Part shown: positions 1 to 64,000 of the stretch, one piece after another | Layout of the letters: each line of letters opens with the position of its first letter | Position numbering within the stretch: position 1 is the first letter of the stretch | DNA from: an uncultured Ruminococcus sp. | Lineage (GTDB): Bacteria > Bacillota > Clostridia > Oscillospirales > Ruminococcaceae | DNA: 64,000 bases | Assembly: GCA_902800795.1 (NCBI GenBank) | Contig: CADCFQ010000007.1 | Location: 1 to 64,000 of the forward strand | Reading direction: 5' to 3' | Notes under the pieces: generated by a model | Database searches by the model: none | Told to the model about the DNA's origin: nothing | Seen by the model: the letters and a program-made list of their open reading frames with translations, nothing else | Translations under genes and position numbers: made by a program

Positions 1-320
1 GGACACTTTTTTCAATTCACCCCTGCCGAGCGCCTCCGTGGGCAGGGGGTTTCGCCCTCTGCGGAGGGCGACCAGGGGCGCTGCCCCTTGGATCCCTGCC
101 AGCGCCCAGGTCGGCGCTGGACCCGCCCTGGACACCCTGGCGAACTTTTTCAGCTTTGTTGTTAAACGGACAAATCAGCTATCTTTCAAGGTTCACGCAG
201 TGAGCAACTGAAAAGCCCTCACAAAGCCTAACCCCTCCCCTCCGGGGAGGGCAGGGGGAGCTGTTAGTTCACACAAAGCCCCGATGGGTGGGGGAATTGG
301 GTCCAGGCGTACACGCCTGG
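1..320 (-). repeat. Intergenic hairpin-rich repeat, block 1 (left end cut by window)
   Basis: This GC-rich block holds no gene. Its modules are the reverse complement of those at 11500-11830: the hairpin with GTCC/GGAC arms, the GGCGCTCGG module, the GCGCCCAGGTCGGCGCTGG hairpin, the constant 'aggttcacgcagtg' stretch, the CCCCTCCCCTCCGGGGAGGG hairpin, and a terminal CCAGGCG-TACA-CGCCTGG hairpin. The last hairpin ends directly against the stop codon of der. The orientation matches der, so the block reads as its 3' untranslated region. Confidence 0.85.
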
Positions 321-1652
321 TCACTTCGTGTCGTCACGGCCACGCTCTCTTATCTTGAAAACTATCGGAGTGCCGTCAAGCGAGAAGGTCTCCCTTATCT
401 GGTTCTCAATGTACCTCTGATATGAAAAATGAAACAGCTCAGCACGGTTGACAAAGCTCACAAACGTCGGCGGCTTCGTCGAGATCTGCGTCATGTAGTA
501 GATCTTCAGCCTCCTGCCCTTGTCAGACGGCGGCTGTACCCGCTCGGTAGCGTAAGCCAGAACTTCGTTGAGCCTGCCCGTGGGTATGCGGACAGCGTTC
601 TGCTCCGCACAGTGTTTTATCATCTCAAACAGCTTGTCTATGCGCTGTCCCGTCTTCGCCGATATGAAAACTATCGGCGCATAGCTCATAAAGCTGAGGT
701 CGTCCGCAAGCTTCTTGCGGAACTCGTTCATCGTGTTGGTCTCTTTCTCCAGTGCGTCCCACTTGTTCACGGCGATAACACACGCCTTGCCCTTTTCGTG
801 AGCATACCCTGCAACCTTCGAGTCCTGCTCGGTAAAGCCCACAAGTGCGTCGATGACCACCACAGCTACGTCGGCTCTGTCCACTGCCATATAGGCTCTG
901 AGGACTGAGTATTTTTCAATACTGTCCAAAACTTTGGACTTTCGTCTGATTCCTGCGGTGTCGATGAGCACAAACTTTCCCTGCTCGCTCTCATAGTAGG
1001 AGTCGGTAGCGTCACGGGTGGTGCCGGCGATATCGGAAACAATGGTGCGCTCCTCGCCGCAGATGCGGTTCACTATCGAGGACTTTCCGGCGTTAGGCTT
1101 GCCTATAAAGGCCACCTTTATGCTTCCGTCGTCGGTCTCGTCCTCGTGCTCCTCGGGGAGCATATCAACAACAGCGTCCAGCAGGTCGCCGGTGCCGTGG
1201 CCGTGAACGGAGCTAACGGCATAGGGGTCGCCGAGACCGAGGTTATAAAATTCATAGAACTCCATAGGCGGGTCGCCCACCCTGTCGCACTTATTGACGC
1301 AGAGAACGATAGGCTTGCCGGCTTTGAGAAGCATAGAAGCGACCTCCTGGTCGGTAGCGGTAACGCCGCAGGTAACGTCGGTGACGAGGATAGTCACATC
1401 AGCGGAAGCGATAGCGATCTCGGCCTGGCGGCGCATCTGAACGGGGATCACCTCGTCGCTTTCGGGCTCGATACCGCCTGTATCGACGAGCATAAACTTT
1501 CTGCCTGTCCACTCACATTCGGAGTAGATCCTGTCACGGGTAACGCCGGGGGTATCATCGACGATAGAAAGGCGCTGACCGATGAGTTTATTAAAGAGGG
1601 TAGATTTTCCAACATTAGGTCTGCCCACAACGGCAACTGTCGGCAAAGACAT
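321..1652 (-). CDS. der: Ribosome biogenesis GTPase Der (EngA)
   Basis: Der is a double GTPase needed for assembly of the 50S ribosomal subunit. The 443-residue protein has two consecutive G domains: GRPNVGKS at residues 10-17 with DTPGVTRDR and NKCD, then GKPNAGKSS near residue 184 with DIAGTTRD, DTAGIRRK and NKWD. A KH-like C-terminal domain follows. The frame stays open upstream to 1832, but that extension is translated repeat sequence. The ATG at 1652 has an AGAAGGAGG ribosome binding site and gives the family's normal length and N-terminus. A consensus promoter lies just upstream on the minus strand. The gene is monocistronic within the window, and its stop codon abuts a repeat block. 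Confidence 0.97.
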   Translation of the reverse strand: MSLPTVAVVGRPNVGKSTLFNKLIGQRLSIVDDTPGVTRDRIYSECEWTGRKFMLVDTGGIEPESDEVIPVQMRRQAEIAIASADVTILVTDVTCGVTATDQEVASMLLKAGKPIVLCVNKCDRVGDPPMEFYEFYNLGLGDPYAVSSVHGHGTGDLLDAVVDMLPEEHEDETDDGSIKVAFIGKPNAGKSSIVNRICGEERTIVSDIAGTTRDATDSYYESEQGKFVLIDTAGIRRKSKVLDSIEKYSVLRAYMAVDRADVAVVVIDALVGFTEQDSKVAGYAHEKGKACVIAVNKWDALEKETNTMNEFRKKLADDLSFMSYAPIVFISAKTGQRIDKLFEMIKHCAEQNAVRIPTGRLNEVLAYATERVQPPSDKGRRLKIYYMTQISTKPPTFVSFVNRAELFHFSYQRYIENQIRETFSLDGTPIVFKIRERGRDDTK

Positions 1653-1692
1653 AAGCGTGCCTCCTTCTGGATAAATTTTGTCATACCAAATC

Positions 1693-1721
1693 ATTATAAC
1701 ACATTTCGTTATAGTTGTCAA
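1693..1721 (-). promoter_or_regulatory. Sigma-A type promoter of der
   Basis: On the minus strand, TTGACA (1716-1721) and TATAAT (1693-1698) are separated by 17 bp, a perfect consensus. The repeat hairpin CCAGGCG/CGCCTGG ends one base upstream of the -35 box. Confidence 0.85.
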
Positions 1722-2700
1722 ACCAGGCGTGTACGCCTGGACCCAATTCCCCCAGTGCTCGCCGCACGGCTTTGCCCCTGGCGGAATACGCAACAGAGCT
1801 GAAAAACACAACAGAGCTAAAATACGCAACAAAGCGATAAAAATCCGCCAGGGTGTCCAGGGCGGGTCCAGCGCCGACCTGGGCGCTGGCAGGGTCCAGG
1901 GGCGGCGCCCCTCGGTCGCCCTCCGCAGAGGGCGAGTGCTCGCCGCACGGCTTTGCCCCTGGCGGAATACGCAACAAAGCGGAAAAACACAACAGAGCTG
2001 AAATACGCAACAAAGCTGTAAAAAACCGCCAGGGAGTTAAAAGTTTGGGTCGAGCCTTTTTAAAGGCTCGCAGGGATCCAAGGGGCAGCGCCCCTGGTCG
2101 CCCTCCGCAGAGGGCGAAACCCCCTGCCCACGGAGGCGCTCGGAAAGGGTGAATTCAAAAACAGTCCGGTGGACTGTTTTTGAAGAGGGGAAGCCCTGCA
2201 AGAGGGGCTTCCCCTGTGAGAAGCAAGAACCGACTTTCCTCAAGCCGCTTGCGGTTTGACGGATGCTTGCGGATTAACGTATAACCTAGAGAGTGGTTCT
2301 ATTTTTTTCTAAGTGCAAAAGGCAGGCTTTGGTGCGTAAAAAAGGTGTCGGCTGCGCCGACGCTATTTTAAATGAGGGCTTTCCGGTCGCCCTCATACAC
2401 CTTCGGTCACACATCTCTACAGTGGTAAAAATCTCCAAGGGGTAAAGCCGACGGATTTAGAATGGCGGCTTTCTGGTCGGTGCTCGCCGCACGGCTTTGC
2501 CTCTGTCTGGTTCAACGACCAAGCTGTGTAACGGACATTTCAGCTCGCCCACAAGGTTCACGCAGTGTCACAAAGTGAAAAGTATGCTCGAGATTTACCC
2601 CCTCCCCTCCGGGGAGGGCGGCGGCTATCTACTAGCCAGCACGAAACTTGGCGGGGTGGGGGCGGCGGTCCAGGGGCTCGCCCCTGGCGTAAACGTTTAG
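1722..2700 (+). repeat. Intergenic hairpin-rich repeat, block 2 (compound)
   Basis: No gene is supported in this kilobase. It is a patchwork of the same modules seen elsewhere, mostly in plus orientation. It begins with the CCAGGCG/CGCCTGG hairpin and continues with a 'tgctcgccgcacggctttgcc' module that occurs at 1755, 1931 and again near 2480. An A-rich stretch of loose 18-bp units (CAACARAGCTRAAA) sits between GGCGGA and TCCGCC arms. Then come the GGGCGCTGG hairpin, GGGGCGGCGCCCC, CCCTCCGCAGAGGG, ACAGTCCGGTGGACTGT, GGTGTCGGC...GCCGAC and the CCCCTCCCCTCCGGGGAGGG hairpin. Short open frames inside are translations of repeat and lack support. Confidence 0.85.
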
Positions 2701-2735
2701 AATATGAAGAAAAACTAAAATATGATAATGTGGTA

Positions 2736-2764
2736 TTGAAAAAAACGGGGCGGTGTGCTATAAT
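2736..2764 (+). promoter_or_regulatory. Promoter of the phosphoglucomutase gene
   Basis: TTGAAA (2736-2741) and TATAAT (2759-2764) are separated by 17 bp, ending about 57 bp before the ATG. The promoter lies in unique sequence after the end of repeat block 2. Confidence 0.75.
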
Positions 2765-2821
2765 GATCGTGTATGAAAATTACGCCTATAATTACTATAC
2801 TATATTTATGAGGTGATATTG

Positions 2822-4540
2822 ATGACAGAAAAAGAACTCTATCAGCTGTGGTGCGAAAAGGCCGTGGATGACCCCGACCTTATAACCGAGCTCAAAAGCA
2901 TCGAGGGCGACGACGAAGCCATCAAGGACAGATTTTACCGTGATCTCGAATTCGGTACAGGCGGTCTGCGCGGCGTTATCGGCGCAGGCGCTTACAGACT
3001 GAATGTCTACACCATAAGAAGAGCTACACAGGGTCTCGCTGACTATGTCAACGGCTCCTTCGAGAACGGCAGCGTGGCTATCTCCTATGACTCCAGGATA
3101 AAGAGCGAAAAGTTTGCAAGGGAGGCTGCCGCTGTTCTGGCCGCAAACGGCATCAAGGTGCATATCTACACCGAGCTTATGCCTACTCCTATGCTCTCAT
3201 GGGCTGTAAGAGCCTGCGGAGCTTCGGCAGGTATCATGATAACAGCTTCGCATAACCCTGCCAAGTATAACGGCTATAAGGTCTACGGCGAGGACGGCTG
3301 CCAGATAACTCTGGACGTTGCAAACACCGTTATCTCCAAGATAAACGCTGTTGATATGTTTGGCGGCGCTAAGGTAATGGACTATGAAGAGGGCGTAAAG
3401 AGCGGTATGATCTCCTACATCGGTCAGGATATCATCGAGGAGTATTTCAAGAAGGTACTCGAGCAGGGCATCCACACCGATCTCGTTGCTGACAGCGGCC
3501 TCAAGGTGGTCTATACTCCTCTCAACGGCACAGGCAACAAGCCCGTAAGAGAGATACTCAAGAGGATAGGCATCAAGGAAGTTACAGTGGTTCCCGAGCA
3601 GGAGCTTCCTGACGGCAATTTCCCGACCTGTCCTTTCCCGAACCCCGAGATAAAGGAAGCGCTGGCAAAGGGCCTCGAGCTTTGCGCAGAAGTTAAGCCT
3701 GACCTGCTTCTTGCCACCGACCCTGACTGTGACCGTGTTGGTATAGCTGTTCCCGGCGAGGACGGCGAGTATGTGCTCATCACAGGAAACGAAGTGGGAG
3801 CTATGCTCCTTAAATACATCTGCCAGGAGAGAACAGCTCTGGGAACAATGCCCGAGAGACCTGTGGCAGTAAAGACTATCGTTACGACGGATATATGCAA
3901 GAAGATAGCTGCCGAATACGGCGTTGAGCTTCGTGATGTTCTGACAGGCTTCAAGTTCATCGGCGAGCAGATAGGCTTCCTCGAGAAGGACGGAGAGGAC
4001 GACAGATATATCTTCGGCTTTGAAGAGAGCTACGGCTATCTTGCAGGCTCCTATGTCAGAGACAAGGACGCAGTTGTGGCATCTATGCTCATCTGTGAAA
4101 TGGCGGCGTTCTACCGCACAAAGGGCATCAGCCTTCTCCAGGCAAGAGAGAGCCTTTATGCTCAGTACGGCAACTATGTACACACACAGAGCTCCTTCCA
4201 GTGTGAGGGCGCAAGCGGTATGGAGAGAATGAAGGAGATAATGACCTCCCTCAGAACAGAGCCGCCCAAGGCTATCGGCGGACTGAAGGTCGAGAAGGTA
4301 GGCGACTATCTTGAAAGCGCCGAGACCGACCTTGCGACGGGTGAAAAGACCGTTATCGAGCTGCCCAAGAGCGATGTGCTTGCGTTCAGGCTTGAAGACG
4401 GAGCAAGCGTTATCATCAGACCCTCCGGCACAGAGCCGAAGATCAAGGCATACTACACGACTATCGGCGAAAGCAGAGAGGCTGCCTCCGCACTGGAGCA
4501 GAAGATCGCCGCTGATTTCAAATCCATCCTCGGCTTCTAG
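2822..4540 (+). CDS. Phosphoglucomutase / phosphomannomutase, alpha-D-phosphohexomutase family
   Basis: This cytoplasmic enzyme interconverts hexose 1- and 6-phosphates, feeding glycogen and cell wall precursor synthesis. The 572 residues match the PgcA/PGM2-type length. Visible motifs are the phosphoserine loop TASHNPAKYNGYK near residue 141, the metal-binding loop DPDCDR near 300, the sugar-binding loop GFEESYGYLAG near 400, and the phosphate-binding RPSGTEPK near 533. A GTG at 2813 is in frame, but AGGTG at 2811 is the ribosome binding site for the ATG at 2822. The gene stands alone. Its TAG stop is followed at once by repeat block 3, and the stop may be supplied by the repeat itself. The choice between phosphoglucomutase and phosphomannomutase cannot be settled from sequence alone. 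Confidence 0.93.
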   Translation: MTEKELYQLWCEKAVDDPDLITELKSIEGDDEAIKDRFYRDLEFGTGGLRGVIGAGAYRLNVYTIRRATQGLADYVNGSFENGSVAISYDSRIKSEKFAREAAAVLAANGIKVHIYTELMPTPMLSWAVRACGASAGIMITASHNPAKYNGYKVYGEDGCQITLDVANTVISKINAVDMFGGAKVMDYEEGVKSGMISYIGQDIIEEYFKKVLEQGIHTDLVADSGLKVVYTPLNGTGNKPVREILKRIGIKEVTVVPEQELPDGNFPTCPFPNPEIKEALAKGLELCAEVKPDLLLATDPDCDRVGIAVPGEDGEYVLITGNEVGAMLLKYICQERTALGTMPERPVAVKTIVTTDICKKIAAEYGVELRDVLTGFKFIGEQIGFLEKDGEDDRYIFGFEESYGYLAGSYVRDKDAVVASMLICEMAAFYRTKGISLLQARESLYAQYGNYVHTQSSFQCEGASGMERMKEIMTSLRTEPPKAIGGLKVEKVGDYLESAETDLATGEKTVIELPKSDVLAFRLEDGASVIIRPSGTEPKIKAYYTTIGESREAASALEQKIAADFKSILGF

Positions 4541-4798
4541 GCAGGGGCGGCAGGTGCGTGCACCTGCACCCAATTCCCCCACCCATCCGGGGGTGTGCAA
4601 TTCTAATAACTCCCCCTGCCCTCCCCGGAGGGGAGGGGGGTGCTCGCCGCACGGCTAATGCCCCCACCCATCGGGGTTTTGTGTGAACTAATAAATTCCC
4701 CCTGCCCTCCCCGGAGGGGAGGGGGATAGCTTTGTGTGGGCTTTTCATTTGCTCACTGCGTGAACCTTGAAAGATAGCTGATTTGTCCGTTTAACCGG
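4541..4798 (+). repeat. Intergenic hairpin-rich repeat, block 3
   Basis: The block begins directly after the TAG of the mutase with GCAGGGGCGG, then a GGTGCGTGCACC palindrome, two copies of the CCCTCCCCGGAGGGGAGGG hairpin separated by the 'tgctcgccgcacggct' module, and the constant 'cactgcgtgaacc' stretch. It is nearly identical to block 4 (8752-8927) apart from an extra internal unit. No gene is seen. Confidence 0.85.
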
Positions 4799-4817
4799 TC
4801 GGGGAGGGGGAAAAAAC

Positions 4818-4847
4818 TTGACAAGGCATCGGTATGTGTGTTATACT
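4818..4847 (+). promoter_or_regulatory. Promoter of the HMA-protein gene
   Basis: TTGACA (4818-4823) and TATACT (4842-4847) are separated by 18 bp. The palindrome at 4851-4866 begins 3 bp downstream of the -10 box, a typical repressor position. Confidence 0.7.
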
Positions 4848-4850
4848 ATG

Positions 4851-4866
4851 GTTAGCTAAAGCTAAC
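4851..4866. promoter_or_regulatory. Operator palindrome GTTAG-N6-CTAAC, copy 1
   Basis: A perfect inverted repeat GTTAGC-TAAA-GCTAAC covers the expected transcription start of the HMA gene. A second site with the same GTTAG-N6-CTAAC plan lies before the ABC transporter (5513-5530), so both units are probably under one repressor. The regulator is not identified; the decayed TetR-like remnant between the two sites is the nearest candidate. Confidence 0.65.
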
Positions 4867-4902
4867 TGATAAAGCGGCAAAACAGATAAGTGAGGGGATA
4901 AA

Positions 4903-5151
4903 ATGTTCAAAACGACAGTTAAAATCGACGGCATGATGTGCGGTATGTGTGAAGCACATATCAATGAAGCGATACGTAAAAAGCTCGAAGTGAAAAAGGT
5001 GACATCATCTCATAAAAAGGGCGAGACCGTCATCATAAGCAAGAGTGTCCTAACCCGGGAGGAGACAGAAGCTGCACTTGCTGACAGCGGCTACAAGGTG
5101 ACGGGGTTTATGTGTGAGCCTTATGAGAAAAAGGGGCTTTTTGGCAGATGA
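4903..5151 (+). CDS. Heavy-metal-associated (HMA) domain protein, CopZ-like
   Basis: The 82-residue protein has a ferredoxin-like HMA fold signature: a GMMCGMC metal-binding loop with Cys13 and Cys16 after the first strand, and a 'SGYKV' segment near the end of the domain. Proteins of this family carry soft metals such as Cu(I) or Zn(II), or act as small metal sensors. A MCEPYEKKGLF tail follows the domain. The start ATG follows GAGGGG. It is controlled by its own promoter with an operator palindrome and lies ahead of a decayed regulator and an ABC transporter. The metal specificity cannot be read from sequence. Confidence 0.82.
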   Translation: MFKTTVKIDGMMCGMCEAHINEAIRKKLEVKKVTSSHKKGETVIISKSVLTREETEAALADSGYKVTGFMCEPYEKKGLFGR

Positions 5152-5187
5152 GTATAATAGCCTGTATCCTGAAAGGAGAATGATGAT

Positions 5188-5479
5188 ATGCTTATAACTG
5201 TCCTCTGCGGAATAATGATGATGGCGGGGCTTTATTGACGGGCTGATAAACAGGCTTGACCTGTCATATATCGCTCTTGCCGAAAAATACGCTTCGGTAA
5301 CGCCCGGCAAGTGTGTCAACAAAAAGATGCTGCATTGGCTCTGCCATGTTCAGATAAATGCCTTTATACATATGATACAGCACGAAAATGATAGGGAGAG
5401 CGCTCTTCATTTTATCAAGCCCGTGATGGATATGCTGATAAATGACTGGATGGAGTATTCACTTGAAAACGAAGTATGA
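5188..5479 (+). pseudogene. Decayed gene, probable C-terminal remnant of a TetR-like regulator
   Basis: A good ribosome binding site (AAAGGAG) precedes an ATG at 5188, but that frame stops after 16 codons at 5238. The following 86 codons (5222-5479) are open in another frame and end in TGA. They read as an amphipathic, helical segment with 'HVQINAFIHMIQHEND' and 'MLINDWMEYSL', which resembles the ligand-binding C-terminus of TetR/AcrR regulators. No helix-turn-helix domain remains. Two operator-like palindromes flank it (4851 and 5513). I infer a truncated and frameshifted regulator. A short unrelated gene is an alternative. Confidence 0.5.
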
Positions 5480-5512
5480 TGCGAAAGTGCTCCGCATTTT
5501 GTTCTGACATAT

Positions 5513-5530
5513 AGTTAGCCGAAACTAACT
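5513..5530. promoter_or_regulatory. Operator palindrome GTTAG-N6-CTAAC, copy 2
   Basis: AGTTAG-CCGAAA-CTAACT is a perfect 6-bp inverted repeat with a 6-bp spacer, 22 bp before the start of the ABC ATPase. It shares the half-site with 4851-4866. It overlaps a TATAGT sequence that could be the -10 box. Confidence 0.6.
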
Positions 5531-5551
5531 TTTTGGAAAGGAGAAACGGAT

Positions 5552-6253
5552 ATGTTTCTTGAAATACGGGATGTAAAGAAAAGCTACGGAAAAGATACGA
5601 GTTATATTCAGGTTCTTAAGGGTGTGAGCACATCGGTAGAGCGTGGGCAGATGTGTGTTATCCAGGGCACGAGCGGCTCCGGAAAATCCACGCTGCTCAA
5701 CTGTATAGGCGGCCTTGACAATATGGATTCGGGCTCGGTAAAGGTAGACGGAAAGGAGATATTCGGCCTTAAACCCACAGAGCTTTCCGATTACCGCAGA
5801 GATTATCTGGGGTTTATCTTTCAGTTTTATAATCTTGTGCCAAACCTGACAGTTCGTGAGAATATACAGGTCTGCGGCTATCTGACAGATTCCCCGCTTG
5901 ATATGGACGAGCTTCTTGATGTGCTTGGGCTTACCGAGCATCAGAACAAGTTTCCTGCACAGCTTTCGGGCGGCCAGCAGCAGCGCTGCGCTATCGCAAG
6001 GGCGCTCATCAAAAACCCGAAGCTCCTCCTCTGCGATGAGCCGACAGGTGCGCTTGATTCAAAGACCAGCCGGGACATACTTATCCTTCTTGAAAAGGTG
6101 AACAAAAAATACGGCACAACAATGCTTATAGTGACCCACAACAATTCTATCAAGAATATGGTACACAAGGTGATAATCGTCAAAGACGGCATGATACGCA
6201 AGGATTATGAGAATGAAACGATGATCCCTGCCGCCGAGCTGGAGGACTTATAA
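5552..6253 (+). CDS. ABC transporter ATP-binding protein (MacB/LolD-like)
   Basis: This is the nucleotide-binding subunit of a MacB/FtsX-class ABC system. The 233 residues contain Walker A GTSGSGKST (39-47), a Q-loop (FIFQFYNLVPNLTV), the signature LSGGQQQR near residue 140, Walker B LLLCDEPTGALDS and an H-loop VTHN. The start has GGAAAGGAG at good spacing. The stop codon overlaps the ATG of the permease (TAATG), so the two are translationally coupled. The operator palindrome upstream suggests shared control with the HMA protein. Such pairs export peptides, drugs or lipoproteins, or act as mechanotransmission devices. The substrate is unknown. Confidence 0.93.
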   Translation: MFLEIRDVKKSYGKDTSYIQVLKGVSTSVERGQMCVIQGTSGSGKSTLLNCIGGLDNMDSGSVKVDGKEIFGLKPTELSDYRRDYLGFIFQFYNLVPNLTVRENIQVCGYLTDSPLDMDELLDVLGLTEHQNKFPAQLSGGQQQRCAIARALIKNPKLLLCDEPTGALDSKTSRDILILLEKVNKKYGTTMLIVTHNNSIKNMVHKVIIVKDGMIRKDYENETMIPAAELEDL

Positions 6254-8748
6254 TGAACAGGGTGCTCAGAAAGCGTCTGCCCCGTGATCTGCGGGCAGGG
6301 TGGGGACGGTATCTGGCGCTGATACTTGTCATCACTATGGGAATATATCTGGTCGTCAGGATAGTGGGCACAGCCGAGACTGTGCTGCACGGCACAGAAG
6401 ACAAGCGCACAGAGTTTAATACTCAGGACGGCTTCTTTACGGTGTTCCTGCCGCTCACCGAAAGCGAGCTCAGCGTTATCTCAGAGGGCGGCACGAAGAT
6501 ACAGGAAGAGTTCTATACAGACCTGTCTGTTGACGAGAACAAAAAGCTGCGAATGTTCAGAAACCGCACCGGGATCGACAAGCTTATACTGGATACGGGC
6601 AGTCTTGCCGAAGCTGACGGCGAGTGTGTTATCGAAAAGCGCTACGCCGATGAAAACGGGATAAAAGTCGGTGACAGCATAAAAGCCGGCGGATATGATT
6701 TCAAGATAACAGGCATAGGCTGTGTGCCCGACTATGACCAGCCCAAGGACAAGTTCGCCGATACTGCGGTCCAGTCGAAGTATTTCGGGCTGATATTTGT
6801 AACAAACGAGTGCTATGACAGCGTGCGCTCGGGAGGCGGCCTGCCTGCCGAGGAATACGTATATGCCTACAAGCTGGGCAGCGGTGTAACGAATGATGAA
6901 CTGAAAGAAAAGATAAAGTCAACAGAGCTTGACTACACAAAGGTCGAAGACAAGTATTTCCGTGAAACGATAGATGGCATCCTTGCCGAGCGGCGTGAGT
7001 TTGAAAACTGCATGAGCGAGCTCAAAAGCGGTGCAGACGAGCTGTCTGACGGACTTTCAGAAATGAGTGAGCAGATCGAACAGCTGAAGCCCGCCGCCAA
7101 AGGCTCGGCAGAGCTCTCGGAGGGTGTCGGCAGATTGCAGCAAAGCACCGGAGAGCTGCTTGACAGAGTGTTTGATATCGACATTGATAATCTTATCTCT
7201 TTCGTCCCTCGTGAAGACAACGAGCGTATTGAAGGCGCCGCAGGTGATGTGGTTATGGACAAGAACGCAGGACTTGTTGCAGGCATAATACTGCTTGCGC
7301 TTTTCGGGTATGTGATATCCGTATTTGTCGTTCACCGTGTAGAGAGCGAAGCGCCCGTCATAGGTGCGCTGTATTCGCTGGGCGTTAAAAAGAAAGACCT
7401 GCTGAGACATTACATAACGCTGCCGACGATCATTGCATTTATAAGCGGTGTTACAGGAACGGCTCTTGGCTTTTCGCCGCTCGGCATAGGAATACATATA
7501 AAAGGCATCAACTCTTATTTCTCTGTGCCCGATTATGAAACATACTATGCGCCTTATCTTATCATATACGGCCTTGTGCTGCCTCCGCTGATCTCTGCTG
7601 TTGTCAACGCACTTGTCATAAACAAAAAGCTCTCACGCACAGCACTCTCGCTCATCAAAAACGAGCAGAGCGCATCAAACTACCGCCGCTTCAGCATAAA
7701 GACCAGGAGCTTTATCACAATGTTCCGTGTCAGACAGATGGTTCGTGAGCTGCGCTCGGCTGTGACGGTCGTGCTTGGTATGCTGGTATCGCTGCTTGTA
7801 GTCATGCTGGGCATCGACTGCTATGTTATGTGTCAGGCGGTCAAGACTGATAATGTTGCCGATACCGGTTACGGGTATATGTATCTCTACAAGTATCCCG
7901 ATGAGCAGGTGCCCGAAGGCGGCGAGGGCGCATATATCAAAACTCTCTCCACCGATTGCATGGGATACACCCTTGATGTGACCGTTATAGGTCTGAACGA
8001 CAAAAGCAAATTCTTTGATGCACGCCCCGAAAAGGGCAAGAACAAGGCTGTCATCAACAATTCGCTTGTCGAGCGCTACGGCTATGAGACAGGCGACAGG
8101 GTGACATTTACCGATATGGCGGCAGACCTTGATTACAGCTTCACAGTCACCGGAGTTACGGAGTATGCCCCGGGCTTCACGATATTAATGGACATAGGCT
8201 CTATGCGTGAGCTGTTCGGCGAGGATGAGGACTATTTCAACGCAGTTTTCTCGGACAAGGAGCTTGATATAGACAGCGGCAGACTGTACAGCGTGACAAG
8301 CAAAGCTGACGTTGAAAAGAGCGCAGGCGTGTTCGTGGAGCAGATGAGACCGCTGATAATGACGCTGATGATAGCAGGCGCTGTGATATTTACAGTAGTG
8401 ATGTATCTGATGATGGGCGTAATGATAGACCGAAGCTCATACGGAATATCGCTGATAAAGATATTCGGTTACCGCCGAAGGGAGATAAGGAGCCTTTACC
8501 TTAACGGAAATCTCACTGTTATATCAATAGGTGCGCTGATATGCATACCCATATCCAAATTCATGATCGACGGGATCTATCCGAGCTTTATCCCGAATGT
8601 TGCAAGCTCGATGAAGCTTAGTTTTCCGCCCTATCTGTACCTTATCATATACGGGGCGGTACTTGCAGTATACTTTATAAGCAGTGCGATGCTCACACGA
8701 AAGCTTGACCGGATAACACCTGCTGAAGTACTCAAAAACAGGGAATAA
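6253..8748 (+). CDS. ABC transporter permease, FtsX-like family
   Basis: The 831-residue membrane protein is the partner of the preceding ATPase. It has an N-terminal membrane segment (about 17-38), a large extracytoplasmic region that ends in a heptad-rich stretch (about residues 255-300), three membrane helices at about 335-460, a fourth near 505-525, a second extracytoplasmic region with a MacB-like core, and three C-terminal helices (about 700-820). The two FtsX domains flank the extracytoplasmic parts, as in the large Gram-positive exporters. The extracytoplasmic coiled coil is short compared with many family members. The gene ends in TAA three bases before repeat block 4. Confidence 0.9.
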   Translation: MNRVLRKRLPRDLRAGWGRYLALILVITMGIYLVVRIVGTAETVLHGTEDKRTEFNTQDGFFTVFLPLTESELSVISEGGTKIQEEFYTDLSVDENKKLRMFRNRTGIDKLILDTGSLAEADGECVIEKRYADENGIKVGDSIKAGGYDFKITGIGCVPDYDQPKDKFADTAVQSKYFGLIFVTNECYDSVRSGGGLPAEEYVYAYKLGSGVTNDELKEKIKSTELDYTKVEDKYFRETIDGILAERREFENCMSELKSGADELSDGLSEMSEQIEQLKPAAKGSAELSEGVGRLQQSTGELLDRVFDIDIDNLISFVPREDNERIEGAAGDVVMDKNAGLVAGIILLALFGYVISVFVVHRVESEAPVIGALYSLGVKKKDLLRHYITLPTIIAFISGVTGTALGFSPLGIGIHIKGINSYFSVPDYETYYAPYLIIYGLVLPPLISAVVNALVINKKLSRTALSLIKNEQSASNYRRFSIKTRSFITMFRVRQMVRELRSAVTVVLGMLVSLLVVMLGIDCYVMCQAVKTDNVADTGYGYMYLYKYPDEQVPEGGEGAYIKTLSTDCMGYTLDVTVIGLNDKSKFFDARPEKGKNKAVINNSLVERYGYETGDRVTFTDMAADLDYSFTVTGVTEYAPGFTILMDIGSMRELFGEDEDYFNAVFSDKELDIDSGRLYSVTSKADVEKSAGVFVEQMRPLIMTLMIAGAVIFTVVMYLMMGVMIDRSSYGISLIKIFGYRRREIRSLYLNGNLTVISIGALICIPISKFMIDGIYPSFIPNVASSMKLSFPPYLYLIIYGAVLAVYFISSAMLTRKLDRITPAEVLKNRE

Positions 8749-8751
8749 CCG

Positions 8752-8927
8752 GCAGGGCAGGTGCGTGCACCTGCACCCAATTCCCCCACCCATCCGGGGG
8801 TGTGCAATACTAATAACTCCCCCTGCCCTCCCCGGAGGGGAGGGGGATAGCTTTGTGTGGGCTTTTCATTTGCTCACTGCGTGAACCTTGAAAGATAGCT
8901 GATTTGTCCGTTTAACGGAGAGGGCAC
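8752..8927 (+). repeat. Intergenic hairpin-rich repeat, block 4
   Basis: The block starts 3 bp after the permease stop and is nearly identical to block 3 without its middle unit: GGTGCGTGCACC palindrome, CCCACCCATCCGGGGG, CCCTCCCCGGAGGGGAGGG and the constant 'cactgcgtgaacc' stretch. Confidence 0.85.
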
Positions 8928-8938
8928 ATTTAAACGCA

Positions 8939-8972
8939 AAAAAACGCCCTTGCAAGATGCAAGGGCGTTTAT
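8939..8972 (-). terminator. Rho-independent terminator of the YbjQ-family gene
   Basis: A perfect hairpin (AACGCCCTTGCA / TGCAAGGGCGTT) is followed on the minus strand by a run of T. It lies 40 bp after the minus-strand stop at 9015 and can also stop plus-strand transcripts. Confidence 0.85.
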
Positions 8973-9014
8973 AGCTCGCTATTGGGATATAGCTTGGGAA
9001 TTTCTTATCTGATC

Positions 9015-9323
9015 TTATTTGAACTTTACAGCAGTGCCGTATGCCATGACCTCGGAAGCCTGCTGAGTGATGGAGGATGAACCGTAACGTACACAGATGA
9101 TAGCGTCGGCGCCAAGAGCCTGTGCCTCTGCGATCATTCTCTCGTTTGCTATCTTTCTGGCGGTCTCCTGCATCTCGGTGTACTTCTTGAGCTCGCCGCC
9201 GACCAGGTTTTTGAGTCCTGCGCCGATATCTTTGAGTGCGTTTACAGACTGAACTGTTCCGCCCTGTACGAGTCCAAGTACCTCATAGTCTTTTCCGATG
9301 TTCTGACAAGTCGCCAATATCAT
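9015..9323 (-). CDS. YbjQ/UPF0145 family protein
   Basis: The 102-residue protein matches the small YbjQ (UPF0145) family: an N-terminal 'YEVLGLVQGGTVQS' segment, a central helix (EMQETARKIANERM) and the typical 'AQALGADAIICVRY' strand. The family forms pentamers of unknown function and is often annotated as heavy-metal-binding by homology only. It is transcribed alone from a perfect minus-strand promoter and ends in a strong terminator. Confidence 0.9.
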   Translation of the reverse strand: MILATCQNIGKDYEVLGLVQGGTVQSVNALKDIGAGLKNLVGGELKKYTEMQETARKIANERMIAEAQALGADAIICVRYGSSSITQQASEVMAYGTAVKFK

Positions 9324-9385
9324 TTTCGATCATCCTTTCTGTTCGCCCGGGACTTTTTTGTTCTCCCGTGCCTTTCGTTGTGTTT

Positions 9386-9414
9386 ATTATACACTTTCCA
9401 AAATGATTTGTCAA
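9386..9414 (-). promoter_or_regulatory. Promoter of the YbjQ-family gene
   Basis: On the minus strand, TTGACA (9409-9414) and TATAAT (9386-9391) are separated by 17 bp. The 9324-9693 gap otherwise holds AT-rich sequence and the divergent pgi promoter. Confidence 0.85.
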
Positions 9415-9568
9415 GAGTTTTGTGAAAATTTGCTGAAAAATTATGAAATTATGTCCGCAAATCACGGTATAGCTTAATGAACAGGATGTTACCGGATGGC
9501 GATGTGACGGTTTTTTTGAACAAAATTTGTTAAAAATCCACAAAGAATGAAATCGCTTCTCAAATCAC

Positions 9569-9597
9569 TTGAAAAATTTGAAAAGATATAGTATAAT
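9569..9597 (+). promoter_or_regulatory. Promoter of pgi
   Basis: TTGAAA (9569-9574) and TATAAT (9592-9597) are separated by 17 bp. The leader of about 90 nt contains AGGGT/ACCCT arms and a GACCGC-N5-GCGGTC hairpin (9655-9671) that ends just before the ribosome binding site. A regulatory role of that hairpin is possible but unproven. Confidence 0.75.
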
Positions 9598-9693
9598 TGT
9601 TTTAAAAGCTGAGGGTGGGGAGCACTATGCTTTCTGACCCTGCGCTTATCAAATGACCGCTGCGTGCGGTCTTAAGGAAAGGGTAATTTTTAA

Positions 9694-11025
9694 ATGTCAA
9701 TGAAGCTTAACACAAAATATCTCGCAGGCTTTGTGGGCGAGAATGAGCTCTCTGCTATCTCTTCGCAGGTAAGCGCAGCTCACGCTCTGCTTGAGGCAAA
9801 GAACGGCCCCGGATCTGATTTTCTGGGCTGGGTGGATCTTCCCGTAAACTATGACAAGGAAGAGTTTGCACGCATCAAGGCGGCTGCCGAGAGGATAAAG
9901 GACAAGTGCGATGTTTTCATCGTTATCGGTATAGGCGGCTCCTATCTCGGAGCAAGAGCTGCTATCGAGTTTTTAAAGTCCAACCTTTACAATGACCTGA
10001 AAAAGGATACGCCCGATATCTATTTTGTGGGCAACAGCATCAATCCTGCTTACCTCAATGAGGTCATCTCCATCTGTGAGGGCAGGGATGTCTGCGTGAA
10101 CGTTATATCCAAGTCCGGAACGACTACCGAGCCTGCTCTTGCTTTCCGTATCTTCAAGAAGATGCTCGAGGACAAGTACGGCGCTGAGGAGGCAAAGACC
10201 AGGATCTTTGCAACTACCGACAAGGCTAAGGGAACACTCAAGCAGCTTTCCGATGAGGTGGGCTATGAGACCTTCGTAGTTCCTGATGATGTCGGCGGAA
10301 GGTTCAGCGTTCTTACTGCTGTGGGTCTTCTTCCTATAGCTGTTGCAGGCTGCGATATAGACAAGCTTATGGCAGGCGCTGCAAAGGGTATGGAGAAATA
10401 CGGCAAGGATGACGGCAACGACGCTTATATCTATGCTGCTATCAGAAACATCCTTTACAGGAAGGGCAAGAGCGTTGAGATGCTCGTTTCCTATGATCCC
10501 TCGTTCACACTTATGGGCGAGTGGTTCAAGCAGCTTTACGGCGAGAGCGAGGGCAAGGACGCAAAGGGTATTTTCCCTGCAAGCGCTACCTTCTCCACCG
10601 ACCTTCACTCACTGGGTCAGTTCATCCAGGACGGCTCGAAGATAATGTTCGAGACCGTTGTACATATAAACAAGCCCAAGAGCGACCTCTTCCTTGAGGC
10701 TGACGAGGCTAACCTTGACGGACTCAACTTCCTGACAGGACAGAATATGAGCGTTGTCAATGAGAGAGCTTATCAGGGAACTATCCTTGCTCATACTGAG
10801 GGCGGCGTTCCTAACATCGTGCTCGAGCTTGATGACTGTTCGGAGGAGACACTGGGAGAGCTCATCTACTTCTTCGAGAAGGCTTGTGCGGTATCCGGAT
10901 ATATGCTGGGTGTGAACCCCTTCGATCAGCCGGGTGTCGAGAGCTATAAGAAGAATATGTTCGCTCTGCTGGGCAAGCCCGGTTATGAGGACGCAAAGGC
11001 TGCTCTTGAGGAGAAGCTGGGTTAA
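9694..11025 (+). CDS. pgi: Glucose-6-phosphate isomerase
   Basis: Pgi interconverts glucose 6-phosphate and fructose 6-phosphate in glycolysis. The 443-residue protein has the length of the short bacterial and Bacillus-type enzymes. Visible are the sugar-phosphate loop [11 protein letters not shown] near residue 75, [13 protein letters not shown] near 145, [19 protein letters not shown] near 195, and the second family signature around [12 protein letters not shown] near 305. GGAAAGGG lies upstream. A second in-frame ATG two codons later is an equally possible start. A small P-loop gene follows after 69 bp without a visible terminator. Confidence 0.96.
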
Positions 11026-11094
11026 GATTTTGGTGATCGGAGCGGCATTATGCAGCTCTTGAAATATAGCTATTAAGCGGAACGGAGAGATTTT

Positions 11095-11499
11095 ATGATC
11101 AATTTAATTCCAGGAAAAAAAGGTACAGGCAAGACTAAGGTGCTCGTAGAGGCTATCAAGAAGGCTGCCGAGAGCGCAACAGGTAATGTTGTCTGCATAG
11201 AGAGAGGAATGCAGCTGACGTATGATCTGCCTCACAAGGTAAGACTTGCAGACGCTGAGGAATACGGCATCAACAGCTATGACTGCTTCTATGGATTTGC
11301 AGCAGGTTTTCTTGCAAGCAATTATGATATTCAGGAGATCTTCGTTGACGGTATACTGAAGATCGGCGGAAGAGACTACGATGCTCTGGGCGATATGCTC
11401 GAGAAGCTGGCTATTCTTACCAAGGACGTCAACGTGACGATGACTGTTTCGGCTGATGCCGAAGAGCTCCCCGCAAAGGTAAGAGCATTCCTGAAATAG
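11095..11499 (+). CDS. Small P-loop NTPase-like protein of unknown function
   Basis: The 134-residue protein starts with a Walker A motif GKKGTGKT (residues 7-14) and has a 'EIFVDGILKIGG' strand that could serve as a Walker B-like segment, and a C-terminal 'VNVTMTVSADAEELPAKV' segment. It is much too short for a full AAA+ or kinase domain, so it may be a minimal P-loop fold. I do not recognise a named family. It starts with GGAGAG 6 bp before the ATG, probably cotranscribed with pgi. Its TAG stop forms the junction with repeat block 5. Confidence 0.7.
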   Translation: MINLIPGKKGTGKTKVLVEAIKKAAESATGNVVCIERGMQLTYDLPHKVRLADAEEYGINSYDCFYGFAAGFLASNYDIQEIFVDGILKIGGRDYDALGDMLEKLAILTKDVNVTMTVSADAEELPAKVRAFLK

Positions 11500-12165
11500 G
11501 CAGGGGCGAGCCCCTGCACCGCCACCCCCACCCATCGGGGAACGTGCAATACTAATAACTCCCCCTGCCCTCCCCGGAGGGGAGGGGGATAGCTTTGTTT
11601 TAGGCTTTTCAGTTGCACACTGCGTGAACCTTGGGAGATAGCTGAACTGTCCGTTTAACGACAAAGCGATAAGAATCCGCCAGGGTGTCCAGGGCGGGTC
11701 CAGCGCCGACCTGGGCGCTGGCAGGGTCCAGGGGCAGCGCCCCTCGGTCGCCCTCCGCAGAGGGCGAACCCCCCTGCCCACGGAGGCGCTCGGCAGGGGT
11801 GAATTGAAAAAAGTGTCCGGTGGACACTTTTTTCAAGAGGGGCGACCTGCAAGAGGGGCTTCCCCTGTGAGAAGCAAGAACAAGCTTTCCTCAAGCCGCT
11901 TGCGGCTTGACGAACGAACCTAAATTGCGGTTCAAATATAAGCAAGTGGTAAATTATAGCTTCGTGCAAAAAAGGTGTCGGCTTCGCCGACGATTTTGAA
12001 TGGGGGCTTTCCCAGCGTAAGCGCTAGCTTATGCGTGCTCCCATACCCCTTCGGGGTCACACCCCAACCCCTTTGGCCACACATCTCTACAGGGGTGATA
12101 ACTAAACTTAGGGGGGCTTTGCCTTGTGAGAAGCAGGAACGATCTCTCCTCAAGCTGCTTTGGGA
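11500..12165 (+). repeat. Intergenic hairpin-rich repeat, block 5 (the longest single copy)
   Basis: This is the most complete ordered copy. In order it has GCAGGGGCGAGCCCCTGC, CCCACCCATCGGGG, CCCTCCCCGGAGGGGAGGG, the 'cactgcgtgaacc' stretch, TCCGCCAGGG, CCAGCGCCGACCTGGGCGCTGG split by its loop, GGGGCAGCGCCCC, CCCTCCGCAGAGGG, AGTGTCCGGTGGACACT, a GGGGCTTCCCC unit, CAAGCCGCTTGCGGCTTG, GGTGTCGGCTTCGCCGAC and a final CACATCTCTACAGGGGTG. It starts directly after a TAG stop. No gene is supported inside. The nearly continuous series of hairpins suggests a structured RNA or a decayed mobile unit. Confidence 0.88.
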
Positions 12166-12198
12166 ATTCATAAAACCCAAATTTTTAACATTTAGCTA

Positions 12199-12227
12199 TT
12201 GACAAAACGGAGAAAATAGGTTATAAT
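12199..12227 (+). promoter_or_regulatory. Promoter of the yceD-rpmF unit
   Basis: TTGACA (12199-12204) and TATAAT (12222-12227) are separated by 17 bp, a perfect consensus, 24 bp before the ATG. Confidence 0.88.
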
Positions 12228-12250
12228 CGTAATATTGTGAGGTGCAGAGA

Positions 12251-12679
12251 ATGGTATTGTTTCTGAGTGACATCCTCAAAGGGAAGATTTTGGGCTATGG
12301 CTTTGACGGCCATATCCACCCCGAAGAGATATTTGCTCTGCCTGTCATTCTGTCTGAACCGATCAAGTTTGAAGGTCATGTCTCGCAAAACGGCGAAAAG
12401 CTGAAAGTCAGGGCCCATGTCAGTTTTGACGGGAGATTCTTTTGTCACAGGTGTATGATGGAGACCGAGCGCTTTTTTGAGTTCGACTTCAGCCACACAC
12501 TGGTGCAGATAGACTACAGATACGATCCCTTGTGGGAATTTGCCCGCAAGAAGAACGATGAGGTCAAATGTCTGTGCGAACAGGTCGATATAACCGACGT
12601 GTTGACGGAGGATATTCTTGAGGCTATGCCGAGAAAGCTCTTGTGCAGTGAGGACTGTGAGGGCATTTTCGGCTGGTAG
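12251..12679 (+). CDS. YceD / DUF177 family protein
   Basis: DUF177 (YceD) proteins are encoded directly before rpmF in most bacteria and are linked to 23S rRNA maturation in plants and bacteria. The 142-residue protein has the central CHRCMMETERFFEFDF motif and the C-terminal LCSEDCEGIFGW motif, typical of the family and possibly metal binding. An in-frame GTG at 12242 exists, but GAGGTG at 12239 is the ribosome binding site for the ATG. The gene is cotranscribed with rpmF, 61 bp downstream. Confidence 0.9.
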   Translation: MVLFLSDILKGKILGYGFDGHIHPEEIFALPVILSEPIKFEGHVSQNGEKLKVRAHVSFDGRFFCHRCMMETERFFEFDFSHTLVQIDYRYDPLWEFARKKNDEVKCLCEQVDITDVLTEDILEAMPRKLLCSEDCEGIFGW

Positions 12680-12740
12680 TACGAAAAGAGAGCTGAGCTG
12701 TCAGACTGTATAATCGACACTCGGGAGGAGGGTTTTTAAA

Positions 12741-12926
12741 ATGGCAGTACCGAAGAGAAAGGTCTCCAAGGCAAGGAGAGACAAGAGGCGTTCCAACGTT
12801 TGGAAGCTTGATGCGCCCGCACTGAGCAAGTGCTCTAACTGCGGCGAGCTCACTTCACCCCACAGAGTCTGCAAGAACTGCGGCTTCTATAAGGGCGTTG
12901 AGGTCATCAAGGTCGTTGAGGACTGA
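12741..12926 (+). CDS. rpmF: 50S ribosomal protein L32
   Basis: L32 is a small protein of the large ribosomal subunit. The 61 residues show the family N-terminus MAVPKRKVSKARRDKRR and a zinc ribbon with Cys31, Cys34, Cys44 and Cys47, so this is the zinc-binding form. GGGAGGAGGG precedes the start. It is the second gene of the yceD unit and is followed by a terminator. Confidence 0.97.
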   Translation: MAVPKRKVSKARRDKRRSNVWKLDAPALSKCSNCGELTSPHRVCKNCGFYKGVEVIKVVED

Positions 12927-12945
12927 TTGCAAATATTGCGCATAA

Positions 12946-12979
12946 GGAAAAGGCTTCGCATGGTGCGGGGCTTTTTTTG
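12946..12979 (+). terminator. Terminator after rpmF
   Basis: An imperfect hairpin (AAGGCTTCGCA / TGCGGGGCTT, with G-U pairs) is followed by a run of seven T. Confidence 0.75.
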
Positions 12980-13001
12980 TTTTAAATTTTTGCGAAAACC
13001 C

Positions 13002-13030
13002 TTTACTTTTTTCTTTATATATAGTATAAT
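13002..13030 (+). promoter_or_regulatory. Promoter of pyrH
   Basis: TTTACT (13002-13007) and TATAAT (13025-13030) are separated by 17 bp. Confidence 0.7.
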
Positions 13031-13116
13031 AACTATAAGTATATGCGCTGCGCTCTGTTCGTGGGGGACGGGGTGCGAACGTGTGTTCTGAGTTTATTCA
13101 AAAAGGAGCTTTTTCT

Positions 13117-13848
13117 ATGGCTGATACACCTAAATACAAGAGGATACTCCTCAAGATGAGCGGCGAAGCACTCGCCGGAGACAAGAAGACAGGTCTCGAC
13201 TTTGATGTGATCAACTCGTTTGCAAAAAGCATCAAGAAATGCGTTGACGCCGGCGTTGATGTCGGAATCGTCGTAGGCGGAGGCAACTACTGGAGAGGCC
13301 GTTCAAGCGGCGCTATGGACCGCACCAGAGCCGACCATATCGGAATGCTTGCCACCTGTATGAACTCGCTGGCAGTAGCCGACGGTCTGGAGAACGTGGG
13401 TCTCGAGGTAAGGGTGCAGACCGCTATCTCTATGCCCCAGATAGCCGAACCTTATATCCGCAACCGTGCGATGAGACATTTCGAGAAGGGAAGGGTCTGC
13501 ATCTTCGGCTGCGGCACAGGAATGCCTTTCTTCTCGACAGATACAGCAGCAGCGCTGAGAGCTGCCGAGATAGAGGCGGATATCTTCTTTAAGGCCACAA
13601 TGGTGGACGGCGTTTATGATAAGGACCCAAAGAAATATGATGACGCTGTAAAGTACGATCAGCTGTCCTTTGACGATATACTCTCGAAGGAGCTCCATGT
13701 TATGGATATGACTGCCGCTACGATGTGCAAGGACAACCATATCCCTATCCTTGTATTCGACCTTGGCAGACCCGACAATATCTTTGATGCCTGCATGGGC
13801 GCCGACATCGGCACCCTTATCAAGGGCAGCGGAGACTATGAGGGCTGA
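13117..13848 (+). CDS. pyrH: Uridylate kinase (UMP kinase)
   Basis: PyrH phosphorylates UMP to UDP in pyrimidine nucleotide synthesis. The 243-residue protein of the amino acid kinase fold shows [11 protein letters not shown] at the N-terminus, [13 protein letters not shown], the '[16 protein letters not shown]' helix and [10 protein letters not shown] near residue 160. The frame opens at 13081, but AAAAAGGAGC sits at the right distance from the ATG at 13117. It heads the frr-uppS-cdsA series. A 166-bp spacer separates it from frr. Confidence 0.96.
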
Positions 13849-14014
13849 TAAACGATAACACACGACCATATGACAGGCGATCGTAAACTGCGGAAAAAAC
13901 GGTATCTCCACCGCAGGGGAGAATACCTTTTTGCGCACAGCCCCGAGCTGCCGCAGGCAGCGAGAGCAATACTATGTGATCGGCTGAATCTTATATAATG
14001 AACGGAGGATAAAT

Positions 14015-14569
14015 ATGAAAGAGATCAAGAACAGAGCTAAGGAAAAAATGGAAAAGACCGTAAATGTGCTCCTTTCCGACTTTGCGACTATCCGAGCAGG
14101 AAGAGCAAACCCCAATGTTCTCAATAAGGTAACTGTTGACTATTACGGCGCACCCACACCTATAAACCAGGTTGCGGCTGTTTCCGTTGCCGAGGCAAGG
14201 GTACTGGTCATCACACCCTGGGACAAGACTATCCTCAAGCAGATCGAGAAGGCTATCCAGGCATCTGACGTGGGCATCAATCCGCAGAACGACGGACAGG
14301 TGCTGAGACTCGTGTTCCCTCAGCTGACAGAGGACAGACGTAAGGAGATCGTCAAGGACGTAAAGAAGATGGGCGAGGATTCCAAGGTAGCAGTACGTTC
14401 TATCAGAAGAGACGCTATCGAGAAGATAAAGAAGCTGAAGAAGAACAACGAGATCACCGAGGACGAGCAGAAGGACGGCGAGGACGACATCCAGAAGTTG
14501 ACCGACAAGTTCATCAAGGAGATCGACGGCTACGTTTCCGAGAAGGAGCAGGAAGTACTCAGCTTGTAA
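14015..14569 (+). CDS. frr: Ribosome recycling factor
   Basis: RRF splits post-termination ribosomes together with EF-G. The 184 residues contain the family landmarks FATIRAGRANPNVL, VDYYGAPTPINQ, 'DVGINPQNDGQVLRLVFPQ' and the long C-terminal helix. AACGGAGGAT precedes the ATG. In related genomes uppS follows closely; here a 460-bp repeat block separates them. Confidence 0.97.
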   Translation: MKEIKNRAKEKMEKTVNVLLSDFATIRAGRANPNVLNKVTVDYYGAPTPINQVAAVSVAEARVLVITPWDKTILKQIEKAIQASDVGINPQNDGQVLRLVFPQLTEDRRKEIVKDVKKMGEDSKVAVRSIRRDAIEKIKKLKKNNEITEDEQKDGEDDIQKLTDKFIKEIDGYVSEKEQEVLSL

Positions 14570-14582
14570 GAGTGTATTTTAC

Positions 14583-15045
14583 CAAGCATCACCTCCGGTG
14601 ATGCTCGCCGCACGGCTTTGCCTCTGGCGGAATACGAAACAAAGCTGAAAAACACAACAAAGCTAAAATACGCAAAAAAGCTGAAATAATCCGCCAGGGG
14701 ATCAAAAGTTTGGGTCGAGCCTTTTCAAAGGCTCGCAGGGTCCAGGGGCGGCGCCCATGGTCGCCCTCCGCAGAGGGCGAAATCCCCCTTGATACGGAGG
14801 CGCTCGAAAAGGGTGAATTCAAAAACAGTCCGGTGGACTGTTTTTGAAGAGGGGAAGCCCTGCAAGAGGGGCTTCCCCTTTGAGAAGCAAGAAGATAACC
14901 TAGAGAGTGGTTCTGCTTTTTTCTAAGTGCAAAAGGCAGGCTTCGTGCGATTGCAAGGTGTCGGCTTCGCCGACGATTTTGAATGAGGGCTTTCCGGTCG
15001 CCCTCATACACCTTCGGTTACACATCTCTACAAGGGTGATAAATC
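14583..15045 (+). repeat. Intergenic hairpin-rich repeat, block 6 (between frr and uppS)
   Basis: The block has a GCATCACC/GGTGATGC hairpin at its left edge, the 'tgctcgccgcacggctttgcc' module, the A-rich 18-bp units, GGTCGAGCC...GGCTCG, GGCGGCGCC, CCCTCCGCAGAGGG, ACAGTCCGGTGGACTGT, GGGGAAGCCC...GGGCTTCCCC and GGTGTCGGCTTCGCCGAC. It is close to the 1931-2430 part of block 2. No gene is seen. Confidence 0.85.
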
Positions 15046-15073
15046 ACCGGAAGAATTGAATGGAGTGATCTAG

Positions 15074-15799
15074 TTGGCAAAGACAGTTTCTTTCCCCGAG
15101 GGCACACAGGTGCCGTGCCATGTCGGCGTGATAATGGACGGCAACGGCAGGTGGGCAAAGAAAAGAGGGCTGCCCCGTAAATTCGGCCACAGAGAGGGCG
15201 CCAAGACCTTTCGTGAGATAACCCGCCACGCCAAACGCTGCGGTATATCTTATATAACCTACTACGCTTTCTCCACCGAGAACTGGAAGCGCCCCAAGGA
15301 TGAGGTCGATGCCATAATGGAGCTGTTCGAGAAATATCTTGATGAGGTGAGAGACTTTATCGAGGAGAATATCCGTGTGCGCTTTATCGGCGACAGGACT
15401 ATGCTCTCGGAAAACCTGCAAAGGAAAATGGCTTCTGTCGAGGAGGACTCGAAGGACTTCGATTCGATGACGCTGGTGCTGGCTATCAATTACGGCGGTC
15501 AGGACGATATCGTCCATTCCTGCAGACAGCTGGCAGAAATGGTCAAAAAAGGCGAGCTTGAACCGGAGGACATAACCGCTGATATGCTCGAGAGCCGCCT
15601 TTACACCGAGGACATCCCCCCCTGTGACCTTGTTATAAGGCCCAGCGGCGAGCAGAGGCTCTCAAATTTCCTTATTTGGCAGGCGGCTTATGCCGAGTTC
15701 TACTATACAAATATCCTCTGGCCCGACTTTAAGGGCGAGGACCTTGAAAAAGCTGTGATCGCTTACAGCGAAAGAAACAGAAGATTCGGAGGTGTCTGA
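15074..15799 (+). CDS. uppS: Isoprenyl transferase (undecaprenyl diphosphate synthase family)
   Basis: UppS condenses isopentenyl diphosphate with farnesyl diphosphate to build the lipid carrier for cell wall synthesis. The 241-residue cis-prenyltransferase has GVIMDGNGRWAKKRG with the catalytic Asp22, YAFSTENWKRP, the 'LAINYGGQDDI' segment and the C-terminal RPSGEQRLSNFLIWQ substrate motif. The start is TTG at 15074, with GGAG at 15062; no ATG upstream fits and the next one falls inside the active site. The stop codon abuts the cdsA ATG. Confidence 0.95.
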   Translation: MAKTVSFPEGTQVPCHVGVIMDGNGRWAKKRGLPRKFGHREGAKTFREITRHAKRCGISYITYYAFSTENWKRPKDEVDAIMELFEKYLDEVRDFIEENIRVRFIGDRTMLSENLQRKMASVEEDSKDFDSMTLVLAINYGGQDDIVHSCRQLAEMVKKGELEPEDITADMLESRLYTEDIPPCDLVIRPSGEQRLSNFLIWQAAYAEFYYTNILWPDFKGEDLEKAVIAYSERNRRFGGV

Positions 15800-16630
15800 A
15801 TGAAGACACGAATAATTTCGGCAGCGGTAGCGATAGTTGTCGCTGTTGTGCTGTTGATACTGCATGATACGTTTATATTCAATATTGCCATAGGTTTCCT
15901 CTCGGTGGTCGCACTGACGGAGATATTCAAGGCAACAAAGATGAACCGCCATCCGGCTGAGGTCTATGTGTGCTGCGCTTATGCCGCTGTGGACGTTATA
16001 TTGCCGCTGTTCTGGATGAAGGGTCATCTCTATTTTCTCAGCTCCAGGCTCTACTTCGGGCTGTTCATCGTTGCGATGTGCGTGCTGCTGTTAAAGAAAC
16101 ACGACACTATGAAGGCTCCCGAGACCTTCTTTATGATAGGCATCACCTGGCTCATAACCTATGCGTTCCAGACCCTGCTGCTGCTGTCATCCCGTCCCAA
16201 GGGCGGAGTGTTCCTGCTGGTCATCACTCTCTGTGCGGCGTGGCTTGCAGACAGCGGAGCTTATTTCGCAGGAACGTTTTTCGGAAAGACAAAGCTTTGC
16301 CCGGGAATAAGTCCCAAGAAGACCGTCGAGGGTCTTGTGGGCGGAGTGCTCTCGAACGGAGTGCTCATGCTCGTTATCAGCCTTGTCTATGACAAGATGC
16401 TCAAGGGCGAGGATGTAAACTACATCGGCGTTTTTGCCGCAGGAATGATAGCGGCGCTGCTCGGCCTTGTGGGAGACCTGACAGCTTCCGTTATCAAGAG
16501 ACAGACAGGTATAAAGGACTACGGCAACATAATGCCGGGTCACGGCGGTGTTATGGACCGCTTTGACAGCGTCCTGCTGGTGGCACCCTTCATGTACTAC
16601 ATGACCACCCAGGGACTGATACTCAAATAA
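15800..16630 (+). CDS. cdsA: Phosphatidate cytidylyltransferase
   Basis: CdsA makes CDP-diacylglycerol from phosphatidic acid and CTP in the membrane. The 276-residue protein has about eight hydrophobic helices and ends with the complete family signature: SVIKRQTGIKD then NIMPGHGGVMDRFDS. It starts directly after the uppS stop, with GGAGGTG inside uppS as the ribosome binding site. A repeat block separates it from dxr. Confidence 0.95.
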   Translation: MKTRIISAAVAIVVAVVLLILHDTFIFNIAIGFLSVVALTEIFKATKMNRHPAEVYVCCAYAAVDVILPLFWMKGHLYFLSSRLYFGLFIVAMCVLLLKKHDTMKAPETFFMIGITWLITYAFQTLLLLSSRPKGGVFLLVITLCAAWLADSGAYFAGTFFGKTKLCPGISPKKTVEGLVGGVLSNGVLMLVISLVYDKMLKGEDVNYIGVFAAGMIAALLGLVGDLTASVIKRQTGIKDYGNIMPGHGGVMDRFDSVLLVAPFMYYMTTQGLILK

Positions 16631-16632
16631 TA

Positions 16633-16836
16633 TAGAGGTGTCCGCTTTTTTGGACAGTTACAAAGCATAGCTTCGCCGCAAAGGTTCGGTCGGGGATATG
16701 CTTTCCTCTGTTTAGCAGGGGCGAGCCCCTGCACCGCCGCCCCCCCAGGGGCGAGCCCCTGCACCGCCGCCCCCACCCACCGGGGCTGTGTGAAAATAAA
16801 TAGCTTGCTTTGCCCTCCCCTCGGGGAGGGGGGAAG
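16633..16836 (+). repeat. Intergenic hairpin-rich repeat, block 7 (between cdsA and dxr)
   Basis: A shorter block. It has two adjacent direct copies of the CAGGGGCGAGCCCCTGCACCG unit (about 16713-16772), then CCCACCCACCGGGG and a CCCTCCCCTCGGGGAGGGG hairpin. No gene is seen. Confidence 0.8.
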
Positions 16837-16927
16837 CCAGTATTCAGGCTTATCAATATTTTCGCAGCGTTGATTCAAGGCAGAGATACGCAACGTTTGA
16901 CACAAAAAATCAATGGGAGATAATAAA

Positions 16928-18082
16928 ATGCAGTGTATCACAATTTTAGGTTCTACCGGTTCAATAGGCACCCAGGCATTGGATGTGGCAAGAAAGCATA
17001 ACATTAAGGTGAAGGCGGTCGCTGCCGCAAACAGCGCCGAAAAGCTGGCGCAGCAGGCAAAGGAGCTTTCGGTCAGCTGTGCCTGCATTTATAACGAGGA
17101 CAAGAAAGCAGAGCTTGATGAATACCTCAGAGGCACCGGCATAAAGACCCTTTGCGGCATGGAAGGCCTCAAAGAGATAGCCTCAATGGACGGCATCGAC
17201 AAGATGCTCAACAGCGTTGTGGGCATGGTGGGCTTCGAGCCGACACTGGCGGCCATAAGAAAGGGCACGGCTGTGGCGCTTGCGAACAAGGAGACCCTTG
17301 TTGCCGGCGGCGACCTTGTCATGAGGGAAGCACACGAGAGAAATGTCCCCATATACCCCGTTGACAGCGAGCACAGCGCTGTTTTCCAGGCGCTTCAGGG
17401 AAACGAGGGCAACAGGATAAAAAAGCTTATCTTAACAGCCTCGGGCGGACCGTTTTTCGGGAAAACAAGACAGGAGCTTGAGAACGTCACGATAGATCAG
17501 GCGCTTGCTCACCCTAACTGGTCGATGGGCAGAAAGATTACCACCGACTCTGCTACCCTTATGAACAAGGGACTTGAATTTATCGAGGCTATGCACCTGT
17601 TCGGCATCAGCGCCGACCAGATAGAGATAGTTGTCCACAGGCAGAGCGTTGTCCATTCGGCGATAGAGTTCGAGGACAACTCGGTGATAGCCCAGATGGG
17701 CGTGCCGGATATGAAGATACCTATCCAGTATGCGCTTCTGTATCCTCACAGGTGCGAGTGCGACACCGGAAGGCTCGACCTGACGGCGCTGGGAAGCCTT
17801 ACCTTCGAGAAGCCCGACCCCGAGACCTTCGAGTGTCTGTCGGCCTGCATAAAGGCGATAAGAAAGGGCGGAACTCTCCCGGCGGCGGTAAACGGCGCAA
17901 ACGAAGCGGCGGTGGCAGCCTTCCTTGATAACAGGATAGGCTTCCTCGATATTGGAAAGATAGTCAATACTGTCTGCGAAAATGCAGAATATAAAGAGAT
18001 AGAAAACGAGAGCGATGTGCTTGAGGCTGACCGCCTTGCGAGAGAGCAGGCAGCAAAGCTCATAGAGACTCTCGGCAGATAA
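16928..18082 (+). CDS. dxr: 1-deoxy-D-xylulose 5-phosphate reductoisomerase
   Basis: Dxr catalyses the NADPH-dependent second step of the MEP isoprenoid pathway. The 384-residue protein has the GSTGSIGTQALDV nucleotide-binding loop, the ALANKETLVAGG segment, the metal-site motif PVDSEHSAVFQ and the catalytic-loop region HPNWSMGRKITTDSATLMNKGLE split across residues 195-220. The frame opens at 16913, but GGGAGAT there is the ribosome binding site for the ATG at 16928. It is probably cotranscribed with rseP. Confidence 0.96.
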   Translation: MQCITILGSTGSIGTQALDVARKHNIKVKAVAAANSAEKLAQQAKELSVSCACIYNEDKKAELDEYLRGTGIKTLCGMEGLKEIASMDGIDKMLNSVVGMVGFEPTLAAIRKGTAVALANKETLVAGGDLVMREAHERNVPIYPVDSEHSAVFQALQGNEGNRIKKLILTASGGPFFGKTRQELENVTIDQALAHPNWSMGRKITTDSATLMNKGLEFIEAMHLFGISADQIEIVVHRQSVVHSAIEFEDNSVIAQMGVPDMKIPIQYALLYPHRCECDTGRLDLTALGSLTFEKPDPETFECLSACIKAIRKGGTLPAAVNGANEAAVAAFLDNRIGFLDIGKIVNTVCENAEYKEIENESDVLEADRLAREQAAKLIETLGR

Positions 18083-18104
18083 AGAACATCAGAAAGGCGA
18101 AACA

Positions 18105-19148
18105 ATGGGCATAGTTTTTGCGATAATCATTTTTGAAGTGATAATCATAATCCACGAGCTTGGCCACTTTGTTGCGGCAAAGGCCAGCGGCGTCAAGGTG
18201 AACGAGTTTGCGATAGGCATGGGGCCTGCGATCTTCAAGAAGAAAAAGGGCGACACACAGTATTCGCTCAGGCTGTTCCCCATAGGCGGCTACTGCGCTA
18301 TGGAGGGCGAGGACAACGGAAGCGATGACGAGCGCTCCTTCGGCAAGCAGAAGCTTTACAAGCGCATCATCATCGTGTGCGCAGGCGTGTTTATGAACTT
18401 TGTGCTGGGGCTTATCATAATCATCATAAACACCTGCCGTATGGACGCTATCACCACAACAAAGATAGCACGGTTTGAAAACGACCAGGCGATGTCTCAC
18501 CAGACAGGGCTTGAGGTGGACGACGAGATAATAAAGATAAACGGTATGCGTATCTTCACCTCGATGGACATATCCTACCAGTTCCAGAACGATGAGGACA
18601 GCGTGTTCGATATGGTGGTGCTGCGTGACGGCAAGAAGGTGGAGCTTGAAAACGTAAGCTTTGCGGTCAGCGACAAGATGATGCACATAGATTTTCTTGT
18701 TTATCCCCAGAAGCTGACGGTGGGCTCTGTTATAGCCGAGTCCTTCAAGACGGCGGCCACGGACGGCAGGCTGATCTATATAACGCTGTTTGATATGATA
18801 AGAGGAAAGTATTCTCTGAAGGACCTTTCGGGTCCTGTGGGGATAGTTGATTCGATGAACCAGGTTGTCGAGAGCGAGACAGACGAGGAGACCGGCAAGA
18901 TAGACTGGTCGGCGCTTATGGACACAATGCTGTCGCTGGCGTCGTTCATCTCGATAAACATTGGTATATTCAATTTACTGCCGCTGCCGGCGCTTGACGG
19001 AGGAAGGCTGGTATTCCTGATAGTTGAGGGAATAAGGGGCAAGCCGGTGCCGCCGGAGAAGGAGGGCATGGTGCATCTTATCGGAATGGCTGCGCTGCTG
19101 CTGTTCATGGCGGTCATCACGGTGAGCGATATAATCAAGCTGTTCTGA
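18105..19148 (+). CDS. rseP: Site-2 intramembrane metalloprotease (RseP/RasP family)
   Basis: This membrane zinc protease cleaves transmembrane segments of anti-sigma factors, signal peptides and FtsL-type proteins. The 347 residues have the HELGH zinc motif at 17-21 inside the first helix, a second helix around 90-105, one PDZ-like domain (about 110-190), and the third zinc ligand motif NLLPLPALDGGRL near 285, followed by a C-terminal helix. The order dxr-rseP-ispG is the usual one. The stop is followed by repeat block 8. Confidence 0.95.
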   Translation: MGIVFAIIIFEVIIIIHELGHFVAAKASGVKVNEFAIGMGPAIFKKKKGDTQYSLRLFPIGGYCAMEGEDNGSDDERSFGKQKLYKRIIIVCAGVFMNFVLGLIIIIINTCRMDAITTTKIARFENDQAMSHQTGLEVDDEIIKINGMRIFTSMDISYQFQNDEDSVFDMVVLRDGKKVELENVSFAVSDKMMHIDFLVYPQKLTVGSVIAESFKTAATDGRLIYITLFDMIRGKYSLKDLSGPVGIVDSMNQVVESETDEETGKIDWSALMDTMLSLASFISINIGIFNLLPLPALDGGRLVFLIVEGIRGKPVPPEKEGMVHLIGMAALLLFMAVITVSDIIKLF

Positions 19149-19149
19149 G

Positions 19150-19672
19150 CGATCAACGCACAAAGCTGAAAAACACAACAGAGCGATAAAAATCCGCCAG
19201 GGTGTCCAGGGCGGGTCCAGCGCCGACCTGGGCGCTGGCATGGTCCAGGGGCGGCGCCCCTGGTCGCCCTCCGCAGAGGGCGAAACACCCCTTATATCCG
19301 GAGGCGCTCGAAAAGGGTGAATTCAAAAACAGTCCGGTGGACTGTTTTTGAAGAGGGGAAGCCCTGCAAGAGGGGCTTCCCCTTGTGAGAAGCAAGAACC
19401 ATTTTCCCTCAAGTCGCTTGCGGCTTGACGGAGTGCTTGTGGATAAACGGATAACCTAGAGCGTGGTTCTGCTTTTTTCTAAGTGCAGAAGGCAGGCTTC
19501 GTGCGATTGAAAGGTGTCGGCTTCGCCGACGGATTTAAATGGGGGCTTTCCCAGCGTGAGCGAAGCTTATGCGTGCTCCCATACCCCTTCGGGTGGACAT
19601 TCACCCCAGCGTAAGCGAAGCTTATGCGTGCTCCCATACCCCTTCGGACAGACATCTCTACAGGGGTGAAAA
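19150..19672 (+). repeat. Intergenic hairpin-rich repeat, block 8 (between rseP and ispG)
   Basis: The block starts with the A-rich CAACARAGC units directly after the rseP stop and continues with the GGGCGCTGG hairpin, GGGGCGGCGCCCC, CCCTCCGCAGAGGG, ACAGTCCGGTGGACTGT, GGGGCTTCCCC, CAAGTCGCTTGCGGCTTG and GGTGTCGGCTTCGCCGAC. A 43-bp unit is duplicated in tandem at 19550-19592 and 19605-19647. No gene is seen. Confidence 0.85.
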
Positions 19673-19735
19673 CCGCCAAGTGAAATGCACGGACAAGCAC
19701 GGAAAAGTACTGATATTTCAGGAAAGGAAAAGACT

Positions 19736-20773
19736 ATGATAAACGTACACCCTGTCAGACTAGGTGACTACACCTTTGACGGAAACCACATATATATACA
19801 GTCGATGCTCAACACCGAGGCTCATGATATCGAGGGCTCGGTGGCGCAGGCTGTGGAGCTCGAAAAGGCAGGCTGCGAGATAATCAGAGCCGCAATACCT
19901 GATATGGATGCGGTCAAGCTCATACCTGCGCTGAAAGAGAAGATATCGGTGCCGCTGGTGGCGGATATCCACTTTGACTACCGCCTTGCTCTTGCGGCTG
20001 CGCAGGCAGGCATAGACAAGATAAGGATAAACCCCGGGAACATCGGCGACCGTGAGAACACCAAGGCCGTTGTGGACGAATGCAGAAGACGGCATATCCC
20101 CATAAGGATAGGCGTAAACGGCGGCTCTCTGGAAAAGGAGCTTTTGGAGCGCTACGGCTCTCCTACTCCCGAAGCACTGGTCGAAAGCGCTATGCGCCAC
20201 GTTAAGATACTTGAAGAGCTTGACTTTGAGGACACAGTTATCTCTATCAAGTCCTCCAATGTCCCAACGATGATAAAGGCTTACAGGCTCTGCCGTGAGC
20301 GCTGTGCTTATCCTCTGCATCTCGGCGTTACCGAGGCCGGGACAGAGAGAATGGGTCTTATAAAATCAGCCGCCGGAATAGGCTCGCTGCTGGTGGACGG
20401 CATAGGCGAGACCATAAGGGTCAGCCTTACTGACAGCCCCGTCAAGGAGATAGCGGCGGCAAAGGATATACTCAAAGCCGTCGGAAAGGGCAGCGGTGTA
20501 GAGATAGTTTCCTGTCCCACCTGCGGACGCACACAGATAGACCTGATAGGTCTTGCAAACCGAGTCGAGGACGCCACACGGCACCTTGACAAAAACATAA
20601 AGATAGCCGTTATGGGCTGTATAGTCAACGGCATAGGCGAGGGCAGAGAAGCCGACATCGGCATAGCCGGCGGCAAGGGTAAGGCCGTTATCTTCAAAAA
20701 AGGCGAGAAGCTCTGCACCGTTGACGAGAAGGATGCCCTCACGGCTCTGCTTGCCGAGATAGAAAAACTGTAA
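19736..20773 (+). CDS. ispG: 4-hydroxy-3-methylbut-2-en-1-yl diphosphate synthase (IspG)
   Basis: IspG is the iron-sulfur enzyme of the penultimate MEP pathway step. The 345-residue protein has a TIM-barrel start (IQSMLNTEAHDIEG), the 'DIHFDYRLAL' segment and a C-terminal [4Fe-4S] domain with SCPTCGRTQ near residue 260 and MGCIVNGIGEG near 293. The frame is open from 19685, but AGGAAAGGA sits 8 bp before the ATG at 19736, which is also where homology begins. With uppS and dxr this places three isoprenoid genes in one run. Confidence 0.96.
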   Translation: MINVHPVRLGDYTFDGNHIYIQSMLNTEAHDIEGSVAQAVELEKAGCEIIRAAIPDMDAVKLIPALKEKISVPLVADIHFDYRLALAAAQAGIDKIRINPGNIGDRENTKAVVDECRRRHIPIRIGVNGGSLEKELLERYGSPTPEALVESAMRHVKILEELDFEDTVISIKSSNVPTMIKAYRLCRERCAYPLHLGVTEAGTERMGLIKSAAGIGSLLVDGIGETIRVSLTDSPVKEIAAAKDILKAVGKGSGVEIVSCPTCGRTQIDLIGLANRVEDATRHLDKNIKIAVMGCIVNGIGEGREADIGIAGGKGKAVIFKKGEKLCTVDEKDALTALLAEIEKL

Positions 20774-20797
20774 AATAAACGAAGGGAAGTATATCGA

Positions 20798-21700
20798 TTG
20801 TTTAATAAACTGACTCATAAGGTATTCGGCGGACTTAAAATGACCTGGCCGAGAGTGATCATCTTTGCGGTGATAATGGGTGTATATACAGCGCTCTGTG
20901 CGCTTCTTGCTCCCGACGGCAATTCGTTCCACGATATCGCTGTCGTTATGTCGCCCTGGGTGCTCCCTGCGCTGATAGTGATCCTCAACTGCAAGACCCC
21001 CTGGGAGGCAGCCGCAAAGGTTTTTGTGTTCTTTCTCATCTCCCAGCCGCTGGTCTACCTTATCCAGGTGCCGTTCTCCGATATGGGGTGGAAGCTTTTC
21101 GGCTACTATCCCTATTGGTTCAAGTTAACCCTTGCGACCATCCCGGCAGGCTTTGCGGCGTGGTTCTGCAAGAAGGGGAACATCCTCTCGGCTGTTATCC
21201 TCTCGGGCGGTATGGCTCTTATGGCGCTGGAGGGCGCAGGCTTTGCAAAGAGAGCATTCACCAGCTTCCCGGACGGCCTGCTCTCGGCGATAGTTATCCT
21301 GGGGCTCATCCCCGTGTTTATTTTCGGGATACTCAGGACCAAGCGTGCAAGGATAATCGCCTGCACACTTACCGCTGTAATAATAGTCGGGATATTCGTT
21401 TACACCTTTGTGATAAACTCAGATTCAGGCAGGGTCAGTGAGCGGATAGTAAACGCCGAATACGGCATAACCGTGGATAATATGGACAAGTCAAGCGTTG
21501 AGTCCGACAATGAAAACATCACAGCAGAGCTTTACGAAAATGACGGGGTCTGCTGGGTGAGGGTCGAATTCAAGGAAAACGGAGAGGCTCATCTTACCTT
21601 TGAGAACCCAAAGGGAGAAAAGTATCAGATGCTGGTGACCTGTGAAAAGACAGCCTCGGGCTACTCTATGGGCAGTGAGGATCTGGGCAGAAAGAAATAA
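20798..21700 (+). CDS. Membrane protein of unknown function between ispG and polC
   Basis: The 300-residue protein has about six hydrophobic helices in residues 18-210, then a soluble C-terminal domain of about 90 residues on the far side of the membrane. That domain contains beta-rich segments such as 'VCWVRVEFKENGEAHLTF'. The start appears to be TTG at 20798 with GGGAAG 9 bp upstream; an ATG at 20840 is the alternative. I do not recognise a named family. The position inside the ispG-polC run suggests cotranscription but not function. Confidence 0.75.
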   Translation: MFNKLTHKVFGGLKMTWPRVIIFAVIMGVYTALCALLAPDGNSFHDIAVVMSPWVLPALIVILNCKTPWEAAAKVFVFFLISQPLVYLIQVPFSDMGWKLFGYYPYWFKLTLATIPAGFAAWFCKKGNILSAVILSGGMALMALEGAGFAKRAFTSFPDGLLSAIVILGLIPVFIFGILRTKRARIIACTLTAVIIVGIFVYTFVINSDSGRVSERIVNAEYGITVDNMDKSSVESDNENITAELYENDGVCWVRVEFKENGEAHLTFENPKGEKYQMLVTCEKTASGYSMGSEDLGRKK

Positions 21701-21720
21701 GTATCAAGGACAGATAATAA

Positions 21721-24700
21721 ATGACAGAACAGACGATAATGACGCTCTTTGAGGAATATAATGCGCTTATCCCGAAGGAGCTGGAAAACGGAAAGATACT
21801 CAAGCTCGAGCTTGACGGCGACAACAGCGGCATAACTGTGACCGCCGCCTTTGAAAGGCCTGTGAGCTTTGGTTCGGTGACAAAATTTCGTGAGGATATG
21901 CGCCGGGTCATGGGGCTCTCCCGCTTCGAGCTTTTGCCAAAATACGCTCCCGACAAGCTGAGCGCCGATTATTTCGGCGAGCTTTGCCTGTTTTTAAAGA
22001 GCCGCTGTCCGCTGGTCAACGGCTTTCTGAACGGCGCAGAAGCCAGACTTGAAGAGGACAATACCTTTGTGGTGGAGCTTAAAAACGGCGGCTACGACCT
22101 CTTGCAGCAGGTAGGTGCGGAGCACCAGTTTGCAAAGCTTGTGAGGGAGATGTTCTCCTGTTCTGCCTCTGTCCGCTTTGAGGGCGTTCTGGAGACAGAC
22201 CAGGCCGCCAACGACGAGCGCAAAAAGCAGGAGCTGGATGCAAGACCCGAAACAAAGAAGCTTATAGAAAACGCTAAGAAGCAGCCCGAGCCCGCAAGGC
22301 TCAAAGACAACGGCAGCGGCCCTGTGAACTTCAGGACGGCTACTATCGACCTGCGCCGTTTTTCGCTTCTGTGCGATGACTCAGCTGTGCTTATGGGTGC
22401 GCCCCTCAGCTCCGAGAGCGAGCTTACAAAAATGGCTGACGCCAATGAAAACAGCGGCGATGTCATCGTCTGGGGAGATATTTTCTCGAAGCCCGAGACA
22501 AGGGAGACAAAGAACGGTATGCTTATAGCTACCTTCTTCATCACTGACTATACCTCATCCTTCTCTGTAAAGCTCCTGGGCTCAAACAACACCTTCAAGA
22601 AATCCAAGAACCTTAAAAAAGCCGTTCTCGAGCAGATGCTCTCGGGCTACATAAAGGAGGGCGCAACTCTGCTTATGAGGGGCCACCTTGAAGAGGACAG
22701 CTATGACCATAACATCTATTTCATGCCCGACACCATTATGTCTGTCAAGCACGAAAAGGAAAAGGACACCTGCGAGCAGAAGAGAGTTGAGCTCCACTGC
22801 CATACTAATATGTCTCAGAACGACGCTATGACGCCGGCTTCAAAGCTGGTGGAGAAGGCCTTCGGCTGGGGCCACAGGGCTATAGCCATAACCGACCACG
22901 GCTGTGTCCAGGCGTTCCCGGAGGCGGTCAACACCGCAAGGGGCATCCGCAAGGGCGGCTCTGATTTCAAGCTTATCCTCGGCGTGGAAGCATACGAGGT
23001 CAACAACGACGAGCGCATTTTCACAGGCATCGACAGCAGGAGACTGACAGACGAGATAATCTGCTTTGACCTTGAGACCACAGGCACCGACCCCGAAAAG
23101 GACAGGATAATCGAGATAGGTGCGGTCAGGGTCAGGGGTCTTGAGATAGTTGACACCCTTGATATAATGGTGGACCCCGAGGGGCCTATACCCGAGTTTA
23201 TCCAGGGGCTGACAGGGATAACCGACGATATGGTAAAGGGCGCCGAAAAGCAGGAGACAGCTCTGCGCCGCTTTATAGAGTTCTGCGGCGAGAAGCCCGT
23301 GCTCTGCGCCCACAATTCACGCTTTGACACAGGGTTCGTGTCGTCCCTTTGCAGACAGCTGGATATAAAATTTGAATTTTCACACTTAGACACTGTGCCT
23401 ATGTCACAGATAATGCTGCCGGAGCTTAAAAAGCACAAGCTCAATGTGGTGGCAGAGCATTTTGGCTTCGGCGACTTCAACCACCACCGTGGCGGCGATG
23501 ACGCAGAGACCTTAGCTAAGATCTTTATCAGGCTTTCAGAGATGCTTATAAAGCAGTATCCCCTTGTTGATGTTACCGTTGACAAGCTCAATTCTCTGCT
23601 TGCGGACGAGGACGATGTGCTCTCGAAGCCGGCCTACCACCAGATAATCCTGGTGAGAAACAACACAGGCCTTAAAAACCTTTACAAGCTGATATCAGAC
23701 TCGAACCTGAAATATTTCAAGCGCCGTCCCCGTATCCCCAAGTCGGAGCTTACCCGTCACCGTGAGGGTCTTATCATAGGAAGCGCCTGCTCACAGGGCG
23801 AGCTTTTCACTGCCATTATGGAGAAAAAGCCCTGGCCGGAGCTTTTGCAGATAGCTTCGTTCTATGACTATCTCGAGGTACAGCCTATCGGCAACAACGC
23901 CTATATGCTCAGAGAGGGGATAGTCAACTCCAATGAGGAGCTCCAGGAGCTTGACCGCACCGTTATCCGAATAGCGGAAGCTTTGGGCAAGCCTGTGTGC
24001 GCCACAGGTGACGTACACTTTATGGAAAAGACGGATGCGGCTTTCAGAGCCGTTATCCAGGACTCCATGGGCTATACCGACTGCGACAGGCAGCCGCCCC
24101 TTTATCTTAAGACCACTCAGGAGATGCTGTCTGACTTTGCTTATCTCGGCGAGGACAAGGCCTTTGAGATAGTGGTCAAGAACCCGAATATGATAGCGGA
24201 TATGTGCGACCCCGACCTTAAAGCCTTCCCCGACGGCACCTATACACCCTCGATCGAGGGTTCTATCTATCAGCTCCAGATAATCTGCTGGAGAAAGTGC
24301 TGCTCTATCTACGGCGACTGCGACCCCGACTCTATAGAGGTCCCCGAGGGCGAGGATGTTGATGTTTCGCAGTATTTTGAGGGACATATCCCTGATATAG
24401 TTTTCCAGAGACTCAAGCGTGAGCTTGCGTCCATTATAAAACACGGCTTTGCCGTGCTCTATATGATCTCACAGAAGCTTGTGGCCAACTCAAACGAGAA
24501 CGGCTATCAGGTGGGCTCCCGTGGCTCGGTCGGCTCGTCCTTCGTGGCGTCGATGTCGGGCATCTCCGAGGTAAACCCTCTCCAGCCACACTATGTCTGC
24601 CGCAAGTGCAATTACAGCGAGTTCATAACCGACGGTTCGGTGGGCTCGGGCTTCGACCTGCCGCCAAAGAAATGTCCACGCTGTGACCATGACCTTCACC

Positions 24701-26211
24701 GTGACGGCCACGATATCCCCTTCGAGACCTTCCTCGGCTTCGACGGAGACAAGGCTCCTGATATCGACCTTAACTTCTCGGGCGACTATCAGGCAAGAGC
24801 TCACCGCTACACAGAGGAGCTCTTCGGCTCGGATCACGTTTTCAAGGCCGGAACTATCGGCATGATACAGGAAAAAACAGCCTTTGGCTATGTTATGAAA
24901 TACCTTGAAAAGCGCAAGCCCAGCCCGGACGCTCCGCTGAAAGTCTCAAAGGCGGAGATAGAAAGGCTCAAGCTCGGCTGCTGCGGAGTAAAGAGAACGA
25001 CCTCTCAGCACCCGGGCGGAATGGTCGTTATCCCCGGTGACTACGAGGTAACGGACTTTACCCCTGTCCAGCACCCGGCTGATAAGACGGATTCGGACAT
25101 GGTCACCACCCACTTCGACTTCCGCTCTATGCACGACACTATCCTGAAGCTCGACGAGCTCGGCCACGATAACCCGACGATGTATAAATATCTCGAGGAC
25201 TTCACCGGAATGGACATAAACGCCTGTCCCATGTCGGACCCGGACGTTTATTCGCTGTTCACATCCCCGAAGGCTCTGGGCGTCACAGAGGACGACATCC
25301 TCTGCAAGACGGGAACTCTGGGTATCCCCGAGATGGGAACGCCCTTCGTAAGACAGATGCTCCTTGATGCCAAGCCCAAGAATTTCTCGGACCTTTTGCA
25401 GATATCCGGCCTTTCCCACGGAACGGACGTGTGGCTCGGAAACGCACAGGAGCTCATCGCAAACGGCACCTGTGACATTTCCAATGTTATCGGAACGAGA
25501 GACAGTATCATGACCTATCTTCTTTATCACGGGCTCGAGCCAAAGCTTGCCTTCAAGATAATGGAGATAACCCGTAAGGGCAAGGCACCAAAGCTCCTGA
25601 CCGAGGAGATGAAAGCCGATATGAGAGCCCACGATGTGCCGGAGTGGTATATCGAGAGCTGTCTGAAAATAAAGTATATGTTCCCGAAGGCCCATGCCGC
25701 CGCTTATGTTACTGCGGCGATAAGGCTGTGCTGGTTCAAGGTGCATATGCCGATATATTTCTATGCGACATATTTTACTGTCAAGGGCGGAGACTTTGAT
25801 GCCGACAGCGCAGTAAGGGGCAAGGATGTAGTAAGGAGCAGGATAGAGGAGCTTTCGTCCCGACCCAAGGACGAGCTCAGCGGCAAGGACTCGGATGTTC
25901 TCGATATCCTTATGATAGAAAACGAGATGCTTGCCCGTGGGATGAGCTTTTTGCCTGTGGACATCCACAAGTCTCACGCAACCATTTTCCAGGTCGAGGA
26001 GGACGACAAGCTGAGGCTGCCCTTTGTGGCGCTCGACGGTGTCGGCGAGAGTGCGGCTAAGAGCATCTATGAAAAAGCGCAGAACGGAGACTTTATCTCC
26101 ATCGAGGAATTCCAGCAGCAGAGCGGTGTTTCAAGTGCCGTTATCGATACGCTCGAGCGCTATAACGCTTTCGGCGATATGCCTAAATCCAATCAGCTCA
26201 CGCTGTTTTAA
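21721..26211 (+). CDS. polC: DNA polymerase III alpha subunit, Gram-positive type (PolC)
   Basis: PolC is the main replicative polymerase of Firmicutes, with built-in 3'-5' exonuclease. The 1496 residues match the family. Domains in order: N-terminal domains (1-230), an OB fold (about 235-345), the split PHP domain beginning with ELHCHTNMSQNDAM near 357, the DEDD exonuclease with FDLETTGTDPEKDRIIEIG near 447, the remaining PHP and polymerase region with the catalytic PDIDLNFSGD near 1017, and a zinc finger (CRKCNYSEF, CPRC) near 960. The helix-hairpin-helix and tail end in NQLTLF. It is the last gene of the pyrH-polC run. Confidence 0.97.
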   Translation: MTEQTIMTLFEEYNALIPKELENGKILKLELDGDNSGITVTAAFERPVSFGSVTKFREDMRRVMGLSRFELLPKYAPDKLSADYFGELCLFLKSRCPLVNGFLNGAEARLEEDNTFVVELKNGGYDLLQQVGAEHQFAKLVREMFSCSASVRFEGVLETDQAANDERKKQELDARPETKKLIENAKKQPEPARLKDNGSGPVNFRTATIDLRRFSLLCDDSAVLMGAPLSSESELTKMADANENSGDVIVWGDIFSKPETRETKNGMLIATFFITDYTSSFSVKLLGSNNTFKKSKNLKKAVLEQMLSGYIKEGATLLMRGHLEEDSYDHNIYFMPDTIMSVKHEKEKDTCEQKRVELHCHTNMSQNDAMTPASKLVEKAFGWGHRAIAITDHGCVQAFPEAVNTARGIRKGGSDFKLILGVEAYEVNNDERIFTGIDSRRLTDEIICFDLETTGTDPEKDRIIEIGAVRVRGLEIVDTLDIMVDPEGPIPEFIQGLTGITDDMVKGAEKQETALRRFIEFCGEKPVLCAHNSRFDTGFVSSLCRQLDIKFEFSHLDTVPMSQIMLPELKKHKLNVVAEHFGFGDFNHHRGGDDAETLAKIFIRLSEMLIKQYPLVDVTVDKLNSLLADEDDVLSKPAYHQIILVRNNTGLKNLYKLISDSNLKYFKRRPRIPKSELTRHREGLIIGSACSQGELFTAIMEKKPWPELLQIASFYDYLEVQPIGNNAYMLREGIVNSNEELQELDRTVIRIAEALGKPVCATGDVHFMEKTDAAFRAVIQDSMGYTDCDRQPPLYLKTTQEMLSDFAYLGEDKAFEIVVKNPNMIADMCDPDLKAFPDGTYTPSIEGSIYQLQIICWRKCCSIYGDCDPDSIEVPEGEDVDVSQYFEGHIPDIVFQRLKRELASIIKHGFAVLYMISQKLVANSNENGYQVGSRGSVGSSFVASMSGISEVNPLQPHYVCRKCNYSEFITDGSVGSGFDLPPKKCPRCDHDLHRDGHDIPFETFLGFDGDKAPDIDLNFSGDYQARAHRYTEELFGSDHVFKAGTIGMIQEKTAFGYVMKYLEKRKPSPDAPLKVSKAEIERLKLGCCGVKRTTSQHPGGMVVIPGDYEVTDFTPVQHPADKTDSDMVTTHFDFRSMHDTILKLDELGHDNPTMYKYLEDFTGMDINACPMSDPDVYSLFTSPKALGVTEDDILCKTGTLGIPEMGTPFVRQMLLDAKPKNFSDLLQISGLSHGTDVWLGNAQELIANGTCDISNVIGTRDSIMTYLLYHGLEPKLAFKIMEITRKGKAPKLLTEEMKADMRAHDVPEWYIESCLKIKYMFPKAHAAAYVTAAIRLCWFKVHMPIYFYATYFTVKGGDFDADSAVRGKDVVRSRIEELSSRPKDELSGKDSDVLDILMIENEMLARGMSFLPVDIHKSHATIFQVEEDDKLRLPFVALDGVGESAAKSIYEKAQNGDFISIEEFQQQSGVSSAVIDTLERYNAFGDMPKSNQLTLF

Positions 26212-26254
26212 TGGTTCGTTCCTACAAAGATGCTAAAAAGCTCCGGCTTCGCTG

Positions 26255-26283
26255 TTGACAAATCCGGCGGAATATGTTACCAT
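26255..26283 (+). promoter_or_regulatory. Promoter of the histidine operon
   Basis: TTGACA (26255-26260) and TACCAT (26278-26283) are separated by 17 bp. The weak -10 box lies inside the left arm of the palindrome at 26277-26304. Confidence 0.65.
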
Positions 26284-26304
26284 AGTGCTATGATACTATG
26301 GTAA
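26277..26304. promoter_or_regulatory. Operator palindrome of the histidine operon
   Basis: TTACCATAGT-N8-ACTATGGTAA is a perfect inverted repeat with 10-bp arms overlapping the -10 box, 37 bp before hisZ. A repressor binding here would block transcription. A TrpR-type his regulator (HisR/YerC of Firmicutes) is a reasonable candidate by family knowledge; it is not encoded in this window. No T-box leader is seen. Confidence 0.65.
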
Positions 26305-26340
26305 TAGTTTACTACGCTAAAGTGAATGAGAGGAAACAGT

Positions 26341-27543
26341 ATGAAAAGATACGATCTTATAACCCCCGAGGGAACAAGAGACCTTCTGTTTGAAGAATGC
26401 AAGGCAAGAAGAGAGGTCGAGAACAAGCTTACAGGGCTTTTCTCGGGGCTCGGCTACAGCGAGGTCGTTACACCCGGGATAGAGTTCTACGATGTTTTCA
26501 GCGGAAGCAGCCGCAACTTCATGCAGGAGAACCTTTACAAGATGACCGACTCGAAGGGCAGGCTCATAGTTATGCGCCCCGACTCCACGATCCCGATAGC
26601 AAGGCTCGTGGCAACAAGGCTCAAGGATGCGCAGCTGCCTTTAAGACTTTTTTACAGCCAGAGCGTTTATCAGAACAATGCGCTTTTAAAGGGCAAGACC
26701 GACGAGAACGTTATGGCAGGAATAGAGCTCATTGGCGGCCGCAACAGCAAGAGAGCAGACTATGAGGTGCTGTGTACGGCTGTGACAGCGCTTTCCGAGT
26801 TTGACAGGGAAAATTTCAGGCTGGAGCTTGGACATATAGGCTATTTCAAGGAGCTTGTGGCAAAGCTTGATGTTGATGAGGGTGTGCGTGAGGACATAAG
26901 GATGCTCATTTCCACAAAGAACTATCCTGCCCTCAATGACCTGCTTGGAGAGGTCGGCGACAACGCCGTTACCAATGCTTTGAAACAGCTGCCCGCTCTT
27001 TTCGGCGGCGCCGAGGTTTTTGACAGGGCAGAGAAGATATATACAGACGATAAGATCAGCAGGATACTCAAGGACCTCCGTGAGGAATACGAGCGCCTGT
27101 CGGCTCTGGGCTTCGAGGGCAAGATCTCTGTGGATCTGGGTATCGTTTCGCATACAGCTTACTACACCGGGATAGTGTTCAGGGGCTATCTTTCCGAGAT
27201 AGGCCAGACCGTTTTGAAGGGCGGCCGCTATGACGGGCTGATAGGCGAGTTCGGCCAGGATTGTACGGCTGTGGGCTTCGGCATAAATGTGGGAGCTGTG
27301 GCAAGGCATCTGAGCCGCATAGGCGAGAAGAGCGAGCTCAAAACTCCCGATGCGATAGTTTACGGCGACAAGGGCTATGTTGTCGAGGCAATAAGCTACG
27401 CACAGAAGCTTGTAAGCGCCGGCAGCTGTGTAGAGAATTCGCTTTTTGATACCTTTGAGGAGACCCTTGACTATGCAAAGGACAGGGGTATCAAGAAAGT
27501 CATCAGAGTAGCAGACGATATCACAGAGACAAGTGTAGGATAA
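26341..27543 (+). CDS. hisZ: ATP phosphoribosyltransferase regulatory subunit HisZ
   Basis: HisZ is a catalytically inactive histidyl-tRNA synthetase paralogue that complexes with short-form HisG and makes it active and feedback-sensitive. The 400-residue protein has the TPEGTRDLL start, class II synthetase-like motif 2 (RPDSTIPIARLVA) and GGRYDGLIGEFG. The frame opens at 26326, but GAGAGGAAA is spaced for the ATG at 26341. It lacks the anticodon-binding domain of HisS, in line with HisZ. It opens the his operon. Confidence 0.93.
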   Translation: MKRYDLITPEGTRDLLFEECKARREVENKLTGLFSGLGYSEVVTPGIEFYDVFSGSSRNFMQENLYKMTDSKGRLIVMRPDSTIPIARLVATRLKDAQLPLRLFYSQSVYQNNALLKGKTDENVMAGIELIGGRNSKRADYEVLCTAVTALSEFDRENFRLELGHIGYFKELVAKLDVDEGVREDIRMLISTKNYPALNDLLGEVGDNAVTNALKQLPALFGGAEVFDRAEKIYTDDKISRILKDLREEYERLSALGFEGKISVDLGIVSHTAYYTGIVFRGYLSEIGQTVLKGGRYDGLIGEFGQDCTAVGFGINVGAVARHLSRIGEKSELKTPDAIVYGDKGYVVEAISYAQKLVSAGSCVENSLFDTFEETLDYAKDRGIKKVIRVADDITETSVG

Positions 27544-27555
27544 GGAGATAAAGGG

Positions 27556-28188
27556 ATGAATACCAAACCATTGAGGATAGCCCTCACAAAGGGCAGACTT
27601 GAAAAGGACACAGTGGGACTGCTCGAGAAGATAGGCTTTGACTGCACCGCTGTGAGAGAAAAGGGAAGAAAGCTCATCCTTCCGATAAAGGATGCAAACG
27701 CTGAGGTCGTGCTTGCAAAGGCAAACGACGTTATCACCTATGTTGAGCACGGCGTGTGCGACTTAGGCGTTGTGGGCAAGGACACCATTATGGAGATGCA
27801 GGGCAAGTTCTTTGAGATGGTGGACCTCGGCTTCGGCAGATGCAAGTTTGCGCTGGCAGTTAAAAAGGGAAACGATTTTTATAGCGGCTTCGGAGTAAAG
27901 ACCGTTGCCACAAAGTATCCGAATATCACAAGGCGCTTTTTTGAAGCAAAGGGCATGGACGTTGAGATAATCAAGATCGAGGGCTCTGTCGAGCTGGCAC
28001 CGCTGCTGGAGCTGGCTGACGGTATAGTCGATATCGTCGAGACGGGCACGACCCTCAAGGAGAACGGCCTTGAAGTCTATGAGGACGTTTGCCCTATCTC
28101 CGCAAGGCTCATAGTGAATACCGTAAGCTTGAAGCTTCGTCAGAAAGAGATAGAGGAGCTTGTGGGTCTTATAGTGAAAAACCTGTAA
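27556..28188 (+). CDS. hisG: ATP phosphoribosyltransferase, short form
   Basis: HisG catalyses the first committed step of histidine synthesis, joining PRPP and ATP. The 210-residue length is the short form without the C-terminal regulatory domain, which requires HisZ, encoded just upstream. Visible motifs are ALTKGRLEKDT, 'DLGVVGKDTIME', 'VATKYPNITRRFF', the 'IIKIEGSVELAPLLELAD' segment and the PRPP loop DIVETGTTLKENGL. It starts 12 bp after hisZ with TAAGGAGAT. Confidence 0.95.
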   Translation: MNTKPLRIALTKGRLEKDTVGLLEKIGFDCTAVREKGRKLILPIKDANAEVVLAKANDVITYVEHGVCDLGVVGKDTIMEMQGKFFEMVDLGFGRCKFALAVKKGNDFYSGFGVKTVATKYPNITRRFFEAKGMDVEIIKIEGSVELAPLLELADGIVDIVETGTTLKENGLEVYEDVCPISARLIVNTVSLKLRQKEIEELVGLIVKNL

Positions 28189-28207
28189 AAAGAAAGGAAG
28201 ACCGATA

Positions 28208-29503
28208 ATGATCGACATAAAGAAGATATATGTAAACGGCACCGACGAGGTGGAGTTTTTCAAGCAGCTGGAGAAGAGAAGCGGCGAGACCGACAAGAAG
28301 GTAACAGCTGTTGTAAGCGAGATAATCGAGACCGTTAAAAACGGCGGAGACGAGGCTGTAAAGGCTTATACCGAAAAGTTTGACGGCAAGCTCCCTGAGT
28401 ATTATGAGGTGCCAAGAGATGTAATAAACGATGCTTTGACAGAAGCTGACCAGCGCTTTGTTGATGCGCTTCTCAATTCCATAGCAAACATCACAGACTT
28501 CCACCAGAGACAGAAGTCCCAGAGCTTTGTCAACGCAAGAGCTGACGGCTGCATCATGGGGCAGAAGGTGAGAGGTCTTGGCAAGGTAGGCCTTTACGTT
28601 CCCGGCGGCACAGCAGCCTATCCCTCAAGCGTGCTTATGAACGCTGTTCCTGCAAAGATCGCAGGAGTCGGCGAGATAATAATGGTGACACCTCCTCTGA
28701 AGGACGGCACCCCCAACAAGGATATCCTTGTGGCTGCTGCTCTGTGCGGAGTTGACAGGGTGTTTATGGCAGGCGGCGCACAGGCTATCGCTGCTCTTGC
28801 CTACGGCACCGAGCAGATACCCAAGGTGGACAAGATAGTAGGCCCCGGAAATATCTATGTTGCAACAGCAAAGAAGCTCCTTTACGGAACTGTGGATATA
28901 GACATGGTGGCAGGCCCCAGCGAGATCCTCGTTATGGCTGACGATTCGGCAGACCCGAAGTTCGTTGCCGCAGACCTTATGTCCCAGGCAGAGCACGATG
29001 TTCTTGCATCCTCTATCCTTGTAACGACCAGCGAGAGAGTCGCTGACGAGACTATAAAAGAGATAGACAGACAGATGCAGTATCTTGACAGAAAGGATAT
29101 CATCGAGAAGTCGCTGACCACCTACGGCGCAGTAATGGTCTGCGAGAGCGCTGACCAGGCTGTGGAGATGGCTAACCGCTATGCTCCCGAGCACCTGGAA
29201 GTTTTGTTCGAGAACCCCATGGAATATGTGGGCAGGCTCGATAACGCAGGCTCTGTGTTCCTCGGTTCCTATGCTTCCGAGCCTCTCGGCGACTACTATG
29301 CAGGACCTAACCACGTTCTTCCCACAAGCGGCACCGCAAGGTTCTTCTCGCCTCTGGGAGTAAACAGCTTCGAGAAGCGTTCGAGCTTCATCTACTATAC
29401 CGAGGACGCTTTAAGAGAAGCTAAGGACGACATCGTTCTTGTGGCAGAAAAAGAGGGTCTTACCGCTCACGCAAATGCTATCAAGGTAAGGTTCGAGGAT
29501 TGA
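28208..29503 (+). CDS. hisD: Histidinol dehydrogenase
   Basis: HisD oxidises histidinol to histidine in two NAD-dependent steps and binds zinc. The 431 residues show LYVPGGTAAYPSSVLMNAVP, 'DKIVGPGNIYVATAK', AGPSEILVMAD, DLMSQAEHD and AGPNHVLPTSGTARFFSPL. The ribosome binding site is AAAGGAAG. In most clostridial his operons hisC follows; here an unknown small membrane protein follows instead. Confidence 0.96.
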   Translation: MIDIKKIYVNGTDEVEFFKQLEKRSGETDKKVTAVVSEIIETVKNGGDEAVKAYTEKFDGKLPEYYEVPRDVINDALTEADQRFVDALLNSIANITDFHQRQKSQSFVNARADGCIMGQKVRGLGKVGLYVPGGTAAYPSSVLMNAVPAKIAGVGEIIMVTPPLKDGTPNKDILVAAALCGVDRVFMAGGAQAIAALAYGTEQIPKVDKIVGPGNIYVATAKKLLYGTVDIDMVAGPSEILVMADDSADPKFVAADLMSQAEHDVLASSILVTTSERVADETIKEIDRQMQYLDRKDIIEKSLTTYGAVMVCESADQAVEMANRYAPEHLEVLFENPMEYVGRLDNAGSVFLGSYASEPLGDYYAGPNHVLPTSGTARFFSPLGVNSFEKRSSFIYYTEDALREAKDDIVLVAEKEGLTAHANAIKVRFED

Positions 29504-29506
29504 CCT

Positions 29507-29977
29507 ATGTCACAGGGACTTACAGCAGCGCTCATCGTCACGGCGGCGGCAGGAGCAGCACCCATTATCTATATGTTTATAAGCCGTATTGTGACGGGCT
29601 TTTCAAGAAAACGTGTGAGCGCAGCCCTTGCAGGGTTTGCAGTGGGCTATCAGACAGCGAAAAAGGATGTCGTCTATCCGCTTGAAAAGCGACAGGAGCT
29701 TGAGGGCGAGGCGATAAGAGCGGTGCTGGAGTTTGAAGAAAACGGCGAGACTTATCGCTGTGTCAGCAGGGGAGAATATGAGGGAGCAGCGTTTGACAGG
29801 ATGTTCTCTTCAGACAATAACGAGCTCCTTTGCAAGAAGAAAGCTCCCGGCAGCGACGTTATCATAGTTAAGGAATACAGCCGCAGGAGAAGAAGGACAG
29901 CGCTTGCCTTTCTGACCCTTGCGTTCTTAGCGTCAGCGATAGAGCTGACGGCGGCAGTATATATGGGAAAGATCTAG
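29507..29977 (+). CDS. Small membrane protein of unknown function inside the his operon
   Basis: The 156-residue protein has an N-terminal hydrophobic helix (about 5-32), a soluble middle with 'FEENGETYRCVSRGEYEG', a basic stretch SRRRRRT and a C-terminal helix (about 132-152). It starts 3 bp after hisD and ends 9 bp before hisB, so it is fully embedded in the operon at the place usually held by hisC. I do not recognise a family and no histidine function can be assigned. Confidence 0.7.
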   Translation: MSQGLTAALIVTAAAGAAPIIYMFISRIVTGFSRKRVSAALAGFAVGYQTAKKDVVYPLEKRQELEGEAIRAVLEFEENGETYRCVSRGEYEGAAFDRMFSSDNNELLCKKKAPGSDVIIVKEYSRRRRRTALAFLTLAFLASAIELTAAVYMGKI

Positions 29978-29986
29978 GTGATTATT

Positions 29987-30568
29987 ATGAGAACAGCACA
30001 GATCAGCAGAAAAACAAAGGAAACAGAGATCGAGATCTTTGTCAGGCTCGACGGCGAGGGCAGAGTCAATATCGACACGGGCATAGGCTTCTTTGACCAT
30101 ATGCTCACAGCGTTCGGCGTTCACAGCGGGATAGATCTTGATGTAAGATGCAAGGGCGACCTTTATGTGGATGCTCACCACTCGGTGGAGGACACAGGCA
30201 TCTGTCTTGGCAAAGCCTTTGCCGAAGCTCTCGGCGACAAGGCAGGCATCAGCCGCTACGGCACCGCCTTTGTGCCTATGGATGAGAGCCTTTGCTTCTG
30301 CTCTCTTGATATAAGCGGAAGACCCTTCCTCGTTTTCAGCGGAGATTTCAGTGATGACAGGGTGGGCGAGTTTGACACCTGCCTTACCGAGGAGTTTTTC
30401 AGAGCCTTTGCTTTCAATGCCGGCATAACGCTCCACATAAATGAGCTTTACGGCAAGAATGACCACCACATAATAGAAGCCATGTTCAAGGCCTGCGCAC
30501 ACGCTCTTAAAGACGCAGTAAAGCTCTCGGGCGGAGCAGTCCTTTCGACAAAGGGAGTTTTGGAATGA
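29987..30568 (+). CDS. hisB: Imidazoleglycerol-phosphate dehydratase
   Basis: HisB dehydrates imidazoleglycerol phosphate using manganese. The 193-residue protein is the monofunctional form, with the two symmetrical metal-binding motifs DAHHSVEDTGICLGKA and NDHHIIEAMFKA, plus FFDHMLTAF. An in-frame GTG at 29978 overlaps AGGTG, which is better read as the ribosome binding site for the ATG at 29987. The stop overlaps the hisH ATG. Confidence 0.96.
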   Translation: MRTAQISRKTKETEIEIFVRLDGEGRVNIDTGIGFFDHMLTAFGVHSGIDLDVRCKGDLYVDAHHSVEDTGICLGKAFAEALGDKAGISRYGTAFVPMDESLCFCSLDISGRPFLVFSGDFSDDRVGEFDTCLTEEFFRAFAFNAGITLHINELYGKNDHHIIEAMFKACAHALKDAVKLSGGAVLSTKGVLE

Positions 30569-31173
30569 TCGCAATTATCGACTATGGCGCAGGAAATATC
30601 TTCTCGGTAAAGAATGCGCTGGATTTTCTTGGTGTCAAAAGCGCTCTTACCTCCGACCCGGGAGAGATACTCTCGGCTGACAAGGTGATACTCCCCGGTG
30701 TGGGCGCCTTTCAGTGGGCTATGGACAAGCTGGAGCAGAGCGGCCTTGTGGACACCGTAAAAAAGGCTGCGTCAGAGAAGCCCTTTATGGGTATCTGTCT
30801 CGGTATGCAGCTGCTTTTCGACAAAAGCTTTGAGTTCGGCGAGCGTGAGGGCCTGGGGCTTATAAAGGGCTATGTTGACCGCATCCCGGACACGGGGCTC
30901 GTCATCCCCCACATGGGCTGGAACAAGCTTGAGTATAACAGACAGTGTCCGCTGTTTGAAGGCCTCGGCGAGGACGAGTATGTTTACTTTGTCCACTCCT
31001 ATCAGGCTTACTGCGGGGATGAAGCGCTTAATGCTTATGTTGAATACGGCTCGAAGATACCGGCGGTAGTCTCGGACGGAAAGTTTGTTTACGGCTGTCA
31101 GTTCCACCCCGAAAAGAGCGGACAGACAGGCCTTGATATCCTCAAAAACTTCGTGTCGCTCAGGGAGGGATAA
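30565..31173 (+). CDS. hisH: Imidazole glycerol phosphate synthase, glutaminase subunit HisH
   Basis: HisH supplies ammonia from glutamine to HisF. The 202-residue class I glutamine amidotransferase has DYGAGN at the start, the nucleophile Cys78 in [10 protein letters not shown], and the His-Glu pair in QFHPEKS near residue 180. It overlaps hisB by 4 bp (ATGA). hisF follows directly, without the hisA that normally sits between them. Confidence 0.96.
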
Positions 31174-31174
31174 T

Positions 31175-31930
31175 ATGCTTGCAAAAAGAATAATCCCTTG
31201 TCTCGATGTCCGTGACGGCAAGGTGGTAAAGGGCGTGAACTTCGAGGGCATCAGGGAGGTAGGCGACCCTGTTGAGTGCGCCTATGAGTATAACCTCCAG
31301 GGCGCAGATGAGATAGTTTTTTATGACATAACCGCATCTCACGAGGGCAGGGGAGTCATCCTCGATGTTGTCCGTGAGACGGCTAAAAAGGTGTTCGTGC
31401 CGCTGACTGTCGGCGGCGGGATAAAGACAGTTGACGATATAAGGAACACCCTGCGTGCAGGAGCCGACAAGGTCAGCGTCAACTCACAGGCTGTGCAGAA
31501 TCCACAGCTTATAAAAGACGGCGCTGATATCTTCGGGAGCCAGTGCATCTGCGTGGGCGTGGACGCTAAGGCTATAAGTCCGAATAAATGGACAGTTTAT
31601 ATCAACGGCGGCAGGATAGATATGGGTATCGACCTTATAGATTGGGTGAAGCAGTGTGAAGCTCTGGGAGCCGGGGAGATATGTCTGAACTCAATTGACA
31701 CTGACGGTGTTAGAGGCGGCTTTGACCTGCCTATGCTCAAAGCTGTGGTGGATGCGGTCTCCATCCCTGTTATCGCCTCCGGCGGCGCAGGAAAGCTCGG
31801 CGACTTTGCCGAGGCCTTCCTGAAGACCGATTGCTCGGCAGCACTTGCGGCTTCACTTTTCCATTTCAAAGAGCTGACGGTCGGACAGGTCAAGGATGAC
31901 TGCCGCAGCAAGGGCATCATCGTGAGATGA
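31175..31930 (+). CDS. hisF: Imidazole glycerol phosphate synthase, cyclase subunit HisF
   Basis: HisF closes the imidazole ring, producing imidazoleglycerol phosphate and AICAR. The 251-residue (beta/alpha)8 barrel shows [15 protein letters not shown] with catalytic Asp11, [10 protein letters not shown], 'VNSQAVQNP', the second catalytic Asp in 'NSIDTDGV' and PVIASGGAG. The long upstream frame from 31085 belongs to hisH sequence; GGGAGG precedes the ATG at 31175. The stop overlaps the next gene by 4 bp. Confidence 0.96.
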
Positions 31931-32301
31931 AAAAGTATATGCGTATACAGGGGCGTGAGCTTGCTTACAGGACAGGCAAGCCTGTCGGGGTCTTTATTCT
32001 TAACTGGCGAAGGGTCAGGGACGGAGTTTACTCGAAAGAGGACTGTGAGCTGTTTGAACAGACAGAAAACTGGTTCAAGAGGAATCTTCCCGAGCCGCCG
32101 TTCTATGGTGACAACAACGATAATCCACAGGGTGCGATAACCTATTTCAAGACAGAAAAGTATGAAGATATGCGACAAAAAGCCGAGGTGCTTATGTCGC
32201 TTCTTGATAAATACAGTGTGCCTTATGATATAGTGTTCACGGACTATGTCGGAAAGATAATCTATGAGGACGATTATCAGGTGGCAGTTATAGATGGATA
32301 A
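31927..32301 (+). CDS. Conserved small protein of unknown function inside the his operon
   Basis: The 124-residue soluble protein has a charged N-terminus, a central segment '[19 protein letters not shown]' followed by AITYFK, and a C-terminal alpha/beta stretch ending in DYQVAVIDG. It overlaps hisF by ATGA and lies 10 bp before hisI, so it is translationally coupled in the operon. The family is not recognised. An accessory role near hisF/hisI is inference from position only. Confidence 0.72.
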
Positions 32302-32311
32302 AGGAGATAAT

Positions 32312-32665
32312 ATGAGCAGGATAAAAGTTGATCTTAACGATCTTGATAAATACTTTGCAAAGGGCGAGCTTATCCCGGCTATCTGCTACGAGGTCGATAC
32401 AAAGACCGTGCTTATGCTTGCCTATATGAACAAGGAGAGCCTGAAAAAGACGCTTGAAACAGGCTACACCTGGTTCTGGAGCAGGTCAAGGCAGGAATAC
32501 TGGAACAAGGGCGCAACAAGCGGTCATCTCCAGAAGGTGATAAGCATCTATTCCGACTGCGACGATGACACTCTGCTTGTAAATGTCAAGCAGACGGGTG
32601 TAGCCTGCCACACGGGCAGCTACAGCTGCTTTTTCAATGAGATGTATAACGAGGAGGAGAACTGA
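32312..32665 (+). CDS. hisI: Phosphoribosyl-AMP cyclohydrolase
   Basis: HisI opens the adenine ring of PR-AMP with zinc. The 117-residue protein has '[19 protein letters not shown]' split by its conserved residues, [17 protein letters not shown], and the metal-binding segments SDCDDDTLL and [12 protein letters not shown]. The frame opens at 32294, but AAAGGAGAT places the start at 32312. It is a separate protein from HisE, not the fused HisIE. Confidence 0.95.
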
Positions 32666-33003
32666 TGAACGTATACCACGAGATATTTGAGGTCTTGAAA
32701 ATGCGCAAGGAGATGTTTGACAAGGGGCAGGCTCCCGAGAAGAGCTACACCTGCTATCTCTATGAGCAGGGCGTTGACAAGATCTGCAAGAAGATAGGCG
32801 AGGAAGCATCCGAAACTATAATCGCCGCAAAGAATAATGATAACGACGAGCTCAAAAACGAGATAAACGATCTTCTTTACCATGTAATGGTGCTGGCTGT
32901 AAATCAGGGGCTCGAGTGGACAGATGTTGAGAAGGTGCTTGATGAGAGAAACGAAAAGATAGGAAACCTCAAGCAGTTCAAGACCACCGACAAGAACACC
33001 TGA
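32665..33003 (+). CDS. hisE: Phosphoribosyl-ATP pyrophosphatase
   Basis: HisE hydrolyses PR-ATP to PR-AMP. The 112-residue MazG-like protein shows 'KSYTCYLYEQGVDKICKKI', GEEASETIIAAKN and the NEINDLLYHVMVL metal-binding helix. Its ATG overlaps the hisI stop (TGATG). It is the last recognisable his gene. Confidence 0.95.
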   Translation: MNVYHEIFEVLKMRKEMFDKGQAPEKSYTCYLYEQGVDKICKKIGEEASETIIAAKNNDNDELKNEINDLLYHVMVLAVNQGLEWTDVEKVLDERNEKIGNLKQFKTTDKNT

Positions 33004-33010
33004 ACAGCTT

Positions 33011-33406
33011 ATGAATCGAAACAATGAGACAGGATATGACAGAAGAGTCAGGGCAGGCTTTTTCAGGATACTCGGCATAGTTCTCCTGGCTGTAGGCTTG
33101 CTGGCTGTTCTTTTGTGTCTCTATATCCGTTTTTGCGGTGTTCGCACAACAGGAACGTTCAGAGAGCTGACCGTGGCCAGAAAGACCTATATCAATCACT
33201 ATGACTACACCGCCGATGGCAAGACCTATGACTATACCGTGCGGACAAGCTTTGAAAAGGCCGCAAAGCCCGGGGACACTATCGCTGTATTCTATCTTGA
33301 AGGCGACCCCACCGTGACCTATAACAGCACGGTATTCTACATTGGCCTGATCTGCGGCTGCATAGGCGGGCTGTGCATAATGTCGGATACCCGCCGGAAA
33401 AAATAA
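33011..33406 (+). CDS. Small membrane protein, DUF3592-like
   Basis: The 131-residue protein has a transmembrane helix at about 18-42, an extracytoplasmic domain with 'YTADGKTYDYTVRTSFEKA' and 'PGDTIAVFYLEGDPTVTY', and a second helix near 108-125. This layout, with a V(R)xTGTF segment after the first helix, resembles DUF3592-type proteins of unknown function. It starts 7 bp after hisE without a clear ribosome binding site, so it is probably coupled to the his operon. A terminator follows. Confidence 0.68.
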   Translation: MNRNNETGYDRRVRAGFFRILGIVLLAVGLLAVLLCLYIRFCGVRTTGTFRELTVARKTYINHYDYTADGKTYDYTVRTSFEKAAKPGDTIAVFYLEGDPTVTYNSTVFYIGLICGCIGGLCIMSDTRRKK

Positions 33407-33432
33407 GATCAGGCGTTATAAAGAATTTTTTT

Positions 33433-33470
33433 AAGGCACATTTGTCAAAACAGCGACAAATGTGCCTTTT
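33433..33470 (+). terminator. Terminator at the end of the his operon
   Basis: A long perfect hairpin (GGCACATTTGTC / GACAAATGTGCC) is followed by TTTT. With AA flanks it could act in both directions. Confidence 0.85.
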
Positions 33471-33504
33471 CATTCCTTCATGCAGCGCCTGACAGAAAAC
33501 TTTA

Positions 33505-33568
33505 TCATCGCCGAAGGCGATACCTTAACTATTCACTATTCATTATTCATTATTCACTATTCACTATT
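33505..33568. repeat. Second interspersed repeat family, copy A (ATTCA-rich)
   Basis: A TATCATCGCC...GGCGATACC hairpin-like core is followed by five short tandem units of the type TATTCAYTATTCA. A related copy lies at 53873-53930. It sits between the his terminator and the next gene; nothing else is seen in 33471-33666 apart from a GTGCA/TGCAC inverted repeat near 33574-33590. Confidence 0.6.
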
Positions 33569-33666
33569 TTTGGGTGTGCAGTTTTTTTGCACAAAACGGA
33601 GCAGACCTGAATAAGATATAGTGAAGTATGAAAAGCTTCCACAATACTTATGTCAGGAGGATCCAT

Positions 33667-34410
33667 ATGCCAAACAATCAGAATACAAATTTCAAAGAGG
33701 CAGTGTGCCTTGAAGCTATGCGGGTGTTCGATTCGTGCTCGTCTCAGGACTGCCTTGAAGACCTTGCTGTGACCTTTGACACTGCCGCCCAGACTACCCT
33801 TGATGCGGCAAGCTACGTCAAGACCAAGTGCATCGAGGTGACCCAGGCGGACTTCACCGTTACTCCCGTGGCGTTCAACCGTGGCTTTTTCACTGTTGAC
33901 TGCACCTACACCTTCCGGGCGGAGATAGACGCCTACACCGCCGACAGCACATCACCCACGGTGATCTACGGCGAGGCCACCTTTACAAAGACGGTGATCC
34001 TTTACGGAAGCGACGCCGGCACAAAGCGTTTTTCCTCGGGCTTCGACCCTGCACAGCCCGCAGAGGCGCAGGTCTCGGGCTGTGCTGCCTGCTGCACCTC
34101 GACTCTGCCCACGGCAACGGTCAATGTTGCCCAGCCTATGTGCCTGAGCGTAAGCTTCACTCCGGCCGCCGGCGAGCAGGACGCAGCGGTGAGCATAACT
34201 ATCGGTATCTTTTCCATCATCCAGCTCACAAGACCAGTTTCGATGCTTCTGCCCAGCTATGACTACTGCATCCCCGGCAAGGAGTGTCAGGCCAGCGACG
34301 ACACCCCCTGCGAGATGTTCTCGAAGATAAGCTTCCCCACAAACGAGTTCTTCCCCCAGGGCATAGAGCAGTGCGGCTGCAACAGCAGCCAGAACAATAA
34401 TGTGACTTAG
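33667..34410 (+). CDS. Conserved cysteine-containing protein of unknown function
   Basis: The 247-residue protein starts with a motif-rich N-terminus (FKEAVCLEAMRVFDSCSSQDC then LEDLAV, residues 8-36) that recurs in uncharacterised clostridial proteins by my recollection, followed by beta-rich segments, a CAACC cluster near 142 and a Cys-rich C-terminal third (YDYC, KEC, PCEMF, QCGC). There is no signal peptide or membrane helix. AGGAGG precedes the ATG at 33667; the upstream in-frame ATG at 33628 lacks a good site. The function is unknown. A structural or spore-related role would be guesswork. Confidence 0.75.
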   Translation: MPNNQNTNFKEAVCLEAMRVFDSCSSQDCLEDLAVTFDTAAQTTLDAASYVKTKCIEVTQADFTVTPVAFNRGFFTVDCTYTFRAEIDAYTADSTSPTVIYGEATFTKTVILYGSDAGTKRFSSGFDPAQPAEAQVSGCAACCTSTLPTATVNVAQPMCLSVSFTPAAGEQDAAVSITIGIFSIIQLTRPVSMLLPSYDYCIPGKECQASDDTPCEMFSKISFPTNEFFPQGIEQCGCNSSQNNNVT

Positions 34411-34710
34411 TGCTCGCAACCAGGCGTGTACGCCTGGACCCATGTCCCTCGCCCCGTACCTTGTGCGAAGCCGAAGATTTGTCTGGCTCGGGGCTGAATT
34501 TTGTTATGCTTTTTACTTTTTTGAAGCTATCAACTTAGCTTTATTAACGGACATTTCACGAACAACTCTTTTCCAAGGTTCACGCAGTGTGACTATTGAA
34601 AAGCTTAGACAAAGCCTACCCCCTCCCCTCCGGGGAGGGCGGCAGCTGTGTACAAGCCCGCACCCAACCGGGCGGGGTGGGGGAATTGGGTGCAGGCGTA
34701 CACGCCTGCC
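34411..34710 (+). repeat. Intergenic hairpin-rich repeat, block 9
   Basis: The block begins directly after the TAG stop of the preceding gene with 'tgctcgc' and the CCAGGCG/CGCCTGG hairpin. A unique stretch follows, then the 'aggttcacgcagtg' module, the CCCCTCCCCTCCGGGGAGGG hairpin and a closing CAGGCGTACACGCCTG hairpin that ends 2 bp before the miaB -35 box. Confidence 0.8.
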
Positions 34711-34739
34711 TTGACAAAAGGGGAGAAAAGTTATATAAT
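34711..34739 (+). promoter_or_regulatory. Promoter of the miaB-ylbF-mutS run
   Basis: TTGACA (34711-34716) and TATAAT (34734-34739) are separated by 17 bp, about 84 bp before the miaB start. Confidence 0.85.
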
Positions 34740-34822
34740 TATTATGTGTTGTTGTCGGATGACGGGGAGATCGTTCCCTGCCTGCGGCAACGAGGGATAT
34801 AAGTGCGAAAGGAGGCGCTTTT

Positions 34823-36208
34823 GTGCCTTTCGAGGAAAGCAAAGATATTTCAGGCGCAAAGGAGCTGCTCCTTGAAAAAACGCTTGAATTCTATAAGATG
34901 AACGGCAGAAAACCCCTGGCGCTGGTGCGCTCTTTCGGCTGTCAGCAGAATGTCAGCGATGGCGAAAAGCTAAAGGCTCTGCTCGATAAGATAGGCTTTG
35001 GCTTCACCGAGGAGCCGGAGGAAGCTCTGCTTATAATCTACAACACCTGTGCTGTCAGGGAGAACGCCGAGGACAGGGTGTTCGGAAATATCGGTCAGCT
35101 CAAAAAACTCAAGGAAAAACGCCCCGAGCTTATCATCGGCATCTGCGGATGTATGGCCCAGCAGGAGCATATAGCGCAGAAGGTCAAAGAGAGCTACCGC
35201 TATGTTGACCTGGTGTTCGGCACATTTGCCTATAACGACCTTTATCAGATGCTCTGGAAGGTCATGGGACAGCACGAGCGTGTGTTTAACCAGACCGACA
35301 AATACAGCGATATAAACGAGGAGCTCACCCAGCTTCGTGACGACAAGGTAAAGGCCTTTGTGCCGATAATGTATGGCTGCAACAACTTCTGCACCTACTG
35401 TATAGTACCTTATGTGCGTGGCCGTGAGCGCAGCCGAAAGCCCGAGAATGTTATTGCCGAGGTAAAAAAGCTTGTATCAGAGGGCTACAAGGAGATAATG
35501 CTCCTGGGACAGAACGTAAACTCCTACAGCTATGGCTTTACATCTCTCCTGCGTGAGATAAACAGGATAGAGGGCGATTTCAGAGTCCGCTTTATGTCCA
35601 GCCACCCCAAGGACGCAGGGCGAGACCTTATCGACACGATACTTGAATGTGACAAGGTCTGCAAGCATCTTCATCTGCCTGTCCAGGCCGGCAGCGATGA
35701 GATACTAAAAGCTATGAACCGCCGCTACACGGTGGAAAAATATATGGAGATAATCGACTATGCCAGAGCAAAGGCTCCGGACTTCTCATTCACCACCGAC
35801 ATCATCGTCGGTTTTCCCGGCGAGACCTATGAGCAGTTCTGCCGGACAAAGGAGCTTATAAAGCGTGTGAAGTATGACAACATCTATTCTTTTGTCTACT
35901 CACGCCGAAGCGGCACGCCGGCCGCAAAGCTGCCTGACGATATCTCCGACAAGCAGAAGGGCCTGTGGCTGAGAGAGCTCATTTTAGAACAGCGTGAGGT
36001 CACTTCAGAGTGGCTCGGGCGCTTTGTTGGCAGAGAGCTCAGAGTCCTTGTTTCCGGCGACGGCCGCAAGGGCGAGGGCTGGCTCACAGGAAAGAGCGGC
36101 GAGGATATCATAGTCGAGTTCAAGGGCGGCAGAGAGCTTATCGGACAGTTTGTGAATGTCCGGATAGTAAAGGCTATGAACTGGGCGCTTGAAGGAACCG
36201 TTTTGTAA
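34823..36208 (+). CDS. miaB: tRNA-2-methylthio-N6-dimethylallyladenosine synthase
   Basis: MiaB is a radical SAM methylthiotransferase that modifies A37 of tRNAs previously prenylated by MiaA, encoded 6.7 kb downstream in the same run. The 461-residue protein binds one cluster through Cys40, Cys76 and Cys110 and the SAM cluster through C186-x3-C190-x2-C193. 'IVPYVRGRERSR' follows, and a TRAM domain closes the protein (about 390-455). The start is GTG at 34823 with AAAGGAGG. Confidence 0.96.
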   Translation: MPFEESKDISGAKELLLEKTLEFYKMNGRKPLALVRSFGCQQNVSDGEKLKALLDKIGFGFTEEPEEALLIIYNTCAVRENAEDRVFGNIGQLKKLKEKRPELIIGICGCMAQQEHIAQKVKESYRYVDLVFGTFAYNDLYQMLWKVMGQHERVFNQTDKYSDINEELTQLRDDKVKAFVPIMYGCNNFCTYCIVPYVRGRERSRKPENVIAEVKKLVSEGYKEIMLLGQNVNSYSYGFTSLLREINRIEGDFRVRFMSSHPKDAGRDLIDTILECDKVCKHLHLPVQAGSDEILKAMNRRYTVEKYMEIIDYARAKAPDFSFTTDIIVGFPGETYEQFCRTKELIKRVKYDNIYSFVYSRRSGTPAAKLPDDISDKQKGLWLRELILEQREVTSEWLGRFVGRELRVLVSGDGRKGEGWLTGKSGEDIIVEFKGGRELIGQFVNVRIVKAMNWALEGTVL

Positions 36209-36257
36209 AATACCGGCACTCACCGGGTGCTGTTTGCAAAGTTTAAAGGAAAGAGGA

Positions 36258-36674
36258 ATGAACATGGACGTAATCGAAATGGCAAGAGAACTTGGAAAGG
36301 CTATCCAGGAGGATGAAAGGTATACAAGATACATGGATGCCTGCACCCTTAACGACACCGACACCGAGCTTCAGAACGAGATAGGCAAATTCAATCTCAA
36401 GCGTTCCCAGCTTGGCGAGGAGCTGAGAAAGGACAGCAAGGACACCGAGTCTATCAAGGTGCTCAATGATGAGATACAGCAGATGTATAAGGACATAATG
36501 GAGATGCCCAAGATGGTGGAGTTCAACCAGGCCAAGGCAGACCTTGAAAAACTCATCACAAGTGTGAACTACATAATCACCCAGGCTTCCGAGGGCGCAG
36601 ACCCCGAGACCTGCCCTGAAACGCCCCCTGCGTCCTGCTCGGGCAACTGCTCCGGCTGCGCCGGCTGTTCGTAA
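36258..36674 (+). CDS. YlbF/YmcA (Ric) family protein with a cysteine-rich tail
   Basis: The 138-residue protein is mostly helical. It matches the YlbF/YmcA family, whose members form the Ric (Y-) complex that directs mRNA maturation by RNase Y and binds [4Fe-4S] clusters. The last 20 residues hold five cysteines (CPETPPASCSGNCSGC plus AGC), a likely metal or cluster ligand set. Starts at 36258 and 36264 are both possible with GGAAAGAGG. It lies between miaB and mutS, as in many Firmicutes. Confidence 0.87.
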   Translation: MNMDVIEMARELGKAIQEDERYTRYMDACTLNDTDTELQNEIGKFNLKRSQLGEELRKDSKDTESIKVLNDEIQQMYKDIMEMPKMVEFNQAKADLEKLITSVNYIITQASEGADPETCPETPPASCSGNCSGCAGCS

Positions 36675-36720
36675 GGCTGCAAGGATAAAATAAAAGAGCA
36701 GATAGAAAGAGGTGACAGCT

Positions 36721-39408
36721 TTGGCTGCTGCTGACAATAAAAAAACAACATCCGGCACAGAGCCTGCCTATAAGGGGCTTACCCCGCAGCAGGTAAAGGC
36801 ACTTGGAAATCTGTCTCCCATGATGCTCCATTACTTCGATGTAAAGGAGCGCTATCCTGATGACGTTGTGTTCTACAGGCTGGGAGACTTCTATGAGATG
36901 TTTTTCGGCGATGCGCTCACCGCATCCGAGATACTGGGGCTCACCCTTACCGGCCGTGACTGCGGTCTGCCTAATCGTGCGCCTATGTGCGGCGTGCCTT
37001 ACCATTCGGCACAGACCTATATCAAGAAGCTTGTGGAAGCCGGCGAGAGCGTGGCTATCTGCGAGCAGACCGCCGACCCTTCGACCTGCAAGGGAATGGT
37101 CCCCCGTGAGGTCATCCGTGTCATCACTCCGGGAACTCTCATCGAGAGCTCGATGCTGGAGGATGATGTGAACAACTTCCTTTGCTGTATATGCTATGCT
37201 AAGGACACAGACAGCTGCGGGCTCTGCTTTGCGGACATATCGACGGGCGAGGTACACCTTTTTGCCTTTGAGGGCAAGGAGAAGACCGACCGTGTGATAA
37301 ACGAGCTTTCACGCTTCTCTCCCTCGGAGATACTTTTAAACTCCGATGCCGACGAGAACAAGGACCTTATGGACTTTCTGGAGCTTCGCCTGAACTGCCG
37401 CCGTCAGGTGCTGGAGAGCGAGTCTCTGAATATGTCTGGCCACACCGAGGAGGTGTCGGCGCAGATGACAAAGGAGACCTTTGACGATATTAACTCACAG
37501 CTCATTCCGGGCTCTCCCGAGCAGTCGGCTCTTTGCGGACTGTTTTGTTATATCCACGAGACCCAGAAGCAGCTGGTAGGCCGCTTTTCAGATGTAAGGC
37601 TCCACATGGGCGACCCGATGATGACAGTGGGTTACAGCGCAAGGCGAAACCTTGAGCTTGTGGAGACTTTAAGAAACAAGGACAGAAAAGGCTCTCTTCT
37701 CTGGGTGCTCGACAACACCAGGACCTCAATGGGAAGGCGTATGCTCCGCTCATATATCGAGCAGCCCCTTGTCAATCCTGTCAGGATAATGGAGAGGCAC
37801 GATGCTGTTGAACAGTTTTGCGATTCTCCTGTGGAGCTTTCCGAGATAAAGGAGATACTGGGCGGTGTCTATGACCTTGAAAGACTTATGACAAGGGTCA
37901 TGTATAAAACTGCCTCCCCAAGGGACCTTCGCAGCCTTGCTGTCACTGCCGAGAAGCTCCCGCTTTTAAAGGATATGCTCTCGGGCTTTTCTTCAAAGCT
38001 TATCCGCTCCTGCGACGAGAAGATATCCACTCTTGAAGATATCTCGAACCTTGTGGGCAATGCGATAGTCGAGGAGCCGCCTGTCAATGTGAAGGACGGC
38101 GGAGTCATCCGTGAGGGCTTCAACGCCCAGCTGGACGAGCTGAGAGAGATAAGAAGCGGCGGAAGAGCGATAATCGACTCCATAGCCGAGCGTGAGCGTG
38201 AGGCAACAGGCATAAAGACCCTGAAGGTCGGCTATAACCGTGTGTTCGGATATTATCTCGAGGTCACAAAGAGCTATTACGATCTTGTGCCCGAGACCTA
38301 TATAAGAAAACAGACCCTTGCAAACTGCGAGCGTTTCATAACCCAGGAATTAAAAGACGCCGAGAACACTATCCTCGGTGCCAGCGACAAGATAATTTCC
38401 CTGGAGCAGGAGATCTACTCCGAGATAATCGCTTTTGCGGCTTCAAGGATAAAACAGGTGTCACAGACCGCAAACGCTGTGGCACAGGTGGATGTGCTGT
38501 GCTCCTTCGCACAGGCAGCCCTTAACAACAACTACACCCGTCCCCAGATCACAGCGGACGGCGTTATCGAGATAAAAAAGGGAAGACACCCCGTTGTCGA
38601 GCTTATGCAGCGTGACGAGGTTTTCGTCCCGAATGACACCTACTTAGACCTTACTGAGAACCGCATGGCGATAGTCACCGGCCCCAATATGTCCGGTAAA
38701 TCCACCTATATGCGACAGATAGCCCTTATCTGCCTTATGGCTCAGATAGGCTCCTTCGTTCCTGCTGAATACGCAAGGCTTTCGGTGGTGGATCAGATCT
38801 TCACAAGGATAGGCGCCTCCGACGACCTGACCGCCGGCCAGTCCACCTTTATGGTGGAGATGAGCGAGGTGGCGGATATCGTTAAGCACGCCACCAAGAA
38901 CAGCCTTGTCATCCTTGACGAGGTGGGAAGAGGAACTTCGACCTTTGACGGTATCTCCATCGCCAGGTCTGTGGCGGAGTATATCTTAAACAGCAAAAAG
39001 CTCGGCTGCAAGACTCTGTTTGCGACCCATTATCACGAGCTCATCTCTCTTGAGAACGAGATGAAGGGCGTTGTCAATTTCAGCGTGTCCGTAAGAAAAC
39101 AGGGCTCCAGCATACGGTTTTTAAGAAAGATAGTAAGGGGCGGTGCTGACCAGAGCTACGGAATAGAGGTAGCAAAGCTGGCAGGGCTGCCGAAGAAGAT
39201 AATCACAAGGGCGGACGAGCTCCTTGAAGAGCTGGAGCGTGCCGACCGTGAAAAGAAGGCTGCGGATGCGGCAAGGGAAGACCTCCAGGTCAGCTTTGAG
39301 CGCATAACCGACAGCATAATAGTTGACAAGATAAGAAAGACAAATATAGACGAGCTCTCGGACGAAGAGCTGAGAGCATTCATGACAGACCTTGTTAAAT
39401 ATATCTAG
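36721..39408 (+). CDS. mutS: DNA mismatch repair protein MutS
   Basis: MutS recognises mismatches as a dimer. The 895-residue protein has the N-terminal mismatch reader (FYRLGDFYEMFF), the connector and clamp domains, and a C-terminal ABC-type ATPase with GPNMSGKSTYMRQ near residue 655, DEVGRGTSTFDG and the ATHYHEL switch. The likely start is TTG at 36721, with GAGGTG 7 bp upstream; a GTG at 36712 overlaps that site. The C-terminal tail is short. mutL follows after 20 bp. Confidence 0.96.
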   Translation: MAAADNKKTTSGTEPAYKGLTPQQVKALGNLSPMMLHYFDVKERYPDDVVFYRLGDFYEMFFGDALTASEILGLTLTGRDCGLPNRAPMCGVPYHSAQTYIKKLVEAGESVAICEQTADPSTCKGMVPREVIRVITPGTLIESSMLEDDVNNFLCCICYAKDTDSCGLCFADISTGEVHLFAFEGKEKTDRVINELSRFSPSEILLNSDADENKDLMDFLELRLNCRRQVLESESLNMSGHTEEVSAQMTKETFDDINSQLIPGSPEQSALCGLFCYIHETQKQLVGRFSDVRLHMGDPMMTVGYSARRNLELVETLRNKDRKGSLLWVLDNTRTSMGRRMLRSYIEQPLVNPVRIMERHDAVEQFCDSPVELSEIKEILGGVYDLERLMTRVMYKTASPRDLRSLAVTAEKLPLLKDMLSGFSSKLIRSCDEKISTLEDISNLVGNAIVEEPPVNVKDGGVIREGFNAQLDELREIRSGGRAIIDSIAEREREATGIKTLKVGYNRVFGYYLEVTKSYYDLVPETYIRKQTLANCERFITQELKDAENTILGASDKIISLEQEIYSEIIAFAASRIKQVSQTANAVAQVDVLCSFAQAALNNNYTRPQITADGVIEIKKGRHPVVELMQRDEVFVPNDTYLDLTENRMAIVTGPNMSGKSTYMRQIALICLMAQIGSFVPAEYARLSVVDQIFTRIGASDDLTAGQSTFMVEMSEVADIVKHATKNSLVILDEVGRGTSTFDGISIARSVAEYILNSKKLGCKTLFATHYHELISLENEMKGVVNFSVSVRKQGSSIRFLRKIVRGGADQSYGIEVAKLAGLPKKIITRADELLEELERADREKKAADAAREDLQVSFERITDSIIVDKIRKTNIDELSDEELRAFMTDLVKYI

Positions 39409-39428
39409 GTCATAGAACAGGATCCTAA

Positions 39429-41462
39429 ATGAGCGAGATAAAAGTTTTATCAAAGGAAGTTTCCGAGCTTATCGCCGCAGGCGAGGTCATTGACCGCCCC
39501 TGTTCGATAATCAAGGAGCTGGTGGAAAACTCCATAGATGCAGGCGCATCGGTCATAACCGTCGAGATCAAGAACGGCGGCAGGACCTATATAAGAGTCA
39601 CCGACAACGGCAAGGGCATAACCTATGAGGATCTGCCCGTTGCCTTTGTTCGTCATGCCACCAGCAAGATAACACGAAAGCAGGACCTTGACAGCATAAT
39701 GACCCTGGGCTTTCGTGGAGAGGCGCTGGCTTCCATCTGTGCCGTGGCAAAGGTGGATGTGCTTACCAAACGCCCGGAGGACGACCTGGGCACCCACTAT
39801 GCGATAGAAGCCGCACAGCAGACAGCCTATGAGGAAAGCGGCTGTCCGGACGGCACGACCTTTACGGTCAGGGACATTTTTTATAACGTCCCCGCAAGGC
39901 TTAAATTTCTCAAAAAGGACGTGACCGAAGCAAACGCTGCGGCAGACCTGGTCTCGAAGCTTTCGCTCTCCCACCCGGAGATCTCCTTCAAGTTCATCCG
40001 TGACAACCGCACCGAGCTTCTTACAGCCGGCGACGGCAAGCTTTTCTCGGCGGTCTATGCGGTCTTCGGCAGAGAGTTTGCCGAGTCCATGATAGAGGTC
40101 GACCACACCTATCAGGGTATGCACATAACGGGCTTCACTGTCAAGCCCCTGTCCTCAAAGCCCAACAGAAGATTTCAGAATTTCTTTGTAAATCACAGAT
40201 ATATCAAGTCCCGTGCCATGGCTTCGGCTCTTGAGGAAGCCTACCGCAATCAGATAATGGTGGGAAAATTCCCGGCCTGCGTTATGTTCGTGGATATCCC
40301 GGCAGGCGCTGTGGATGTCAACGTTCACCCGGCAAAGACCGAGGTGCGCTTCTCCAATGAGAAGCTTATGCACGAGGCTGTGTTCTTTGCTGTCAAAAAC
40401 GCACTTTTGAAATTTGATGCGCCGAACCGCATGAAGCTTGACAATTCCCGCAATTTCTCGGAGCGTCAGCTTTACAGCGTCCGGCCCGAGGACACCGGCG
40501 AACAGCTGCGCTTTTCTCAGCCGGTGCAAAGGCCTGTCCCCCCGGCAAAACAAGCGCCCGGGTTTAACAAGCCCGAGCCGCCTGCTCCGCCTGCCCCCAC
40601 AGCCCCGGTGCCGGAGCCTGTTTCTGTTGGCTTTAAAAAGCTCGATACAGAGCAGATAGAGAGAGCAAAAAGCGGCGAGGATATCTTCCTTTCAGACCTT
40701 GAAAAGACAGATGTGAAAACCCCGGAGCCGGACACTCTGCCCCCTGTGCAGGACGCAGAGCCCCCCGAACCGGAAGCTGTGAAGGTCACAGAGCCGATAC
40801 TTCCGGAGGACAGCGGCTATAAATTTATTAACGCTCAGAGCTTTGAGAAAAAGCCTGAGCCTGTCACGATAGAGTATGCCAAAAAGGAAAGCCCCAAGCC
40901 CGTTGTTGTGGGCGAGCTTTTCAAGACCTTTGTCGTGGCTCAGTGCGGCGACGAGATGATCCTTATGGACAAGCACGCCGCACACGAGAGATATATCTTC
41001 GAGCAGATAAAGGAGGACGCAAACAACCTCCAGCCCCAGATACTCTTAGACCCTATAACGGTGCTTTTGTCTTACGCCGAATACGATGCGGTGTGCGAGA
41101 ACCTGGAGAAGATAGCGACCCTGGGCTTTGAGGTCGAGCCTGATGCCGCACCCACCGTTGCGGTCAAGGGCGTACCTATCATCCTCGGGGACAACGACCC
41201 CACAGAGGTGCTGTGCGAGCTTGCGAAAAACCTTATGGAAAACAAGCTCAATCCCCAGTCCGAGGTCTTTGACGATCTTTATCATTCTGTTGCCTGCAAG
41301 GCGGCTATCAAGGCAAACGACAACAACAGCTTAGCCGAGCTGCAGACCCTGCTTGACGACGTTTACGAAAACGACGACATCAGATACTGCCCCCACGGCA
41401 GACCCGTGATGATAAAGCTCGGCAAAAGGGACATAGAAAAACAGTTCAGACGAATAGTCTAA
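39429..41462 (+). CDS. mutL: DNA mismatch repair protein MutL
   Basis: MutL couples MutS to downstream repair. The 677-residue protein has the GHKL ATPase N-terminus (ELVENSIDAGA, DNGKGI, 'RHATSKI', GFRGEAL), a Pro-rich linker (about 350-460) and a C-terminal dimerisation domain with the endonuclease motif as DKHAAHER near residue 514, where the usual Gln is Lys. The downstream metal-site motifs SVACKAAIKAND and CPHGRP are present. The nicking activity is therefore probably retained. Confidence 0.96.
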   Translation: MSEIKVLSKEVSELIAAGEVIDRPCSIIKELVENSIDAGASVITVEIKNGGRTYIRVTDNGKGITYEDLPVAFVRHATSKITRKQDLDSIMTLGFRGEALASICAVAKVDVLTKRPEDDLGTHYAIEAAQQTAYEESGCPDGTTFTVRDIFYNVPARLKFLKKDVTEANAAADLVSKLSLSHPEISFKFIRDNRTELLTAGDGKLFSAVYAVFGREFAESMIEVDHTYQGMHITGFTVKPLSSKPNRRFQNFFVNHRYIKSRAMASALEEAYRNQIMVGKFPACVMFVDIPAGAVDVNVHPAKTEVRFSNEKLMHEAVFFAVKNALLKFDAPNRMKLDNSRNFSERQLYSVRPEDTGEQLRFSQPVQRPVPPAKQAPGFNKPEPPAPPAPTAPVPEPVSVGFKKLDTEQIERAKSGEDIFLSDLEKTDVKTPEPDTLPPVQDAEPPEPEAVKVTEPILPEDSGYKFINAQSFEKKPEPVTIEYAKKESPKPVVVGELFKTFVVAQCGDEMILMDKHAAHERYIFEQIKEDANNLQPQILLDPITVLLSYAEYDAVCENLEKIATLGFEVEPDAAPTVAVKGVPIILGDNDPTEVLCELAKNLMENKLNPQSEVFDDLYHSVACKAAIKANDNNSLAELQTLLDDVYENDDIRYCPHGRPVMIKLGKRDIEKQFRRIV

Positions 41463-41496
41463 CGCAGCACCTCACAAGGGAACGGAGAGAAAACGA

Positions 41497-42453
41497 ATGG
41501 ATAAGATCCCATTGCTGGTCATTGCCGGGCCTACGGCTTCGGGAAAGACCGAGCTTTCGGTCGAGCTTGCAAAAAAATACGGTGCCGAGATAGTCTCCGC
41601 CGATTCGATGCAGATATACAAGGGCCTTGCCATAGCCACCGCAAAGCCCACCGCTGAAGAGATGCAGGGGGTGCCTCACCACCTTATGGACTTTCTTTCT
41701 CCCGACACGCCTTTTTCTGTGGCGGATTATGTAAAGCTTGCCAGAGAGAGGATAGCAGACATCTATTCCCGTGGGAAGCTTCCGATAGTCTGTGGAGGAA
41801 CAGGGCTTTATGTAAGCTCGCTTTTGAATAACATAACCTTTGATGATACCGCAGGTGACCCGGAGATAAGAGCCCGCATAGAGCAAGAGATAAAGGACAG
41901 GGGCGCTCACGCCGTGTGGGAAAGGCTTGAAGCCGCTGACCCGGAGACAGCCGCTCTTGTCCACGAGAACAATACCCCACGCCTTATAAGGGCGCTGGAG
42001 GTCTATGAGAAAACAGGCATCCCCCTTTCACAGCATAAGCGAAACAGCCGCAGGGAGCCCTCCCCCTATGATGCGCTTGTCTATGGCCTGACCTTTTCCG
42101 ACAGACAGCTGCTTTATGAGCGCATAGACAAACGTGTTGATATAATGGTGGAGCAGGGCCTTGTGGAGGAGTGCAGGGCAGTGTGGAGCTCAGGAGGGCT
42201 TGCCACCTGTGCCCAGGCTATCGGCTATAAGGAGCTGATACCTTATTTTGAGGATAAGGCCGAGCTTTCTGTCTGCATAGACAAGATAAAGCTCGAGACA
42301 CGCCATTATGCAAAGAGACAGCTCACCTGGTTTAGACGTGTTGACGGAATTTGCTGGATTGAACGGGATAATTTGTGTAAATTGAAAAAAATTATCGAAA
42401 AAATTGAAAATGATATAGCCAAATCAAAAATTATGTGTTATAATATAATTTGA
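41497..42453 (+). CDS. miaA: tRNA dimethylallyltransferase
   Basis: MiaA prenylates A37 of tRNAs reading UNN codons, providing the substrate for MiaB. The 318-residue protein has a P-loop GPTASGKTE (10-18), SADSMQIYKGL, GGTGLYVSSL and the C-terminal 'KRQLTWFRR' motif. AACGGAGAG lies upstream. Its 3' end is very AT-rich and contains TATAAT sequences (42439-42449) that may serve an hfq promoter. Confidence 0.96.
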   Translation: MDKIPLLVIAGPTASGKTELSVELAKKYGAEIVSADSMQIYKGLAIATAKPTAEEMQGVPHHLMDFLSPDTPFSVADYVKLARERIADIYSRGKLPIVCGGTGLYVSSLLNNITFDDTAGDPEIRARIEQEIKDRGAHAVWERLEAADPETAALVHENNTPRLIRALEVYEKTGIPLSQHKRNSRREPSPYDALVYGLTFSDRQLLYERIDKRVDIMVEQGLVEECRAVWSSGGLATCAQAIGYKELIPYFEDKAELSVCIDKIKLETRHYAKRQLTWFRRVDGICWIERDNLCKLKKIIEKIENDIAKSKIMCYNII

Positions 42454-42494
42454 TAGTATGTATCCTTGTGTAAAAACGAACGGAGGACAAATAA

Positions 42495-42737
42495 ATGAAT
42501 AAAAACATAAATCTTCAGGACGTTTTCCTGAACCAGATCAGAAAAGAAAAGATACTTGCGACCTTCATCCTTATGAACGGCTTCCAGTTCAAGGGCGTGG
42601 TAAGAGGGTTTGACAGCTATGTTGTCGTGCTTGACTGTGCAGGCAACCAGAATGTTGTTTATAAACACGCTATCTCGACGATAGTTCCGTCGAAGCCCGT
42701 CAACATCCTTGACGCAGCATCGAATACGGAGGGCTGA
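42495..42737 (+). CDS. hfq: RNA chaperone Hfq
   Basis: Hfq is the Sm-like hexameric RNA chaperone. The 80-residue protein shows the Sm1 segment '[19 protein letters not shown]', the 'GFDSYVVVL' turn and the Sm2 motif YKHAIST. This is the usual place of hfq downstream of miaA. ACGGAGGAC is the ribosome binding site. Confidence 0.96.
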
Positions 42738-42747
42738 CAGGTAAGCT

Positions 42748-43980
42748 ATGAAATCACTGACCGTAAAGATCATCACAGGTCTGCTATCGGTTTTTATCCT
42801 GACTACCATCGGCAATCAGATATATTACAGGCTTCATGACCGCCACGACACCGAGGAGGCAGTGCTTGTCACGATAAATGAGGACATCCCATTCAAGGGA
42901 GTCATCATCAGGGACGAGACAGTTATAACCTATGACGGTGAGGGCGTGCTTGATTATGCTTATCCGGACGGGAGCAAGATCTCGGTAGGCAACACAGTTG
43001 CTGAGGTCTATCCTTCGGATGATGCGATAGTGACAAACAACAAGATAGCGGCTCTTGATGAGCAGATAGAAGCACTCAAGACCTCTCAGGATCCGGGTCT
43101 GACCCAGTCGGTACAGCCGGAAACGATAAAGCAGAATCTTGATAAGGAGTATAAGACGCTTCTTGCAAATATCGTGTCTCAGGATTATGAGGCGGTGAGC
43201 CGGTCGAAAAAGTCAATGTCCCAGGCGCTGAACATCTACAGCATAGCCACCGGGACAGATGACAACTATGACAGCACGCTTAAAAGACTGACAGACCAGA
43301 GAAACGCTCTGGCACAGAACGCATCGAAGGCAACGGGCAGGATAACGGCATCGACTACAGGCTATTTTGTGTCCTATGCTGACGGCTATGAGGATAAGCT
43401 TTCAAAGAAGGATATAGCTTATCTCACCGAGAAGGATGTCAAGAACGCTATAAAGAAAAAGCGTGAGCCGGAAAAGAACGCTATCGGCAAGATGTTTACC
43501 GATTATTCCTGCTATATAGCAGGCGTTATCGAGGCAGATCCCAGGATAACCGACGGCGCAGTTTTGCAGATGGCTACGAATTCCTCAAAGAATATCTATG
43601 ATGTGAAGGTCGTTTCGGCGAAGACCACGGGCGAGAACAATGAGATGCTCGTTGTGTTCTCCTGTGACAGGCTCGATGAGACTCTGGTGGAGTCGAGAGT
43701 AAAGTCCTTTAAACTGATATTCGACGAGTATCAGGGCATCAAGGTCCCCAGGGACGCTATCAGGTTCAGGGGGCTTGACAAGGGCGTATACGTTATACTC
43801 GGTAAGGATATAACCTTCAAGAAGATAGATGTTATCTATGAGGGCGATGACTTTGTGCTTTCAAAGAACACCGCCAAGGAGGACTATCTTCTCCTGTACG
43901 ATCAGATCTTGTTAGAGGTGGTAACAAATGACGAGGCAAGACAGCTTGATGTCTCAGGGTCCCGTGAAAACAGCGGATAA
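42748..43980 (+). CDS. HlyD-like membrane-anchored protein of the division cluster
   Basis: The 410-residue protein has one N-terminal membrane helix (about 8-27) followed by an extracytoplasmic region with two half-lipoyl-like segments around a helical coiled-coil part (about 95-200), as in HlyD-type adaptors. Homologues in clostridia occur before ylmE-sepF. No efflux pump gene is adjacent, so a structural or division-related role is as likely as export. The 3' end overlaps the start of ylmE by 53 bp. Confidence 0.8.
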   Translation: MKSLTVKIITGLLSVFILTTIGNQIYYRLHDRHDTEEAVLVTINEDIPFKGVIIRDETVITYDGEGVLDYAYPDGSKISVGNTVAEVYPSDDAIVTNNKIAALDEQIEALKTSQDPGLTQSVQPETIKQNLDKEYKTLLANIVSQDYEAVSRSKKSMSQALNIYSIATGTDDNYDSTLKRLTDQRNALAQNASKATGRITASTTGYFVSYADGYEDKLSKKDIAYLTEKDVKNAIKKKREPEKNAIGKMFTDYSCYIAGVIEADPRITDGAVLQMATNSSKNIYDVKVVSAKTTGENNEMLVVFSCDRLDETLVESRVKSFKLIFDEYQGIKVPRDAIRFRGLDKGVYVILGKDITFKKIDVIYEGDDFVLSKNTAKEDYLLLYDQILLEVVTNDEARQLDVSGSRENSG

Positions 43981-44674
43981 TTATTTTCCCGATGTCCTTG
44001 AAAATTATAAAGAAATATGTTATAATATAGAGAACGCCAGAGCGAAATGGCGAAAAAGCGATGAAACGGTGCGTATGATGGCGGTGACAAAGACCGTCGC
44101 ACCCGAGAAGATAAACTTTGCAGCGTCGCTTGGAGCCAGGCTTCTGGGCGAAAACAGGGTCCAGGAGTTCCTTTCAAAGAAGGAATTCTACGACAAGGAT
44201 TGTGAAGTCCATTTTATTGGACACTTACAGACAAATAAAGTCAAATACATCATCGGCGAGGTCGCACTGATACAGTCAGTGGACAGCATAAAACTGGCTG
44301 GCGAGATAAACAGACAGGCAGCTAAGATAAACAGAAAGATGGATGTGCTCGTCGAGGTGAACATAGGGGACGAACAGACGAAGAGCGGCGTCTCGGCAGA
44401 CGGTGTGCTGGCGCTGGTAAGGGAGATCTCGGCGCTTGAGAACGTGTCGGTAAAGGGCCTTATGGCTATACCGCCCATAGGCTCGGGAGAAGAGGTCTTC
44501 GAGAAAATGAACGGCATATTCCAGAGAGTGAAGCAGGAGAATATCCCGGGGGTCTCTATGGAGACTCTGTCTATGGGAATGTCGGGAGATTATGAGCTTG
44601 CTATAAAGCACGGCTCAAATCTTGTCAGGATAGGAACCAAGCTCTTCGGAGCAAGAAAATACTTGGAGGGTTAG
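43928..44674 (+). CDS. Pyridoxal phosphate homeostasis protein (YggS/YlmE family)
   Basis: This PLP-binding TIM-barrel protein of the YggS/PLPBP family helps control vitamin B6 and amino acid pools. The 248 residues include the PLP lysine Lys55 in MAVTKTV, 'LLGENRVQEF', 'HFIGHLQTNK', VNIGDEQTKSG and 'LSMGMSGDYELAIKHGS'. The start at 43928 has GAGGTGG inside the preceding gene. The N-terminal extension of about 20 residues is a little long; later starts are possible. Confidence 0.92.
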   Translation: MTRQDSLMSQGPVKTADNYFPDVLENYKEICYNIENARAKWRKSDETVRMMAVTKTVAPEKINFAASLGARLLGENRVQEFLSKKEFYDKDCEVHFIGHLQTNKVKYIIGEVALIQSVDSIKLAGEINRQAAKINRKMDVLVEVNIGDEQTKSGVSADGVLALVREISALENVSVKGLMAIPPIGSGEEVFEKMNGIFQRVKQENIPGVSMETLSMGMSGDYELAIKHGSNLVRIGTKLFGARKYLEG

Positions 44675-44676
44675 AA

Positions 44677-45156
44677 ATGGGCAAATTTGCGCAGGGCTTT
44701 AAGAATCTGTTTGTCGGCGAGGAGGAGCTGGAGCAGGAGGAGATATATGCATCCTCTCCCGTTTACAGCGGTATACCAGCAAGCAGAGCTGAAACTATAG
44801 AAAGGACAAGGCCGGTACAGCAGGCAGCACCAGCACCTGCACCCGAGCCTGTAAGGCAGACTAAGATGGAACAGAAAACCGTACTTCAGATCGTTCTGGC
44901 AAGACCGAATGATTTTTCCGAGGTAAAGTCCATAGGCGATGATATCAATGAGATGAAGACAGTTCTCCTCAACCTGGAGACAGTAAAGAGCGAGGACGCA
45001 AAGAGGATACTCGACTTTATCTCCGGCGTTGCTTATGCAAACGGCGCAGATATCAAGATGATGGCTCAGAAGACCTTTGCTATCATGCCGAGAAACGTCG
45101 GCTTCAGCGGCGTTGATCTTATGAGCGAGCTTGAGAACAACGGCTACAGCTTCTGA
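44677..45156 (+). CDS. sepF: Cell division protein SepF
   Basis: SepF anchors FtsZ filaments to the membrane. The 159-residue protein has an amphipathic membrane-binding N-terminus (MGKFAQGFKNLF), an Ala/Pro-rich linker and a C-terminal SepF domain (about 75-145) with 'LARPNDFSEVKSIGDDI' and 'RILDFISGVAYANGADI'. It starts 2 bp after ylmE with TTGGAGG. Confidence 0.95.
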   Translation: MGKFAQGFKNLFVGEEELEQEEIYASSPVYSGIPASRAETIERTRPVQQAAPAPAPEPVRQTKMEQKTVLQIVLARPNDFSEVKSIGDDINEMKTVLLNLETVKSEDAKRILDFISGVAYANGADIKMMAQKTFAIMPRNVGFSGVDLMSELENNGYSF

Positions 45157-45158
45157 TA

Positions 45159-45941
45159 ATGTCTAAGAACGACTACGCTTTTTTGCAGGGTCTGGAGGAC
45201 GAGGATGTCTACCTGCTTGACCGGGTGAGCGAGTGGATCGAGCATTCGGAGGAGAGGTATAAGACAAGCTTTTCCGCTTTTCTTGATGACAGACAGAGCG
45301 AGCTTGTCAGGCGTCTGTGCGCTTCAAAAAGGTTTGAGCGTTATCTGCTCTGGGGAGGCTATGAGGACGCAGAGAGAAATATGCTTTGTGTTTATCCGCC
45401 CTATGAGGAGGTAACACACGAGGACTTTCCGATGAAGGCGCTGAACTTTTGCTACAGGCAGGAGGACAGGCTTTCTCACAGAGATATCCTGGGGGCGCTT
45501 ATGAGTCTCGGGATAAAGCGTGACAGCGTAGGGGATATTCTTGTGGGCGAGGGCAGGAGCTTTGCTTTCCTCAGAGATGCGGCGGCGCAGACGGCTCTTA
45601 TGAGCATTGAGAAGATAGGCAGAGTCGGTGTAAAAGTCACCGAGGGGTTTGATCCTTTGGCGGTGAAGGAGCCCGAGACCGTTGAAAAGTCAGGCTTTGC
45701 GGCATCGCTGAGAGCGGACTGCGTTTTAAGCATTGCGCTTGGACTCAGCCGTGAAAAGTGTGCAAGGCTTATTAAGACCACAGGCATAGCCGTCGATCAT
45801 TTAACCAGATATTCGCCTGATACAAAGCTTTCGGAGGGCTGCCGATTCTCGGTGAGAGGGTATGGGAAGTTTCTTTTCAAAAGCATTGACGGCGTTTCAA
45901 AAAAAGATAGAATACACATAACTGTTTGTAAATTTGTGTGA
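45159..45941 (+). CDS. S4-domain RNA-binding protein, YlmH family
   Basis: The 260-residue protein has the YlmH N-terminal domains and a C-terminal S4 RNA-binding domain (about 180-250, 'LRADCVLSIALGLSREKCARL'). YlmH is linked to ribosome quality control and to the division cluster. It starts 2 bp after the sepF stop, so it is translationally coupled. Confidence 0.92.
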   Translation: MSKNDYAFLQGLEDEDVYLLDRVSEWIEHSEERYKTSFSAFLDDRQSELVRRLCASKRFERYLLWGGYEDAERNMLCVYPPYEEVTHEDFPMKALNFCYRQEDRLSHRDILGALMSLGIKRDSVGDILVGEGRSFAFLRDAAAQTALMSIEKIGRVGVKVTEGFDPLAVKEPETVEKSGFAASLRADCVLSIALGLSREKCARLIKTTGIAVDHLTRYSPDTKLSEGCRFSVRGYGKFLFKSIDGVSKKDRIHITVCKFV

Positions 45942-45959
45942 AATTTGGAGGTACACATC

Positions 45960-46751
45960 ATGTTAAGTGCAGCAAACATCAAAGGAATCAATTTCAGCAC
46001 CGTAAAGAACGGCTTTGACCCCGAGGAGGTAGAGTCATTCCTTTCCCAGCTTGCAGGAGAAGTTACAGCTTATGAGCAGCAGAACAAGGACCAGCAGGCA
46101 GAGATCGCAAGACTCAACGAAGAGCTGGCAGCATATAAGGCTGACGAGGAAGCTATTCGTTCTTCACTGGTGCTGGCACATAAGGAATCCGCAAAGATCA
46201 TCGCTGACGCAAAGGCTCAGTCTCACGAGATGCTCGAGAGCGCAAAGAGCGAGCAGGTAAGGCTTTCCGAGCAGAGCGCAGCTGAATGCGAGAGAATAGT
46301 AAAGGAGCACAAGGCAAAGTGTGCCGAGCTCATCCAGCAGAACACAGATATCACCGAGAGAAAGCTCGAAGAGATCAGAAACGCATACGACGAGGAGCTT
46401 GAAGCTTATGAGAGCCTCCAGGCAGAGGTGACATACTTCAAGGCTAACCTGACCGAGCTTTATAATAAGCAGATAAGACTTGTAATGGAGCTGCCCACCA
46501 TGACTCCCGAGGAGCTTGAGGAATTTGAGGCAAGCCTTGACGAGCTTGAGGACGAGGAGTATTATGAGGAGGAGCCCGAGGCACCTGCTGAGGAGGTCAC
46601 CTTCACTCCCGAGCCCGAGGCTGCACCTGCTGCGGCAGCTGCTCCTGTAAGCAATCAGGAGAACATCGACAAGATACTCAACACAGGATCCTTTGATCCC
46701 GTTATCCCGAAGCAGAACTTCAACGATCTGCAGTTCGGTAAGCACAACTGA
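45960..46751 (+). CDS. divIVA: DivIVA-domain protein
   Basis: DivIVA binds curved membrane and recruits division and polar proteins. The 263-residue protein has the DivIVA N-terminus (FSTVKNGFDPEEVESFL), a long coiled coil (about 30-190) and an acidic, Ala/Pro-rich tail (about 190-235). GGAGG places the start at the ATG at 45960, not the upstream TTG. A terminator follows 11 bp after the stop. Confidence 0.94.
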   Translation: MLSAANIKGINFSTVKNGFDPEEVESFLSQLAGEVTAYEQQNKDQQAEIARLNEELAAYKADEEAIRSSLVLAHKESAKIIADAKAQSHEMLESAKSEQVRLSEQSAAECERIVKEHKAKCAELIQQNTDITERKLEEIRNAYDEELEAYESLQAEVTYFKANLTELYNKQIRLVMELPTMTPEELEEFEASLDELEDEEYYEEEPEAPAEEVTFTPEPEAAPAAAAAPVSNQENIDKILNTGSFDPVIPKQNFNDLQFGKHN

Positions 46752-46761
46752 TAAATATTTA

Positions 46762-46787
46762 AGGCTCTGTTATGCAGAGCCTTTTTG
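46762..46787 (+). terminator. Terminator after divIVA
   Basis: GGCTCTG-TTATG-CAGAGCC followed by TTTTT. The first in-frame ATG of the lspA frame (46772) lies in its loop, which argues against that start. Confidence 0.85.
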
Positions 46788-46843
46788 TACTGAATAAACG
46801 ATACTGCGGGGCACAGGCTCCCGGTATTGCCCGGAGTGTGTAT

Positions 46844-47383
46844 ATGTTTTTTATTGCCCTTGCAGTTATAGCGGTGCTTATCGGCGCCGACCAGCTTATT
46901 AAATATGCTGTTGTCAAAAACCTGGCGCTTGAAGCAAAGCCTGTCAGCGTCATAGCCTTTGGCGACACAAAGATATTCAGTCTTCAGCACATCAGAAATT
47001 CCGGTGCTGCCTGGAGCATGATGTCGGGAAAGACCTGGTTCCTTATCGGTCTGCCCATAGTTGTTTGCGCCTTTGCGATATGGTATATGTACCGTATCAG
47101 GAAGGGCAGCAGGCTGGAGCTTTTCTCCATAGCCCTCATGGTGGCAGGCGGTGTAGGCAACCTTATCGACCGCATAAGGCTCAAGGAGGTCGTTGACTAT
47201 ATCAAGTTCGAGCCGGTGAGCTTTCCGATATTCAATTTCGCTGATATCTGCGTTGTTGTGGGAGCCGTTCTTTTCTGCTTCTGTGCGCTGTTTTTAAGCG
47301 GCGGCAAGGATAAGACAAAAGCCCCCGAAGCGGCGGCTGAAAAGACGGCAGAGGAAACAAAAGATGAAAAGCCTGATACTTGA
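46844..47383 (+). CDS. lspA: Lipoprotein signal peptidase (signal peptidase II)
   Basis: LspA cleaves signal peptides of prolipoproteins in the membrane. The 179-residue protein has four hydrophobic helices, the family motifs IRNSGAAWS, GGVGNLIDR and VVDYI...FNFADI with the two catalytic aspartates, and a charged Ala-rich C-terminal tail. The frame opens at 46772, but that ATG lies inside the divIVA terminator; GGAG at 46833 fits the ATG at 46844. The 3' end overlaps rluD by 20 bp. Confidence 0.93.
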   Translation: MFFIALAVIAVLIGADQLIKYAVVKNLALEAKPVSVIAFGDTKIFSLQHIRNSGAAWSMMSGKTWFLIGLPIVVCAFAIWYMYRIRKGSRLELFSIALMVAGGVGNLIDRIRLKEVVDYIKFEPVSFPIFNFADICVVVGAVLFCFCALFLSGGKDKTKAPEAAAEKTAEETKDEKPDT

Positions 47384-48272
47384 AGCCGAAAGCGCCGGCG
47401 AGCGCCTTGACCGGTTCGTCAGCGACAGCTGTGAGGAGCTGACACGCTCTGCAGCGGCGTCTCTTATAGCTGACGGCGCTGTGCTTGTAAACGGTGAGGC
47501 TAAGGCAAAGAATTATAAGCTGAGACAGGGCGACAAGGTGGAGGTCACCATACCCGACCCCACGGAGCTTGAAGCTGTGGCACAGGATATCCCTATAGAT
47601 ATCGTCTATCAGGACGACAGCCTGCTTGTTGTAAACAAGCCAAAGGGAATGGTCGTCCATCCTGCCAACGGCAACCCCGACGGCACCCTTGTAAACGCTC
47701 TGCTGTTTGCCTGCAAAGGACAGCTGTCCTCGATAAACGGCGTTATCCGCCCGGGGATAGTCCACAGGATAGATAAAAACACCAGCGGTCTGCTCATCGT
47801 TGCAAAGACCGATGCCGCTCACAGGCACCTGGCTGAGCAGATCAAGGAGCACAGCTTCACAAGAGAATATGAAGCTGTTTGTGTGGGGCGTTTTGATCCG
47901 CCCGAGGGAACGATAGATGCCCCTATCGGCAGGAGCAAGTATGACCGCAAGAAAATGTGTGTCACCGAGACAAACTCCCGCCACGCTGTTACTCATTATG
48001 AGACTCTGAAAACACTTGGCAGCTATTCATATATGCGTTTTCGCCTTGAAACAGGCAGAACACACCAGATAAGAGTCCACTGTGCCTATAAGGGTCACCC
48101 GGTATACGGCGACGATGTTTACGGCAAGGCTGTCAAGGGCTTGCAGGGTCAGTGTCTCCACGCCAGAAAGATAGGCTTTATCCACCCGCAAACGGAGGAG
48201 TATATGGAGTTTGACAGTGAGCTCCCGGATTATTTCAAAAAGGTGCTTGACCGCCTTGAAAAAGGACAGTAA
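47364..48272 (+). CDS. rluD: RluD-family 23S rRNA pseudouridine synthase
   Basis: The enzyme isomerises uridines in 23S rRNA. The 302-residue protein has an N-terminal S4 domain (about 13-65), 'LLVVNKPKGMVVHP', the catalytic HRIDKNTSGLL with Asp137, and 'LETGRTHQIRVHCAYKGHP'. Position next to lspA is the usual one for RluD in Firmicutes. The exact target positions cannot be read from sequence. Confidence 0.93.
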   Translation: MKSLILEAESAGERLDRFVSDSCEELTRSAAASLIADGAVLVNGEAKAKNYKLRQGDKVEVTIPDPTELEAVAQDIPIDIVYQDDSLLVVNKPKGMVVHPANGNPDGTLVNALLFACKGQLSSINGVIRPGIVHRIDKNTSGLLIVAKTDAAHRHLAEQIKEHSFTREYEAVCVGRFDPPEGTIDAPIGRSKYDRKKMCVTETNSRHAVTHYETLKTLGSYSYMRFRLETGRTHQIRVHCAYKGHPVYGDDVYGKAVKGLQGQCLHARKIGFIHPQTEEYMEFDSELPDYFKKVLDRLEKGQ

Positions 48273-48275
48273 TAA

Positions 48276-49109
48276 ATGAGTTTTGATATCAGAAAGATAC
48301 TTCTTATAACCGATATGGACGGCACTTTCCTGCCTGCATCAAAGATACCCGGCAAACGTACCCTTGAAGCTGTGGAGCGCTTTATGTCTCTCGGCGGCCG
48401 CTTTTCCATAGCCACCGGAAGAGCCATTCAGGCGGCTAACCAGTATTTTGATAAGGTCAGGGTCAATGCGCCGATAATAATGTCAAACGGCGGAATGGTC
48501 TATGACATAGGCTCAAAGACTCAGATATACGATATCTATCTGCCCCAATCGGCAAGGGATATCACAAGGGAGATAATCGATGCACACCCCTGGGTGGGCT
48601 GTGAGGTCCTGGCGCTGGAGGAGGTCTATGTCCCCCAGATGACGGATATGGAGGCTGTCCACAACGAGATATGCAAGGTGACGCCTGTCCTTTGCCCTGT
48701 GGACGAGATACCCTCGAAGCAGTGGTACAAGGTGCTTTTTGCACTGCCGCCCGAGAGAATGGAGGAGCTTATGTCCTTCGTTGAGAGCAAGGGCTACACA
48801 GGAGTGGATTTCGTCAGATCCAGCAAGGAGTATTATGAGATACTCCCGCAGAACATATCCAAAGGCTCTGCCCTTGATACTATGCGTAAGCGCTGTCACA
48901 TGGAGGATATGCTCTTTATTGCGGCAGGGGATTATAACAACGACATCGAGCTTTTACAGGCGGCTGACATCTCCGTCTGCCCCTCGAATGCAGTTGACGA
49001 TGTTAAAGCTGTGTGCAGCAGGGTCTATCCCTCTTCCTGCGAGGAGGACTTTATAGCCGATGTTATAGAAGACATCATAAACGGCAGACTTATGCCGGAG
49101 AAAAAGTAA
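48276..49109 (+). CDS. HAD-superfamily hydrolase, Cof type
   Basis: The 277-residue protein has the HAD motif DMDGT (Asp13, Asp15), the motif II Thr in SIATGRA, a Cof-type C2 cap (about 85-190) and the GDYNNDIELLQAAD motif IV near 215. Cof-type phosphatases act on sugar phosphates, FMN or pyridoxal phosphate; the substrate is not predictable here. It starts 3 bp after rluD. Confidence 0.9.
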   Translation: MSFDIRKILLITDMDGTFLPASKIPGKRTLEAVERFMSLGGRFSIATGRAIQAANQYFDKVRVNAPIIMSNGGMVYDIGSKTQIYDIYLPQSARDITREIIDAHPWVGCEVLALEEVYVPQMTDMEAVHNEICKVTPVLCPVDEIPSKQWYKVLFALPPERMEELMSFVESKGYTGVDFVRSSKEYYEILPQNISKGSALDTMRKRCHMEDMLFIAAGDYNNDIELLQAADISVCPSNAVDDVKAVCSRVYPSSCEEDFIADVIEDIINGRLMPEKK

Positions 49110-49158
49110 ACAGCCTCATCCGAGGTATGATAGATTTTTGATTTGGAGGTCGTATTTT

Positions 49159-49998
49159 ATGGACGCAACACTTAAAAAGCAGCTCGAGATAACAGCTGCA
49201 AAGATCCGTCTCGGGATCATCGAGGGCGTTTTCAATGCAAAGTCCGGTCATCCGGGTGGCTCGCTTTCGATAGCTGATCTGATGACTTATCTTTATTTTG
49301 CAAAGCTGAACGTTTATCCCGACAAGCCCGATGAGCCCCAGAGAGACAGGTTCGTTCTCTCAAAGGGTCATACAGCTCCCGCTCTTTATTCAACTCTTGC
49401 AGAGAAAGGCTTTTTCTCAAAGGACGAGCTCAAGAGCCTTCGTCATATCGGCGCACTTTTACAGGGTCACCCCTGCATAACCATCCCCGGTGTAGATATG
49501 TCTTCCGGCTCTCTCGGTCAGGGCATATCCGTTGCCTGCGGTATGGCGCTTTCGGGCAAGCTCACTAACGACACTTACAAGGTTTACACCGTTCTCGGCG
49601 ACGGCGAGATCGAAGAGGGTCAGGTCTGGGAGGCAGCTATGTTTGCGGCTCACTACAAGCTTGACAACCTCGTTGCTGTCGTTGACAACAACGGCCTCCA
49701 GATCGACGGCAAGGTAGAGGACGTTATGTCCCCCTATCCTATAGCTGAAAAGTTCGAGGCCTTCGGCTGGCACGCAGTAGCCTGCGATGCACACGACTTT
49801 GATTCTATCGAGGCTGCCTTCAACGAGGCAGAGACCGTAAGCGGTCAGCCCACCGTTATCGTTATGAAGAGCGTTAAGGGCAAGGGCGTATCCTTTATGG
49901 AGAACAACGTTTCTTGGCACGGTGCAGCACCCAACAAGGAGCAGTACGATCAGGCTGTTGCAGAGCTGACAGCGCATCTTAAAGAGCTGGAGGGTTAA
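49159..49998 (+). CDS. Transketolase, N-terminal subunit
   Basis: This is the thiamine diphosphate-binding half of a split transketolase of the pentose phosphate pathway. The 279 residues include SGHPGGSLSIADLM, 'VLSKGHTAPALY', the ThDP motif GDGEIEEGQVWEAAMFAA to VDNNGLQIDG, and 'GKGVSFMENNVSWHG'. GGAGG precedes the ATG at 49159. The C-terminal subunit follows after 4 bp. Confidence 0.95.
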   Translation: MDATLKKQLEITAAKIRLGIIEGVFNAKSGHPGGSLSIADLMTYLYFAKLNVYPDKPDEPQRDRFVLSKGHTAPALYSTLAEKGFFSKDELKSLRHIGALLQGHPCITIPGVDMSSGSLGQGISVACGMALSGKLTNDTYKVYTVLGDGEIEEGQVWEAAMFAAHYKLDNLVAVVDNNGLQIDGKVEDVMSPYPIAEKFEAFGWHAVACDAHDFDSIEAAFNEAETVSGQPTVIVMKSVKGKGVSFMENNVSWHGAAPNKEQYDQAVAELTAHLKELEG

Positions 49999-50002
49999 GA
50001 CT

Positions 50003-50947
50003 ATGGCAGATTTACAGAAGAAGGCTACCAGAGAAAGCTATGGCGAGGCTCTGGCAGAGCTTGGAGATAAGTATGAGAACCTTTATGTCTTTGATGCAGA
50101 CCTTGCAGCTGCCACAAAGACAGGCATATTCAAGAAGAAGTTCCCCGAGAGACATTTCGACTGCGGTATAGCAGAGTCGAATATGATGGGCGTTGCAGCA
50201 GGAATGGCAGCAACAGGAAAGATCCCCTTTGCTTCCACCTTTGCTATGTTCGCAGCTGGAAGAGCATTCGAGCAGGTAAGAAACTCCATCGGCTATCCTC
50301 ACCTGAACGTTAAGATCGGCGCTACCCACGCTGGAATCTCCGTCGGCGAGGACGGTGCTACTCACCAGTGCAACGAGGATATCGCTCTTATGAGAACTAT
50401 CCCCGGCATGGTAGTTATAAACCCTGCTGACGATGTTGAGGCAAAGGCAGCCGTTGAGGCAGCTATCAATTACGAGGGTCCTGTTTATATGCGCTTCGGC
50501 AGACTTGCCGCTCCCATTTTCAACGATCCCGCTGCCTATAAGTTCGAGATCGGCAAGGGCATCACACTTCGTGAGGGCAAGGACATCACAATAGTTGCTA
50601 CCGGCCTTATGGTATACGAGGCGATCCAGGCAGCCGAGACACTTGCTGCCGAGGGCATCGACGCTGGTGTTATAAACATCCACACCATCAAGCCTATCGA
50701 CGAAGATCTTATTGCGGCAGCAGCTGCAAAGACAGGTCTTCTGCTGACTGTTGAAGAGCACAGCGTTATCGGCGGACTGGGTTCTGCTGTTGCCGATGTT
50801 CTGGCACAGAGACAGCCTGCAAGACTTGTAAAGATCGGTGTAAACGACGAATTCGGTCATTCCGGTCCTGCGGTAGAGCTTCTCAAGCAGTACGGTCTTT
50901 GCGCAGAGAATATCGTTGCAAAGGCAAAAGAGGCTTTAAACAAATAA
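50003..50947 (+). CDS. Transketolase, C-terminal subunit
   Basis: The 314-residue pyrimidine-binding and C-terminal half pairs with the preceding subunit. Motifs: DADLAAATKTG, 'FPERHFDCGIAESNMMGVAAGMA' (around residues 49-71), 'THAGISVGEDGATHQ', DDVEAKAAV, and the C-domain 'LLTVEEHSVIGGLGSAVADVL'. A 1-deoxyxylulose 5-phosphate synthase is a single longer chain, so the split pair reads as transketolase. Confidence 0.94.
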   Translation: MADLQKKATRESYGEALAELGDKYENLYVFDADLAAATKTGIFKKKFPERHFDCGIAESNMMGVAAGMAATGKIPFASTFAMFAAGRAFEQVRNSIGYPHLNVKIGATHAGISVGEDGATHQCNEDIALMRTIPGMVVINPADDVEAKAAVEAAINYEGPVYMRFGRLAAPIFNDPAAYKFEIGKGITLREGKDITIVATGLMVYEAIQAAETLAAEGIDAGVINIHTIKPIDEDLIAAAAAKTGLLLTVEEHSVIGGLGSAVADVLAQRQPARLVKIGVNDEFGHSGPAVELLKQYGLCAENIVAKAKEALNK

Positions 50948-50963
50948 TCTTTAAAAGCTTCTA

Positions 50964-50998
50964 AGCAGCACTGTCCGAAAAGGGCGGTGCTGCTTTTT
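50964..50998 (+). terminator. Terminator of the transketolase pair
   Basis: AGCAGCAC...GTGCTGCT hairpin followed by TTTTT, facing the minus-strand terminator at 51025-51053. Confidence 0.88.
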
Positions 50999-51024
50999 GT
51001 TGTGTATTGTGCTTTTAAAGACAA

Positions 51025-51053
51025 AAAACAGCACCCATAAGGAGTGCTGTTTT
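51025..51053 (-). terminator. Terminator of the small peptide operon
   Basis: On the minus strand, AAAACAGCAC-N9-GTGCTGTTTT gives a perfect 10-bp stem followed by a T run. Confidence 0.85.
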
Positions 51054-51197
51054 CTATCCGGCTTTGCGCCCTTTGATCTGTCTTATGGTCATGGCAGGAT
51101 CGGTCTTGCTTATCCGCTGCCTTAAAAGGCAGGGAGCGATGTGAGTGCTGTGTTTTGAGTTGATCTTTTTCTGCGCCTGTGTTATGATAGTTTTCAT
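51054..51197 (-). CDS. Small cationic peptide of unknown function (47 residues)
   Basis: An ATG at 51197 has GGGAGG at ideal spacing. The frame codes for 47 residues: MKTIITQAQKKINSKHSTHI, then a short APCLLRQRISK segment and a basic end MTIRQIKGRKAG. The peptide carries about a dozen Lys/Arg and almost no acidic residues. Its stop directly touches the terminator stem at 51025-51053. It lies 77 bp after the 63-residue peptide gene and is probably the last gene of that unit. It has no double-glycine motif. A secreted cationic peptide or a regulatory peptide are possible; neither is shown. Confidence 0.55.
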   Translation of the reverse strand: MKTIITQAQKKINSKHSTHIAPCLLRQRISKTDPAMTIRQIKGRKAG

Positions 51198-51274
51198 TGT
51201 TCGTTCCTCCCTTCAAAGATCAATAGATAGTTTTTTTATGCGTGAGTCATTCTGATCCGATGCGTGAATTCTTA

Positions 51275-51466
51275 TCAGAATAAAGGAGTGCTGCTTGCGG
51301 CGATCGCTCCGGCCGGAGCCGTCTCTCCTGCCAGCCTTTCCTCGGCCAGAGCCAGAAGCTCTGAAAGAGAATAGTTCCAGCCCCTGAACCTTGAAATGTC
51401 AACATCCTGTTTACTGCCGCCGCAGGCCTGTTCCATTATATCGATTGAAAGCGTACTGTCATCCAT
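51275..51466 (-). CDS. Small peptide with a possible double-glycine leader (63 residues)
   Basis: The 63-residue peptide starts MDDSTLSIDIMEQACGG, which fits a short leader ending in Gly-Gly, followed by a core with SRFRGWNYSLSELLALAEER and an Ala-rich end ETAPAGAIAASSTPLF. CGGAG precedes the ATG at good distance. It lies 21 bp after the 78-residue peptide gene at 51488-51724 and shares its promoter. No modification enzyme is nearby. The leader assignment is inference. Confidence 0.65.
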   Translation of the reverse strand: MDDSTLSIDIMEQACGGSKQDVDISRFRGWNYSLSELLALAEERLAGETAPAGAIAASSTPLF

Positions 51467-51487
51467 TGTTAGTCTCCGTATATTCTT

Positions 51488-51724
51488 TTATCTGAGCTTG
51501 ACATAATCGGGTTTCCACTCTCTTATTGTATCTCTGTTCCTGATTACAGGGATCCTTTGCCCGTTCATCCAGCGGTTGAGCAATTCGGGATTTATAACAG
51601 GTCCGGTTACCTGGGAAATTTCCTTCTCTTCCATTTCAAGATTTGGATAAAGGTTAGGATATACACATCCTCCGTTTACGTTCTCGAGCATATCTGCCTT
51701 GATCATTTCATTAGTCTTTTTCAT
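51488..51724 (-). CDS. Double-glycine-leader precursor peptide B (78 residues)
   Basis: MKKTNEMIKADMLENVNGG is a typical bacteriocin-type leader ending in Gly-Gly at residues 18-19. The predicted mature part of 59 residues begins CVYPNLYPNLEM, has one Cys and is rich in Arg, Trp, Tyr and Pro near the end (MNGQRIPVIRNRD, EWKPDYVKLR). AAAAGGAGG lies 8 bp before the ATG. It has its own promoter, which matches that of precursor A. Known members of this leader class are exported and cleaved by C39 peptidase ABC transporters. None is encoded in the window. The core matches no class I recognise. Confidence 0.75.
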   Translation of the reverse strand: MKKTNEMIKADMLENVNGGCVYPNLYPNLEMEEKEISQVTGPVINPELLNRWMNGQRIPVIRNRDTIREWKPDYVKLR

Positions 51725-51770
51725 ATTTATTTCCTCCTTTTGTTGTCAAGCGTTTTTTCGCTTCTGTAAT

Positions 51771-51800
51771 GTTATACGACCGAAAACAGAAAAATGGCAA
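51771..51800 (-). promoter_or_regulatory. Promoter of precursor peptide B, shared-type box
   Basis: On the minus strand, TTGCCA (51795-51800) and TATAAC (51771-51776) are separated by 18 bp. The sequence TTGCCATTTT-N11-TCGTATA is repeated with identical spacing before precursor A (52183-52212). Confidence 0.7.
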
Positions 51801-51835
51801 CTGTTCATAATTTCTTTACAAATGCGGGACTACAA

Positions 51836-51872
51836 AAATAACCGCTCCCGTCATAAAGAACAGAAGCGGTCC
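51836..51872 (-). terminator. Terminator of precursor peptide A
   Basis: On the minus strand, a hairpin with ACCGCT/AGCGGT arms extended by G-U pairs (51841-51870) is followed by ATTTTTG. Confidence 0.75.
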
Positions 51873-51883
51873 TGCTTTTTTTA

Positions 51884-52120
51884 TTATACTTTCTTTTTGA
51901 GGATCTCCCTCAGATTTTCCTTTGTGAGAGTGCCGTTATTGATAAAAGGCCTTACAGCTTCAAAGGGAAGCTGTCTCAGGGTCTCGGCAGGTATACTCAG
52001 CTGTGCGAGGATGTCTGCCTCCTTGGTCGCTGCCAGGACTCCTCCTCCCGAAATATTAGCCAGCTGCTCCTCGTCGATCTCCAGGCTCTCCAGCAGCATA
52101 TTGAACTCCTTGTCTGTCAT
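51884..52120 (-). CDS. Double-glycine-leader precursor peptide A (78 residues)
   Basis: The start at 52120 has GGAGGAG at ideal spacing; the longer frame from 52234 runs through the promoter. The peptide begins MTDKEFNMLLESLEIDEEQL and ANISGGG, an acidic helical leader ending in Gly-Gly (Gly25-Gly27), like Nif11- or NHLP-type leaders. The core of about 51 residues has no Cys (GVLAATKEADILAQLSIPAE, LRQLPFEAVRPFINNG, ENLREILKKKV). It has its own promoter and terminator. The absence of Cys argues against a lanthipeptide or ranthipeptide. Confidence 0.75.
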   Translation of the reverse strand: MTDKEFNMLLESLEIDEEQLANISGGGVLAATKEADILAQLSIPAETLRQLPFEAVRPFINNGTLTKENLREILKKKV

Positions 52121-52182
52121 TGTGATCTCCTCCTTATAAAGATACATCGCTTTATTCTTCAGAGCTTTCCGCTCTCTGTTAT

Positions 52183-52212
52183 CATATACGAAGTCACCAC
52201 GCAAAATGGCAA
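52183..52212 (-). promoter_or_regulatory. Promoter of precursor peptide A, shared-type box
   Basis: On the minus strand, TTGCCA (52207-52212) and TATATG (52183-52188) are separated by 18 bp, with the same TTGCCATTTT-N11-TCGTATA arrangement as at 51771-51800, including a following ACAG. Confidence 0.7.
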
Positions 52213-52301
52213 TAGAAAAATGAGTTTTTTTCAAAACACATTACGCAGCACAGGGACAGTAGCTCCCGGCCGCTATACAGACAAAAAAGTCATCTCCTGA
52301 T

Positions 52302-52547
52302 TTAAAGAGCCTCTTTCAGTGCCTTTGCCAGCTGGTCGGGACAGGATGTTCCTCTGCCGTTGCAGTCGATGCCTTCAAGTTTTGCGATAGCGTCGTGGAT
52401 ATTCATGCCCTCGCAGAGCCTTGAAACGCCCTGGGTGTTTCCGTTGCAGCCGCCTGTGAACTTTATCTTAGTGATAGTCTCGCCGTCAAGCTCGATATCT
52501 ATCTTCCTCGAGCATACGCCCTTGGGTGTAAAGCTGTAATTCGTCAT
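52302..52547 (-). CDS. TSCPD-domain protein
   Basis: The 81-residue protein matches the small stand-alone TSCPD family (TIGR03905-type): YSFTPKGVCSRKIDIELDG at the start, FTGGCNGNTQGVSRL in the middle and GTSCPDQLAKALKEAL at the end. The four conserved Cys may bind metal. The same domain occurs in some ribonucleotide reductases, but the function of the stand-alone protein is unknown. It overlaps the malic enzyme stop by 4 bp. Confidence 0.9.
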   Translation of the reverse strand: MTNYSFTPKGVCSRKIDIELDGETITKIKFTGGCNGNTQGVSRLCEGMNIHDAIAKLEGIDCNGRGTSCPDQLAKALKEAL

Positions 52548-53716
52548 ATCCTTGCAACTCCTGATTCTCTTGCAGCCTCGGCAACAGCCTCAGCCACCTT
52601 GATCGAAACGTTTCTGTCAAATGCGTTGGGCAGGATGAAATCAACGCTCAGCTGCTCGTCGCTCACACAATCAGCGATAGCTCTTGCAGCAGCCAGCTTC
52701 ATCTCCTCGTTTATGTCGGAGGCTCTTACCGCAAGAGCGCCCTTGAAGATGCCGGGGAAAGCAACGACGTTGTTTATCTGGTTCGGGAAATCCGAACGTC
52801 CTGTACCCACAATATAAGCGCCTGCTGCCTTTGCTTTATCAGGCATGATCTCGGGAACGGGGTTTGACATAGCGAAGATAAAAGGCTTGTCGTTCATGCT
52901 ATTTACCATCTCTGGAGTAACGAGATCGGGCTTAGAAACGCCGACAAACACATCAGCGCCCTTCATAGCGTCCGCAAGGCCGCCTCTGAGGTGCTCACGG
53001 TTAGTGATCTTAGCCATTTCAGCCTGTGCAGGGTTCTTTATGTCGTCGCCCTCACAGATTATGCCCTTGGAGTTGAGCATAATGATATCCTTGACGCCAA
53101 GGTCAAGCAAAAACTTAGCGATAGCGCAGCCTGCCGCACCGGCACCGCTCATAACGACCTTGAGCTCGCCTATCTTTCTGCCTGTCAGCTTGCAGGCATT
53201 GAGCATAGCGGCGCCCACAACGATAGCAGTACCGTGCTGGTCATCGTGGAATACGGGGATATCAAGTCTCTCCTTGAGCTTTGCCTCGATCTCAAAGCAT
53301 CTGGGAGCAGCGATATCCTCAAGGTTGATACCGCCGAAGCTTCCTGCGATATGAGCGATAGTATCAACGATAGTGTCAACGTCATTAGTGTCAAGGCAGA
53401 TCGGGAAGGCGTCAACATCAGCAAACGCCTTGAACAGCGCACATTTGCCTTCCATAACGGGCATACCTGCCAGTCCGCCTATATCACCAAGTCCTAATAC
53501 AGCGGAGCCGTCGGTGATAACAGCAACAAGGTTAGCTCTTCTTGTCAGCTCATAGGACAGTGTGGGGTCCTTCTCGATCTCGAGACAGGGCTGTGCGACA
53601 CCGGGAGTATAAGCAAGGGTAAGGTCTTTTGCGTTCTCGATCTTAGTCCTTGTAACGACCTCGATCTTGCCCTTCCATTCCTTATGCAGCTGCAAAGATT
53701 CTTCCATAACGTTCAT
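52544..53716 (-). CDS. NAD(P)-dependent malic enzyme
   Basis: The enzyme decarboxylates malate to pyruvate. The 390-residue short bacterial form has LAYTPGVAQPC, 'ITDGSAVLGLGDIGGLAGMPVMEGK' (around residues 69-93), the metal motif 'PVFHDDQHGTAIV' and the Rossmann loop MSGAGAAGCAIAKFL. A promoter lies upstream on the minus strand. The TSCPD gene is translationally coupled to its 3' end. Confidence 0.95.
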   Translation of the reverse strand: MNVMEESLQLHKEWKGKIEVVTRTKIENAKDLTLAYTPGVAQPCLEIEKDPTLSYELTRRANLVAVITDGSAVLGLGDIGGLAGMPVMEGKCALFKAFADVDAFPICLDTNDVDTIVDTIAHIAGSFGGINLEDIAAPRCFEIEAKLKERLDIPVFHDDQHGTAIVVGAAMLNACKLTGRKIGELKVVMSGAGAAGCAIAKFLLDLGVKDIIMLNSKGIICEGDDIKNPAQAEMAKITNREHLRGGLADAMKGADVFVGVSKPDLVTPEMVNSMNDKPFIFAMSNPVPEIMPDKAKAAGAYIVGTGRSDFPNQINNVVAFPGIFKGALAVRASDINEEMKLAAARAIADCVSDEQLSVDFILPNAFDRNVSIKVAEAVAEAARESGVARI

Positions 53717-53756
53717 TTTAAAAACTTCCTTTCAGTTTTACTAATATTACTAAAAT

Positions 53757-53785
53757 AGTATACCATACTGCGCATCAAAAATCAA
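53757..53785 (-). promoter_or_regulatory. Promoter of the malic enzyme gene
   Basis: On the minus strand, TTGATT (53780-53785) and TATACT (53757-53762) are separated by 17 bp. Confidence 0.7.
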
Positions 53786-53872
53786 TAGAATATCAATGAA
53801 CAATGGCACAGATAAAGCCGGGTCACAATAAAGGGAAAAAAAGAGGTATCGGCCTGCGGAAGATGATATTTA

Positions 53873-53930
53873 TATCATCGCCGGAGGCGATACCCTAATT
53901 ATTCATTATTCACTTTTCACTCTTCACTTA
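53873..53930. repeat. Second interspersed repeat family, copy B (ATTCA-rich)
   Basis: TATCATCGCCGGAGGCGATACCC is followed by ATTATTCATTATTCACT-type units, the same arrangement as at 33505-33568. It overlaps the stop codon of the PHP gene at 53924. Confidence 0.6.
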
Positions 53931-54799
53931 GCGGCGTTAGCAGCTGTGTTCTTGCTGGCCTTCTGTGAGTTCTGGTGGATGAGCTTCATAAGCTTGTCCA
54001 GGTTATCTTCATCCGTGGTGCTGCTGCCGATGTGGGTCATCGTGCTGTTATAAAGACCGTGGAAATCCGAGCCGCCGGTGATGATAAGATCATTTTCCCT
54101 GGCAAGGCTCACAAGTTTCTGCTGCTGCTGTTTAGTAGCAGAGTAGTGATAGCACTCGATACCGTCAAGCTTGCCGGCCCCGATCAGCTCATGGAGCAGC
54201 TCAATGTTGTTGAACATATAGGGATGCGCCATAACAGCCACGCCCTTTGAGGAGTGGATAAGGTCGCATACGAAATTAACATCAGGATACTCTCTTGTCA
54301 CCAGGCATTCGCCTCTGGGATAGGAGAAAAGCTTCTCATTGACAGAGCCGTAAAGCTCGGTAGCATAGCCGTAGTTCACAAGCGCTCTCATGATGTGCTG
54401 CTTGTAGATGCTCTTCGAGCCCTTTGTGTATTTAAGAAACGCATCCTGCGGGATGGGGTATCTCTTCATAACCTTCTCGATCATATCCTTTGCACACTGG
54501 GTCCTGATCTGGCAGGATTTAAGGCAAAGTCCCTCCAGCCTGTCAGGCTTCTGGGGAGCATAGCAAAGGATGTGTACCTTGGTATTTCTTTTCTTGTCCC
54601 ATGCCGAAAGCTCGACAGCAGGGATGACTTTTATATCATACCTCTCCGCAAGTATCTGCGAGCGGCTCGAAGAAGACAGAGTATCATGGTCCGTTATCGC
54701 AAGACAGTCAAGCTTCATTCTCTTAGCCTGAGCGATGACCTCTTCGATACCGAACGAACCGTCCGAAAGAGTCGTATGAACATGAAGATCGCCGATCAT
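53924..54799 (-). CDS. PHP-domain phosphoesterase
   Basis: The 291-residue protein has the full set of PHP metal motifs: DLHVHTTLSDG at 3-13, ITDHDTLSSS, PAVELSAWD and GGSDFHG near 250. It resembles the YciV/TrpH group, which hydrolyses 3',5'-nucleoside bisphosphates or short RNA 5' ends. The frame is open from 54880, but GGAGG and the homology point to the ATG at 54799. The tail (TAANAAK) is coded by the junction with the ATTCA-rich repeat. Confidence 0.9.
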   Translation of the reverse strand: MIGDLHVHTTLSDGSFGIEEVIAQAKRMKLDCLAITDHDTLSSSSRSQILAERYDIKVIPAVELSAWDKKRNTKVHILCYAPQKPDRLEGLCLKSCQIRTQCAKDMIEKVMKRYPIPQDAFLKYTKGSKSIYKQHIMRALVNYGYATELYGSVNEKLFSYPRGECLVTREYPDVNFVCDLIHSSKGVAVMAHPYMFNNIELLHELIGAGKLDGIECYHYSATKQQQQKLVSLARENDLIITGGSDFHGLYNSTMTHIGSSTTDEDNLDKLMKLIHQNSQKASKNTAANAAK

Positions 54800-54972
54800 A
54801 ACATTATCCTCCAAACAGTGCGCAATCTCCGGCGCACAAAATCTGACATAAATTATATCACATCCCGGCTCACTTTGCAAGCAAAAACTTACAAATTATC
54901 CCTTTTTTCGACATAAAACGATAATCTTTGTACACTCAAACAAATAAGCGACACTATCTTAGTACAACTTGA

Positions 54973-55950
54973 CTATAGCCCGTTTCCATATTCAGGGAAC
55001 CACTTCTTCACAAACCATGGCTGTGAAGCCGTAAAAGTCCTGCCGTTCAAGTCTTCAAGACAGCCCGGCTCACCCTTGAAGCGGAATGTCAGGCGATATG
55101 AGCAGAGAGCCTGTGTCTTTACATTATACTCACGGTTACGCTTGTTTATTCCGTATTTACCGTCACCCAGCAGGGGATAACCTATATGGGCCATGTGTGC
55201 CCTGATCTGGTGGGTGCGCCCGGTTATCAGCCTGACTTTCAGAAGCGACAGCCCCTCCTGTTTGTTCTCTGATATCACCTCATAGCGTGTTATCATAGTC
55301 TTTCCGTCGGGCAGGGGCTTGTCCGAGACAGTAACTGTCTTGGTCTTTTTGTCCCGCCTTGAAAAGGCCTTGAGCTCGGCTTTCTTCTCCTTGGGTATCC
55401 CTATGCAGACACAGAGATATTCCTTTTCCATCTCCCTGTTTTTTATCTTCTCGTTCATTATCCTTAGTGCTTCGGCGTTCTTGGCGCAGATGACAAGCCC
55501 CTGAGTGTTGCGGTCGATGCGGTTGCACAGAGCAGGTGCAAAGCTGTTTTCCTTGTCAGGGTCAAAGCTGCCACGTTCATAAAGACAGCGCAGCACCCTG
55601 TTTATCAGGGTGTCGGCGCTGCCGCTCTCGTCCTCGTGGACAACAAGGCCGGATGGCTTATCGCAGATGAGGATATTATCGTCCTCAAAGATGATAAAGG
55701 CTTCGGCAGGAGCCGACAAAAAGGTATGGCTGTGGCGGTTCTGGGAGAAGAACTCGTCGTTTATATACAGCTCGAGGATATCGCCTTCGTTGAGCCTTGT
55801 GCTTATCTCGCAGCGCTTGCGGTTGAGCTTTATGCGTTTTAAGCGGATATATTTATACATCAGGCTTTTCGGCAGGTCGGGGACAGCTTTCTGGAGGAAC
55901 TTATCCACACGCTGACCGCTGTCATTTTGATTTATAACAAACTGTTTCAT
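54973..55950 (-). CDS. RluA-family pseudouridine synthase
   Basis: The 325-residue protein has an N-terminal S4 domain (about 12-65), 'ILICDKPSGLVVHEDE', the catalytic RIDRNTQGLVI with Asp146 and 'LITGRTHQIRAHMAHIGYP'. It resembles RluC/YlyB-type large-subunit rRNA enzymes. The likely start is the ATG at 55950. It is distinct from the rluD gene at 47364. Confidence 0.92.
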   Translation of the reverse strand: MKQFVINQNDSGQRVDKFLQKAVPDLPKSLMYKYIRLKRIKLNRKRCEISTRLNEGDILELYINDEFFSQNRHSHTFLSAPAEAFIIFEDDNILICDKPSGLVVHEDESGSADTLINRVLRCLYERGSFDPDKENSFAPALCNRIDRNTQGLVICAKNAEALRIMNEKIKNREMEKEYLCVCIGIPKEKKAELKAFSRRDKKTKTVTVSDKPLPDGKTMITRYEVISENKQEGLSLLKVRLITGRTHQIRAHMAHIGYPLLGDGKYGINKRNREYNVKTQALCSYRLTFRFKGEPGCLEDLNGRTFTASQPWFVKKWFPEYGNGL

Positions 55951-56020
55951 AACATCACCAAGACTATTATACACGAAACCGACCACAAATACAATCCCTT
56001 TTTTTTAACATAACAAAGCT

Positions 56021-56098
56021 ATAAAAATCCGCCAGGGAGTTAAAAGTTTAGGTCGAGCCTTTTCAAAGGCTCGCAGGGATCCAAGGGGCGGCGCCCCC
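56021..56098 (+). repeat. Intergenic hairpin-rich repeat, block 10 (cut off)
   Basis: The sequence runs from the CAAAGCTATAAAAATCCGCC unit through GGTCGAGCC...GGCTCG to GGGGCGGCGCCCC and then stops. In the other blocks it continues with GGTCGCCCTCCGCAGAGGG. The cut marks the left end of the mobile element. Confidence 0.75.
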
Positions 56099-56147
56099 GA
56101 CACATCCGTTAAGGAACATATCCTATTAATTCAATCAATTCTATTGT

Positions 56148-56166
56148 CCCCGCTGAAAAAGCGGGG
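56148..56166 (-). terminator. Hairpin after the serine recombinase gene
   Basis: CCCCGCT-GAAAA-AGCGGGG lies 9 bp after the minus-strand stop. The T run that would make a clear terminator is missing, so it may also be part of the element end. Confidence 0.45.
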
Positions 56167-56174
56167 ATATTCTT

Positions 56175-57803
56175 TTATTCTTCAAGTCCGCCGATATTGA
56201 TTTTGCCGATTCCCTTGAACACAAACTCGATCTTCTGAGAAATCTTGCCCTCGGCTTTCACCTTTTCATGAACGAATATTTTCTCGATGAAAAGATTAAC
56301 TACCTCGGTGCTAAGTTTCGAAATATCTGTATGCTTTTTTGCAAGACCAATAAAATTGTCCGTTCCCGAGGCTTTTTCCTGAATGGCAGATATTTCGGTT
56401 TCAAGCTTTGCGATCTCGGCTTCAAGGGTCTTTCTCTCGGCGGAGTAATCGGCGTTCAGATCCTTGAAATCATCATCGCTGATCTTGCCGTTCACGTTGT
56501 CCTCATAGAGCTTTTTGACGATCCTGCGCACCTCGGATAAACGTATTTGCGCTTTCGTAAGCTTCTTTTTGCCATCGGAGACTTCTTTTTTCAGCTCTTT
56601 TTCCGATGCGTCCGTTACCAGCTTTCTGAACTCTTCCTCATAGTTGACCGCAAGACTTGTCACAAGCCTCAGCGCAACAAGCGTCTGCTCGCAAAGTATA
56701 TCTTCTCTGATGCTGTGGATGGTGCAGGGTCTGCCCTTTTTGCTTCTGTAGCTCGAGCAGAGAAAATAGTGGTGCTCGGTCTTCTTGCCGGATCCGCTCT
56801 TGAGTGTCAGCTTTGCGCCGCAGTCGGCACAGTACGCAAGTCCTGAAAAAATGCTTCTGTAGCCCGACTTCGTTACTCTCTTTCTGTTCGACCTTATCTG
56901 CGAAACTATCTCCCAGGTCTCCTGGTCGATTATCGCTTCGTGGGTGTCCGGCGTTATGATCTGCTTGTCTTCGGAGTTTTTCAGTCTTTTTTTCACCTTG
57001 TAAGACAGTACCTCTGTTTTGAGCGCTTGCGTATACCCAATGTATACGGAGTTGCCGAGAATATCAGCGATAGTCCTGACCGCCCAGGTGTAAGGATACT
57101 CTTCGCTGAAAGCGGCTATCTTTTTGCCGTGCTTCAGGAAATAGTAATAGCTCGGCGTGGGGATCTTTCTCTGCTTTAATTCTTCCGCAATCTCCGATAT
57201 CTTCTTGCCCTGAGCACACAGATCAAAGATCATCATTACCACGGGAGCAGTTTCGGGATCGGGAACAAGATGCTTTGCCGGAGCGGCAGGGTCTTTCATG
57301 TATCCGTATGGTGCCTTCGTTCCTACCCACTCGCCTCTTTCGGCTTTGGCCTTGTAGCTTGCCCTCACCTTCTGGCTTGTCTGACGCACCCAGAACTCGT
57401 TGATGATGTTGTAAAACGGTGCGATCGCAAGCGCATTTGAGTTAGGATCCGCTGTGTCATAACCGTCGTTTACTGCGATAAATCTGACTCCCATGCTTGG
57501 AAGCTTAGTCTCGGTCAGCATGCCGACCTGAACGTGGTCTCTGCCGATCCTGCTGAGATCCTTAGTGATCACCGTACCGACTTTCCCCGATTCGATGTCT
57601 TCCATCATCTGATTAAAACTGGGTCTGTCAAAACTAACGCCCGAAACGCCGTCATCAACATAGAACTTTGTGTTTTCAAAGCCGTTTTCCTCTGCATATT
57701 TTTGTAGGATGTGTTTTTGATTCTCTATACTGTTGCTCTCGCCCGAGTTGAAATCCTCCTTTGAGAGACGACTGTACAGAGCAGTTAATTTTCCGTCTGA
57801 CAT
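56175..57803 (-). CDS. Large serine recombinase, TnpX/TndX family
   Basis: The enzyme excises and integrates the element. The 542-residue protein has the resolvase domain with the catalytic Ser14 in YSRLS, DDGVSGVSFDRPSF and the DLSRIGRDHVQVG helix, a recombinase domain (about 165-300), a zinc ribbon (CADCGAKL, then C in FLCSSY and RPCTIH), a coiled coil (about 395-480) and a DUF4368-like C-terminus (FVHEKVKAEGKISQKIEFVF). AAAGGAAGG precedes the ATG. The gene lies 75 bp from the cut host repeat, as expected for an element end. Confidence 0.93.
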   Translation of the reverse strand: MSDGKLTALYSRLSKEDFNSGESNSIENQKHILQKYAEENGFENTKFYVDDGVSGVSFDRPSFNQMMEDIESGKVGTVITKDLSRIGRDHVQVGMLTETKLPSMGVRFIAVNDGYDTADPNSNALAIAPFYNIINEFWVRQTSQKVRASYKAKAERGEWVGTKAPYGYMKDPAAPAKHLVPDPETAPVVMMIFDLCAQGKKISEIAEELKQRKIPTPSYYYFLKHGKKIAAFSEEYPYTWAVRTIADILGNSVYIGYTQALKTEVLSYKVKKRLKNSEDKQIITPDTHEAIIDQETWEIVSQIRSNRKRVTKSGYRSIFSGLAYCADCGAKLTLKSGSGKKTEHHYFLCSSYRSKKGRPCTIHSIREDILCEQTLVALRLVTSLAVNYEEEFRKLVTDASEKELKKEVSDGKKKLTKAQIRLSEVRRIVKKLYEDNVNGKISDDDFKDLNADYSAERKTLEAEIAKLETEISAIQEKASGTDNFIGLAKKHTDISKLSTEVVNLFIEKIFVHEKVKAEGKISQKIEFVFKGIGKINIGGLEE

Positions 57804-57879
57804 ATTATCCTTCCTTTCTTAAGGATATGCCAAACCGACCGATGCCGAAACAGCGCCGGTCGGGTGGCACTGTCCCGGT

Positions 57880-58071
57880 TTAATTTTTGAGTTGTCTGCG
57901 AATATCGTTTTCGATCAAAGCTTTAAGCTTCTTTAAAATATCCCTTTGTCCGTTGCCTTCGGCAGAAAACACAAGCGTCACGCAGTATTCAACGCCGTTT
58001 TTTGTGTTATTATAGGTGATCTTCTGCTTTCCGTCAGTGATCTCGGACCTGAGATCATGTATAGTCTTCAT
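57880..58071 (-). CDS. TnpW-like small transposon protein
   Basis: The 63-residue protein resembles TnpW of Tn4451-type elements: a KQKITYNNTKNGVEYCVTLV beta segment followed by a helical end (ILKKLKALIENDIRRQL). Its function in the family is unknown. GAGGG precedes the ATG at 58071. It lies 76 bp upstream of the recombinase in the same direction. Confidence 0.65.
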   Translation of the reverse strand: MKTIHDLRSEITDGKQKITYNNTKNGVEYCVTLVFSAEGNGQRDILKKLKALIENDIRRQLKN

Positions 58072-58271
58072 AGACTACACCCTCTTTGAATCGCTGTGTT
58101 ATTACAGTGTTAAAGGAGCTATGTTGTGTAATTGCTGTTTTTTAGTCTATGATATTTATGTTGTCTCCTTTATGTGTGTTATTGCTTTGGTAAAGATTTT
58201 TCGATATTCTCGGCGACTGATCCGCCTCGGACGAATATCAATATATCACGGTTTGTGAAAAACCGCAATAG

Positions 58272-59132
58272 TTAATATAAGTAATGGTCGACCACGACGC
58301 ACTCTCTGTTATGCCCGAGCATAACTGAAACAGCGTGCAGAGCTGCCTTGTCGTATACCTGCCCCGCCTTGTCTTTACGGCAGATGTATTTTTCATTATC
58401 AGGTATCGTGGATATGTCTCTCGCTATTTTCATATACTGAGCCTTTGCATACTCTGCTCTGTACTTATGACAAGGAAATCTTACTGGTATATCTTCTTTA
58501 TTAAATATCTTTTCTTTATCATCTTTGATTTTTCCTGCTGCATCAAGTACAGCTTTCTCGTATTCTTTTCTCACGGGGATGTTACGTGACTTGCCGCCTT
58601 TACCTTGTCTGACATGGACATAAAGTGTATTGCCCTGATAAAAAACGTCCGCTTTTGTCAGAGCCTTAAGCTCGTGTATTCTCACACCTGAGCCTTTGCA
58701 AAAATCAACTGTCTCCATATATTTTTCCTCCTTGAATCCTTTTACTTCGCCTCTTGATCTCTTTACTTTTGCTCTTTCTCTCTTTGGCAGCTTGACTCCG
58801 AAATCTGTTGACTTGCAGCCATAGAGCTTTGCGAGCGCAGCTGCGTCGAGCGCAACCGTCCACGCAGATAAGCCTTCGCCTATCCTAAGATTAAGATACA
58901 TACCGACGTAAGGTTTCATGTCTTTGATGTCCTTGATACCAAATATCGACTTGACCCACTTGCCAAAAGCAACGGCGTGCTTGACATAGTTTTTGTACGT
59001 AGTCCATGAGTGTATCTTTTCAGACACTCCGTCCTCACTTTGAAGCTTTGCCTGATGATGAGACTTTCCGATCGCAAGCTTTTTCATAAGCTCGCCTTGA
59101 ACCTGATATTTAATGCTTTTGGGTTTACTCAT
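58272..59132 (-). CDS. Tyrosine-recombinase-like protein
   Basis: The 286-residue protein has an N-terminal core-binding-like domain (about 40-105) and a catalytic domain with the expected residues: Arg in GSGVRIHELKAL, a Lys in 'VRQGKGGKSRNIPV', His and Arg in the FPCHKYRAEYA box, and LGHNRECVVVDHYLY with the candidate nucleophile Tyr at the end. AAAGGAGAG places the start at 59132 rather than 59171. It is a second recombinase of a different chemistry inside the element. It may act in DNA inversion, dimer resolution or be a remnant of another element. Confidence 0.75.
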   Translation of the reverse strand: MSKPKSIKYQVQGELMKKLAIGKSHHQAKLQSEDGVSEKIHSWTTYKNYVKHAVAFGKWVKSIFGIKDIKDMKPYVGMYLNLRIGEGLSAWTVALDAAALAKLYGCKSTDFGVKLPKRERAKVKRSRGEVKGFKEEKYMETVDFCKGSGVRIHELKALTKADVFYQGNTLYVHVRQGKGGKSRNIPVRKEYEKAVLDAAGKIKDDKEKIFNKEDIPVRFPCHKYRAEYAKAQYMKIARDISTIPDNEKYICRKDKAGQVYDKAALHAVSVMLGHNRECVVVDHYLY

Positions 59133-59154
59133 AATAAACTCTCCTTTCGTATTC

Positions 59155-59166
59155 TCGGTAAACCGA
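59155..59166. promoter_or_regulatory. Short palindrome TCGGT-AA-ACCGA before the tyrosine recombinase gene
   Basis: A perfect 5-bp inverted repeat upstream of the start. It contains the GGTAAAC sequence that also forms the ends of the larger inverted repeat at 59275-59317. Confidence 0.45.
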
Positions 59167-59274
59167 TTCACGCTAAGTGCGCCTCTCTGACGCTAAAGGG
59201 CGTTCGTGCCCCAACCGTGCGAAATGCAAAAATATTTACAGTGAGGGTCTGTTTCTTTTTTGCATTTTTGGCTG

Positions 59275-59317
59275 CATAGCAGTTTACCTAGCATAAATGC
59301 ATCGGTAAACTGCTATG
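59275..59317. repeat. Perfect 14-bp inverted repeat with nested inner palindrome
   Basis: CATAGCAGTTTACC (59275-59288) and GGTAAACTGCTATG (59304-59317) flank a 15-bp spacer that itself contains GCAT-AA-ATGC. There is no T run, so a terminator is unlikely. It lies upstream of the tyrosine recombinase gene and could be its recombination or regulatory site, or an origin-like element. The rest of 59133-59634 holds a second loose inverted repeat (ATGCAAAAA/TTTTTTGCAT, 59224-59266) and AT-rich sequence, no gene. Confidence 0.65.
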
Positions 59318-59634
59318 GGCGGCGGAGATATTAAACGAGCCTTTTCGTTTTGCTCTCCGCCTGATCATCTGCTGTTATCAATCAAAAACTCCATTGAGAC
59401 AATAACTCCGTTGCAGATGACCTAATAATTTTGTAAGCTCCATTTGTCACTATCAATCTCTGTCAGTATTATAGTTAAAAACTTATACAGATAAAAATAA
59501 GAATGAAGAAAAAAGAGAAGGTTTTAAAGAGTAGATCTATATATATACGCAAGATGTCAGTCTTATTCTATATATTGTGGTTTATGTCGAAATTTGTTCA
59601 TTAAAAATTTACAATTAGAAAATGTCTTCTTGAC

Positions 59635-59668
59635 GAAAAACGCCTCGGAATTATTCATTCCGAGGCGA
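59635..59668 (-). terminator. Terminator of the 253-residue unknown gene
   Basis: CGCCTCGGAAT-N5-ATTCCGAGGCG is a perfect 11-bp stem, followed on the minus strand by TTTTT. Confidence 0.88.
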
Positions 59669-59689
59669 AACAGAATAGCTCACCGATCA

Positions 59690-60451
59690 TTATTCATCAT
59701 CTTCTTCAAAAATACAGGTATCATCAAGCTTGTATCTTTCAATTATTCTATCTTCATCGTCATCTATCTCAATTCTGCACTTTCCCGCAGGCATAGCGAG
59801 TATACCATTCGTGATGATCGTCCCGGCATTGAATCCTCTCCTATACGCACACCTTGCAGCCTTATCGATCAGATCATTATATCGATCTATCAGCGCATCG
59901 ATAAAGTCTTCTTGGTCGGGTAAGTTGCATTCTTTGAGCTCACGCATCATATCGGCAAGCGTTCCTCTTTTAATGACGCATTGCAGCGACTCTATAGTGC
60001 AGTCTTTCGGGGCATACTCGTTCATATTGAAATAAATGTCGGTGATATTTGAGATCTCCGCCGGTTTATCATTGTACACCGGCAGGTAAGCGAGGTCTGT
60101 AACTATCTTCTCAAAATCAGCCTCGGTGTATCTGAGGTCTATGAACTCATCTCCGGTCTCCTTTAAGCAAACCCCCGGAACGTGTTTCAGGATACAGTAG
60201 TTGAGCATAAATTTCTGAAACTCGCAATCGCTGATATGAGGAAAGAAAGTGCATTTGTCATCAGTAAACTCAATATTGTCAACGGTTGTGAGAGCTAAGC
60301 GCCCGTGCTTGATAGAAGCTTTAATATACTTGTTCTTATCTAAAAGCTTTCTGTAATCTCCGGCAAGCTTCATGTCATCTTTGCCGTCGAAATAGATGAG
60401 TATCGTGTTGTCTTCAATGTTTTCTGTGTTTATTTTGTTATATTCACTCAT
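59690..60451 (-). CDS. Acidic protein of unknown function in the mobile element
   Basis: The 253-residue protein is acidic and soluble, with alternating beta and helical segments, 'LIYFDGKDDMKLAGDYRKLL' at the start, a helical region near 160-205 (RGTLADMMRELKECNLPDQE) and an acidic tail EEDDE. No family is recognised. AAGGAG precedes the ATG. It is transcribed away from the XRE genes and may be controlled by the same operator-rich region (60600-60710). Confidence 0.7.
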   Translation of the reverse strand: MSEYNKINTENIEDNTILIYFDGKDDMKLAGDYRKLLDKNKYIKASIKHGRLALTTVDNIEFTDDKCTFFPHISDCEFQKFMLNYCILKHVPGVCLKETGDEFIDLRYTEADFEKIVTDLAYLPVYNDKPAEISNITDIYFNMNEYAPKDCTIESLQCVIKRGTLADMMRELKECNLPDQEDFIDALIDRYNDLIDKAARCAYRRGFNAGTIITNGILAMPAGKCRIEIDDDEDRIIERYKLDDTCIFEEDDE

Positions 60452-60543
60452 TGTCTTTTTCTCCTTGTCTTTCTATGTTTGTTGTGGGTGTTGTTTTTGG
60501 TTTGCGTTTTTATTGCATCGGCATCTGCCCTCCTCTCTCTTTA

Positions 60544-60572
60544 TTGACACTCGTTTTGTGATGTGGTATAAT
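60544..60572 (+). promoter_or_regulatory. Perfect consensus promoter before the XRE genes
   Basis: TTGACA (60544-60549) and TATAAT (60567-60572) are separated by 17 bp. The promoter is 158 bp before the small XRE gene, with three operator-like palindromes in the leader. Confidence 0.8.
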
Positions 60573-60616
60573 GGTTTTGTGAAGTTGAGTGGTTGTTCTT
60601 CACTACAGATATTATA

Positions 60617-60707
60617 CACTATAATTCGTGCAAAGTCTAGCGTAATAATACACGAAATATCGTGCTAATTACACTTAGCGTTTGTTAATAATACACTAAT
60701 AATAGTG
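60617..60707. promoter_or_regulatory. Array of three related operators CACNA-N4-TNGTG
   Basis: CACTA-TAAT-TCGTG (60617-60630), CACGA-AATA-TCGTG (60651-60664, perfect) and CACTA-ATAA-TAGTG (60694-60707, perfect) share 5-4-5 spacing. They lie between the consensus promoter and the XRE gene, the usual position for autoregulation by a Cro/CI-type protein. Confidence 0.7.
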
Positions 60708-60729
60708 CTTTAGCAAGGCGGCGATACAT

Positions 60730-60939
60730 ATGATCATATTTAGAATCGATATACTGAAAGCCTTAAAAGAAAAAGGCTACAACACTACATATCTTAGAAA
60801 AAATAAGATCCTTTCAGAGTCAACTATCCAAAAGATAAGAAGTAAGGATACTTCGCTGACCTTGAAGAATCTTGATGTCATATGTGAAATGCTCGATATG
60901 CAGCCGGGAGATGTTGTTGAGCGTATAGAAAAAGAATAG
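60730..60939 (+). CDS. Small XRE-family (Cro/CI-type) regulator
   Basis: The 69-residue protein is a single helix-turn-helix domain: 'DILKALKEKGYNTTYLRK', then ILSESTIQKIRSKDTSLTLKN and LDVICEMLDMQPGDVVERIE. This is the common minimal HTH_26 type that controls mobile elements. Upstream lies a strong promoter with three operator-like repeats. The ribosome binding site (AAGGCGG) is moderate. Confidence 0.88.
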   Translation: MIIFRIDILKALKEKGYNTTYLRKNKILSESTIQKIRSKDTSLTLKNLDVICEMLDMQPGDVVERIEKE

Positions 60940-60988
60940 CGGAACAGAAAACATACTTTGTATTCTATTACAAAGGAGGATGCTTATC

Positions 60989-61507
60989 GTGGGAAGAACA
61001 TCAAAGAAAAAGGACAAAAATATATATCATATCCGGCGTGAGGAGCTTGGGCTTTCAAGAGAAAAAGCAAGTGAAATACTTGCAGTTATCCCGCCCGAAC
61101 GAATAGAAAAGATAGAAAATGAAAAAGTTTATCCCCATCCGGATGAAGTGCTTGCTATGGCAGAAGGATATAAGAAACCTGAGCTTTTCAATTATTATTG
61201 TTCTAATGAGTGTCCTATCGGAAAACAATATGTACCGGAAGTACATATAAAGGATCTTTCTAAAATAGTTCTTGAAATGCTGGCCTCATTGAATGCTATT
61301 GATAAAAAGAAAGAACGGCTTATCGAAATAACAGCTGACGGAGTAATAGATAATGATGAGGTCAAAGATTTCGTAAGAATCCAAAATGAGTTAGAAAAGA
61401 TCTCGATAACAGTTGAGACATTACAGCTTTGGGCTGAACAGATGATCGCTGATAAAAAGATAAATATAGAAACGTATAAACAATATAAGGATAAAAACGA
61501 TAAATGA
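60989..61507 (+). CDS. XRE-like helix-turn-helix protein with helical C-terminus
   Basis: The 172-residue protein has an N-terminal HTH (IRREELGLSREKASEILAVI to 'ERIEKIENEKVYPHPDEVLA'), a short segment with two Cys (YYCSNECPIGK) and a long helical C-terminal part (about 85-165). AAAGGAGG fits a GTG start at 60989 better than the ATG at 60980, which touches the site. It is cotranscribed with the small XRE gene and followed by a terminator. Confidence 0.82.
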   Translation: MGRTSKKKDKNIYHIRREELGLSREKASEILAVIPPERIEKIENEKVYPHPDEVLAMAEGYKKPELFNYYCSNECPIGKQYVPEVHIKDLSKIVLEMLASLNAIDKKKERLIEITADGVIDNDEVKDFVRIQNELEKISITVETLQLWAEQMIADKKINIETYKQYKDKNDK

Positions 61508-61512
61508 TTTTG

Positions 61513-61548
61513 AGAGCATCATGGCGTATACCATGGTGCTCCTTTTTT
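61513..61548 (+). terminator. Terminator after the XRE pair
   Basis: GAGCATCATGG-N6-CCATGGTGCTC hairpin followed by CTTTTTT. Confidence 0.85.
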
Positions 61549-61593
61549 GCTGAAATAGTAGAAATAGGACCGCCTATTTTGCCAAAGTATTCA

Positions 61594-61622
61594 TTTATTG
61601 CTTTAGAATAATATGGTATAAT
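61594..61622 (+). promoter_or_regulatory. Probable promoter of the right-edge operon
   Basis: A perfect TATAAT (61617-61622) has only a weak -35 (TTTATT, 61594-61599) at 17 bp. It lies 30 bp before the 54-codon gene. Confidence 0.55.
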
Positions 61623-61651
61623 GCTTATAAAGAAAAATAGGAGGTTTCCCT

Positions 61652-61816
61652 ATGAACACTAAGAACAGGATCGCAGCAATACGGTTAATGCAAAAGCTGG
61701 AGCAGAACACCGAGTATGCAGAAAAGCTCGGTGTGAGCTGCGGCACGAAAAAACAAGAATCAAAGTCTTGTACAAGAAAGGAGGATGTAAATGGCTGTAA
61801 GAAGGACTCGAAGTGA
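61652..61816 (+). CDS. Small protein of unknown function (54 residues)
   Basis: The ATG follows ATAGGAGG at good spacing. The 54 residues start MNTKNRIAAIRLMQKLEQN, are amphipathic-helical in the first half, and then Lys- and Cys-rich (three Cys). A second good ribosome binding site (AAAGGAGG) near its end precedes a 10-codon frame starting MAVRRTRSEK at 61791, possibly a leader peptide. The gene is first in the right-edge unit. The family is not known to me. Confidence 0.55.
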   Translation: MNTKNRIAAIRLMQKLEQNTEYAEKLGVSCGTKKQESKSCTRKEDVNGCKKDSK

Positions 61817-61935
61817 AAAGTAGCAGATGTATTTAATAAGACACAAAGACATAAGGGTTATCCAATAACATTGAAGACATCAATCGAAATAGAAGAATAA
61901 TAAGTATGTTTCATAATAGAAAGGATGAGTTTTTT

Positions 61936-62481
61936 ATGGGTGAATATGTTAGTGACAAAAAAGACATGGTGTTTCAAAGTGTTGATTCTTTACAACCAGT
62001 TGTTAATGTTGTAAATGAAGCGTCAGCTGCTCTTGATGACCCTGAACGTACTATCCGTGAAAGTGCTATTCCAGAAGTGTTAACAGGAGCCTTAGGTGCT
62101 GGCATTGGCGGTGCTGGTTCATTTGTTGCTCTATATGGTCTAGGTATAACAGGATTATCTGCCGCCGGAATCACATCCGGACTCGCAACTGCTGGTTCTA
62201 TCGTTGGCGGCGGAATGGTTGCAGGAGTATTTGTTCTGGCGACTCCAGCTGTAATACTTGCAGCTACCGGAGTTTGGATTGCATCTTCTTTAAAGTATAA
62301 ACAGCTTAAGCAGGAAAAGGAAAGACTATATACGGAAGCTCTCGCCAAACATGAAGCAATTATTAAAGCATTAAAAAAGGAAGTTGATGCAGATAAAGAA
62401 CGCTTAGACTACTTGACTAGTTTAAGTATTCTTTTACAGAAAGCAGTTGAGGATTTAAAACATGACCTAGGAATAGCATAA
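61936..62481 (+). CDS. Glycine-rich membrane protein of unknown function (operon gene 1)
   Basis: The 181-residue protein has a soluble start, a long Gly/Ala-rich hydrophobic region (about 45-115: ALGAGIGGAGSFVALYGLG, GITSGLATAGSIVGGGMVAG, TPAVILAATGVWIASSL) and a charged coiled coil (about 118-180). The hydrophobic part looks like two or three glycine-zipper helices able to insert in membranes. Its composition recalls ISG12/IFI6-type helices, but this is only a resemblance. The start at 61936 is preferred over 61906 because of AAAGGATGAG. It lies 10 bp before the next gene. Confidence 0.72.
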   Translation: MGEYVSDKKDMVFQSVDSLQPVVNVVNEASAALDDPERTIRESAIPEVLTGALGAGIGGAGSFVALYGLGITGLSAAGITSGLATAGSIVGGGMVAGVFVLATPAVILAATGVWIASSLKYKQLKQEKERLYTEALAKHEAIIKALKKEVDADKERLDYLTSLSILLQKAVEDLKHDLGIA

Positions 62482-62491
62482 GGAGGAACAT

Positions 62492-62836
62492 ATGGAAAAA
62501 GAAAACAATGAAAAATATGAAAGCAATGAAGACAAGCCTACTGAATTAATTGAAGCTGATAATCAAGAGGGTGTTCAAAACAACACTCCCTCTTCAAGCG
62601 ATAATGGGTCAATGGGATTTATTATCGGTGCAATAGGCGGCAGCTTTGGTTTATTCATGGCGTTCAAAGCATGGAGAGCTAAGAAAGCGCTAAAAAAAGA
62701 AAGAGAAAAGAACAAGGCCTATATGGAAGAAATAAAGAAACATCAGGCTGAAATAGCGGCCATAAAAGGTCGTAAACAAAGAGAAGAATACAAGTCCATG
62801 TTGTGGGAAGAGCTCATGTCAAAAAAGGAGGAATGA
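62492..62836 (+). CDS. Single-span membrane protein of unknown function (operon gene 2)
   Basis: The 114-residue protein has an acidic, disordered N-terminus (about 1-40), one glycine-rich membrane segment (SMGFIIGAIGGSFGLFMAF, about 42-60) and a strongly charged coiled coil to the end. The plan repeats that of gene 1 in smaller form, suggesting that the two proteins assemble in the membrane. AAGGAGG precedes the ATG. It overlaps or abuts the next gene (ATGA at 62833). Confidence 0.72.
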   Translation: MEKENNEKYESNEDKPTELIEADNQEGVQNNTPSSSDNGSMGFIIGAIGGSFGLFMAFKAWRAKKALKKEREKNKAYMEEIKKHQAEIAAIKGRKQREEYKSMLWEELMSKKEE

Positions 62837-62838
62837 CT

Positions 62839-64000
62839 ATGGGGCGATTCAAATATACTAAGGGACAGCAGCAGATAAACAATGTATTGAAATATCAGGA
62901 TGAACAGCTGAAAGAAATACTGGCCGATACAGATAAGACAGTTAATCAGACAGAAGCTGAGATAGAAGTGCTTGAAGCACTTCTAAGGAAACGCGGTATA
63001 GACCCCGATACTGTAAAGAATAAAACATCGCTAAAAACTCCTTCTTCACAAGTTATAGTAGTTCCTTCGTGGGAACAATTATGTGCTGAGGCAGAAGCTG
63101 CTGTAGGAAACAACTGTGAACTTGAAGATATACTTACGGAAGCTGAACTTCAAAGCAACCATGATTATCTTATCTCTTTGCGAAAAGAATATAATCAGAT
63201 TCATAAGCTTGATAAAGTCGATATATCTATTGCAGCATTAGCGGGAATTATTGCCGGAGCGGTTGATATTCTTCTTGTAGGTATACCACAACGAGGTAAA
63301 GCTGGCTTGGAAGGAGGAACGCTTTCCAATTATATCAGATCATACTTTGATAAGATATTGCCGCCTGATGAAATGGAGAAACTGGCAAATTCAAAAGAAA
63401 GTAAAGTGCCTTTTGATGCTCAGGATAACAGAAATACTACTGTTAATGTTGAGGGCTTATCTGCATATTATCATAGGCTTTTACAGCTTGGTCACGATCC
63501 ATTACTTGGATTCATTGTCGGTGTTATGGATATTATGACTGGTAAAATGACAACCATTGATAAATCTGGTAAGATTGCATCTCAAACAATGGAGAACTAC
63601 GCTGACAGAGTTGAACCTGATATATTCAAGGCCTTTGCCAAAGAACTTACTCATCTGAAATCTGATGTCACTACTTCTATGGGGCTTCCAGCGCCGCTTA
63701 TGAGCCTGTTTGACCTGCTCCAGTTTGGAAGCATAGGCGAGGAAGAGCAAACAATAGCAGAAATTGTACAGGGTATGTATTATGAAGGGTATGATTTTAT
63801 TCAATTCTGCGCTTCGTCAATCCCTGTAATGCTTACAGAGGTTATTGTCCGTTTATGCTATGCTATCAAAAGGATCAAGGAAGGGCATTCCATAAAAGAG
63901 TCTATACCTTTTTCACTGAATAGGGAGAAGCACCCTAAACTTGCAACTATGTTATTTATTGCTCATTCAGCTGCGACTGGAATAAATGCTGGGAAAGTGT
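62839..64000 (+). CDS. Large conserved protein of unknown function, partial (operon gene 3)
   Basis: The frame is open from the ATG at 62839 to the window end (387 codons so far) and lacks a stop, so it is partial. AAGGAGG sits 6 bp upstream; an ATG at 62833 is in frame but too close. The protein starts with a helical region (about 1-60), has a hydrophobic helix near 130-150 (ISIAALAGIIAGAVDILLVG), then the segments LLQLGHDPLLGFIVGVMDIM and HLKSDVTTSMGLPAPL, and further hydrophobic stretches near 325 and 375. The LGHDPLLG and HLKSD...GLP segments recur, by my recollection, in unnamed proteins on bacterial mobile elements. A function is not known. Confidence 0.75.
   Translation, partial: MGRFKYTKGQQQINNVLKYQDEQLKEILADTDKTVNQTEAEIEVLEALLRKRGIDPDTVKNKTSLKTPSSQVIVVPSWEQLCAEAEAAVGNNCELEDILTEAELQSNHDYLISLRKEYNQIHKLDKVDISIAALAGIIAGAVDILLVGIPQRGKAGLEGGTLSNYIRSYFDKILPPDEMEKLANSKESKVPFDAQDNRNTTVNVEGLSAYYHRLLQLGHDPLLGFIVGVMDIMTGKMTTIDKSGKIASQTMENYADRVEPDIFKAFAKELTHLKSDVTTSMGLPAPLMSLFDLLQFGSIGEEEQTIAEIVQGMYYEGYDFIQFCASSIPVMLTEVIVRLCYAIKRIKEGHSIKESIPFSLNREKHPKLATMLFIAHSAATGINAGKV

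Follow-up and report, generated by a model that had tools for sequence, protein, structure and literature searches.

A promoter-like site shared by double-glycine small proteins and an ECF sigma operon in an uncultured Ruminococcus: a candidate dispersed regulon with predicted export in trans

Four small genes of the minus strand, here called P1 to P4, lie between a TSCPD gene and a transketolase gene in a stretch of 64,000 nucleotides from an uncultured Ruminococcus sp. (the window). A sequence-only reading had described them as an orphan cluster of double-glycine-leader peptides with neither a transporter nor a modifying enzyme nearby. How are genes of this kind switched on, and by which route could their products leave the cell? 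The explanation that we regard as quite probable is that P1-P3 belong to a dispersed regulon of double-glycine small proteins under an ECF sigma factor encoded on contig C9. They are predicted to be cleaved after the GG and to be exported in trans by an ABC exporter encoded on contig C3. This explanation is based on comparisons of sequences in the window, in the rest of its genome (G000) and in related genomes.

Four small genes and their leaders

Direct reading of the open reading frames confirmed the four small minus-strand genes (Table 1), which are flanked by the TSCPD gene (52547-52302, minus strand) and the transketolase C-terminal gene (50003-50947, plus strand). Ribosome-binding sites had been called strong throughout; this is true of P1, P2 and P4, whereas that of P3 is moderate. 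The longest frame of P1 comprises 116 aa from a TTG, and the ribosome-binding site belongs to the 78-aa form. The proposed terminators were recovered as terminator-like hairpins downstream of P1 and P4, the latter being absent from the terminator-scan listing. P2 and P3 are separated by 21 nt with no fold, P3 and P4 by 77 nt with a weak fold only. Together the hairpins and the gaps make it likely that P1 is one unit and P2-P3-P4 another. An Rfam scan of positions 50500-53000 gave zero matches.

Table 1. Features of the P1-P4 region (positions in the window)
Feature	Position	Strand	Description
P1 promoter-like site	52185..52212	-	TTGCCATTT-N12-TCGTATA, 0 mismatches; R1 E 1.3e-8; site in R1 training set
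P1	ATG 52120 to stop 51884	-	78 aa; leader MTDKEFNMLLESLEIDEEQLANISGG, predicted cut point ...LANISGG/G
Terminator-like hairpin 3' of P1	51840..51871	-	terminator scan and fold
P2-P3-P4 promoter-like site	51773..51800	-	0 mismatches; R1 E 1.9e-9; site in R1 training set
P2	51724-51488	-	78 aa; leader MKKTNEMIKADMLENVNGG, predicted cut point ...LENVNGG/C
P3	51466-51275	-	63 aa; leader MDDSTLSIDIMEQACGG, predicted cut point ...MEQACGG/S; core without Cys
P4	51197-51054	-	47-aa basic candidate ORF, strong ribosome-binding site, no double-glycine leader
Terminator-like hairpin with T run 3' of P4	51024..51053	-	fold, -25.0 kcal/mol for the stretch folded

The leaders were scored with a profile of 12 residues, whose 15 training leaders came from this genome outside the window and from other genomes. 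It was run on the 197 ORFs in the window that have 35-150 aa and a preceding Shine-Dalgarno sequence. P2 (23.6), P1 (17.3) and P3 (17.3) took ranks 1-3, followed by an ORF with a score of 9.0; P4 scored -8.0. This bears out the GG leaders claimed for the two 78-residue peptides and the EQACGG leader of the third. Curated leader models, which had been suggested as a check, responded weakly to P1-P4. No match was obtained with the NHLP precursor model TIGR03793 or the Nif11 models TIGR03798/PF07862 (Pfam and NCBIfam at E<=10, with filters that drop most matches above 0.1). The bacteriocin signal TIGR01847 (cut-off 15.7) gave 13.7 bits for P1 by hmmscan and 15.7 bits, marked as over the cut-off, in the genome search, 11.2 bits for P2 and no match for P3. 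In LahT, as described in excerpts of PMC6363468, the groove of the C39 domain seats leader positions -12, -7 and -4. These positions hold I/L/I in P1, I/L/V in P2 and L/M/A in P3, so that all three have the hydrophobic residues that would be expected of a PCAT substrate.

Behind the predicted cut points the cores contain zero or one Cys, as had been observed before: the 52-aa core of P1 has none, and the sole Cys of P2 is its first core residue. Could P1-P3 nevertheless be RiPP precursors that are modified in trans, by an enzyme encoded elsewhere (of the lanthipeptide or radical SAM type, for example), and then exported? NHLP/Nif11-type leaders are often found on modified peptides and modification genes can be distant (extracts of PMC2887384). 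The scarcity of Cys argues against this idea, as does the nature of the other cores of the set described below, which are LysM domains or Cys-rich zinc-ribbon-like stretches. Moreover, among the ORFs near the exporter or the sigma gene, part of which were run against family libraries, a modifying enzyme could not be recognised. We therefore consider modified precursors improbable.

The promoter-like site and the genes behind it

The pattern TTGCCATTT-N12-TCGTATA was written from three upstream regions, those of P1, P2 and a P1-like gene in the related genome G001. The 2.5 Mb of G000 contain five exact copies and one copy with one mismatch; a further copy has two mismatches, and 42 have three. 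When reversed, the pattern gave a total of 39 copies at up to three mismatches (not split further by mismatch number), with one at up to one mismatch. Consequently the three-mismatch copies are background, while the six copies with at most one mismatch stand out. Across 29 genomes of the genus, copies with at most one mismatch numbered six in G000, six in G025, five in G001 and five in the remaining 26 genomes together, against four for the reversed pattern in all 29. The five single matches in the other genomes were rejected, since none of them has a GG gene behind it.

A 48-nt sequence model, R1, was made from 17 training sites and used to score 150 first-look candidates per genome, so that weak sites may be missed. 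At E<1e-4 it gave 20 sites in the 29 genomes (eight in G000, seven in G025 and five in G001), and the best match below these was partial (E 8e-4). Seventeen of the 20 are the training sites themselves. One of the others, C13:2445, is identical in sequence to a training site of G025, and C8:87539 corresponds in position to the G025 training site on C123. This leaves G025:C72, which is neither a training site nor a copy nor an orthologue of one and which precedes a gene for a 97-aa double-glycine protein.

Two features of the sites deserve mention in their own right. Many sites run on after TCGTATA into ACAGAG-N-GGCAAAA in the alignment, the GGCAA mirroring the TTGCC of the -35 side at a distance of about 30 nt. 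The site at C8:87539 (L106:1501-1640) is kept at G025:C123 (L129), in both genomes with no ORF close downstream; an inverted repeat follows within about 140 nt and then a NUDIX gene. It is possible, to judge from this arrangement, that the element encodes a small RNA of the same regulon.

What stands behind the sites? The first seven sites of G000 precede P1, P2, a gene run on C13 (two sites), an operon on C9, a gene for a 292-aa protein on C1 and one for a 120-aa protein on C23. The C13 run consists of three double-glycine genes, and two of the three cores match LysM. These two genes are adjacent (L109:1243-1835; Pfam LysM 41.9 and 32.9 bits), and LysM is an unusual cargo for a C39 exporter. 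The C9 operon comprises two small ORFs with AAG-ending segments (AA proteins) and the ECF sigma gene. Site-led genes of G025 and G001 encode Cys-rich zinc-ribbon-like GG proteins ahead of genes for AA proteins and the sigma factor, GG-LysM proteins, a Cys-rich protein with the sequence NDLENVNGG, two more GG proteins, a relative of P1 and proteins resembling those of C1 and C23. A further site-led gene, on contig C83 of G001 (L117:26-1441), specifies a protein of 472 aa that has a double-glycine leader and resembles YigZ/IMPACT in its C-terminal region (65.5 bits, short of the cut-off of that model). If the two C13 sites are counted as one unit, a double-glycine gene is present in 11 of the 19 site-led units of G000, G001 and G025. 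The eight units without one are that of C9, with its AA and sigma genes, and seven with neither.

The leaders were also surveyed in the opposite direction, with a profile (A2) of 20 leaders, including those of P1-P3, that was run over eight genomes. In G000 there were six matches at E<0.005, namely P1, P2, P3 and the three genes of C13. The next was C14:11347 (E 0.65), followed by a match of E 3.4 inside a 698-aa frame. The C14 ORF comprises 93 aa with the motif INGG and a Cys-rich core resembling that of G025:C91. Just 5' of it lies a weak R1 site (C14:11463-11507; E 0.10, four mismatches to the pattern). All seven double-glycine genes found in G000 thus stand behind sites, that of C14 resting on the meeting of two weak signals. 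Since most of the leaders in A2 came from site-led genes, the census shows that no similar leader was found elsewhere and is not an independent proof. The term orphan was nevertheless misplaced: P1 and P2 have a promoter-like site in common with the double-glycine genes of C13, with that of C14 (in weaker form) and with the ECF sigma operon of C9.

Sigma factor, exporter and their joint occurrence

The C9 sigma factor has 160 aa and is of the ECF type, with Sigma70_r2 (66.7 bits) and Sigma70_r4 (46.9 bits) both over their cut-offs. Near its gene are encoded a 713-aa dCache-SpoIIE protein, an HATPase_c_2 protein and a STAS protein. At E<=1e-25 the sigma factor was found in three of the 29 genus genomes, and these three (G000, G025 and G001) are the same that have sites at E<1e-4; since they may be sisters, the co-occurrence is not independent evidence. 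Completeness is 97% for G000, 85% for G001 (7% contaminated) and 80% for G025. It is likely that P1-P3 are switched together by the C9 sigma factor, because copies of the site precede them, the other double-glycine genes and the sigma operon itself.

A housekeeping sigma factor or a DNA-binding regulator might read the site instead of the C9 sigma factor, with export via C3 unchanged. TTGCCA and the TATA-like stretches do resemble sigma-70 boxes, and the GGCAAAA stretch of several sites forms with TTGCC an inverted repeat, a possible target for a regulator. The restriction of strong sites to the genomes that possess the sigma factor speaks against such a reader, as does the position of the sigma operon behind a site. 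In addition, the CGTATA block is invariant in the site alignment and fits ECF -10 elements, and a simple sigma-70 scan did not include these sites among its matches. On balance we judge a different reader of the site to be unlikely and take the C9 sigma factor as the candidate.

No transporter lies beside P1-P4, as had been stated, and the sequence-only reading had made its proposal depend on a C39-type transporter elsewhere in the genome. A single C39 peptidase match was found in the 2.5-Mb G000 (C3:23523-23912; E<=0.001), so that maturation in trans is possible. The 726-aa protein concerned matches NHLM_micro_ABC1 (TIGR03796) with 915.1 bits against a cut-off of 853.3, and its ABC2 neighbour passes NHLM_micro_ABC2 (TIGR03797) narrowly (710.8 against 709.4 bits). 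The HlyD-like protein of the locus is a stub of 140 aa which covers positions 1-53 of the 421 in TIGR03794 and remains below the cut-off (22.5 against 156.2 bits). By hand count in the translation, the C39 residues Q22, C28, H102 and D118 are spaced like Q21, C27, H101 and D117, the residues named for the C39 domain of LahT in excerpts of PMC6363468. The exporter locus also encodes paralogues of the C9 neighbours: the HATPase proteins are 53% identical, the STAS proteins 46% and a pair of 184/198 aa 35%. No promoter-like site was found before the exporter operon, where scores (L002) were at most 9 as against 33.8-65.0 for the 17 training sites.

Elsewhere in the genus the parts occur in other combinations. 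G026 has neither the sigma factor nor a strong site, an NHLM_micro_ABC1 match over the cut-off or a leader below E 2; identity of the malic enzyme is 93% for G026 and 92% for G001. Five genomes (G002, G003, G009, G010 and G024) have NHLM_micro_ABC1 over the cut-off without the sigma factor. G019, which likewise has no sigma factor and no sites, possesses leader genes and part of an exporter. On contig C5 of G009 (L067:12683-13156) a different ECF sigma factor (33% identical) and an AA-ending small protein are encoded beside an NHLM-type exporter. The exporter locus of G024 brings together homologues of the STAS, HATPase, SpoIIE and 198-aa proteins.

At E<=1e-28 the sigma factor occurs in eight of the 394 genomes sampled from the order, G000 among them, and loci of 3.5 to 18 kb around its gene were inspected in the seven others. 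Six of the seven combine in one locus the sigma gene, homologues of the C3 ABC genes and one to eight leader genes (two of these loci are cut by a contig end). The distant leader genes were those with a leader-profile score of at least 13; none had been in the training set, and the one in G413 ends in GA. Homologues of the partner-switch proteins (SpoIIE, HATPase or STAS) are encoded in three of the six joined loci, those of G315, G413 and G316. The locus of G315 runs from SpoIIE and HATPase through short HlyD, ABC1 and ABC2 to eight leader genes, the AA protein and sigma. In the seventh genome, G335, the sigma gene lacks these other parts within 18 kb. Among the best 80 of 578 matches in genome_contigs there were two further relatives of the sigma factor, the other 78 being at most 38% identical: one from the Clostridia bacterium RGIG2571 (50%), with an AA protein and no exporter homologue in 12.5 kb, and one from an uncultured Lachnospiraceae bacterium (51%), with the sigma gene only. 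Bipartite sites could be recognised in part of the order-level loci. In G293, sites resembling GCGATTT-N11-TCGTATA precede both the AA protein gene and a GG gene; G316 has a related site before its AA-sigma operon and G315 a looser one 220 nt before the first leader gene. A search for a repeated bipartite motif in the remaining order-level loci gave nothing convincing. To judge from these sequences, a single locus is most likely the commoner arrangement, and in G000 the cargo genes lie scattered and have the promoter-like site in common.

The AA proteins carry a leader-like segment that ends in AAG and not in GG (L108:8890-9293 and relatives). Their gene adjoins the sigma gene in G000, G001, G025, RGIG2571 and six of the seven order-level genomes, that of G420 having been read from a translated frame. 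The AA proteins are possibly anti-sigma factors or signals. A bolder idea suggested by their position and sequence, and in our opinion rather unlikely, is that the AA protein acts as an anti-sigma factor that is itself exported: it would hold the sigma factor back until assembly of the exporter, and its exit through that exporter by means of the AAG segment would free the sigma factor to make double-glycine cargo. FlgM provides the analogy of a checkpoint based on the export of an anti-sigma factor. If true, a FlgM-like checkpoint would be built into an ABC exporter and would control P1-P3 from a distance.

The AA proteins also bear on the question whether the double-glycine proteins leave the cell at all. 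If the leader-like segments were interaction helices of intracellular regulators, the similar AAG-ending segment of proteins that are conserved with the sigma factor would be accounted for, and so would the lack of a leader in P4. Against this stand the spacing of the leader residues, which suits recognition by C39, the leader genes that share loci with exporter homologues in six of the seven distant genomes, and the cores behind like leaders, which are mutually unrelated. Retention in the cell thus appears quite improbable. For an exported cargo the following sequence of events can be envisaged. A signal sensed by the Cache/SpoIIE protein would be relayed by the HATPase and STAS proteins and so release the C9 sigma factor, which would read TTGCCATTT-N12-TCGTATA. 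P2, P3 and P4 would be made from one transcript. The C39 domain would hold the leader helix via the hydrophobic positions -12, -7 and -4 and cut after the GG, and the cores would then exit the cell.

Conservation, possible roles and relation to known systems

Poor conservation in related strains had been feared, and conservation is indeed narrow: among 28 TSCPD loci in 27 genomes of the genus, a GG ORF behind TSCPD occurs in G000 and G001 only. G026 keeps the order malic enzyme-TSCPD-transketolase with a spacer that is free of peptide genes. The contig of G001 ends within the P1-like gene (L032) and that of G019 14 nt past TSCPD (L033), which suggests that the spacer between the TSCPD and transketolase genes may be hard to assemble. 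In 5.8 billion sequences P1 has relatives in four protein clusters at E<=1, of which one is a 56-aa fragment, and P2 in three; for P3 there are two clusters. The GG is kept in all four P1 variants and is followed by R in three; in general both the GG and the greater part of the reading frame are preserved among the variants. The core of the P1-like protein of G001 diverges from P1 directly after the GG. Few clusters, this divergence and the absence from G026 make P1 and P2 look young or fast-changing in sequence. No relatives of P1 were found in genome_contigs, phages or viral contigs and none of P2 in plasmids, so that an origin from phages or plasmids is not supported. From a search of 61 genomes with P1 and P2 the weak matches were set aside (18 with E>=0.002, most of them inside long frames, and 12 with E>=0.04); the G001 leader alone was kept (E 5e-6). 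AlphaFold models of P1 (pLDDT 60.7) and P2 (53.5) were too poor for a structure search.

With so few relatives, and an empty spacer at the same place in G026, it might be thought that P1-P4 are decaying or chance ORFs without function. Such ORFs would hardly be expected to combine shared promoter-like sites, ribosome-binding sites, hairpins and the top-ranked leaders of the window, nor would one expect to see the GG and a largely intact frame preserved in their variants. We regard this as very improbable indeed.

As to what exported cores would do, antagonists or cell-wall-associated small proteins are most likely the roles to be favoured. The small number of clusters, the divergence of the core behind a kept GG and the absence from G026 form a pattern that suits antagonistic peptides. 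Other cores of the set, of the LysM or zinc-ribbon-like kind, suit wall-associated roles too. That the cores act outside the cell as fast-changing, bacteriocin-like antagonists is a tentative suggestion, which we would put at somewhat below an even chance. No immunity gene was recognised; P4 is a candidate by virtue of its position alone.

It is easy to label double-glycine genes as orphans when they are scattered. Here a promoter-like sequence ties them to each other and to a regulator, and distant genomes hold like parts in one locus with homologues of the exporter. The promoter rather than the leader could therefore serve as a route to unannotated secreted small proteins in relatives, as in the one blind match, G025:C72. 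It also makes the control of an NHLP-type exporter testable. If secreted, the LysM and zinc-ribbon-like cores would widen the known cargo range of such exporters.

The NHLP/Nif11 exporter (TIGR03794/TIGR03796/TIGR03797) and its link with Gly-Gly precursors were described by Haft et al. (2010), and substrates encoded far from modification and export genes had already been reported there (excerpts of PMC2887384). The system described here resembles it in the pair of ABC1 (with a C39 peptidase) and ABC2, in the Gly-Gly ends of the leaders and in the variable cores. It differs in that the leaders of P1-P3 are 17-26 aa long and match neither the NHase-like nor the Nif11 models, that the HlyD partner in G000 is a stub, and that the substrates have in common a promoter-like site and a candidate regulator, the ECF sigma factor. 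No co-mention of NHLP and sigma factor was found in the openly licensed PMC literature. Likewise, no NHLP-type exporter joined to an ECF sigma factor was found among the matches listed for openly licensed PMC titles and the beginnings of abstracts, the ECF classification literature aside. Partner-switching terms are absent from PMC8999054, and the excerpts of PMC4289311 and PMC13289728 contain no link to ECF factors. Exporter type and scattered substrates are thus known, and their link to an ECF sigma factor is new as far as we could find.

Similarities extend to other PCAT systems. LahT of Lachnospiraceae (excerpts of PMC6363468) has the same spacing of C39 residues and the hydrophobic positions -12, -7 and -4. 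LahT belongs to a lanthipeptide operon, whereas here the substrates are scattered and none of the ORFs in the loci examined was recognised as a modifying enzyme. In the pneumococcal blp and rtg systems, GG peptides are likewise under common control with a PCAT exporter (excerpts of PMC4739728 and PMC7018657). According to these sources, blp is tied to the competence system and rtg to an Rgg regulator, whereas the candidate in this Ruminococcus is an ECF sigma factor together with partner-switch genes.
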